DNA from: Oscillospiraceae bacterium | GTDB taxonomy: Bacteria > Bacillota > Clostridia > Oscillospirales > Oscillospiraceae | DNA: 32,184 bases | Direction of reading: 5' to 3' | Assembly: GCA_017380435.1 (NCBI GenBank) | Contig: JAFODZ010000028.1 | Span: forward strand, 1-32,184 | Part shown: positions 1 through 32,184 of the stretch, piece after piece | Position numbering within the stretch: position 1 is the first letter of the stretch | How the letters are laid out: every line of letters starts with the position of its first letter | Translations under genes and position numbers: made by a program | The notes under the pieces: model-generated | What the model was told of the DNA's origin: nothing | The model's input: only the letters and a program-made list of their open reading frames with translations | Database searches by the model: none

Positions 1-81
1 AATTGTCCAAGGTGTTCATTTCGTCTTTGCGTTATTCAATTTACAAGGTACAGATCACTACCGCGGCGCGATAGCTTGCTT
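1..81 (-). other. Leader region of a probable rRNA operon leaving the left edge
   Basis: This non-coding stretch lies directly downstream (minus strand) of a strong promoter at 82-110. It holds no ORF. Read on the minus strand, the segment at 30-52 contains CCTTGTAAATTGAATA, which resembles the boxA-like CTTTGAAAACTGAATA segments found in Firmicutes rRNA leaders and spacers. No 16S sequence is reached before the edge, so the rRNA assignment is inference from the promoter and leader only. A tRNA or protein gene beyond the edge is possible. Confidence 0.35.
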
Positions 82-110
82 ATACTATCACATACATTCC
101 CCTTTGTCAA
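82..110 (-). promoter_or_regulatory. Strong vegetative promoter reading off the left edge
   Basis: On the minus strand there is a perfect TTGACA -35 box (105-110), a 17-base spacer and TAGTAT as -10 box (82-87). It points away from hpf toward base 1. Such a near-consensus promoter followed by a non-coding leader fits a stable-RNA operon. Confidence 0.7.
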
Positions 111-192
111 GCACATTTTTTCAAAAAATCAACATTTTTTTCATAAATAAAATTGAATTGTATTTTGGGTCGATTTTCATATCCAACTTATA

Positions 193-220
193 AAACCGGG
201 CCCGCTTACGGGCCCGGTTT
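193..220 (-). terminator. Rho-independent terminator of hpf
   Basis: A perfect 12-bp stem, AAACCGGGCCCG at 193-204 and CGGGCCCGGTTT at 209-220, has a 4-base loop. It starts 40 bases past the hpf stop. On the minus strand the stem ends in TTTTATAA, a short U-tract. The 111-192 stretch beyond it is AT-rich and I see no gene there. Confidence 0.8.
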
Positions 221-259
221 GGGGATCGAATAAGGTTATAAATTACTACCGTCGGCAAA

Positions 260-796
260 TCAGCCTACATCGTCGATCAAGCCGTAGCCACCGTCATTTC
301 TGCGATAGACAACTGCGAAGCTGCCACCGTTGTCTTCATCCCGGAATGCGAAGAAGTTGTGCTCCAGTAAATTCATCTGCATCACAGCCTCTTCCCGGGT
401 CATAGGTTTAAAGTAGAAGGATTTGATCTTTACAATATCAAGCTTTTCCTCTGCCGGTTCTTCTGCAAAGGAGGTAGCCTCTACTGTACGGCTGAAGGCA
501 TCCTGGCGCAGGCGGCGGGCAAGGCGGGTCTTATTCTTACGGATCTGGCCCTCGATGGTACCGACTGCTGCATCAATGGACGCAAACATATCGGAGGTGG
601 ACTCGCTGGCCCGGAACCAGGTTCCTGCACCATGGACGGTCAGTTCTACTTTGTTCCGGTCCTTCTCTACAGAAAATACGATAAGTGCTTCCGCATCCTC
701 CTCAAAATACCGTGCCAGCTTCATTACCTTTTTTTCGGCGTAAGCATGGACATTCTGGGGCAGCCTGACTTTCTTTTCGCTAAACTGAAACTTCAT
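260..796 (-). CDS. hpf: Long-form ribosome hibernation promoting factor (HPF)
   Basis: 178 residues. In stationary phase long HPF binds the 30S decoding region and pairs two 70S ribosomes into inactive 100S dimers. The N-terminal S30AE domain occupies about residues 1-100, with the basic helix NKTRLARRLRQ near 88-98. A linker follows, and the C-terminal dimerisation domain begins at about 120 (IVKIKSFYFKPM, then NFFAFRDEDNG and the final YGLI motif). The length and two-domain form match the Firmicutes long type rather than the short enterobacterial type. The ATG at 796 is preceded by AGGAG (806-810). The gene is monocistronic, between its own promoter at 847-875 and the terminator at 193-220. 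The family and architecture are clear. Confidence 0.96.
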   Translation of the reverse strand: MKFQFSEKKVRLPQNVHAYAEKKVMKLARYFEEDAEALIVFSVEKDRNKVELTVHGAGTWFRASESTSDMFASIDAAVGTIEGQIRKNKTRLARRLRQDAFSRTVEATSFAEEPAEEKLDIVKIKSFYFKPMTREEAVMQMNLLEHNFFAFRDEDNGGSFAVVYRRNDGGYGLIDDVG

Positions 797-846
797 ATTC
801 GGTCGCTCCTTTCGTATTTCACCGGTTCCCCGGTTGATTCACTTAT

Positions 847-875
847 ATTATAGCACGATTATGCCGTCCCGACAA
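847..875 (-). promoter_or_regulatory. Promoter of hpf
   Basis: On the minus strand TTGTCG (870-875), a 17-base spacer and a perfect TATAAT (847-852) lie about 50 bases ahead of the hpf start. The leader carries a partial GC-rich palindrome (ACCGGTTCCCCGGT near 821-834) that may fold. I see no sigma-B type promoter. Confidence 0.65.
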
Positions 876-898
876 GGTTTTCGGTTGTAAAACTTTTG

Positions 899-1426
899 CT
901 AATCCTCGTCATCGAGCAGGACAGTCATAGTCATTTTATAGACATCTTCTGCCTTCTGCTCAAACAGCCGGCTCAAGCGGACGGCCTGCCGGCTATCCGG
1001 CGCGGACAGCTCCAGGGTCATCAAATTGCCCTGCTCATCATCCAGGGACATCACGACGGCATAATCTCCGTTTTTCCGGGGCAGCACCTGAGAACGGACA
1101 TAGCTGCTGCGGCGCAGCTGCCGGTTGAACCGCTCCACGGCATCCTCTGCCCGGCGTTTGACAGTATAGGCAATGGAATCTTCTGTAACTGCGCCGTCCT
1201 GGCGGCCCTTTTCCGTAATTTCATAACGGTCCTCTACTTGCCGCAGATGGCCGGAGGTCACCATTTCCGGCACTGCAGTACAAACATCAAAATAACTCAA
1301 GCAGTCATCTTGGTAGCACAGCTCATAAATCTCCTGCAATGTCATAGGGTAATGAGATTTTCCCGCCACATACAGGATCAAAACTTTCACATCCATCATA
1401 TTATGAATGTATCCCAGTCTTTGCAT
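899..1426 (-). CDS. DUF4364 family protein (winged-helix-like regulator)
   Basis: 175 residues. The opening MQRLGYIHNMMDVKVLILY and the length match the clostridial DUF4364 family, whose N-terminal half looks like a winged-helix DNA-binding domain (HYPMTLQEIYELC, then DVCTAVPEMVTSGHL, then the wing-like YEITEKGRQ). The C-terminal half is a mixed domain ending in an acidic tail (LLDDED). The biological role is not established. An in-frame upstream start would add 25 hydrophobic residues. I chose the ATG at 1426 because GAGGTG (1435-1440) lies at the correct distance and the family begins here. The stop is 23 bases ahead of the hpf -35 box with no obvious terminator between, so some read-through into hpf is possible. 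Confidence 0.85.
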   Translation of the reverse strand: MQRLGYIHNMMDVKVLILYVAGKSHYPMTLQEIYELCYQDDCLSYFDVCTAVPEMVTSGHLRQVEDRYEITEKGRQDGAVTEDSIAYTVKRRAEDAVERFNRQLRRSSYVRSQVLPRKNGDYAVVMSLDDEQGNLMTLELSAPDSRQAVRLSRLFEQKAEDVYKMTMTVLLDDED

Positions 1427-1448
1427 ATCAGACTCACCTCTTAAGATT

Positions 1449-1477
1449 ATTATATATGATTCCCACAGAATAATCAA
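1449..1477 (-). promoter_or_regulatory. Promoter of the DUF4364 gene
   Basis: Minus strand TTGATT (1472-1477), a 17-base spacer and a perfect TATAAT (1449-1454) give a start site near 1442, just upstream of the GAGGTG ribosome binding site. Confidence 0.65.
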
Positions 1478-1479
1478 GC

Positions 1480-1507
1480 ACCAAGGAAAACGGTTTTGCA
1501 TAATCTG
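1480..1507 (+). promoter_or_regulatory. Candidate sigma-K-like promoter of dpaAB
   Basis: AC at 1480-1481 is followed 17 bases later by CATAATCTG (1499-1507), a one-mismatch match to the sigma-K -10 pattern CATANNNTA. In Bacillus, spoVFAB is transcribed in the mother cell by sigma-K, so this is where such a promoter is expected. The predicted leader would be only about 12 bases, which is tight, so this remains a weak call. Confidence 0.3.
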
Positions 1508-1525
1508 TCACGAAAGGATGATTTT

Positions 1526-2251
1526 ATGGGTGCACACCGTTTTTTTATTAGGGGTAACTCCCCCGCATTAACCTGTGCAGCGCAGATTCTGGCAGAATCC
1601 GGCTGCGATTTTACCCAGGATCCACAATATTTATTACTCCCTGTTCCCTCAATGCAGCCCGACGGAACCATTGTCGGTGGCGGAGATCTAAAATGTATTT
1701 TGCAGGAACTTCCGCTGGATATTACGGTAATCGGTGGGAATTTGCCGGAGCTGTCGGGGTACCGGGTTTGGGATCTATTAAAGGATCCCGGTTATGTAGC
1801 GGAAAACGCATACATCACCGCCCACTGCGCTGTACGGCTGGCTATGGACCGGCTCCCCATCGCTTTGCGGCATTGCAAAGTACTGATCATTGGCTGGGGC
1901 AGGATCGGCAAATGTCTTTCCGCGTTACTCAAGGGGTTGGAGGCCGATGTAACTGTGGCGGCACGAAAAGAAGCTGACCGGGCAATTTTACACGCATTGG
2001 GATACCACAGTACCGACACAGAAAATCTTAACTGTGCAGGCTACCGGGTCATCTTCAACACCGTACCGGCTACCGTACTTCCCACAGGTCCTGTTGGGTG
2101 TTTAAAGATCGATCTGGCCTCCACGCCGGGAATTGGCGGCAACGATGTGATTCACGCCCGGGGGCTTCCGGGCAAGGATGCCCCGGAGGCATCCGGCGAA
2201 TTGATTGCCCGCACTGTAATAAAATATTTAAATAAGGAGGAGATTGTATGA
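1526..2251 (+). CDS. dpaA: Dipicolinate synthase subunit A (SpoVFA)
   Basis: 241 residues. With DpaB it converts the product of dihydrodipicolinate-forming aspartate chemistry to dipicolinic acid in the mother cell. The C-terminal two thirds form a Rossmann NAD(P)-binding domain with LIIGWGRIGKCLSALL, then VTVAARKE and NTVPATVLP, then the glycine-rich GLPGKDAPEASGELIA near the end. The N-terminal domain is short: the Bacillus protein has about 297 residues, and the missing part lies before the Rossmann fold. No frameshift is visible, so this looks like a compact lineage form. The ATG at 1526 follows AAAGGATG (1513-1520); an upstream TTG at 1496 lacks such a site. The gene overlaps dpaB by ATGA, so the two are translationally coupled. 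Identity rests on the Rossmann motifs plus the adjacent dpaB. Confidence 0.88.
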   Translation: MGAHRFFIRGNSPALTCAAQILAESGCDFTQDPQYLLLPVPSMQPDGTIVGGGDLKCILQELPLDITVIGGNLPELSGYRVWDLLKDPGYVAENAYITAHCAVRLAMDRLPIALRHCKVLIIGWGRIGKCLSALLKGLEADVTVAARKEADRAILHALGYHSTDTENLNCAGYRVIFNTVPATVLPTGPVGCLKIDLASTPGIGGNDVIHARGLPGKDAPEASGELIARTVIKYLNKEEIV

Positions 2252-2823
2252 ACATTGGCTTTGCCATGTGCGGATCGTTTTGTACTTTTGCATCCGTATT
2301 CTCCGCCATGGAGAATCTGGCGTTCACCAACACCCTGATCCCTATTTTCTCCCACAGCACATACACCATCGACAGCCGGTTTGGTACAGCAAACGAGCAT
2401 ATCCGCAGAGTCACAGATATCTGTGGTTCTGCGCCCTTGACTACCATTGCCCAAGTTGAGCCAATTGGGCCTAAGAAGCTCTTGGATGTACTGGTGATCG
2501 CCCCCTGCACAGGGAACACCCTGGCAAAGCTCGCCCACGGCATTGCTGACGGGCCGGTAACTATGGCAGCAAAAAGTCACCTGCGCAACGGAAGACCCGT
2601 TGTGCTTGCCGTTTCCACTAATGACGCATTATCGACGGCGGCAGAAAACATCGGCAAACTTTTAGCACGGAAAAACATCTATTTTGTACCATTTGGACAG
2701 GATGACCCGGATAAAAAGCCCTATTCCATGGTGGCAGATTTCTCCCGGATACCTCAGACGGTAGCATTGGCTGCCAAGGGAAAACAGATCCAGCCGATTG
2801 TAATCAAAGCACATAATATATGA
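2248..2823 (+). CDS. dpaB: Dipicolinate synthase subunit B (SpoVFB)
   Basis: 191 residues, close to the family's usual 200. It is a flavoprotein-fold subunit that works with DpaA to make dipicolinate, the calcium-binding acid that gives spores heat resistance. The nucleotide-binding start (MNIGFAMCGSFCTFAS), the central VLVIAPCTGNTLAKLAHGI and the MAAKSHLRNGRPVVLAVSTN segment are characteristic of the DpaB/flavoprotein decarboxylase-like fold. The ATG overlaps the dpaA stop by four bases, and GGAGGAG lies just upstream. The gene ends before the terminator at 2850. Presence of the pair argues that the organism forms true endospores. Confidence 0.93.
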   Translation: MNIGFAMCGSFCTFASVFSAMENLAFTNTLIPIFSHSTYTIDSRFGTANEHIRRVTDICGSAPLTTIAQVEPIGPKKLLDVLVIAPCTGNTLAKLAHGIADGPVTMAAKSHLRNGRPVVLAVSTNDALSTAAENIGKLLARKNIYFVPFGQDDPDKKPYSMVADFSRIPQTVALAAKGKQIQPIVIKAHNI

Positions 2824-2849
2824 AAAAACGGATCGCCGCAATATTGACA

Positions 2850-2884
2850 CACGGGAGGGGCAATGCCCCTCCCGTGCAGTTTTA
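2850..2884 (+). terminator. Terminator of dpaAB
   Basis: A perfect 12-bp stem (CACGGGAGGGGC at 2850-2861 and its complement at 2865-2876) with a 3-base loop is followed by CAGTTTTA. It sits between the convergent ends of dpaB and nadE. The U-tract is only on the plus-strand side, although the hairpin may also slow transcripts arriving from nadE. Confidence 0.8.
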
Positions 2885-4831
2885 TGACAGTTGTTCGATC
2901 TCCGCAAGCCAGATAGCAGCGGAGGCGTCGCTGGGCATGCGCCAGTCGCCCCGGGGACTCAGGCACACAGAGCCGACCTTAACGCCGTCGGGCAGGCAGT
3001 TACGCTTAAACTGCTGGGTGAAGAACCGGCGGTAAAATACCTGCATCCACTTTTTGATCGTAGCGGGTGTATATTCTCCATCAAAGGCCCGGCAGGCAAT
3101 ATGATAGATTTTGGTGGGCGTATAGCCATAGTGGAGCATATGGTACAAGAAGAAATCGTGCAGCGCGTAAGGTCCAACCAGATCCTCCGTTTGCTGGGTG
3201 ATATTGCCGCTTTCATCGGGGGGCAACAATTCCGGACTGATGGGCGTCGCCACCACATCCAAAAGGTACTCCCGGCAAGGAGCAAACTGCTCGCTGTCCG
3301 CCAGCACCGTAATCAGCGGAGAAATGACCGTCTTGGGCAGCGACGCATTGACGCCGTACATACTCATATGGTCACCGTTATAGGTACACCAGCCGAGAGC
3401 CAGCTCACTCAAATCGCCGGTACCGATGACAAGACCGCCTACCACGCTGGCATAGTCCATAAGGATCTGCGTCCGTTCCCGGGCCTGGGCATTTTCATAG
3501 GTGCCGTTGAATACGGTACTGTCGTGGCCAATATCCCGGAAGTGGGCAGTGACTGCGTCGCGGATATTAATTTCCTTTTGGGTGATTCCCAGTGCATCCA
3601 TCAGCGCAACCGCATTTTGGTAGGTTCTGCCGGAGGTTCCAAAGCAGGGCATAGTTACGCCGTGGACATCGGTGGCGGGCCGGCCAAGCTGGCGCATGGC
3701 TTCCACCGTTACCAGCAGCGCCAAGGTGGAATCCAGGCCGCCGGATACACCGATCACCGCTTTTCCGCCTACTGTCGCTAAGCGCTGTTTCAGACCAGCC
3801 ACCTGAATGGCAAAAATGCTGTTGCAGCGCTCCCGCAGCTGGGCATCGTTTCCGGGAACAAAGGGCATTTTATCATAGCGGAACATAGCCCCGTCGGAGC
3901 GGAGGCTGCCGCTGCTGCAGTAGATACGGCGCATCGGCTCGACCTTACTGTAAATGGACACGGCATCCTTCACACTCTTGTTATGGCGGCGTTTAGAACG
4001 GATCTGTCCCAAATCCGCATCGTGGATCAGCATATAATCCGTCTGGATCAGTTCCCGGTTTTCCGTCAGCACGCTGCCGCCTGCAGCAATGATGCTATGG
4101 CCGGAGAACACCAGATCCGAGGTGGATTCTGTACAGCCGGAGGAGCAGTAGGTATAAACGCAGCCGCAGACAGAGGACTGATGGCGCACCAGATCCCGGC
4201 GGTAGCTGCGTTTACCCACGGTTTCATTGGAAGCGGACAGGTTCAGAATCACCTCAGCACCATTCAAGCACATCAGAGTTGACGGCGGCATCGGCGTCCA
4301 AAGATCCTCGCAGACTTCTGCACCCAGCACAGTTCCGTCGCCAATCACAAACAGAAGGTCACGACCTACCGGAATGGGGTCGCCGGTCAGTCCCAATTCG
4401 GCGGGATTTACAGTCTTCTGCTGCAAATCCTCAGAAGAGGAGAACCAGCGGCGTTCATAAAACTCATTATAATTGGGCAGATATGTCTTCGGCACTAAGC
4501 CATGAAGCACACCGCCGGAAAGAATGGCGGCGCAGTTATACATCTGCCCATTGATCACAACAGGCAACCCCACCGCAACCGTAATAGCCGGATAGTTCTC
4601 AGAGCAGGTAAGAATCTGCCGCAGACCTTCCAGGGAAGCTTTTTGCAGCGATTCCTGGAAAAACAGGTCCGCACAGGTATAACCGGTCAAGGACATCTCC
4701 GGGAACACCAGCACATCAGCATTTTCTCGGTCTGCCCGGGCAATATATTGGCAAATATCACTGGCATTTTTCACCGGGTCTGCCAGCTTTACAGGCGGCA
4801 CAGCACAGGCAATTCGGATAAAATCCAACAT
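2882..4831 (-). CDS. nadE: Glutamine-dependent NAD+ synthetase
   Basis: 649 residues. It makes NAD+ from nicotinate adenine dinucleotide, ATP and glutamine in the cytoplasm. The N-terminal nitrilase-type glutaminase has the Glu-Lys-Cys triad at E45 (VFPEMSLTG), K115 (LVPKTYLPN) and C174 (GAEVCEDLW). The C-terminal synthetase has the PP-loop SGGLDS at 363-368 and GTGDLSELALGW further on. Length and order match the two-domain bacterial enzyme of the long type. The start was set at the ATG at 4831 because GGAGGG (4838-4843) lies 6 bases upstream and the protein then begins at the nitrilase fold; the longer reading adds 21 unsupported residues. It is transcribed alone, convergent with dpaAB. Confidence 0.96.
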   Translation of the reverse strand: MLDFIRIACAVPPVKLADPVKNASDICQYIARADRENADVLVFPEMSLTGYTCADLFFQESLQKASLEGLRQILTCSENYPAITVAVGLPVVINGQMYNCAAILSGGVLHGLVPKTYLPNYNEFYERRWFSSSEDLQQKTVNPAELGLTGDPIPVGRDLLFVIGDGTVLGAEVCEDLWTPMPPSTLMCLNGAEVILNLSASNETVGKRSYRRDLVRHQSSVCGCVYTYCSSGCTESTSDLVFSGHSIIAAGGSVLTENRELIQTDYMLIHDADLGQIRSKRRHNKSVKDAVSIYSKVEPMRRIYCSSGSLRSDGAMFRYDKMPFVPGNDAQLRERCNSIFAIQVAGLKQRLATVGGKAVIGVSGGLDSTLALLVTVEAMRQLGRPATDVHGVTMPCFGTSGRTYQNAVALMDALGITQKEINIRDAVTAHFRDIGHDSTVFNGTYENAQARERTQILMDYASVVGGLVIGTGDLSELALGWCTYNGDHMSMYGVNASLPKTVISPLITVLADSEQFAPCREYLLDVVATPISPELLPPDESGNITQQTEDLVGPYALHDFFLYHMLHYGYTPTKIYHIACRAFDGEYTPATIKKWMQVFYRRFFTQQFKRNCLPDGVKVGSVCLSPRGDWRMPSDASAAIWLAEIEQLS

Positions 4832-4862
4832 AGGGATCCCTCCATTTTCTATAGTTAATGAT

Positions 4863-4891
4863 ACTATACCACATTCTTCTGAATTTGAAAA
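4863..4891 (-). promoter_or_regulatory. Promoter of nadE
   Basis: Minus strand TATAGT (4863-4868) is a good -10 box, with a weak TTTTCA 17 bases upstream (4886-4891). It lies 31 bases before the nadE start and just after the metK terminator. Confidence 0.45.
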
Positions 4892-4910
4892 CAAAATTTT
4901 GCTCTTTGCG

Positions 4911-4940
4911 TCAAAAAGAGGAGGGTTTCCCCTCCTCTTT
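4911..4940 (-). terminator. Terminator of metK
   Basis: An 11-bp stem, 4915-4925 with 4930-4940, has a 4-base loop. On the minus strand it is followed by a run of five T. It begins a few bases after the metK stop codon. Confidence 0.85.
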
Positions 4941-4943
4941 AAA

Positions 4944-6089
4944 TTATACAGCCACCAAGGACTTCAGCTTTTCAGCCAGATCCAGCTGCTCCCAGGGCAG
5001 CTCATCCACACCGAAGTGACCTTCCATAGCAGTCTTGCCGTAGATGGGACGGCGCAGCTCCAGCTTGCGGATAATGCCGCCGGGGGTCAGGTCGCAGGTC
5101 TTGCGCAGCATAGCGGTCATCTCCTCATCGGAGATCTTGCCGGTGCCGTAGCTATCCACCCGGACAGACACCGGCTCTGCCACGCCAATGGCGTAGGCAA
5201 GCTGCACCTGCACCTGGGTTGCCAAACCGGCAGCTACCAGATTCTTTGCCATATAACGGGCCATATACGCACCGCTTCTATCCACCTTGGTGGGGTCCTT
5301 ACCGGAGAATGCACCGCCGCCGTGGGAGAAATAGCCGCCGTAGGTATCGACGATAATCTTACGGCCTGTCAGACCGGTGTCGCCATTGGGACCGCCGATG
5401 ACAAAGTTGCCGGTGGGATTAATATGGATATTCTTCACATCCTCGATGGAGAAGCCGTATTTTGCCAGCACAGGGGCAATCACGCCCTCCCGGATGTAGC
5501 GACGCAGCTCGGACATTTCAAAATCCGCGCTGTGCATAACCGAAACCACGACGGTGTCAATACCGATCACATTGCCATCTTCATCAAACTCCACAGAAAC
5601 CTGAGTCTTGCCGTCGGGACGGAGCAGATCATTGCTTTGAACGCACTGGGTCAGCCGGTTGGACAGCGCACGGGACAGCGCTGCAGGCAGGGGCATCAGT
5701 TCGGGAGTATGGGTGCAGGCTCCGCCGAACATCATGCCCTGGTCACCGGCGCCGCCTACTTCGTCGTTCGTACCCAGTGCGATATCTGCGGACTGGGTAT
5801 GGATCTTGCACAGAATCTCCACGGACTCGGCATCAAAGCCGTCGCCGGGGTGGGTGTAGCCGATTTTGGCAATGACCTCACGGGCCACAGCGGCGTAATC
5901 CACCTGTGCCTTAGTTGTGATCTCACCGCAGATCAAGCAAAAATTAGTGGTGACCATGGTCTCACAGGCCACGCGGGAGCCGGGATCCTGGGCCAGGCAA
6001 GCATCCAGAATTGCATCGGAAATGCAGTCTGCCACCTTGTCGGGGTGACCGCAGGTTACACATTCAGAAGTAAACAATCTTTTTTCCAT
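4944..6089 (-). CDS. metK: S-adenosylmethionine synthetase
   Basis: 381 residues. It condenses methionine and ATP to S-adenosylmethionine, the methyl donor used by, among others, the RNA methyltransferase RlmB further along. The ATP-binding GHPDK (14-18), the signature hexapeptide GAGDQG (113-118) and the P-loop-like GGGAFSGKD (257-265) are intact. The ATG at 6089 follows two purine-rich AGGAAAAGG blocks; an in-frame start 18 codons upstream would reach back toward the riboswitch terminator and is not supported. Expression is controlled by the SAM-I riboswitch directly upstream, giving feedback by the enzyme's own product. Confidence 0.97.
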   Translation of the reverse strand: MEKRLFTSECVTCGHPDKVADCISDAILDACLAQDPGSRVACETMVTTNFCLICGEITTKAQVDYAAVAREVIAKIGYTHPGDGFDAESVEILCKIHTQSADIALGTNDEVGGAGDQGMMFGGACTHTPELMPLPAALSRALSNRLTQCVQSNDLLRPDGKTQVSVEFDEDGNVIGIDTVVVSVMHSADFEMSELRRYIREGVIAPVLAKYGFSIEDVKNIHINPTGNFVIGGPNGDTGLTGRKIIVDTYGGYFSHGGGAFSGKDPTKVDRSGAYMARYMAKNLVAAGLATQVQVQLAYAIGVAEPVSVRVDSYGTGKISDEEMTAMLRKTCDLTPGGIIRKLELRRPIYGKTAMEGHFGVDELPWEQLDLAEKLKSLVAV

Positions 6090-6141
6090 TTTTCCTTTTC
6101 CTTTCTTCGGATCGTCAATTTTCTTCAAAAGTCCACCAAAC

Positions 6142-6273
6142 AAAAAAACCGCACATCGGATTCGATGTGCGTGTATATCGAATCCTCATCTATCGTTGCC
6201 GCCGGATTTGGCACCTTGAAAAAATCAGGTTGCCGGGTTTCATCGGGCCGTTCCCTCCACCACTCTTGATAAG
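6142..6273 (-). ncRNA. SAM-I (S-box) riboswitch with terminator switch
   Basis: On the minus strand the aptamer begins CTTATCAAGAG (6273-6263). It continues with GGTGGAGGGA, then GATGAAACCCGGCAACC, AAGGTGCCAA and the P1 closing strand GATGAG (6190-6185), the standard S-box core. Downstream, a 9-bp stem (6150-6158 with 6163-6171) followed by seven T (6148-6142) is an intrinsic terminator. GGATTCGAT (6185-6177) can pair with ATCGAATCC inside the terminator stem (6166-6158), which gives a clear antiterminator. With SAM bound, P1 is held and metK transcription stops; without SAM the antiterminator forms. The gene-free stretch 6090-6404 is fully explained by this switch, the metK promoter and the leader of the next gene. 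Confidence 0.96.
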
Positions 6274-6294
6274 GCTTATATGCAGTTCGGTTAT

Positions 6295-6322
6295 ATTCTA
6301 CCCGTTTTTTTCTGATTGTCAA
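6295..6322 (-). promoter_or_regulatory. Promoter of metK riboswitch transcript
   Basis: Minus strand TTGACA (6317-6322), a 16-base spacer and TAGAAT (6295-6300) lie just ahead of the aptamer. The same -35 region overlaps a possible weak divergent plus-strand promoter (TTGTCA at 6316-6321 with TATTCA 17 bases on) for the next gene. Confidence 0.7.
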
Positions 6323-6404
6323 GTTCTTTCTACAAAAATATTCACAATTCCTTTATGGACATTTCCAGCAAGTGGTGGTATCATATCATCACTATGCAAA
6401 GGAT

Positions 6405-7316
6405 GTGATTCTTCTGAAAAAACTGCGCACCCGTTTCAACCGTTTTTGCTTGAAACATCGGAATAAAGGCATTCCAAATTTGATGCTTTATATCATTATC
6501 GGCTCTGCCATCGTCACCGGACTGTCTTACTTAGGCTTTCCGCAAATATACAACCTTCTGTGCTTTGATCGCAATGCGATATTAAAGGGTCAGGTTTGGC
6601 GTCTTTTCAGCTATGTGTTCACTATGAACAGCAGCAGCCTCTTTTTTACACTGATCATGCTCTATTGCACCTATTCTCTGGGCCGCGCTCTGGAAATGAC
6701 CTGGGGAACATTGCGGTTTAATCTTTACTATTTTTCCGGTATTCTTTTAATGGATATATTTGCCATGGCATTTGGCTGGATTCCTATTTACGGACTGGAT
6801 TCTTCCATTTATTTCTACGCCGGAAACATGATGAGCAGCCTGCATCTTAGCCTTTTACTGTGCTATGCCACCAGCTATCCCGATGCACGCTTCACACTTT
6901 TCTTCATTATCCCCATACGGGCATGGATTCTGGCTATGATTTACTTGATTATAACCGCTTTTTCTGTTGTCAGTATGTCCCTGGCCCGCTGTTTCCCCCA
7001 CAATTTGTTCCCCTTGATCGGTCTGATGAACTACTTCATCTTTTGCGGCGGCGATATGGTCAATGTATTGCCTCCGGCGTGGCGAATGGGAATTCTCCGC
7101 CGGCAGCAGAAAAAATCCGCTCCCAAGCCTACCGGCTCGGTGCCCTTCACCCGGGATGGCGGCAAAAAAGTATCTGTCCCCTACACCCATCGCTGCACTG
7201 TATGCGGCAGAAATGATGCCGCAAATCCGGAACTGGAGTTCCGCTACTGTTCCCGGTGTAACGGCTACTTCTGCTACTGCGAAGATCACATCAGCAACCA
7301 CACTCATGTAGAATAA
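6405..7316 (+). CDS. Rhomboid-like membrane protein with C-terminal zinc ribbon, probably inactive
   Basis: About 303 residues from the GTG at 6405. Some six hydrophobic segments are visible (starting near LMLYIIIGSAIV, LFSYVFTM, YYFSGILLMDIF, FYAGNMMSSLHL, FTLFFIIPIRAW and LFPLIGLMNYFIF), an arrangement like rhomboid proteases. The usual GxSG serine motif is replaced by AGNMMSS, and no histidine is seen in the last membrane segment, so proteolysis is doubtful. The soluble tail carries CTVCGRND, then YCSRCNGYFCYCEDH and HTH, a likely zinc-binding ribbon. The start is uncertain: no ATG has a proper ribosome site before Met38 of the long reading, but AAAGGATGTGAT (6398-6409) resembles an extended Shine-Dalgarno, so a nearby non-ATG start (GTG 6405 or CTG 6414) is likely. 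Function unknown. Confidence 0.75.
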   Translation: MILLKKLRTRFNRFCLKHRNKGIPNLMLYIIIGSAIVTGLSYLGFPQIYNLLCFDRNAILKGQVWRLFSYVFTMNSSSLFFTLIMLYCTYSLGRALEMTWGTLRFNLYYFSGILLMDIFAMAFGWIPIYGLDSSIYFYAGNMMSSLHLSLLLCYATSYPDARFTLFFIIPIRAWILAMIYLIITAFSVVSMSLARCFPHNLFPLIGLMNYFIFCGGDMVNVLPPAWRMGILRRQQKKSAPKPTGSVPFTRDGGKKVSVPYTHRCTVCGRNDAANPELEFRYCSRCNGYFCYCEDHISNHTHVE

Positions 7317-7323
7317 TGCACAA

Positions 7324-7352
7324 AAAAGCAGGACCATTTCGGTCCTGCTTTT
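7324..7352. terminator. Bidirectional terminator between convergent genes
   Basis: A perfect 12-bp stem, AAAAGCAGGACC (7324-7335) and GGTCCTGCTTTT (7341-7352), has a 5-base loop. T-rich tails lie on both strands: TTTTCTTTTA on plus, and six T on minus. It serves the rhomboid-like gene and argS. Confidence 0.9.
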
Positions 7353-7355
7353 CTT

Positions 7356-9107
7356 TTACATTTTTTCCGGGGCAGTGAAACCGAGGATATCGATACACTT
7401 TTCCAGAACATTTTTGGCAAGGGCAATCAGAGAGATATAACCCTTTTGCAGCTCCTTGTCCTCCTCGGTGAGGATCCGGGTTTCGTGGTAGAACTTATTC
7501 ACCGCGCCAGCCAGCTCATAGATATAGGCGCAGATCAGGTTGGGACTCAAGGTGCGCAGCGCACTCTCCAGCGCAGGACCAAGCTTGGTGATACACAGCA
7601 TCAGCTCCTGGGCATAGGGATTGGCAGGCAAAGTGATCGGCAGTTCCTCCCAGGCACCATAACGAGCCAGAATAGACTTGATACGCACGATGGTATAGAG
7701 GATGTAAGGGCCGGTATTGCCCTCAAATGCAGCGAAGCGCTCCAAATCAAAGTTGTAGTCCTTAGTCGGCTGGTTGCTCAGATCGCCGTATTTCAGCGCT
7801 GCCAATGCGATTTTTGCTGTGGTATCCTCTACCTCTTCCGCGGCGACGATTTTGTTCTCCACAACCTTGGAACGGACAAAATCGGTCATATCGCTCAGCA
7901 ACTGTTCCAACCGCAGAACACCGCCGTCACGGGTCTTGAAGGGTTTTCCGTCAGCACCGTTCATCGTGCCGTGACCCACATGCTCGAGAACCGTTTCTTC
8001 CTTTACGATGCCGCCTTTTTTCGCCGCACGGAACACCTGCTCAAAATGCAGATTCTGCCGCTTGTCGGTAACATAGAGCATCTTATCGGGGTTATGGTCC
8101 TGCATCCGCTGTACCATAGTAGCCAGGTCGGTGGTCGCATAAATGGCTGCGCCGTCGGACTTAAGCAGAATACAGGGCGGAATCTCCTTCTTATCCCCCT
8201 CCTCTGCCACCGGGAACACCAGGGCGCCCTCGCTATAAACAGCGTGACCCTTGGCTTTCAGGTCTTCGATCATAGCAGGAATGTAGGGATCGGCATCGCT
8301 CTCGCCCAGCCAGGCTTCAAAATGCACATCCAGGGCATCGTAGATCCGATGCAGGTCGGCCAAAGAAATCCGCATAATATGATTCCAGATAGCTCGGTAG
8401 CCGGCTCTTCCCTGTTGCAGCTCGTAGGTTGCGATATGGGCCTTTTCTGCAAACTCTGCATCGTCCTTCTTTTTAGCAGAGGCGGTGGGGTAGATCTCCT
8501 CCAGCTCAGAAAGGGTAAAGGGTGCTTCTGCGGGGTATTCGCCGGTGTAATCCGGGTCGAAATAGCAAAGATCCGGCTGGCGCACCTGCAATTCGGCAAT
8601 AATCAGACCCATTTGCAGACCCCAGTCGCCCAGGTGAATATCACCGATGGTTTCATAACCCATAAAGCTATGCAGCCGCTTAAGGGATTCACCGATAATG
8701 GCAGGGCGGAGGTGACCGATGTGCAAGGGCTTGGCCACATTGGCTCCGCCGTAGTCAACAATAGCCATTTTGCCGCTGCCGACTTTTTCCACGCCGAAGT
8801 CCGGGGCGGTACGCATACCCTCCAAATAATCCCGCAGGAAGCTGTCGGACAGATTCAGATTGATAAATCCGGGCATAACTGCCTGGCACATAGAAAAGTC
8901 TTCGCCCTGCAGTTTTTCTGCCACGGCATTGGCAATCTGAATGGGGGCGCACTTATAGACCTTCGCTGCGGACAGAGCACCGTTGCACTGGTACTGGCAC
9001 AGGTCAGGCCGGTTGGATACAGTCACTCTGCCGTAAGCGGCATCATAGCCGGCATCTGCAAACGCCTGCTCCATTTTCTTTGAAATAATATCCAATATCT
9101 TTTCCAT
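7356..9107 (-). CDS. argS: Arginyl-tRNA synthetase
   Basis: 583 residues. A class Ia synthetase that charges tRNA-Arg. The N-terminal additional domain spans about 1-110. The HIGH signature is exact at 129-132 (PLHIGHLRPA). KMSK is replaced by a degenerate loop near FKTRDGGVLRL, as is usual in many ArgRS. The anticodon-binding DALR domain follows the SNQPTKDYNFD and NTGPYILY segments and runs to the end. The ATG at 9107 follows AAAGGAGA. No vegetative promoter is evident in the 50 bases between the start and the repeat at 9158-9196, so argS may rely on transcription from the ABC-F gene upstream through the inserted GIY-YIG unit, or on a poor promoter of its own. Confidence 0.97.
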   Translation of the reverse strand: MEKILDIISKKMEQAFADAGYDAAYGRVTVSNRPDLCQYQCNGALSAAKVYKCAPIQIANAVAEKLQGEDFSMCQAVMPGFINLNLSDSFLRDYLEGMRTAPDFGVEKVGSGKMAIVDYGGANVAKPLHIGHLRPAIIGESLKRLHSFMGYETIGDIHLGDWGLQMGLIIAELQVRQPDLCYFDPDYTGEYPAEAPFTLSELEEIYPTASAKKKDDAEFAEKAHIATYELQQGRAGYRAIWNHIMRISLADLHRIYDALDVHFEAWLGESDADPYIPAMIEDLKAKGHAVYSEGALVFPVAEEGDKKEIPPCILLKSDGAAIYATTDLATMVQRMQDHNPDKMLYVTDKRQNLHFEQVFRAAKKGGIVKEETVLEHVGHGTMNGADGKPFKTRDGGVLRLEQLLSDMTDFVRSKVVENKIVAAEEVEDTTAKIALAALKYGDLSNQPTKDYNFDLERFAAFEGNTGPYILYTIVRIKSILARYGAWEELPITLPANPYAQELMLCITKLGPALESALRTLSPNLICAYIYELAGAVNKFYHETRILTEEDKELQKGYISLIALAKNVLEKCIDILGFTAPEKM

Positions 9108-9157
9108 ACTTAATCTCCTTTAAGAGAATTCATAATGTTTTGCCAGCTTCCCCAGAA

Positions 9158-9196
9158 GTGTCATTCTGAGCGAGCGTCAGCGAGTCGAAGAATCTT
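9158..9196 (+). repeat. Left inverted repeat, GTCATTCTGAG family
   Basis: A 39-base sequence that starts GTGTCATTCTGAGCGAGCG and ends GTCGAAGAATCTT. It matches the reverse complement of 9523-9560 with about five differences. It also matches 17490-17525 with three substitutions over 36 bases. It lies between the GIY-YIG stop and the argS start. Confidence 0.85.
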
Positions 9197-9210
9197 CTTG
9201 CCAACAAGTT

Positions 9211-9495
9211 TCAAAAATCCCAGTCAGCAGAAAGATCCTTCCATTGCGGGTTATTTATGCTAATCAATGCATTTTTCTTCGCACGATTCCAACCTTTTAA
9301 CTGTTTTTCTCTTTCCAACGCAACACGAACATCCCCGGTGGCTTCAAAATAAACCAGTTTATTGGTTTGATACTTTTCTGCAAAACCTTCAACCAGGTGA
9401 TTTCGATGTTCATAAAGTCTGCGCAAAAGGTTGTTCGTCACCCCGATATAAAGCACACTGTCACACCAGTTTGAGAGAATATAAACATAATACAT
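9211..9495 (-). CDS. Single-domain GIY-YIG nuclease
   Basis: 94 residues, the whole length being one GIY-YIG domain of the UvrC/YhbQ-like type. Motif positions: VYI (4-6) standing for GIY, YIG (16-18), the conserved Arg in LLRRLYEH (23-30), and the acidic metal-ligand region LEREKQLKGWNR (60-71). All core positions are present, so DNA-nicking activity is plausible. No DNA-binding fusion or signal peptide is seen. The ATG at 9495 is 7 bases from AGGAG (9503-9507); an ATG two codons upstream is too close. Inverted repeats on both sides suggest it acts on, or mobilises, those repeats. A role in DNA repair cannot be excluded, since single-domain homologues are common and poorly characterised. Confidence 0.9.
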   Translation of the reverse strand: MYYVYILSNWCDSVLYIGVTNNLLRRLYEHRNHLVEGFAEKYQTNKLVYFEATGDVRVALEREKQLKGWNRAKKNALISINNPQWKDLSADWDF

Positions 9496-9522
9496 ATACA
9501 TTCTCCTTTTAACTATAGTGCC

Positions 9523-9560
9523 AAGATCCTTCGACGCGCTGCGCTTGCTCAGGATGACAC
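9523..9560 (-). repeat. Right inverted repeat, GTCATTCTGAG family
   Basis: A 38-base sequence, reading AAGATCCTTCGACGCGC and ending CTCAGGATGACAC on the plus strand. It differs from the right half of the palindrome at 17490-17582 only by a GA/AG swap. The ABC-F stop is 12 bases outside it. Confidence 0.85.
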
Positions 9561-9572
9561 GGTGGGTGGTTT

Positions 9573-11171
9573 TTACTGTTTGTTACGCAGCCATTCCAGG
9601 TAGTCGTCGTAGGTGCCGTAGCGGTCAACAATGGTGCCGTCCGGCTGGAAGGCGATGACCCGGTTACAGACAGAGGTCAGCATTTCGTGGTCGTGGCTGG
9701 CCAGCAGCACAACGCCGGGGAATGCTTCCAGGCCCTTATTCACAGCCTGGATAGATTCCATATCCAGGTGGTTGGTGGGCTGGTCAAGAAGCACCACATT
9801 GGCACCGGAGAGCATCATCTTCGACAGCATACACCGGACCTTTTCACCGCCGGAGAGAACATTGACAGGCTTAAACACATCGTCATTAGAGAACAGCATT
9901 CTGCCCAGGAATCCACGCAGGTACACATCGTCTTTTTTCACAGAGTACTGCCGCAGCCAATCTACCAGCTCCATATCGTTGCCCTCAAAGTAGGCAGTAT
10001 TGTCCTTAGGCAGGTAGCTGCGCACGGTGGAGATGCCCCACTTTACAGAGCCTTCATCCGGCTCCAATTCGCCCATGAGGATCTGGAACAGCGCTGTCTG
10101 CGCCAGCTCATTTTCGCCCACAAAGGCGATCTTATCATTCTTGCCAACGCTGAAATACACATTATCCAGCAGTTTTTCGCCGTCAACGGTAACGGAAACA
10201 TCCTTGACAGTCAGAATGTCCTTGCCCAGTTCCCGCTCCGGCTGGAAGCCAACGAAGGGATAACGGCGGGTGGAGCAGGGCATTTCTTCCACAGTCAGCT
10301 TGTCCAGCAGCTTTCTGCGGGCAGTTGCCTGCTTTGCCTTTGACTTATTGGCAGAGAAGCGCTGAATGAACAACTGCAACTCCTCGATCTTCTCCTGGTT
10401 GCGCTTGTTCTTATTGCGGATCATTGCCTGCACCAACTGGGAGGATTCATACCAGAAGTCGTAGTTACCTACATACATCTTGATCTTGCCGTAGTCGATA
10501 TCCACGGTGTGGGTGCAGACGGTATTGAGGAAGTGGCGGTCGTGGGATACGGCGATGACCATGCCGGGGAAATCCAGCAAAAAGTCTTCCAGCCAATTGA
10601 TCGATTCAATATCCAGGTTGTTGGTAGGTTCGTCCAGCATAACGATATCGGGATTGCCAAACAGCGCTTGGGCCAGCAGCACCTTCACCTTCAGACGGGG
10701 GTCGGTATCGGCCATCATATCGTAGTGCATATCGGTGGGAACGCCCAGGCCTTGCAGCATACGGGATGCGTCAGACTCTGCTTCCCAACCGCCCATTTCC
10801 GCAAATTCTGCTTCCAGCTCGGAAGCACGGATGCCGTCTTCGTCGGTAAAATCCGGCTTTTCATAAATGGCATCCTTTTCCTTCATAATGTCGTAAAGGC
10901 GCTGGTTGCCTATAATGACAGTATCCATAATAGAGAAGTTGTCGTAGGCATTCTGGTTCTGCTTCAAAACAGAAACACGAAGCTCTTCGGGAATATGGAT
11001 ATAGCCGGTGGTAGAGTCTAGCTCGCCGTACAAAAGGCGAAGGAAAGTGGATTTACCCGCACCGTTTGCACCGATGATGCCGTAGCAGTTGCCGGGCAAA
11101 AATTGCAGATCCACATGCTGGAACAGCCATTGACCACCGAACTGCATACCTAAATTGCTTACTGTAATCAT
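9573..11171 (-). CDS. ABC-F family ATPase, YbiT-like, with degenerate second ATP site
   Basis: 532 residues, two ABC domains and no membrane segment, so a soluble ABC-F protein of the kind that acts on ribosomes (translation factor or antibiotic protection). The order and linker (LQLFIQRFSANKSKAKQATAR) resemble E. coli YbiT. Domain 1 has Walker A GANGAGKST (34-42) and Walker B VMLDEPTNNLD (177-187), but the signature LSGG is replaced by DPRLKVKV. Domain 2 keeps LSGGE (439-443), but its Walker A is lost (GENELAQTA at 352-360) and the catalytic Glu is Gln (LLDQPTNHLD, Q464). Only one composite ATP site is therefore likely to hydrolyse. The ATG at 11171 follows GAGGT. Its promoter is at 11219-11246, divergent from htpG. 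Confidence 0.92.
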   Translation of the reverse strand: MITVSNLGMQFGGQWLFQHVDLQFLPGNCYGIIGANGAGKSTFLRLLYGELDSTTGYIHIPEELRVSVLKQNQNAYDNFSIMDTVIIGNQRLYDIMKEKDAIYEKPDFTDEDGIRASELEAEFAEMGGWEAESDASRMLQGLGVPTDMHYDMMADTDPRLKVKVLLAQALFGNPDIVMLDEPTNNLDIESINWLEDFLLDFPGMVIAVSHDRHFLNTVCTHTVDIDYGKIKMYVGNYDFWYESSQLVQAMIRNKNKRNQEKIEELQLFIQRFSANKSKAKQATARRKLLDKLTVEEMPCSTRRYPFVGFQPERELGKDILTVKDVSVTVDGEKLLDNVYFSVGKNDKIAFVGENELAQTALFQILMGELEPDEGSVKWGISTVRSYLPKDNTAYFEGNDMELVDWLRQYSVKKDDVYLRGFLGRMLFSNDDVFKPVNVLSGGEKVRCMLSKMMLSGANVVLLDQPTNHLDMESIQAVNKGLEAFPGVVLLASHDHEMLTSVCNRVIAFQPDGTIVDRYGTYDDYLEWLRNKQ

Positions 11172-11218
11172 TTTTAATTACCTCTTACTTTCATAATGGC
11201 ACATAATCGTTCAGTATA

Positions 11219-11246
11219 ACTATAGCACACAATTATGAATAATCAA
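11219..11246 (-). promoter_or_regulatory. Promoter of the ABC-F gene
   Basis: Minus strand TTGATT (11241-11246), a 16-base spacer and TATAGT (11219-11224) lie 48 bases before the start codon. The htpG promoter begins 21 bases away on the other strand. Confidence 0.6.
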
Positions 11247-11266
11247 AGAACTTTTTTCCAAAAGGG

Positions 11267-11294
11267 TTGCTTTTTCTAAAATCCGTGATATAAT
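11267..11294 (+). promoter_or_regulatory. Promoter of htpG
   Basis: TTGCTT (11267-11272), a 16-base spacer and a perfect TATAAT (11289-11294). The expected start site near 11301 lies inside the CIRCE operator, so HrcA binding would block initiation. Confidence 0.75.
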
Positions 11295-11295
11295 T

Positions 11296-11322
11296 TTAGC
11301 ACTCAGATAATTAGAGTGCTAA
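11296..11322. promoter_or_regulatory. CIRCE heat-shock operator (HrcA binding site)
   Basis: A perfect match to the consensus TTAGCACTC-N9-GAGTGCTAA, with arms at 11296-11304 and 11314-11322. It lies between the htpG -10 box and the ribosome site (AAGGAG, ending at 11334). Confidence 0.97.
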
Positions 11323-11344
11323 TTTTAAAAGGAGTGTTGCAATT

Positions 11345-13234
11345 ATGGCAAAGAAACAATTTAAAGCCGAATCCAAGCGGCTTTTGGATCTGATGATCAA
11401 CTCCATCTATACCCACCAGGAGATCTTCCTCCGGGAGATCATCTCCAACGCCAGCGACGCCATGGACAAGCTGGCCTATACCGCTTTAACCGACGATAAG
11501 GTGGCCATTGACCGGGATCAGCTTACCATTACCCTCACCCGGGACAAAACCGCCGGAACGCTCACCATTTCTGACCGGGGCATCGGTATGACCAAGGAGG
11601 AAATGGAAGAAAACCTTGGCACCATCTGCAAATCCGGCTCTCTGGGCTTTAAGCAGGAAATGGAAGAAACTGCAGACATCGATATTATCGGTCAGTTTGG
11701 CGTTGGCTTCTATGCTGCCTTTATGGTAGCCTCTCAGGTCACCGTTATTTCTAAGAAATACGGCCAGGAGCTGGCCTGGAAATGGGTTTCCGACGGTGCT
11801 GACGGCTATACCATCACCGCAGCTCAGCGGGAATACCCCGGCACGGATGTGATTATGACCTTGAAAGCCGACACCGAGGACGAGAAATATTCCCGTTTCC
11901 TGGAGGAATACGAGATCCGTTCTCTAGTGAAAAAGTATTCCGACTATATCCGCTACCCCATCCGCATGGAGGTCAGCAAATCCCGTTTGAAGGAAGACTG
12001 CCCCGAGGACAAGCCGGAATATGAGAGCTACATGGAAGAAGAAACCCTCAACTCCATGGTTCCCATCTGGCAGCGCAGCAAAAAGGATGTGACCGAGGAC
12101 GAGTACAACACCTTCTATCGGGAGAAGTTCTTTGACTACAACAAACCTGCCAAAGTGATTTCCTTCAGCGCCGAGGGCAATGTATCTTTTAAGGCGCTGC
12201 TGTATATCCCCACCAAAGCACCCTTTGACTACTACAGCAAGGACTTCAAGCGTGGTTTGCAGCTCTACTCCTCCGGCGTGATGATTATGGAATCCTGCGA
12301 GGATCTGCTGCCGGAATACTTCTCTTTTGTCCGCGGCGTGGTAGATAGCCAGGATCTCTCTTTGAACATCAGCCGGGAGATGCTACAGCACGATCGTCAA
12401 CTGAAGATCATTGCCAAGGGCATCGAAAAGAAGATCAAGTCCGAGCTGGCTGCGATGCTGGAAAATGACCGGGAAAATTACGAAGCATTTTACGGCGCAT
12501 TTTCCCGTCAGTTAAAATACGGCGTCGCTGCCGATTACGGCGCACACAAGGATGCTACCAAGGATCTTCTGCTGTTTTACAGCAACAAAGAGGGCAAGCT
12601 GGTTACCTTGAAGCAGTACGCCGAAAATATGGCAGAGGGTCAGGAGAAGATCTACTATGTCTGCGGTGAGAATGCCGACCGGCTGGGCAAGCTGCCCCAG
12701 GTGCAGACTCTGTCCTCCAAGGGTTACGATGTGCTGCTTTGCACCGACGAGGTGGATGAATTTATCCCCCAGACGCTGATGACCTACGAGGAAAAATCCT
12801 TCTGCAACGCAGCTACCGAGGATCTGGGTTTGCAGAGCGATGAGCAGAAGGAACAGCTCAAGCAGAAGGCCGAGGAGCTGCAAGGCCTTTTGACCTTTGT
12901 GAAGGATTCTCTGGGCGAGGAGATCACCGAGGTCCGGCTCTCCGGCGAACTGGGCGATATGCCGGTTTGTATGGTGCCTGCCGGTGGTATGAGCTTTGAA
13001 ATGGAAAAGTATATGAAGAAGGTCAATCCCGACTTCAACTTCCCCAGCCAAAGAATTTTGGAGCTGAACCCCGAGCATCCTGCGGTGCAGGCTATGGAAA
13101 AAGCTATGATCGGCGACACCCAAAAGGCAAAGGATTACGCAAAGCTGCTTTCCTGCCAGGCAAAGCTGCTGGCTGACCTGCCCCTGGAAGACCCGGCAGA
13201 ATATACTGCCCTTGTCTGTAAGCTGATGAACTAA
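11345..13234 (+). CDS. htpG: Molecular chaperone HtpG (Hsp90)
   Basis: 629 residues, the usual bacterial Hsp90 length. A cytoplasmic ATP-dependent chaperone dimer. The N-terminal GHKL ATPase domain shows EIISNASDAMDK, DRGIGMTKEEME and GQFGVGFYAAFM. The middle domain includes FFDYNKPAKV and the QLYSSGVMI, GVVDSQDLSLNISREMLQ stretch. The C-terminal dimerisation domain follows and ends AEYTALVCKLMN, without the MEEVD tail of eukaryotic forms. The ATG at 11345 is 10 bases after AAGGAG. Control by CIRCE/HrcA is seen directly and differs from Bacillus subtilis htpG, which is not in the HrcA regulon. No separate terminator is seen; the repeat at 13243 begins 8 bases after the stop and could end transcription. 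Confidence 0.97.
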   Translation: MAKKQFKAESKRLLDLMINSIYTHQEIFLREIISNASDAMDKLAYTALTDDKVAIDRDQLTITLTRDKTAGTLTISDRGIGMTKEEMEENLGTICKSGSLGFKQEMEETADIDIIGQFGVGFYAAFMVASQVTVISKKYGQELAWKWVSDGADGYTITAAQREYPGTDVIMTLKADTEDEKYSRFLEEYEIRSLVKKYSDYIRYPIRMEVSKSRLKEDCPEDKPEYESYMEEETLNSMVPIWQRSKKDVTEDEYNTFYREKFFDYNKPAKVISFSAEGNVSFKALLYIPTKAPFDYYSKDFKRGLQLYSSGVMIMESCEDLLPEYFSFVRGVVDSQDLSLNISREMLQHDRQLKIIAKGIEKKIKSELAAMLENDRENYEAFYGAFSRQLKYGVAADYGAHKDATKDLLLFYSNKEGKLVTLKQYAENMAEGQEKIYYVCGENADRLGKLPQVQTLSSKGYDVLLCTDEVDEFIPQTLMTYEEKSFCNAATEDLGLQSDEQKEQLKQKAEELQGLLTFVKDSLGEEITEVRLSGELGDMPVCMVPAGGMSFEMEKYMKKVNPDFNFPSQRILELNPEHPAVQAMEKAMIGDTQKAKDYAKLLSCQAKLLADLPLEDPAEYTALVCKLMN

Positions 13235-13242
13235 AACAAAAA

Positions 13243-13398
13243 GCCTTGGCCCCCTCGTTTTGAGGGGGCTGTCTTATTGCCGATTTTAGGCAATAAGACT
13301 GGGGGAGTATGCTTTCAAGGGAACGAACTCCCCCTGTCACGGTTATCACCGTGACATCCCCCTCAAAACGAGGGGGACGAGATTCCCTCCGTCAAGGC
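13243..13398. repeat. 156-bp MITE-like element made of five successive hairpins
   Basis: The outer ends are GCCTTG (13243-13248) and CAAGGC (13393-13398). Inside are, in order: GCCCCCTC/GAGGGGGC (13249-13269), an 11-bp stem GTCTTATTGCC/GGCAATAAGAC (13271-13299), GGGGGAGT/ACTCCCCC (13301-13334), a 9-bp stem around TGTCACGGT/ACCGTGACA (13335-13356), and TCCCCCTC/GAGGGGGA (13357-13377). The first and last hairpins are inverted copies of one another (19 of 21 bases). No ORF is plausible. It fills the gap between htpG and the blaI promoter. Confidence 0.8.
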
Positions 13399-13425
13399 TC
13401 CTATTTCTGCTTTTTATTTTAGGGG

Positions 13426-13454
13426 TTGACACGGGCGCTCTAATGTGTTAGAGT
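13426..13454 (+). promoter_or_regulatory. Promoter of blaI-blaR1 operon
   Basis: A perfect TTGACA (13426-13431), a 17-base spacer and TAGAGT (13449-13454). The first operator palindrome covers the -10 region. Confidence 0.8.
13438..13453. promoter_or_regulatory. BlaI operator 1
   Basis: The inverted repeat CTCTAATGTGTTAGAG has 6-bp arms and overlaps the promoter -10 box. It shares its arms with operator 2. Confidence 0.8.
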
Positions 13455-13463
13455 TTAGTTGTA

Positions 13464-13479
13464 CTCTAATGCATTAGAG
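13464..13479. promoter_or_regulatory. BlaI operator 2
   Basis: The perfect 16-base palindrome CTCTAATGCATTAGAG lies 26 bases centre-to-centre from operator 1, just before the AAGGAG ribosome site. The pair suggests autorepression by two BlaI dimers. Confidence 0.8.
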
Positions 13480-13495
13480 AAAGGAGAATGGCTTT

Positions 13496-13867
13496 ATGGA
13501 AACGCCGAAGGTATTTGAAAGTGAGTATCGGTTTTGTCTGATCCTGTGGGAGCATGAGCCGGTGAAAAGCAGCGAGCTTGTTGCCCTTTGCAAGGAGCAG
13601 CTTGGCTGGAAGCCCACCACCACCTACACCGTCATCAAACGGCTGTCGGAACGGGGTGTGCTAAAAAACGAAAACACCGTGGTCACTTCCCTTGTGACGA
13701 AAGATCAGGTGCAGGCCGCTCAGATCAACGAAATGGTGGAAAAGACCTTTGAAGGCTCTTTGCCGGCATTCGTCGCCGCATTCACCAAGCATCAAAAGCT
13801 TTCTGATGCTGAGATCGATGTGGTGCAACAGATGATTGACCGCTACCGGAAAGGAGAATCCCAATGA
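13496..13867 (+). CDS. blaI: BlaI/MecI family transcriptional repressor
   Basis: 123 residues, normal for the family. An N-terminal winged helix covers about residues 1-75 (FCLILWEHEPVKSSELV, then the recognition segment GWKPTTTYTVIKRLSERGVL). A C-terminal dimerisation part follows (FVAAFTKHQKLSDAEIDVVQQMID). In this family the repressor is inactivated when the partner metalloprotease signals cell-wall stress. AAGGAG precedes the ATG. The stop overlaps the start of the M56 gene by ATGA, so the pair is co-transcribed and coupled. Two matching palindromes at the promoter indicate autorepression. No beta-lactamase or PBP gene is adjacent, so the true target is unknown. Confidence 0.93.
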   Translation: METPKVFESEYRFCLILWEHEPVKSSELVALCKEQLGWKPTTTYTVIKRLSERGVLKNENTVVTSLVTKDQVQAAQINEMVEKTFEGSLPAFVAAFTKHQKLSDAEIDVVQQMIDRYRKGESQ

Positions 13868-16485
13868 CTGAATTCTTCTTAACCATCGTCAACATGAGCA
13901 TTTCCGCAAGCTGGATCGTTCTTGCTGTCCTGCTTTTACGGCTGGTGCTGAAAAAAGCGCCGAAGTGGATCACCGTTCTGCTTTGGGGCATTGTGGCTGT
14001 GCGGCTGATTTGTCCTTTCTCCATCGAAAGCGCTTTGAGCCTGATTCCCAGCGCAGAAACCATCAGCCCGCAAATATTGGTGGAAGAACCGGAAATCAAC
14101 ACCGGAATTTCTTTTCTTAACAGTACCATCAATCCCATCATTCAAGAATCAACAGTCACATTGGAGCCGGAAAAAAGTGTGAATACCATGAAGCTGCTTG
14201 TGCAGGTTTCTTCGATTGTTTGGGTGGTTGGTCTTTCCGGGATGCTTGCATATACCGCCATCAGCTATTGGCGTGTAAAACGGAAGATCGGCACAGCGGT
14301 TTTGCTGCGGGATAACATCTTCCAGAGTGAGAATGTGGTCTCCCCCTTTGTGCTTGGTATCCTTAGGCCGAAAATTTATCTGCCCTTCCAAATAAGCGGA
14401 CAGGACATGGCCCATGTGATCGCCCACGAAAATGCCCATATTCGCAGAAAAGACCACTGGTGGAAGCCTTTCGGCTTTTTGCTTTTGAGTATCCACTGGT
14501 TCAATCCTTTGATGTGGCTGGGATATATTCTGCTATGCCGGGATATTGAGCTTGCCTGCGACGAAAAGGTCATCAAGGAAATGGACACGGAGCAAAAGGC
14601 CGACTATTCGCAGGCGCTTTTGACCTGCAGCGTGAACCGCCGTATGATCGCCGCCTGTCCTTTGGCATTCGGTGAGGTCAGCGTGAAAAACAGAATAAAA
14701 TCCGTCCTCAATTACAAAAAACCGGCATTTTGGATCATAATATTTGCCGTAGTTCTTTGCATTACGGCAGCCATTGGTTTCTTAACAAATCCTATTAGTG
14801 AATCCATCTTTAACAGCAAGTTTGAAACCGGAAAATGCTTATACAGTGATGTGGTAAGCGAAAAACAGGAAACCGAAGAAAATAATCTTGCCTTTATGAT
14901 CACTGATGACGGTTTAGTATATAAATCTTTCGACAATAACCATATGGAGCAATTAGGCACTCTCACGCAAACAGACATCACTGCTGATGAATTAGAAAAA
15001 ATGCTGAAACAGCAAGGACGAAGCGTCAATCTTGGCAACATTCAACACGCCTACGAAATTTCAGGTGCTACAACAAGTGATGTATTTTTGCAAAAGCGAA
15101 ATGGAACTGTTTATTGGTTTTCCTTCTTTTCAGACGGGAACATTATGAGTGCGTTTAAGCTGAAAAGAACAAGTGACTATGTTATCATTTCCCGCCCCCT
15201 TCCTACACAATTGCATACTTTTATCGAAGAACAAATTCTTGAGCATCACAAAGGAGGCTACAAAAGCGGAGAATTTTGTTGCACGGATTTTGAGGTGCTG
15301 GGAACGAAGAAAGAGGGCAACTGTACCACCGTTTATCTGTGGGTACTGTACCAGGAATACACCGACGACAACGGCTTGATTGAAAATACCGGCGGTGCGC
15401 ACATCCCTACGGTCATCACAGTTCAGTCCGGTCAGCCTTATGCGTTAGTAGAATACTGGGAGCCCAGAGACGGCATGTACTATCCTGAGGACATTCGGGA
15501 TAAATTCCCCTTGTATCTCTGGCCAAAAGCAATGGATTCCCAGCGGTATATTAAACAGCAGCAAGCAGCCTGCGACGCAAAAGCAGCAGCTTATTTCGCA
15601 TCGGTGTCCCAGGTCGGTAAGGTTGACGAACCGGAAAATGTGGTAACATACACAGATCTAGAAACAACCTTTTCCTACGCCGGCTATACCAAGGATCACG
15701 CAATCTACTACAGCGACCGAAATCTGACCTATGTGCCATGGAGCGATATCCTTGATTCTCCCATCTATCGCCTGGACACCCCGGAGGATTTGCAATGGTT
15801 CAAAGATAATATGGGCATTCACTACAATATGGATCAAGGTTACAAGGAAGTTCCTTCTTTTAACAGTGTTTCCGCCAAATATGATGGAGATTTTTTCAAA
15901 AGTAACAGTTTGATCCTGGTGTATTTAGGTCAAAACAACATCACACGGCGTTTTGCTGTGCAAAATGTTGAATACGGAAATGTATCTTTTGGAATCAATT
16001 TAAAGGAAACAACCGGCGAAAAGGAGCTGGATTATATGCTGACGGGATGGTTTATTACCGTTGCCGTCCCTGACGAAATTGTAGAAGACTGCACAAATTT
16101 CTATGTCCGTGTTCCGGGTGATCCTTCCGGTGTCGTTTACTATTTTCCGGACGAAGCCGGCGAGTTCACCATAAGAAAGCATTATGCCAAGACTCCTGCA
16201 GAGGAGATCAGCGAGCTGATAGAAAAGGAAGAGTTTATTTATACCCACCTGCATTATCTTGACACATTCGATGAAAAATGGATCTGCGAGGGCTACGAAT
16301 ACGCTTACCGGCTGGAGGTCACCGGCAGGCTGAACAACGCAGCGAAGAACACCACCTATATCGTGCTGTGCAATGAAAGTATTACCTTTGACCAGGCCTG
16401 GAAAGCATCCGGATTCAGCAGCAACACAGAGGATTATTTTGATCCTGCGGATGCTGTGATCGTCGGCTACCGGACTTTCTCATAA
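13864..16485 (+). CDS. BlaR1-like M56 family membrane metalloprotease with large novel sensor region
   Basis: 873 residues. The N-terminal 320 residues form the M56 protease region: membrane segments near 5-28 (WIVLAVLLLRLVL), 38-55, 110-137 and 290-312. The zinc site HENAH is at 188-192 and the downstream acidic ligand is in ELACDEK near 229-235. In BlaR1 this domain relieves BlaI repression. The remaining ~560 residues are predicted to lie outside the cell. They are not the penicillin-binding domain of BlaR1/MecR1: no SxxK...SxN...KTG set was recognised. They contain tandem soluble regions (for example a TPEDLQWFKDN segment and a late EEISELIEKEEF segment) of unknown fold. The gene is coupled to blaI by a 4-base overlap. 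The signal sensed is unknown. Confidence 0.88.
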   Translation: MTEFFLTIVNMSISASWIVLAVLLLRLVLKKAPKWITVLLWGIVAVRLICPFSIESALSLIPSAETISPQILVEEPEINTGISFLNSTINPIIQESTVTLEPEKSVNTMKLLVQVSSIVWVVGLSGMLAYTAISYWRVKRKIGTAVLLRDNIFQSENVVSPFVLGILRPKIYLPFQISGQDMAHVIAHENAHIRRKDHWWKPFGFLLLSIHWFNPLMWLGYILLCRDIELACDEKVIKEMDTEQKADYSQALLTCSVNRRMIAACPLAFGEVSVKNRIKSVLNYKKPAFWIIIFAVVLCITAAIGFLTNPISESIFNSKFETGKCLYSDVVSEKQETEENNLAFMITDDGLVYKSFDNNHMEQLGTLTQTDITADELEKMLKQQGRSVNLGNIQHAYEISGATTSDVFLQKRNGTVYWFSFFSDGNIMSAFKLKRTSDYVIISRPLPTQLHTFIEEQILEHHKGGYKSGEFCCTDFEVLGTKKEGNCTTVYLWVLYQEYTDDNGLIENTGGAHIPTVITVQSGQPYALVEYWEPRDGMYYPEDIRDKFPLYLWPKAMDSQRYIKQQQAACDAKAAAYFASVSQVGKVDEPENVVTYTDLETTFSYAGYTKDHAIYYSDRNLTYVPWSDILDSPIYRLDTPEDLQWFKDNMGIHYNMDQGYKEVPSFNSVSAKYDGDFFKSNSLILVYLGQNNITRRFAVQNVEYGNVSFGINLKETTGEKELDYMLTGWFITVAVPDEIVEDCTNFYVRVPGDPSGVVYYFPDEAGEFTIRKHYAKTPAEEISELIEKEEFIYTHLHYLDTFDEKWICEGYEYAYRLEVTGRLNNAAKNTTYIVLCNESITFDQAWKASGFSSNTEDYFDPADAVIVGYRTFS

Positions 16486-16509
16486 TTGCAAAAACAATCG
16501 TTAGAATAT

Positions 16510-16539
16510 GTAGGGGCGGATGTGGGCATCCGCCCCTAC
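16510..16539. repeat. GTAGGGGCG-type hairpin repeat
   Basis: A perfect 13-bp inverted repeat, GTAGGGGCGGATG (16510-16522) and CATCCGCCCCTAC (16527-16539), has a 4-base loop. It lies 24 bases past the M56 gene. Its outer arms match the core of the 114-bp repeats at 19487 and 31149. Confidence 0.8.
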
Positions 16540-16545
16540 TGCCTA

Positions 16546-16580
16546 TGTCACTGCGAGCCGCTGAAAGCGGCGTGGCAACC
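16546..16580 (+). repeat. GTCATTGCGAG-family repeat, left copy
   Basis: TGTCACTGCGAGCCGC followed by GGCGTGGCAACC. It is similar to the reverse complement of 17430-17463, with a few substitutions and one indel. The two copies face each other across ygjV and the 56-residue ORF. Confidence 0.7.
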
Positions 16581-16589
16581 CAGTCTGTC

Positions 16590-16628
16590 AAAGAACCCCT
16601 GTTTTTTAGGCAAAAACAGGGGTTCTTT
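16590..16628. repeat. Long perfect palindrome downstream of the M56 gene
   Basis: A 17-bp perfect stem, 16590-16606 with 16612-16628, has a 5-base loop. It lacks a T-run on either side, so it is a transcript-stabilising or slow-down structure rather than a textbook terminator. Confidence 0.65.
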
Positions 16629-16640
16629 AAAAGACTGCAA

Positions 16641-16677
16641 CACCCGATTCCAAATAGAATCGGGTGCTCACTTTTTT
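16641..16677 (+). terminator. Terminator of blaI-M56 operon
   Basis: A 10-bp stem, CACCCGATTC (16641-16650) and GAATCGGGTG (16657-16666), is followed after four bases by a run of six T. It may also end ygjV transcripts from the other side, where the tail is weaker. Confidence 0.65.
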
Positions 16678-16681
16678 GTTC

Positions 16682-17224
16682 TTATTCAGGCTTTTTGTCG
16701 TGGCGGAACATACCTACGAAAATGGAAATTAGGGTCAGGGTTTCGCAGATAATTGCGCCCCAGGAACCCACTGCAATATTATAAATCAACCAGGCAGGAG
16801 AACTAACCAAACCGTATTTGCGGATATTGGCAGCATCCTTCAGCCGAAATCCCACGGATAGCGCCGTCATGCCGATGACAGGCAGTAATTCCCGAATGAG
16901 CGTCCAGGGAGTAAGCTCTGTTCCAAATGTGGTAAATGTAAGAATATACACAACGATGTAGGACAGAATAAACCCAATCAGCCAGAAAACGCTGTTGGCT
17001 TTCAGCTTATCCTTAAATAAAAATATCAACGCACGAATCACCGCAATTACATTCAAAATGCCGCCTACCTTGGCACCAATCATCCAAAAATTCACCGCAA
17101 ACAGCAAACCGCCGAATAATTGCAGGGTAATCACGGTTTTCTGCTTTTTTCCCTGATAGGAAAGAATATTGAACACCATCGCCACAATTCCAATGGCCTG
17201 GGCAATTATTTCAATCGGTTCCAT
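16682..17224 (-). CDS. ygjV: YgjV-family inner membrane protein
   Basis: 180 residues, nearly the length of E. coli YgjV (183). About five to six hydrophobic helices are visible, starting with IIAQAIGIVAMVFNILSYQ, then LFGGLLFAVNFWMIGA, VGGILNVIAVIRALIFL, VFWLIGFILSYIVVYILTF and a last segment ending near ISIFVGMF. The family pattern of a short SYQGKKQK loop after the first helix is present. The function of the family is not established. The ATG at 17224 follows GGGAG. It lies 12 bases after the stop of the small Cys-rich ORF, so they form one unit. Inverted GTCATTGCGAG repeats stand on either side of this pair. Confidence 0.88.
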   Translation of the reverse strand: MEPIEIIAQAIGIVAMVFNILSYQGKKQKTVITLQLFGGLLFAVNFWMIGAKVGGILNVIAVIRALIFLFKDKLKANSVFWLIGFILSYIVVYILTFTTFGTELTPWTLIRELLPVIGMTALSVGFRLKDAANIRKYGLVSSPAWLIYNIAVGSWGAIICETLTLISIFVGMFRHDKKPE

Positions 17225-17236
17225 GTGATTCTCCCT

Positions 17237-17407
17237 CTATTCTAACAATTCCTCTATACTTTTTGCTATGGTGCATTCGCCGGTAAAGGGGCAGCACTCA
17301 TAGGAGCAGTCCACTTCTGTCAGCTTGCCGTCTTCCGTTACCACGCAGACCATTCGGCTTTCGTCTATATTGCGGCAATAGCCGCTGATGAATTTTTCTG
17401 TTTCCAA
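17237..17407 (-). CDS. Small Cys-rich protein of unknown function (56 aa)
   Basis: 56 residues from a TTG start at 17407, chosen because AAAGGA (17417-17422) lies 9 bases upstream. A longer in-frame ATG reading at 17464 runs into the dispersed repeat and is rejected. The sequence has FISGYCRNIDESRM, an acidic-polar strand VTEDGKLTEVDC, then CSYECCPFTGECTIAKSI. The five closely placed cysteines after the DGKLTEVDC strand, plus one earlier, suggest a metal- or Fe-S-binding minidomain. I recognise no characterised family, but similar short CP/C-rich hypothetical proteins occur in Clostridia. It is read together with ygjV. Confidence 0.65.
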   Translation of the reverse strand: METEKFISGYCRNIDESRMVCVVTEDGKLTEVDCSYECCPFTGECTIAKSIEELLE

Positions 17408-17429
17408 CGATAACAGTCCTTTCCCGTGA

Positions 17430-17463
17430 GATTGCCACGGCGCTATGGCGGCTCGCAATGACA
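17430..17463 (-). repeat. GTCATTGCGAG-family repeat, right copy
   Basis: Minus strand TGTCATTGCGAGCCGCC followed by GCCGTGGCAATC. Together with 16546-16580 it gives TGTCA outermost at both ends of a 918-base interval. Confidence 0.7.
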
Positions 17464-17489
17464 CATTCCTTGACAGCTTTCAAGGTTTT

Positions 17490-17582
17490 GTCATTCTGAG
17501 TGAGCGTTAGCGAATCGAAGAATCTACGCAGTTTCGATGGTACCAAGATCCTTCAGCGCGCTGCGCTTGCTCAGGATGACAC
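17490..17582. repeat. Solo palindrome of the GTCATTCTGAG family (nuclease-less copy)
   Basis: The left half (17490-17525) and right half (17543-17582) are the same sequences that bound the GIY-YIG gene at 9158-9560, with three and two differences. Here they are head-to-head with only 17 bases between. It ends 13 bases from the stop of the alpha-glucan hydrolase and may act as that gene's terminator structure. Confidence 0.85.
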
Positions 17583-17595
17583 TGTATTGGGTAGC

Positions 17596-19434
17596 TTATT
17601 CCTGAATGATGGCAAAGCCCATGCTGTCAAGGTGGAACCATTTGGGAGCTGCGGCATGCATTCCCTTACTATAGAGCACCTGCCCGGTGGGAATATCCCA
17701 ACTCTCCGGGCTATGGTTTACATAAATCAGAATTTTCTGTTCCCCATCGGTGCGGTGGAACAGCAGTTTTCCGTCACGGGCATGGACAAATTCTATGTCG
17801 CCATCTCGCAAAGCAGGCAGTTTTTTCAAGCTGCCCAGTTGACGGAAATGCTCCATAAGTTCCCCGTCTTCCCTGCCCCAGGGATATGTGCGGCGGTTGA
17901 AGGGGTCTTTATACCCCTCCATGCAGGCCTCGTCGCCATAGTACAGGCTGGGGCTGCCGGGGAGCATATATTGCAGCACGGATGCCAGATACAACCGGCG
18001 CAGCGCCAGTTCCTTCTGCCCCGGAGATAGCTGTCTTTGCGCCATTTCCTCCCGGGATCCGTTAAAATCATCCACCAAGGCTGTCAGAATCCGGGGCGTA
18101 TCGTGAGTACCCAGCAGATTCATATTGCAGCAGACAACCTGGGGCGGGTAATTCTCCAAAATAGTCATAACCGTTTGCCGCAGGCCGTTTCCATCGTCAA
18201 TGCCTTTGAGATAATTGATGATGGCGGTACGGAACGGATAGTTCATCACCGAATCCAGTGTGCCATCCACAAAGTACCGGCAGCGGACACCGTAAGCCTC
18301 CTTATTGGAAGCATCCTCCCACACCTCGCCCAAAAGCAGCGCATCGGGGCGGATCTGACGAATCCGCTTTTTCAGCAAATCCATAAATTCATTGGGCAGC
18401 TCGTCCGCCACATCCAGGCGGAATCCGTCGCAGCCTTGTTTCAGCCAGTAGGCCACCACCGAATCCTCACCGGTGATGATATAATCTACAAAAGCAGGAT
18501 CCAGCTTTTTCACAGTGGGCAGCGTATCAAAATTCCACCAGCAGTTGTAGCTGTTGGGGTACTGGTAAAAAGTAAACCAGCTATGGTAAGGAGAATCCGG
18601 GGACTGATGAGCGCCAACGCCGGGGAAGGTATTTTCCCGGTTGAAATACAGACTGTCCGAGCCGGTATGGGAATACACGCCGTCCAGGATCACCTTGATG
18701 CCTCGGCTGTGGGCCGCATCGCACATAGCCCGAAAATCCTCCACTGTTCCCAGCATAGGGTCCGGGGTTTTATAGTCGCCGGTGTCATAGCGATGGGAAG
18801 AAAAGCTTTTGCTGATGGGGTTCAGATACAAAATAGTCACGCCCAAAGAGGCGATATAGTCCATTTTTTCCGTGATTCCCCGGAAATTGCCGCCGTAAAA
18901 GTCGTTATTGAGGACTCTTCCGTCGGGGGTAGGCCGCCAATCCACTTCCTCGTTCCAGTCCCGGTGGACGGTGTAAGGCTCCAATTTGCCGGTCAGGTCA
19001 CAATCCCCGCTGCGGGCAAAGCGATCGGGAAATACCTGGTAGATCACTGCGCCCTTGGCCCAATCGGGGGTGGTAAAATTCGCCGGCGTGCAGGTGAGCT
19101 GCCACAGGCTGCCCGCTTCCATATTGGTATGGTCGCCGTATTTAAACAAACGGAAAGCGCTATCCGGCTTGTAAATTACAAAGTAATAAAAATACAGAGC
19201 CGGTCTTTCCAAGGAAAATGTGCCGGAAAATATCTGATACAGGCCTTTTTCCCCGGTGCAGGACATTGGCACGACTACGGTCTCGCCGCCGTCATCCGGG
19301 CGGAGGATACACTCAGCCTTAATGCATCCAACCTGGGCGGGAATATGGACATTAAGTGTGCAGGCTTGTCCCACAGACAGTGTGCCGAAAGGGTCTTTAA
19401 AAATCCGACTTTTGGAATCAAATAAAATACGCAT
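17596..19434 (-). CDS. GH13 alpha-glucan hydrolase (neopullulanase/cyclomaltodextrinase-like)
   Basis: 612 residues with no signal peptide, so a cytoplasmic enzyme acting on imported maltodextrins or cyclodextrins. About 1-120 is a beta-sandwich N-terminal domain like those of neopullulanases. The TIM barrel carries the GH13 blocks: DGVYSHTG (251-258), GFRLDVADE with nucleophile D341, LLGEVWED with acid/base E370, and LLGTHDTPRI with HD at 444-445. The tail is a short beta domain. The exact substrate within GH13 cannot be fixed from sequence. The ATG at 19434 follows AGGAG. The nearest promoter, at 19462-19489, overlaps the end of a dispersed repeat. Confidence 0.93.
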   Translation of the reverse strand: MRILFDSKSRIFKDPFGTLSVGQACTLNVHIPAQVGCIKAECILRPDDGGETVVVPMSCTGEKGLYQIFSGTFSLERPALYFYYFVIYKPDSAFRLFKYGDHTNMEAGSLWQLTCTPANFTTPDWAKGAVIYQVFPDRFARSGDCDLTGKLEPYTVHRDWNEEVDWRPTPDGRVLNNDFYGGNFRGITEKMDYIASLGVTILYLNPISKSFSSHRYDTGDYKTPDPMLGTVEDFRAMCDAAHSRGIKVILDGVYSHTGSDSLYFNRENTFPGVGAHQSPDSPYHSWFTFYQYPNSYNCWWNFDTLPTVKKLDPAFVDYIITGEDSVVAYWLKQGCDGFRLDVADELPNEFMDLLKKRIRQIRPDALLLGEVWEDASNKEAYGVRCRYFVDGTLDSVMNYPFRTAIINYLKGIDDGNGLRQTVMTILENYPPQVVCCNMNLLGTHDTPRILTALVDDFNGSREEMAQRQLSPGQKELALRRLYLASVLQYMLPGSPSLYYGDEACMEGYKDPFNRRTYPWGREDGELMEHFRQLGSLKKLPALRDGDIEFVHARDGKLLFHRTDGEQKILIYVNHSPESWDIPTGQVLYSKGMHAAAPKWFHLDSMGFAIIQE

Positions 19435-19461
19435 ATTAAGCTCCTATGGCGTGATAGGGCG

Positions 19462-19489
19462 ATTTTATCACATAACATGGAAATTGTAA
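19462..19489 (-). promoter_or_regulatory. Candidate promoter of the GH13 gene
   Basis: Minus strand TTACAA (19484-19489), a 16-base spacer and TAAAAT (19462-19467). The -35 box overlaps the first three bases of the 114-bp repeat. Confidence 0.5.
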
Positions 19490-19600
19490 ATTAGAATTTA
19501 CCTTACGAATTACCCGTAGGGGCGAACTGTGTTCGCCCGCGGGCGTTCAAAGAACGCCCCTACGATCTTATACGGTAGTTGATGCTATAAACAATCATTT
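19487..19600 (+). repeat. 114-bp dispersed repeat, copy 1
   Basis: It is identical to 31149-31262 except at three positions (19493, 19507, 19552). The AT-rich left arm is TAAATTAGAATTTA. The core (19516-19563) is bounded by GTAGGGGCG and CGCCCCTAC and holds two hairpins (GGGCGAAC/GTTCGCCC and GGGCGTTC/GAACGCCC). The right arm ends AAACAATCATTT. No coding potential. Confidence 0.92.
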
Positions 19601-19610
19601 AACCAAGGAA

Positions 19611-19635
19611 ATGCCGCCGGGGATACCGGCGGCAT
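19611..19635 (-). terminator. Terminator of the Cys-rich protein gene
   Basis: A 10-bp stem, ATGCCGCCGG (19611-19620) and CCGGCGGCAT (19626-19635), lies just past the stop of the gene at 19644. On the minus strand it is followed by TTTCCTTGGTT, a modest T tail. Confidence 0.6.
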
Positions 19636-19643
19636 CATTTTGT

Positions 19644-20459
19644 TTAGCCGGAGCAGCCGCAATCGCAGTCCTGCCGGTCACAGTTTCTCGGTGCAAATTG
19701 TTCTGTGGGGAACGGAATCCGCGAGAACATCTCACAGGGATCCTCCCCGCAGCCGGGATTCTCGCAGCATTCCTTGGTGGGAATGCTGTATTCCACCATG
19801 GGCACCACAAGCTGTGCATCCCGCTCCAGGCGGACAATGGAGAACTGCCCCAAACTCACATACAGGCGACGGGTTTCGTTGCACAGCACCAGTTCCTCGT
19901 CAAACACATCGCAGATGCTTGCGGGGATCTGCACAAGGTTGCTCTCCCGGCACTCGCAGGCTTCCCGCACCCGAGAGGACAGTACCATAGGATCCAACAC
20001 CTCCACCACAGCGGTGGGCAGGTTGGCGCTATAGTGGCTCAGGCCATCCCTATCTCCCAGACGGGTCTGGCTGGTAAAGATCTTGGCGCTGCTCTCCTCG
20101 CCGCAAAGCACAACCCGCTTGGAGAACACAGCGATTCCCGTCAGCGCCGCAGGACGGCAGCTACCCAAAACTGCATCGGCCAAAATACGGTAGTAGAAGG
20201 TAACATCAATGCAATAGTGATTCCGGTCAAAAGCAACCGGTTCCACATCCAGATAGGCATACACCAAATCTGCGCAGCGCACCTTTGCCGTTGCTGCGTG
20301 ATCCAGAAGTTGCTGAGAGCTTTTGGTCAGATAGACACGCAGATCCTCAATGCAGTCCTTATCCCGGCAGCTATCGGTAATTTTTTTCGTATGAATGGAC
20401 AGACAGCTGCGAGTTTGATCCGGACAACCGTTGTCAAATTCCTGTACACAATCAGACAT
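19644..20459 (-). CDS. Uncharacterised Cys-rich clostridial protein (possible spore-associated)
   Basis: 271 residues, not assigned to a named family. The N-terminal part has KKITDSCRDKDCIEDLRVYL, a pattern I associate with conserved hypothetical proteins of Clostridia. The middle is beta-rich (LVYAYLDVEPVAFDRNHYCI, VTFYYRI, GIAVFSKRVVLCGEE). The C-terminus is strongly Cys-rich (ECCENPGCGEDPCEMF and NCDRQDCDCGCSG), like cross-linked spore-coat proteins. No signal peptide or membrane segment. The ATG at 20459 is 8 bases from GGGAGG; a TTG two codons earlier is too close. CATAGCTTA (20500-20492, minus strand) exactly fits the sigma-K -10 pattern CATANNNTA, but no clear -35 was found. The coat role is inference. 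Confidence 0.75.
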   Translation of the reverse strand: MSDCVQEFDNGCPDQTRSCLSIHTKKITDSCRDKDCIEDLRVYLTKSSQQLLDHAATAKVRCADLVYAYLDVEPVAFDRNHYCIDVTFYYRILADAVLGSCRPAALTGIAVFSKRVVLCGEESSAKIFTSQTRLGDRDGLSHYSANLPTAVVEVLDPMVLSSRVREACECRESNLVQIPASICDVFDEELVLCNETRRLYVSLGQFSIVRLERDAQLVVPMVEYSIPTKECCENPGCGEDPCEMFSRIPFPTEQFAPRNCDRQDCDCGCSG

Positions 20460-20558
20460 AATCAAACCTCCCGGTCAAAATTGGGAAATCATAAGCTATG
20501 GCGGGGCATACCCCAAGGCTTATAGGACAGTTTATGCCTGTTTTGGAGAAACGTGCAA

Positions 20559-20593
20559 AAAACGGCGGTGGGTATTGCACCCATCGCCGTTTT
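20559..20593 (-). terminator. Terminator of the trkH-to-rnc cluster
   Basis: A 14-bp stem (20559-20572 with 20580-20593, one G-T pair) has a 7-base loop and six T on the minus strand. It starts immediately after the rnc stop. Confidence 0.9.
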
Positions 20594-20595
20594 AA

Positions 20596-21270
20596 TTATT
20601 GCATTGTTTCCAAAGCATTCCTTGCAGCATCCTGCTCGGCCCGTTTTTTACTGGTGCCTTCGCCGCTGCCAATGGGAATGCCGTTGAGCAGCACGCGGAC
20701 AGCAAAACGCTTATCGTGATCCGGCCCGGACTGACCTGTCAATTCATAGGTAAGAACCTGGTTCTTCTGCTGCTGGATCAGTTCCTGCAAAGCTGTCTTA
20801 TAATCCGCATTACGCATCCGCTGTTCCGGGACATTGCACAAAACAAACCGGTCGATGAAAACGCGGGCAGGCTCCATGCCGCCATCTAAGAAGCAGGCTG
20901 CAATCACCGATTCCACCGCATCAGCCAAGATGGATGAGCGTTCTCTGCCGCCGCCTTGTTCCTCTCCGTGGCCCAGCAAAAGGTGCTGTCCCAAACCGAT
21001 CTGGTCGGCAATTTTCGCCAGAGAAGTCTCGCAGACCATATCTGCCCGCATACGGGTAAGCTCTCCCTCGGGCCGGTCGGGATAATTGCGGTAGAGAAAC
21101 TCTGCTACCACCATACCCAGAATGGAATCTCCCAAAAACTCCAGCCGCTCATTGCTCATCAAGCTGTCGTGCCAGCGTTCATTGGCAAAGGAGGAGTGGC
21201 TCAGTGCGTTTTGCAACAGGGTGATGTTTTGAAACCGGTAGCCAATGGCTTTTTCCAAATCCTTAATCAT
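20596..21270 (-). CDS. rnc: Ribonuclease III
   Basis: 224 residues. It cleaves double-stranded RNA, including rRNA precursors. The catalytic signature ERLEFLGDS is at 41-49, and the second acidic pair is D117/E120 in ILADAVE. A dsRNA-binding domain fills about 155-224 (DYKTALQELIQQQ to SKKRAEQDAARNALE). The start overlaps the plsX stop by ATGA, with AAGGAG upstream. In many Firmicutes acpP and fab genes stand between plsX and rnc; here they are directly joined. It is the last gene of the long minus-strand cluster. Confidence 0.97.
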   Translation of the reverse strand: MIKDLEKAIGYRFQNITLLQNALSHSSFANERWHDSLMSNERLEFLGDSILGMVVAEFLYRNYPDRPEGELTRMRADMVCETSLAKIADQIGLGQHLLLGHGEEQGGGRERSSILADAVESVIAACFLDGGMEPARVFIDRFVLCNVPEQRMRNADYKTALQELIQQQKNQVLTYELTGQSGPDHDKRFAVRVLLNGIPIGSGEGTSKKRAEQDAARNALETMQ

Positions 21271-22298
21271 AACGGATTCTCCTTGGCGCTAAGCTGCGCA
21301 AGTCCCTGCTCCAGTTCCTGAGAAATATCGCTGTTAGCTGCATCCATGGCCTGCTTGACCGCATTACGGAAAGCCCGCACATCAGATGAGCCGTGGGCCT
21401 TGATTACCGGCTTTTTGATGCCCAGGAAAGGCGTGCCGCCGATCTCCCGGTAATCGAGCATCTTCTTAAATTCATTCACGCCGGATTTACACAGTAAGTA
21501 ACCGATTTTTGTGAAGATGTTCTTTTTGAACAGGCCTTTCATCAAGCTGCCCATAAAGGATGCCGTACCCTCAATGGATTTGAGCAGGACATTGCCGGAG
21601 AAGCCGTCGCACACGATCACATCCACAGCGCCCAACGGTACATCCCGGGCCTCCACATTGCCCACAAAGTTGAGCATACCCTTCTGGCAAGCATCAGTGA
21701 GCAAAGCATAGGCTTCCTTTTGCAGAGGAGTTCCCTTGGTATCTTCTGTACCAATGTTCAAGAGACCTACTCTGGGGTTTTCAATTCCCAGGGCTTTCTT
21801 GGCATACAGCGAACCAATCAAGCCAAACTGGAGCAAAAATTCCGGTGTGCATTCGGCGTTGGCGCCGCAGTCCAAAATCACTGTCTTGCCGCCCGCCTTA
21901 TTGGGCATAGCCGGCCCCATTGCTGCCCGACGAACACCCTTGACCCGCTTGACGATCAAGGTGGCGCCGCTGAGCAGCGCGCCGGTGCTTCCGGCGGAGA
22001 TAAAGGCATCTCCCTCACCCTCTGCCAGCATCCGCAGGCCTACCATCATAGAGGAGTTTTTCTTTTTCCGCACAGCCTCTGCCGGGTCATCGTGCATATC
22101 CACAACATCGTCCGCATTGGCAATCTGCACACCCTCAGGCAGGTCAGCAATGCCATTCTGATTCAGTACATCCAGGATCTGCTGTCCGCGGCCCACCAGG
22201 GTAATCTGCGCGCCAAAATCCTTTGCAGCTTGTATCGCTCCCAGCACAGGTGCTTCCGGCGCGTGATCGCCGCCCATTGCATCAAGAATGATTTTCAT
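21267..22298 (-). CDS. plsX: Phosphate acyltransferase PlsX
   Basis: 343 residues. It converts acyl-ACP to acyl-phosphate, the first step of phospholipid synthesis by the PlsX/PlsY route. The start MKIILDAMGGDHAP is diagnostic, followed by FISAGSTGALLSGAT, GPAMPN and, near the end, GGTPFLGIKKPVIKAHGSS. The length is normal. The ATG at 22298 follows GAGGT. It overlaps trmFO by 17 bases and rnc by 4, so all three are translationally linked. Confidence 0.97.
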   Translation of the reverse strand: MKIILDAMGGDHAPEAPVLGAIQAAKDFGAQITLVGRGQQILDVLNQNGIADLPEGVQIANADDVVDMHDDPAEAVRKKKNSSMMVGLRMLAEGEGDAFISAGSTGALLSGATLIVKRVKGVRRAAMGPAMPNKAGGKTVILDCGANAECTPEFLLQFGLIGSLYAKKALGIENPRVGLLNIGTEDTKGTPLQKEAYALLTDACQKGMLNFVGNVEARDVPLGAVDVIVCDGFSGNVLLKSIEGTASFMGSLMKGLFKKNIFTKIGYLLCKSGVNEFKKMLDYREIGGTPFLGIKKPVIKAHGSSDVRAFRNAVKQAMDAANSDISQELEQGLAQLSAKENPL

Positions 22299-23604
22299 CT
22301 GCCATACCTCTTTCTGTTTTGATTAATTCTTCAAGAATCCCCAATGAACGATTGGCTATTGCCAGGTTTTTCTCCGCTTTTTTGCGGATACGCTGCTCCA
22401 ATGGGGCAATAATGCTAAAATTAATATTCATCGGCTGGAAATGATCGATCCGCTCGTCGCTTATGTACAGTCCCAAAGCGCCGATGGCTGTTTCCTTGGG
22501 GAACTCCACCGGCTCTTTTCCCTGCACCTTGGCTGCCATCGCCACTGCCGCCAAAAAGCCGGAGGCTGCGCTTTCCACATAGCCTTCCACGCCGGTCATC
22601 TGTCCGGCAAAGGCCACCAAGGGATTGCGGCGGTCGGCATAGAACCGATCCAGCAGTTTCGGCGACTGCAGGAAGGTATTGCGGTGCATCACACCATAGC
22701 GGACGAATTCCGCATTTTTCAGCGCAGGAATCATGGAAAATACCCGTTTTTGCTCTGGGAATTTCAGGTGCGTTTGGAATCCCACCAGATTAAACACGCT
22801 CTTAGCCGCGTTATCCTGCCGCAGCTGAACTACGGCATAAGGTTCTTTTCCGGTCTTGGGGTCAACAAGACCCACAGGCTTCAGCGGGCCGAAACGAAGT
22901 GTATCCGGACCGCGGCGGGCCATCACCTCTACAGGCATACAGCCTTCAAAGACATTTTTATCCTCAAAGCCGTGAACTTCTGCTTCCTCAGCGCCCAGCA
23001 GTGCCTGCAAAAAGGCTTCGTACTCCTCTTTGTTCATGGCACAGTTGATATAGTCCGCTGTGCCACGGTCGTACCGGGATTGCCACCAGGCTTTTTCCAT
23101 ATCCACCGATTCAGCGGTGACCAAGGGTGCTGCGGCATCGAAAAAGTGCAGGTAGCCGGTACCGAAATACTGGCCGATATTTTCCGACAGTGCATCCGAG
23201 GTCAGCGGACCGGTAGCCACGATGACAGGGCCTTCCGGAACTTGGGTCACTTCACCTTCGATAACGGTGATATTGGGGTGGCTTTTGATTTTATCCGTAA
23301 CAAGCTGGGAAAAACCGTGGCGATCCACCGCCAGGCATCCGCCGGCCTCCACGCGGGTAGCATCGGCGCAGGAAATGATCAGGCTTCCGCACCGGCGCAG
23401 TTCTTCCTTCAGCAGGCCAACAGCGTTTTCCAGCTTATCTCCCCGCAGGGAGTTGGAGCAGACCAATTCCGCAAAGGTATCGGTATGATGTGCCGGAGAC
23501 CGTTTTTCCGGCTTCATTTCATAAAGCTCCACGGATATTCCCCGCTGTGCCAGCTGCCAGGCAGCCTCTGCACCTGCAAGACCCGCGCCTATTACCTTTA
23601 CCAT
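22282..23604 (-). CDS. trmFO: Methylenetetrahydrofolate-tRNA-(uracil-5-)-methyltransferase TrmFO
   Basis: 440 residues. An FAD- and folate-dependent enzyme that makes 5-methyluridine at position 54 of the tRNA T-loop. The FAD-binding GAGLAG (6-11) opens the protein. The cysteines typical of TrmFO are at C49 (ELVCSNSLRG) and C222 (EGCMPVEVMARRG). YVESAASGFLAA near the end is also typical. The form is common in Firmicutes, where it replaces SAM-dependent TrmA. AAGGAG lies before the ATG at 23604. Its neighbour upstream is topA, a common pairing in Firmicutes. Confidence 0.97.
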   Translation of the reverse strand: MVKVIGAGLAGAEAAWQLAQRGISVELYEMKPEKRSPAHHTDTFAELVCSNSLRGDKLENAVGLLKEELRRCGSLIISCADATRVEAGGCLAVDRHGFSQLVTDKIKSHPNITVIEGEVTQVPEGPVIVATGPLTSDALSENIGQYFGTGYLHFFDAAAPLVTAESVDMEKAWWQSRYDRGTADYINCAMNKEEYEAFLQALLGAEEAEVHGFEDKNVFEGCMPVEVMARRGPDTLRFGPLKPVGLVDPKTGKEPYAVVQLRQDNAAKSVFNLVGFQTHLKFPEQKRVFSMIPALKNAEFVRYGVMHRNTFLQSPKLLDRFYADRRNPLVAFAGQMTGVEGYVESAASGFLAAVAMAAKVQGKEPVEFPKETAIGALGLYISDERIDHFQPMNINFSIIAPLEQRIRKKAEKNLAIANRSLGILEELIKTERGMADENHS

Positions 23605-23622
23605 TTGGTCACGCTCCTTAAA

Positions 23623-25809
23623 TTATGATTCTTTGGCAGCTTTCTTTGTGGTTTTTTTAGCTGTCTTTTTGGTTTTTTCCTCTGCCGTATCCTTAGCAGT
23701 CTTCTTGTAGTATCCCCGCTTGTCCTCCGGCAGGAAGTTCGGGCAGGAGGCATTGACGCAGAAAGGCTTATTGCGCCCCTTGCCGGACTTTTTGAACATC
23801 GTCTGTCCGCAGGTCGGGCAATCCTCCGCAGTGGGAACATCCCAGCTCATAAAGCCGCAGTCCGCACCCCGCTCGCAGCCATAGTAGGCATAGCCTTTCT
23901 TGGATTTGCGCTTCAGAATGGTGCTTCCGCATTTTGGGCAGCGACCGGGCATTTTCTCCACGATGGGCTTGGTATTCTTACATTCCGGGAATCCGGGGCA
24001 GGCCAGGAATTTTCCGAACCGGCCAATGCGAACCACCATATTCCGGCCGCATTCCTCGCAGATCTCCTGGGTCACTTCATCCGGCACTTTCAGCCGGGTG
24101 CCCTCCAGCGCCTTTTCCGCATCCATCATCTCCTGGTGGAAATCCTCATAGAACTCCGCCAGCAGTTCCTTCCAGTTCTGATTTCCGGCTTCCACATCAT
24201 CCAGACGGTTTTCCATATTGGCGGTAAATTCCACATCTATAATGTCCTGGAAGCGATCGAGCATCAAGCTGGTGACCACCTCACCCAAGGGTGTGGGATG
24301 CAGGTGCTTTTCAATACGGTTGACATACTCCCGGTCCTGGATCGTGGCAACAATGCCTGCATAGGTGGAAGGACGGCCAACGCCCTTTTCCTCCATTGCC
24401 TTGACCAAGGTAGCCTCGGTATAGCGCACGGGAGGCTGAGTAAAATGCTGCTCTTTCTTAATATCCCGGCAGGCAGCGCAGTCTCCTGCCTGCAAATCGG
24501 GCAATTCGCTGCCGTTGGCCGGTTCTTCCTCATCGCGGCCCTCTTCATACACGGCCATAAAGCCGGAGAATTTCACGCTCTGATGGGTGCTTCGGAAAGT
24601 ATGACCGGCGCATTGGGTATCAATCGCGACCGTATCATAGATGGCATCGGCCATCTGGCAAGCCAGAAAACGGCTCCAGATCAGCTTATACAGGCGGTAC
24701 TGCTCCGCTGTCAGGGATTTGCGAATCCGCTCCGGGTCTAATTCCACATGGGTGGGACGGATGGCTTCGTGGGCATCCTGGGCGCCGGATTTGGATTTAA
24801 AGGTGTGGAATTTTCCGTAGTAGTAGGCTGCGCCATAGCGAGCCTTGATAAAATCTGCCGCCGCTGCCATCGCATCGGTACTCAACCGCAGAGAGTCGGT
24901 ACGCATATAGGTGATCAGACCTATTGTGCCTTCGCCTTCCACATCCACGCCTTCATAAAGCTGCTGGGCAATGGACATTGTCCGGCGGGGGGTCATATTC
25001 AGCTTACGGGATGCCTCCTGCTGCAAAGTGGAAGTGGTGAAAGGTGGTGCAGCAGAGCGTTTCTTATCCGCCCGCTTCACATTGGAAACAACAAAATGTT
25101 TGCCCTCGATATCTGCCAGAACGCCGTCCACCTGGGCCTCATTTTCCAACTCGACCTTCTTCTCTTTGCCAAAGTACTTGGCTACAAAAGAGCCTGGCTT
25201 TCCGATGCAGTCCAGCACGACCTCCAGCGACCAATATTCCTTCGGCTGGAAAGCGCGGATTTCATTCTCCCGCTCCACCACAAGCCGGGTTGCTACAGAT
25301 TGCACCCGTCCGGCAGACAGACCCCGGCGTATCTTTTTCCACAGCAGCGGAGAGAGCTGGTAGCCTACGATACGGTCCAGCAAGCGGCGGGCCTGCTGGG
25401 CATCCACCAGGTTGTAATCAATACTTCTGGGGTTCTCAATGGACTGGGTGACCACCTTTTTCGTAATTTCGTTGAAGGTGACACGGCTGGTTTTCTCATC
25501 CGGAAGCTCCAGCAATTCCTTCAGATGCCAGGAGATAGCTTCGCCCTCCCGGTCCGGGTCAGTTGCCAGATAGATGTGGTTTGCCTTTTTGGCTGCTTTA
25601 CGCAGATCCTCAATCACATCTGTCTTGTTATCCAGAGGAATATACTCCGGAACAAAACCACCCTCGATATCCACGCCCATAGTGCTCTTGGGCAGATCCC
25701 GCAGGTGACCCATACTGGCTTTTACAATATATTCCTCGCCCAAATACTTGCCAATGGTCTTGGCCTTGGACGGTGACTCCACAATTACAAGATAGGATCC
25801 TTTTGCCAT
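23623..25809 (-). CDS. topA: DNA topoisomerase I
   Basis: 728 residues. Type IA topoisomerase that relaxes negative supercoils. The TOPRIM domain has VIVESPSKAKTI (8-19) and DPDREGE (84-90). The catalytic tyrosine is Y301 in ITYMRTDSLRLS. The C-terminal part has zinc ribbons with CxxC pairs (CEECGRN, CPKCGST, CPTCGQT), followed by a Lys/Thr-rich tail of about 25 residues made of KTKKTAKKT-like repeats, likely unstructured and DNA-binding. The ATG at 25809 follows GGAGG; an ATG-like start five codons earlier lies before the ribosome site. It is 18 bases from dprA. Confidence 0.97.
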   Translation of the reverse strand: MAKGSYLVIVESPSKAKTIGKYLGEEYIVKASMGHLRDLPKSTMGVDIEGGFVPEYIPLDNKTDVIEDLRKAAKKANHIYLATDPDREGEAISWHLKELLELPDEKTSRVTFNEITKKVVTQSIENPRSIDYNLVDAQQARRLLDRIVGYQLSPLLWKKIRRGLSAGRVQSVATRLVVERENEIRAFQPKEYWSLEVVLDCIGKPGSFVAKYFGKEKKVELENEAQVDGVLADIEGKHFVVSNVKRADKKRSAAPPFTTSTLQQEASRKLNMTPRRTMSIAQQLYEGVDVEGEGTIGLITYMRTDSLRLSTDAMAAAADFIKARYGAAYYYGKFHTFKSKSGAQDAHEAIRPTHVELDPERIRKSLTAEQYRLYKLIWSRFLACQMADAIYDTVAIDTQCAGHTFRSTHQSVKFSGFMAVYEEGRDEEEPANGSELPDLQAGDCAACRDIKKEQHFTQPPVRYTEATLVKAMEEKGVGRPSTYAGIVATIQDREYVNRIEKHLHPTPLGEVVTSLMLDRFQDIIDVEFTANMENRLDDVEAGNQNWKELLAEFYEDFHQEMMDAEKALEGTRLKVPDEVTQEICEECGRNMVVRIGRFGKFLACPGFPECKNTKPIVEKMPGRCPKCGSTILKRKSKKGYAYYGCERGADCGFMSWDVPTAEDCPTCGQTMFKKSGKGRNKPFCVNASCPNFLPEDKRGYYKKTAKDTAEEKTKKTAKKTTKKAAKES

Positions 25810-25827
25810 TTGTTTCCTCCGCAAAAA

Positions 25828-27021
25828 TTATTTCAGTGACAGATATTTGCCCGGGTGGTTTTGCACCAGGCCCTTCATAGCAAGCATCGTCAGCACGGAC
25901 AGCACCTTTCCCGTGGGCAGTCCTGCATCGGCAATGATCTGGTCTGCCGGCACAGGCTGATGGGACAAAAGAGAAAGCACCGCTTTTTCTTCCGCTGTCA
26001 GGTTATGATTCCGGTTATCTTCCACACTATAGCGGGATTTATCCGGATTGTCAATGGATTTATTGTCAGCTTGGTACGCCGGCCGGGGCAAAACAGGTTC
26101 GTTTCTAAAGCAAGCTTCTGCCGCGGCGGTTTCCTCCTTACAGACGAAACCGGGATACAGACTCTCATACTGACTGACAACATCCCATCCGCTAAGCACC
26201 GGCATTGCGCCCTCCCGCAGCAGTTGATTGCTGCCTGCGCTGCTGATGCTATCCACATTCCCCGGAACCACATAAACATCCCTTCCCTGCTCAATGGCGT
26301 GGCGGGCAGTATTCAAAGCACCGCTGCGTTCCGGAGCCTCTACCACCAAAATGCCGCAGGAAAGACCGCTGATGATCCGATTACGCTGGGGAAAATTCCA
26401 GGCATTGGGCGGCGTGCCGGGCGCAAATTCCGTCAACAAGCAGCCTTGCCTTTCAATTCTTTGAAACAAATCTCTATTCCGGGCCGGGTACACCACATCT
26501 GCGCCAAACCCCAGTACCGCCACCACCTTCTTTTGGGCAGCCAGTGCGCCCTCTAAGGCCATCGTGTCGATCCCGTCTGCGCCGCCGGATGCTACCAGTG
26601 CGCCGCAAGAGGCAATTTGTCCCCCCAGCTGTCTTGCAGCGCGCAAGCCATAGCCGGAAGCTTTTCTTGTGCCTACGATCCCAATCACCGGCACGCTCTC
26701 CCAATCGGGAAGGCATCCTTTGTAATACAGCACAAAGGGCGGCTGATGAATGTTTTTCAATCTGACCGGATAGGCGGCATCGCCGTAGGTTAATATGCTG
26801 ATATTTTTCTGTGCGCAGTCAGTAAGGATGCGTCTTGCCTCCTGCAGATCCCGTTTTTGAAGACTTTGCAGTGCCTTTTCCGGCAGTATTTTGACTGCAC
26901 AAATAGCATTAGAATCAGCCTTATATATTTCTTCAGGATCCCGGAATGCTTGAAGCAGTTCCAGTTTCTGACTGTGGCTGACGCCGCTGAGCTGGGACAG
27001 CCATATCCAATATATCAGCAT
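25828..27021 (-). CDS. dprA: DNA processing protein DprA
   Basis: 397 residues. It binds incoming single-stranded DNA and loads RecA in natural transformation. A helical N-terminal domain covers about 1-80. The Rossmann-like core has VGTRKASGYG, SGGADGIDTMALEGAL, VLGFGADVVYPARN, then WNFPQRNRIISGLS and VYVVPGN. The C-terminal winged helix (LTAEEKAVLSLLSHQPVPAD to the end) is of the DML1 type. The ATG at 27021 has a purine-rich but weak site (GGAAAGAGAG). No other competence genes are in the window, so transformation itself is not shown. Confidence 0.95.
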   Translation of the reverse strand: MLIYWIWLSQLSGVSHSQKLELLQAFRDPEEIYKADSNAICAVKILPEKALQSLQKRDLQEARRILTDCAQKNISILTYGDAAYPVRLKNIHQPPFVLYYKGCLPDWESVPVIGIVGTRKASGYGLRAARQLGGQIASCGALVASGGADGIDTMALEGALAAQKKVVAVLGFGADVVYPARNRDLFQRIERQGCLLTEFAPGTPPNAWNFPQRNRIISGLSCGILVVEAPERSGALNTARHAIEQGRDVYVVPGNVDSISSAGSNQLLREGAMPVLSGWDVVSQYESLYPGFVCKEETAAAEACFRNEPVLPRPAYQADNKSIDNPDKSRYSVEDNRNHNLTAEEKAVLSLLSHQPVPADQIIADAGLPTGKVLSVLTMLAMKGLVQNHPGKYLSLK

Positions 27022-27042
27022 ACTTTTCTCTCTTTCCGGGTG

Positions 27043-27792
27043 TTATTTCCCCATTTGCCACATTACAATCGCTGCCGCCACCGCTGCATTAAGGGATTCA
27101 CAACGCTCCGACATCGGGATAATCAGCTTTTGATCGGCATTCTCCAAAATCTCCTGCCGGACACCGTTGCCTTCACTGCCGATCACCACCGCCATCTGCC
27201 CTACCGGGGCAGTACGAATATCCGCAGCCGTATCGCTCAAGGCCGTTACCGCCACAGGAATAGACGCCTTGCGGCAAGCTTCCCGGGCCTGCTGCCAAGT
27301 GGTCTGCACCACCGGCGTGCGGAATACTGCGCCCATAGACGAGCGCACCACCTTATGGCTATAGGGGTCTGCACAGCCTTCCAGCAGCGCCACAGGCACA
27401 TTCAGCGCATCGGCGGTACGCAGGATCGTTCCCAGATTCCCCGGGTCCTGGATGCCGTCCAGCAGCAACATACCGGCCTCTGCCGCAAAGTTTTTTTCCT
27501 CCGGCATCCGGCACAGAAACAGCGCTCCCTGGGGCGTCTGCATAGGAGAAATTGACTGCATAACATCCTCGGGCACCCGAATCAGCTGAACATGCTCCGG
27601 CACTTGAGCAGAAACCCCGTCCGACAAAATCACCGTCTGCAAACCGGGCCACCAGGCCACCGCCTCAGCCAGCAGCTTTGTGCCATCTGCCACAAACAAA
27701 CCTGCCTCCTGCCTGGCACGGCGGGAGGTCAGCAATTTGCGAACCTGCTGCAACAGCGGATTTTTCCGGGATGTGATATATGTTTCCATCAT
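27043..27792 (-). CDS. rlmB: SpoU/TrmH-family RNA methyltransferase (RlmB-like)
   Basis: 249 residues. A SAM-dependent 2'-O-ribose methyltransferase with the knotted SPOUT fold. The N-terminal substrate-binding part contains NPLLQQVRKLLTSRRARQE. The SPOUT motifs are LLLDGIQDPGNLGTILRTA, then VVIGSEGNGV and SERCESLNAAVAAAIVMWQ. The exact rRNA or tRNA target is not certain, and the symbol is by family only. The start at 27792 gives an ATGA overlap with trkA and no strong ribosome site of its own, so translation is probably coupled; a second ATG follows at once. The long upstream reading is rejected because it runs inside trkA. Confidence 0.9.
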   Translation of the reverse strand: MMETYITSRKNPLLQQVRKLLTSRRARQEAGLFVADGTKLLAEAVAWWPGLQTVILSDGVSAQVPEHVQLIRVPEDVMQSISPMQTPQGALFLCRMPEEKNFAAEAGMLLLDGIQDPGNLGTILRTADALNVPVALLEGCADPYSHKVVRSSMGAVFRTPVVQTTWQQAREACRKASIPVAVTALSDTAADIRTAPVGQMAVVIGSEGNGVRQEILENADQKLIIPMSERCESLNAAVAAAIVMWQMGK

Positions 27793-28436
27793 AGCTTCTG
27801 AACAGCCTTCAGGGCAGCTGTGTCCCCTAAAATGACCATAATATCTCCCTTGCACACCGCATAATCCGCCATGGGGGAAACATTGATCTTATGTTCTTTT
27901 TTCACCGCCAGAATATTAACGCCTAATTTTGCCCGGACATTCAGCTCCCGCAGGGTTTTTCCCGTCCAGCTATCCGGAGCGGGCAGGTCGATAATGCCGT
28001 AATCCTCGCTCAATTCAATATAATCCAGCACATTTTGACTGGAAAGGCTTCTGGCAAGGCGGTATGCCTGCTCCTGCTCCGGGATCACGATTTGGTCAGC
28101 ACCTAATTTTTTCAGCACCTGGCGATAAGTGTCATCCCGGGCCTTACAGACCACCTTGGGAATCCCTAATTCTTTCAGATTCATGGTCACCAGCACCGCA
28201 TCTGCCAAGCTATCGCCAATGGCCACGATGCCGCAGTCAAAATCACCTGCGCCCAATGCCCGCAGCACGCCCAAATCCCGGCCGTCTGCTACCACCGCAT
28301 GGGTCACTTCCGTGCTGATTGCCTGGACAAGCTCGCTTCTTGTATCCACAGCCAGCACTTCACAGCCAAGCTGGCAAAGCCGTTTTGCAACCTCAGAGCC
28401 AAATCGCCCCAATCCAACCACAATATATGACTTCAT
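27789..28436 (-). CDS. ktrA: Potassium uptake regulatory subunit TrkA/KtrA
   Basis: 215 residues. A cytoplasmic gating ring subunit that binds nucleotides and controls the TrkH/KtrB channel. The RCK_N Rossmann domain has GLGRFG (8-13) and the acidic ribose-binding D31 (AVDTRSE). The C-terminal RCK_C domain covers about 135-215 (LPAPDSWTGKTLRELNVRA to the end), the site where KtrA proteins can bind c-di-AMP. One copy of each domain places it with KtrA rather than the double-length TrkA. It lies 10 bases after the trkH stop and overlaps rlmB by four bases. Confidence 0.95.
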   Translation of the reverse strand: MKSYIVVGLGRFGSEVAKRLCQLGCEVLAVDTRSELVQAISTEVTHAVVADGRDLGVLRALGAGDFDCGIVAIGDSLADAVLVTMNLKELGIPKVVCKARDDTYRQVLKKLGADQIVIPEQEQAYRLARSLSSQNVLDYIELSEDYGIIDLPAPDSWTGKTLRELNVRAKLGVNILAVKKEHKINVSPMADYAVCKGDIMVILGDTAALKAVQKL

Positions 28437-28446
28437 TGTTATCCTC

Positions 28447-29811
28447 CTATCCGATGAGCAAATTGGTGTGGGCGTAGCGGAAACGCTCCTCTGCCCGGTC
28501 TCCCATCAAGAAGCCTAAGCTGAGAGTGAGGATTCCTACCCTGCCAAAATACATAAATATGATCAAAAGCACATGGGACACCAGACTCAAATCCGGTGTT
28601 AATCCGGCAGTCAGTCCCACCGTTGCGATAGCAGATACCGCCTCGTACAGACTATCGACCATGGCAGTACCGGAGGTGGTGCTGATTACCAACGCACCCG
28701 CCACACTCAGCCCCGCCATCACGGAAACGATCATCATGGCGTCGAGCACCTTTTCCGGCAGGATGCTGCGCTTAAATACGGTGACCGTAGTTCTGCCCCG
28801 CAGGCGTGTACCTATAAACAGCAGCAGCACAACAACTGTTACGGTTTTGGCGCCACCGGCAGTAGAACCGGACGACCCGCCGATGAGCATAAGGAAAATG
28901 CTGACAGTCTTTCCCCCATCGGTAAGTCCCCCTTGGTCAAAAGAGGCGAAGCCAGCGGTACGCAGTGTCACAGACTGGAAAAAGCTGTTAAGCACTTTCT
29001 GCCACAGGGGCATTTGTCCCAACGTATCCGGGTTTTTCCACTCTAAAAGCAGGATCAATGCCGTTCCCAAAAGCAGCAGCACCGCCGTGCTGATCAGCAC
29101 CAGCTTTGTATAGACGCTGAATTTTTTAAATCTTTTAACCCGGGCGACCTCTTCCCAAACCAAAAAACCAAGACCGCCTAAAATCACCAAACCGGCTAAG
29201 GTCAGCAGAACGATGGGATCGTCGTTGAATACCGCAACACTCTGCCCCGGTTCGATGCTGCCGAAAATATCAAAACCGGCATTGCAAAAGGCGGATATGG
29301 CGTGGAATGCTCCCCAGGCAGCCGCACGGCCCGGGCCGTACTGCGGCAAAAATCGGCAGAAGAGAATGATTGCGCCGCAGGCCTGGATAGACAAGCTTCC
29401 TAAAATCACCCATTTTTGCAGCTTCACTACACTTTGCATATCATCCACGCTGATAGCTTGCGCCATAATCATCCGCTGGCGCAGACCGATCTTGCGGCGG
29501 AACAGGAAAATCACCGCCGAAGCCGCACTCATAAAGCCCAGACCGCCAATTTCGATCAGCAGGATGATCACCACCTGGCCAAAGGCACTCCATTGACTCC
29601 AGGTATCGGCCATAACCAATCCCGTCACACAGGTGGCAGAAGTGGCAGTAAACAGCGCCGTCAGCGGTGAGCAAGATACACCGCTGCGGGAAGATACCGG
29701 CAGCATCAGCAGTAAAGTGCCCAGCAAAATGATTCCCGCAAAGCTCAGCGCTATGATCCGGGTAGGATTGGTCTGACGGGTTTTCGAGCTGGTTCTTTTG
29801 TTTCGAGGCAT
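28447..29811 (-). CDS. ktrB: Potassium transporter subunit TrkH/KtrB
   Basis: 454 residues. A membrane channel-like K+ (or Na+-coupled K+) transporter subunit. The four pore loops can be seen as TATSATCVTGLV, AISAFCNAGFDIF, SVTLRTAGFAS and AVSAIATVGLTAG, each with the selectivity-filter glycine. Glycine-rich GGSSGSTAGGAKT lies in the third repeat, where KtrB has its flexible gate. The N-terminus is short and basic (MPRNKRTSSKTRQ). The ATG at 29811 is 8 bases from AGGAG (29820-29824); a GTG three codons upstream lies within that site. It is the first gene of the cluster and has a good promoter. Confidence 0.96.
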   Translation of the reverse strand: MPRNKRTSSKTRQTNPTRIIALSFAGIILLGTLLLMLPVSSRSGVSCSPLTALFTATSATCVTGLVMADTWSQWSAFGQVVIILLIEIGGLGFMSAASAVIFLFRRKIGLRQRMIMAQAISVDDMQSVVKLQKWVILGSLSIQACGAIILFCRFLPQYGPGRAAAWGAFHAISAFCNAGFDIFGSIEPGQSVAVFNDDPIVLLTLAGLVILGGLGFLVWEEVARVKRFKKFSVYTKLVLISTAVLLLLGTALILLLEWKNPDTLGQMPLWQKVLNSFFQSVTLRTAGFASFDQGGLTDGGKTVSIFLMLIGGSSGSTAGGAKTVTVVVLLLFIGTRLRGRTTVTVFKRSILPEKVLDAMMIVSVMAGLSVAGALVISTTSGTAMVDSLYEAVSAIATVGLTAGLTPDLSLVSHVLLIIFMYFGRVGILTLSLGFLMGDRAEERFRYAHTNLLIG

Positions 29812-29855
29812 CTTCCTCACTCCTTTCCATGCCTACTTTTCCCATTTGATACATT

Positions 29856-29884
29856 ATTATATACATAATTGCAATGGTTTTCAA
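29856..29884 (-). promoter_or_regulatory. Promoter of the trkH-to-rnc gene cluster
   Basis: Minus strand TTGAAA (29879-29884), a 17-base spacer and a perfect TATAAT (29856-29861), 45 bases upstream of ktrB. The leader is too short to hold a c-di-AMP riboswitch. Confidence 0.75.
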
Positions 29885-29901
29885 GTATTTTCCCAAATTG
29901 C

Positions 29902-29929
29902 ATTGGGGCGGCATCTCTGCCGCCCCAAT
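29902..29929 (-). terminator. Terminator of the chromate-transporter pair
   Basis: A perfect 12-bp stem, ATTGGGGCGGCA (29902-29913) and TGCCGCCCCAAT (29918-29929), has a 4-base loop, just past the stop at 29938. The T tail is poor on the minus strand (GCAATTTGGG). Confidence 0.65.
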
Positions 29930-29937
29930 TGTTACAA

Positions 29938-30531
29938 TTAAAGATTCAAATAGCCGGTCACAATACCGATCACTGCAGACAATCCGATAATGGCAATCGG
30001 ATGCACTTTTTTAAAGGCTAACACCGTCATCAGAGCAAAGGTAGCAAGGCTGACATAAAAGGATACGGTGGTAAATACCGAAATTGCCACCCCTTGGGGA
30101 AAGAACACAGTTGCCACCACGCTGAGGATCGCACCGCCAATAAGACCAACCACAGCAGGCTTCAAGCCGGTCATACAGCCTTTTACAACCTTATTGGTCT
30201 TAAACTTTTCATAGCATTTGGCAACGATCAAAATAATAATAAAGCTGGGCAGCACCACGCCCATAGTAGCGCAGAAAGAACCGAAAACCGTGGCAAGGAT
30301 TCCTCCTTGCTCGCCGCCTACCACCGAGCCAACATAGGTTGCCATATTGATAGCAAAGGGGCCGGGAGTGGATTCGCTTACCGCCACAAAATTCACAAGG
30401 GTTTCTTCCGTAATGATGTCGCCCCAGCGCAGTCCCACCTGCTCCTGGATCATAGGCAGCATTGCGTAGCCGCCGCCGAAAGTAACAGCGCCGATCATAA
30501 AAAAGGTCAAAAACAGCTCTAAAAACTCCAT
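29938..30531 (-). CDS. chrA: Chromate transporter family protein, C-terminal-type half (ChrA/CHR)
   Basis: 197 residues, one CHR domain. The motif FGGGYAMLPMIQ (about 19-30) and STPGPFAINMATYVG are typical of the family. About six hydrophobic helices follow. Full-length ChrA has two such domains in one chain; here they are two short genes that probably form a heterodimer exporting chromate or a related anion. The ATG at 30531 begins the base after the TAA of the neighbour (TAAATG). AGGAGG is inside the upstream gene's end. True substrate not known; many anaerobes carry these genes without known chromate exposure. Confidence 0.9.
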   Translation of the reverse strand: MEFLELFLTFFMIGAVTFGGGYAMLPMIQEQVGLRWGDIITEETLVNFVAVSESTPGPFAINMATYVGSVVGGEQGGILATVFGSFCATMGVVLPSFIIILIVAKCYEKFKTNKVVKGCMTGLKPAVVGLIGGAILSVVATVFFPQGVAISVFTTVSFYVSLATFALMTVLAFKKVHPIAIIGLSAVIGIVTGYLNL

Positions 30532-31089
30532 TTATTTGGCCCTCCTTTCCATAATTGAGGAGGTGACCAGACCGAATACGGCACATCCGATCAAAACAAA
30601 GATCACATTGAAATCAAAGATCGCTGTCAGCACAAATGCTGCCGCCATAACAATATAAGCCGCCCAGCCTTTGGGGCTTTTCTTGTACATCGTCCACAGC
30701 GCCTTAACCAGCAGCGCCAAAACACCGGCTCGGATGCCATTGAAGGCATAGACTACCGGTTTAAATTCGCTGAACTGCTTCAGCACAAAAGAAAGCAGCA
30801 AAATGATCACAAAGCTGGGCAGCACAACACCCAAAGTGGCACACACAGACCCAAGCACACCGGCTGCCTTATAGCCAACAAAGGTAGCAGAATTGATGGC
30901 AATGGGGCCCGGAGTGGATTCTGCGATTGCAATAATATCCAAAATATCTTCGTCCGTGACCCAGTGGCGTTTTTCCACCGCCTCTTTTTGGATCAGCGGG
31001 ATCATGGCATAGCCGCCGCCAAAGGTAAATGCGCCGATTTTGAAAAAGGAAACAAATACCTGCAAGCACCGTTTCAAAGAAAATTTCAT
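30532..31089 (-). CDS. chrA: Chromate transporter family protein, N-terminal-type half (ChrA/CHR)
   Basis: 185 residues, one CHR domain, with FGGGYAMIPLIQ (24-35) and STPGPIAINSATFVGY. It is a paralogue of the next gene and co-translated with it, with no gap between. The ATG at 31089 was chosen because GAGGTG lies just upstream; a longer reading adds 20 residues rich in M/F/C with no ribosome site. A possible promoter lies at 31118-31145 (TTGCAT, 16 bases, TATCTT), overlapping the TTTGCA-AAAAA-TGCAAA palindrome at 31130-31146, which could be an operator. Confidence 0.9.
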   Translation of the reverse strand: MKFSLKRCLQVFVSFFKIGAFTFGGGYAMIPLIQKEAVEKRHWVTDEDILDIIAIAESTPGPIAINSATFVGYKAAGVLGSVCATLGVVLPSFVIILLLSFVLKQFSEFKPVVYAFNGIRAGVLALLVKALWTMYKKSPKGWAAYIVMAAAFVLTAIFDFNVIFVLIGCAVFGLVTSSIMERRAK

Positions 31090-31148
31090 AACGCACCTCA
31101 TTTTTATTGTCATACATAAGATACCATAATTTGCAAAAAATGCAAACA

Positions 31149-31262
31149 TAAATTGGAATTTACCTTACAAATTACCCGTAGGGGCGAACTGTGTTCGCCC
31201 GCGGGCGTTCAAAAAACGCCCCTACGATCTTATACGGTAGTTGATGCTATAAACAATCATTT
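31149..31262 (+). repeat. 114-bp dispersed repeat, copy 2
   Basis: 111 of 114 bases match 19487-19600, in the same orientation. The core GTAGGGGCG to CGCCCCTAC is at 31178-31225. Its last two bases, TT, are also the first two of the tcdA -35 box TTGACA. It separates the divergent chrA and tcdA genes. Confidence 0.92.
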
Positions 31263-31289
31263 GACATAGAAATCGCTTCGTGATACCAT
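31261..31289 (+). promoter_or_regulatory. Promoter of tcdA
   Basis: A perfect TTGACA (31261-31266), a 17-base spacer and TACCAT (31284-31289). The -35 box straddles the edge of the 114-bp repeat. Confidence 0.65.
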
Positions 31290-31315
31290 AAATAAAACAA
31301 TTTCAGGAGGTTCCT

Positions 31316-32041
31316 ATGAACCCGTATTCCAGAACAGAGTTCTTATTAGGCAAGGCCGCTATGGAGAAGCTGCACCGCAGCCGGGTGGCTGTATTTGGAC
31401 TGGGCGGCGTGGGCGGTTACGCTGTGGAGGCTTTGGCCCGCAGCGGCATCGGCGCGTTAACGCTGATCGATCACGACACCGTAAGCCTGACCAATTTAAA
31501 CCGGCAAATCTTAGCCACGCGGGACACGGTGGGCAAATCCAAAGCCCAAGCTGCTGCCCAACGGGTACAAAGCATTGACCCGGAGATTCAAGTAGAAGCC
31601 TTGCAGACCTTCTTTGGCCCGGAAACTGCTGAAAAATTTGATTTCAGCCAATACGACTATGTGATCGACGCCATCGACACCGTCACGGGAAAACTGGCTC
31701 TTGTAGCCGCCGCAAAAGCTGCGGACACACCCATCATTTGTGCCATGGGCGCAGGAAACAAGCTCGATCCCACCGCTTTTCAAGTCGCGGATATATACGA
31801 AACTTCCGTATGTCCCCTGGCCCGAATTATGCGCAAAGAATGCCGCAAACGGGGCATTGACCGCCTAAAAGTTGTCTATTCCCAGGAAGATCCCATTGCC
31901 TGTACCCTCCCCCCGGATGATCCTGCCTGGGCAGAGCTGCCCGAAGGCAGAAATGCTTTGCCTGGGTCCTGCGCATTTGTACCGTCTGTTATGGGACTGA
32001 TCATTGCAGGTGAAGTTATCAAAGATCTTGTCAAAGAATAA
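31316..32041 (+). CDS. tcdA: tRNA threonylcarbamoyladenosine dehydratase (TcdA/CsdL, E1-like)
   Basis: 241 residues. It uses ATP to dehydrate t6A37 of ANN-decoding tRNAs into the cyclic form ct6A. An E1/ThiF-like Rossmann fold starts at VAVFGLGGVGGYAVEALARSG (about 24-44; ATP-binding glycines), then LIDHDTVSLTNLNRQI, YVIDAIDTVTGKLALV, and the C-terminal GSCAFVPSVMGLIIAGEVI. It lacks the C-terminal rhodanese or catalytic-Cys loop of ThiF/MoeB fusions, and is a little shorter than E. coli TcdA (268). AGGAGG lies 7 bases ahead of the ATG. Transcribed alone. Confidence 0.93.
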   Translation: MNPYSRTEFLLGKAAMEKLHRSRVAVFGLGGVGGYAVEALARSGIGALTLIDHDTVSLTNLNRQILATRDTVGKSKAQAAAQRVQSIDPEIQVEALQTFFGPETAEKFDFSQYDYVIDAIDTVTGKLALVAAAKAADTPIICAMGAGNKLDPTAFQVADIYETSVCPLARIMRKECRKRGIDRLKVVYSQEDPIACTLPPDDPAWAELPEGRNALPGSCAFVPSVMGLIIAGEVIKDLVKE

Positions 32042-32075
32042 AAACACCCTCTCAATCGCAGCTTCTGATATGCTA

Positions 32076-32119
32076 CCCCCATAAGAGACAGTGAAAAAGA
32101 AAACTGTCTTTTATGGGGG
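32076..32119 (+). terminator. Hairpin after tcdA, within the IS end
   Basis: A 17-bp stem, CCCCCATAAGAGACAGT (32076-32092) with 32103-32119, has one G-T pair and a 10-base loop. The downstream tail CGTTTCT is weak. It may end tcdA transcripts and shield the transposase start from outside transcription, a known arrangement in several IS families. Confidence 0.55.
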
Positions 32120-32126
32120 CGTTTCT

Positions 32127-32184
32127 ATGTCTAAACAAAAAAAGATCAAAGCAGAAGATAAGATACGAATAGCAAAAGCTTACA
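32127..32184 (+). CDS. Probable IS transposase OrfA, N-terminal fragment
   Basis: Only the first 19 codons are in the window: MSKQKKIKAEDKIRIAKAY, then the sequence ends. The basic start followed by an E/D-K-I-x-I-A-K-A-Y helix is like the helix-turn-helix opening of IS3-family OrfA proteins (K-x-x-x-E-x-K-x-x-I-V-K-x-Y). The ATG at 32127 is preceded by GGGGGCG. The call depends on the IS-like end upstream and is provisional. Confidence 0.5.
   Translation, partial: MSKQKKIKAEDKIRIAKAY

Follow-up and report, generated by a model that had tools for sequence, protein, structure and literature searches.

A single-domain GIY-YIG endonuclease gene enclosed by REP-like palindromes, and its probable role as the cognate nuclease of the repeat family

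The DNA analysed here (the window, 32,184 nucleotides in full) belongs to an Oscillospiraceae genome assembly of 1.28 Mb that is 59% complete. Between argS and an ABC-F ATPase gene (abcF) lies a small GIY-YIG endonuclease gene enclosed by two inverted palindromic arms, and a second pair of such arms, without a gene, lies some distance away. The features of the window that enter the description are as follows.

7356-9107, minus strand: argS (TIGR00456, E 4.4e-115), the downstream neighbour, given as context and outside the element
9158-9195, plus strand: T-type REP arm of 38 nt with a TGTC head pointing outward and an ATTCT..AGAAT stem base, on the downstream side of the gene
9211-9501, minus strand: single-domain GIY-YIG endonuclease gene of 96 residues (94 from the second ATG at 9495)
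9524-9560, minus strand: C-type REP arm of 37 nt with a TGTC head pointing outward and an ATCCT..AGGAT stem base, on the upstream side of the gene
9573-11171, minus strand: ABC-F ATPase gene, abcF (NF011646, E 8.1e-190), the upstream neighbour, likewise context and outside the element
17430-17465, minus strand: single REP arm belonging to the second stem class (TGTCATTGCGAG..GGCAATC), found beside type-2 GIY-YIG genes elsewhere in the genus
17488-17525, plus strand: T-type arm of a gene-free doublet
17546-17582, minus strand: C-type arm of the same gene-free doublet, differing from the C arm of the gene in 2 of 40 aligned columns

The two arms around the gene (9158-9195 and 9524-9560) are identical in 33 of 38 aligned columns, with four mismatches and one gap, in agreement with the inverted repeats that the initial annotation had placed at both ends. 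Its description of a lone gene fitted tightly between them is also borne out, with 15 nt from the stop codon to one arm and 28 nt from the start codon to the other (22 nt if the first ATG is taken). The gene occupies the intergenic space between the reading frames of abcF and argS, both of them whole; it neither lies in an intron nor splits a host gene, and the element stands directly before argS in an operon-like row. The NF011646 score of the ABC-F ATPase, 631.7 bits, is below the model cut-off of 762. An 81-residue reading frame on the plus strand, which overlaps the GIY-YIG gene in the mechanical list of ORFs, is taken as chance. Elsewhere in the window, a SAM riboswitch (6183-6275, minus strand; RF00162, 77.9 bits) precedes ORF 4944-6143, which resembles an S-adenosylmethionine synthetase.

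The encoded protein consists almost wholly of a GIY-YIG domain (PF01541, E 4.6e-16). This domain is the sole Pfam-A match up to E 0.001, and a Y1 (HuH) tyrosine transposase domain is absent from the Pfam-A matches at that threshold. Residues Y16, R26, H30 and E63 are invariant in 126 of 126 relatives and, as in GIY-YIG enzymes in general, are presumably catalytic. NCBIfam provides no name for the protein, and a search of solved structures gave 1zg2 as the best match, with E 0.058.

The arms belong to a repeat family. With one mismatch allowed, the window contains four occurrences of the 11-mer GTCATYCTGAG; 100 shuffles averaged 0.70, and all of them stayed below four. The assembly contains 28 forward and 28 reverse copies and no copy of a reversed control pattern. 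These 56 places resolve into 27 pairs and two lone copies, and all 27 pairs have their heads outward and combine one T-type arm with one C-type arm. Lengths were printed for 26 distinct pairs: 24 measure 70-118 bp, one 283 bp and the gene-bearing one 399 bp. As the assembly has one PF01541 match, only the pair in the window, among all of these, holds a GIY-YIG gene, which there replaces the short spacer between the arms. The pair without a gene that had been noted elsewhere in the window was located at 17488-17525 and 17546-17582. A DNA query for orthologues of this site (17490) matched nine genomes, the genome itself included; in the five good relatives among them the sequence past the neighbour gene is unrelated.

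A TGTC head is present in 54 of the 55 arms read in this genome. The head leads into ATTCT or ATCCT, and after an imperfect interior the arm closes with AGAAT or AGGAT and a brief tail. Arms built in this way match the REP plan, and a facing pair of them gives a REPIN-like doublet. Taken singly, arms did not surpass shuffled sequences in folding (z +1.07, +0.82, +1.05 and -0.22). The whole gene-free doublet (17488-17582) folds better than shuffles on both strands, with z of -2.76 and -2.62.

Two weak Y1_Tnp matches (E 1.7e-5 and 1.9e-5) occur in the same genome, as might be expected if another enzyme, such as a RAYT-type Y1 transposase, moved the repeats and the GIY-YIG gene were present by chance or as cargo. 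However, GTCATYCTGAG is absent from the 3.2-3.4 kb read around each Y1_Tnp locus (~3.3 kb), by which a Y1 transposase beside these repeats in this genome was rejected, and cargo would leave the match of protein type to stem type, described below, unexplained. We consider a passenger role of the gene very improbable. One Y1_Tnp locus (L152, on contig 15) has four copies of GTAGGGGCG and one of GTCATTGCGA, and the other (L153) has neither motif; the four GTAGGGGCG copies lie in and around the weak match and are perhaps a separate GTAG-type REP system.

Relatives have several kinds of small GIY-YIG gene, and the palindromes accompany one of them. Within the genus, loci of the clade of the window protein carry an outward palindrome within 200 nt on both sides in 41 of 47 cases and on at least one side in 44, the 47 excluding two broken frames (L200, L201), one locus at a contig end (L202), a duplicate reading of one gene, and incomplete matches in G076 and on contig 46 of G085. 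The initial annotation would have been refuted by repeats placed at random with respect to GIY-YIG genes, which is not the case for these genes. GIY-YIG genes outside the clade have a REP-like palindrome within ~300 nt at none of 23 loci, these being 23 of 28 (five were too short), with flank windows slightly unlike those of the genus loci. Such genes mostly carry the GKGAKYTRGRGP motif; in the genus, those with the motif score at most 49 bits against the model of the window clade, and they are presumably YhbQ-like. The GKGAKYTRGRGP-motif genes resemble the window clade in Pfam domain and size but lack the flanking REPs, and palindrome flanking as a general trait of small GIY-YIG genes was rejected on the 0 of 23 outside the clade.

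Across phyla the loci examined were the best 80 of 313 relatives in a named genome collection, 78 of which had enough flank; they come from Clostridia, Anaerolineae, Ignavibacteria, Nitrospirae, Calditrichaeota, Proteobacteria and others. The search fixed only GTCAT and required a complement, with no given stem prescribed. Outward palindromes were found on both sides at 43 of the 78 loci and on fewer than both at 35, four of which have none, so that 74 loci had at least one within 300 nt. Ten genes, as identical or near-identical pairs, are common to the 80 cross-phylum loci and the genus set, so that the two counts overlap. In the controls, both sides were flanked in 3 of 1434 mock genes placed elsewhere in the same loci and in 1 of 3900 shuffled flanks; 164 of the 1434 mock placements had at least one palindrome. 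Chance as the origin of the pairing between repeats and gene was rejected by these controls together with the 11-mer counts in window and assembly. Some loci show further repeats. At L143, a GIY-YIG relative without the usual palindrome has the same 45-nt direct repeat on either side of the gene (2949 and 3333), and at L075 and L154 the C-type arm with adjoining sequence is present in several tandem copies downstream of the GIY-YIG gene.

The stems of the flanking palindromes vary in a compensated manner. When only heads were considered ([TC]GTCAT pointing away from the gene, with no stem required, doubled genes removed by hand), the complement of the three bases that follow the head was found for the locus's own bases in 152 of 167 cases, and for those of another locus in 1178 of 21582 (5.5%). 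For the stems CCT, TGC, TCT, TTC, CCC and TCC, the partner is in each case mainly the stem's own complement; ACC, which is rare, has it in 0 of 2 cases.

The stem class also follows the protein type. Genus proteins fall into 18 with REKQL and YIGVT (type 1) and 29 with REKQI and YTG or YVG (type 2), types having been assigned from protein letters and tree position at a stage when most flanks had already been inspected. The REPs found beside REKQL proteins are ATYCY in 32 of 33 cases, and those beside REKQI proteins are ATTGC or ATCGC in 51 of 52. Four genomes (G044, G067, G016 and G057) hold both types. The paralogues of G044 and G067 are each flanked by their own stem class on both sides. The same holds for one REKQL and one REKQI gene of G016, and a second REKQL gene there (L183), on the type-2 side of the tree, carries ATTCC on one flank and ATTGC on the opposite one. 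The type-1 gene of G057 has ATCCT on one side; its type-2 gene was left unscored because its stem partners are separated by over 80 nt. Mapped onto a tree of 126 proteins, the three stem classes can be explained by 5 changes, compared with 27-35 when shuffled 300 times; the tree is built from 93 columns and has 60 of its 115 inner forks open, and the shuffling ignores host relatedness. The genomes with two types are free of the problem of host relatedness, but they are few. A clade on the ATTGC side of the tree (L167, L168, L171 and L115) combines ATYCT repeats with the REKQL motif; it is likely to represent an independent switch of stem specificity and is a place to look for specificity residues.

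These observations bear on the explanation that the repeats are only terminators or mRNA stabilisers of host genes, which became common by other means and meet the nuclease in the same intergenic spaces. The position of the element just before argS in an operon-like row and the long hairpins formed by whole doublets would suit such a function. Against it, the other small GIY-YIG genes of the genus lack the repeats (0 of 23), and a match of stem to protein type is not expected; we regard a purely regulatory origin as extremely unlikely.

The number of repeats in a genome was compared with its gene type in 101 genomes of the genus. The median number of GTCATYCTGAG (YCT) copies is 42.5 in genomes with type 1 only (n=16), 3 in those with type 2 only (n=23) and 3 in those with neither (n=58). 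The corresponding medians for GTCATTGCGA (TGC) are 18.5, 53 and 4.5. Of the 20 genomes with type 1, 14 have at least 20 YCT copies, as do 11 of the 81 without it (Fisher 1.6e-6); for TGC, the same level is reached by 25 of the 27 genomes with type 2 and by 22 of the 74 without it (9e-9). Both tests treat genomes as independent, and the type-1 count includes three partial or split genes (G013, G017, G076) and the type-2 count one gene with an in-frame stop (G034).

Repeat-rich genomes in which no matching gene was found also occur. They include the near-complete G019 (100% complete; 33 YCT and 32 TGC), G002 (98%; 248 TGC) and G084 (98%; 151 TGC), the less complete G005 (592 TGC), G029 (278) and G032 (645 TGC, type 1 only), and G052 and others. 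G034 has 86 YCT copies and only a broken type-2 gene, and for the host of the window 43 TGC copies were counted, with no type-2 gene in its 59%-complete assembly. Either repeats may persist after the gene has been lost, or their maintenance may not depend on it. Among ATTGC arms with at most two mismatches, perfect ones number 26 of 47 (G035) and 24 of 48 (G031) with the gene present, and 9 of 35 (G002) and 10 of 15 (G084) with the gene absent, figures that do not separate the groups and that cover parts of four genomes, in which many arms with at least three mismatches, possibly due to chance, were also caught.

The repeat-rich genomes matter for the explanation that the nuclease cuts the repeats without spreading them, as a host-serving enzyme resembling the neisserial nuclease Ssn that acts on repeat-carrying single strands, for example in DNA uptake or recombination, the repeats having arisen or spread otherwise. 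Several near-complete genomes with many repeats and no gene are in line with it, as are the maintenance of the genes at one or two copies per type and the role in natural transformation that neisserial Ssn reportedly exerts through its repeat. It does not by itself account for repeat numbers that track the matching gene type in two classes, nor is the position of the gene between two arms of its own repeat required by a mere target relation. We judge this explanation rather unlikely, while giving it real weight.

The history of the gene was followed at the abcF-argS site. Among 83 genomes with an argS match, 30 loci were read, and abcF and argS adjoin in all of them. The gap holds a gene-bearing element in five (G000, G016, G157, G067 and G071), a doublet of the alternative stem class without a gene in three (G044, G052 and G028, one arm of G028 being damaged), a fused remnant in G072, right-arm remnants in two (G017 and G076), and other sequence in six. 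The remaining 13 gaps measure 0-35 nt and contain no repeat, including those of the close relatives G068, G158 and G029, whose ArgS proteins show 91%, 88% and 87% identity. The initial annotation had suggested looking for empty sites in this interval, and its refuting case, in which all relatives keep the nuclease between abcF and argS without the repeats, does not hold for the 30 gaps. Five more genomes carry the gene at this site, as judged from a downstream argS start and neighbour clusters (G032, G090, G063, G153 and G057). Type-1 genes elsewhere lie at a common site in G009, G077 and G044 and at other sites in G040, G027, G085 and G150. Among the 29 type-2 genes, neighbour reading, with three fragments checked, places 15 between recF and gyrB or ahead of gyrA; type-2 genes with ATTGC repeats in this row of replication genes were seen at L175, L176, L179, L185, L187, L195-L199, L177, L178, L184, L188 and L191.

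Because the abcF-argS gaps vary and type-1 genes occur at other sites, gain and loss of the gene must have happened. No new insertion or target duplication was observed, and at abcF-argS the gaps of the relatives are too divergent to define a target duplication. Gene-free copies are many, and gene-bearing copies number only one or two per type and genome. The gene is gained and lost, but its gene-bearing copies do not multiply, and the data do not support the boxed unit as a self-copying element of the kind that the initial annotation had entertained. The REP/RAYT-like pairing of palindromes with a GIY-YIG enzyme, proposed in the same place, is well supported as an association, with clade-specific flanking, type match and repeat load in its favour.

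A gene that homed into existing doublets, with the repeats as insertion sites outside the moving unit, would also be found between two arms. It would replace the spacer, as the gene does, and would have had doublets to enter at this very site, given the gene-free doublets between abcF and argS in G044, G052 and G028, although these are of the other stem class. Against this, only one or two genes per type are present for tens to hundreds of possible doublets in a genome, and the 13 gaps of 0-35 nt contain no repeat. Homing into doublets therefore appears improbable.

The clade-specific, stem-matched association of the protein with the repeats, the repeat family itself, the compensatory stems and the gene-linked repeat load are direct observations. 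Together with the neisserial case described below, the clade-specific flanking, the match of type and stem, the repeat load and the compensation indicate that the protein is most likely the cognate nuclease of a REP-like family. The preferred explanation, which we consider quite probable, is that the unit is a gene-bearing copy of a REP/REPIN-like family and that its protein is the cognate GIY-YIG endonuclease of that family, probably spreading the doublets. The nuclease would most likely recognise folded palindromes of single-stranded DNA by their TGTC head and base and would cut there, as homology to the neisserial protein, presumably Ssn, suggests. By analogy with REP/RAYT systems, cutting would keep, and probably spread, the T/C doublets, and the gene-free pairs would be non-autonomous copies of the T/C doublet. 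With one or two copies per type and genome and with gain and loss at abcF-argS, the gene looks RAYT-like. The matched protein and stem types in one genus make the upkeep and spread of repeats directly testable with a small protein and short oligonucleotides, and natural pairs of enzyme and target could allow nuclease specificity to be read.

A tblastn search of plasmid records yielded 34 relatives, including those of Neisseria gonorrhoeae, Azospirillum lipoferum 4B and Sinorhizobium meliloti. The Neisseria gonorrhoeae homologue, on a chromosome-sized record, shows 48.9% identity over residues 6-93 (E 2e-19) and is flanked on both sides by CGTC palindromes (CGTCATTCCC..GGGAATC), a repeat that is presumably dRS3. 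Among 12 named relatives that were read, nine show a palindrome headed CGTC or TGTC within ~300 nt, whatever its orientation, and six of these show it outward on both sides; no such palindrome lies within ~300 nt of the gene in Novosphingobium, Sphingobium and Rhizobium tumorigenes. On a Planktothrix agardhii plasmid (L247), the GIY-YIG homologue lies between a type IIL restriction-modification gene and the DISARM gene drmA.

The homologue of Neisseria gonorrhoeae is presumably the protein called Ssn. Chenal et al. (2025, Nat Commun) reportedly described the Ssn family as GIY-YIG enzymes that cut single strands site-specifically, the target being the neisserial NTS repeat, with matching sequences for other members. 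The neisserial enzyme reportedly modulates natural transformation through its repeat. The window protein resembles Ssn as a small single-domain GIY-YIG protein homologous to the neisserial enzyme, and in both systems a cognate repeated palindrome is present in the same genome. The system of the window differs from the Ssn/NTS pair in its ATYCT stem, its longer imperfect arms, its strict T/C doublets and its host phylum.

Among the matches listed in a literature search, no paper was recognised as joining GIY-YIG nucleases with REPs, and the words 'giy', 'nuclease' and 'transposase' are absent from the main text of RepRanger 2025 (PMC12306157). CGTC-tagged REPs, according to the article that describes them, have a CGTC or TGTC head and a stem starting with AT, with stems of 8-9 bp, loops of 4-5 nt and mostly CCA tails; they form mostly head-to-head dimers, often heterodimers, the neisserial CGTC-1 elements are equated with dRS3, and no dedicated enzyme was found for these repeats (Di Nocera et al. 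2013, PMC3733652). The repeats of the window agree with this description in the TGTC head, the stem starting with AT and its complement, and the arrangement as head-to-head heterodimers. They differ from it in a 5-bp AT-NNN base, an imperfect interior and CTT- or CTA-like tails, and because the stem of 8-9 bp with a loop of 4-5 nt is absent they were not placed in families CGTC-1 to 4. CGTC-headed REPs apparently lacked a dedicated enzyme as of 2013, and repeats with this kind of head are now tied to one GIY-YIG clade across many phyla. A broader proposal, which we put forward tentatively and consider slightly less likely than not, is that GIY-YIG nucleases may be the missing dedicated enzymes of CGTC- and TGTC-headed REPs throughout bacteria. 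Alongside the systems that depend on HuH transposases there would then be another, independent REP/REPIN replicator. Its protein, of ~94 residues, would both recognise palindromes and propagate them, and its stem specificity could switch along the protein tree.

In the REPIN/RAYT system, inverted REP doublets form hairpins, the enzyme gene is flanked by its own REPs, and an HuH enzyme is encoded by single-copy genes with matched classes of enzyme and REP (Bertels and Rainey 2011, PMC3116915; for TnpA-REP, PMC8266576). Compared with it, the system of the window differs in having a GIY-YIG enzyme instead of an HuH/Y1 transposase and a TGTC head instead of GTAG. It resembles REPINs in that two REPs are inverted, in 27 of 27 pairs, and that the doublet folds into a hairpin, and its gene resembles RAYTs as a low-copy enzyme gene that is flanked by its own REPs and whose enzyme class is matched to the REP class.
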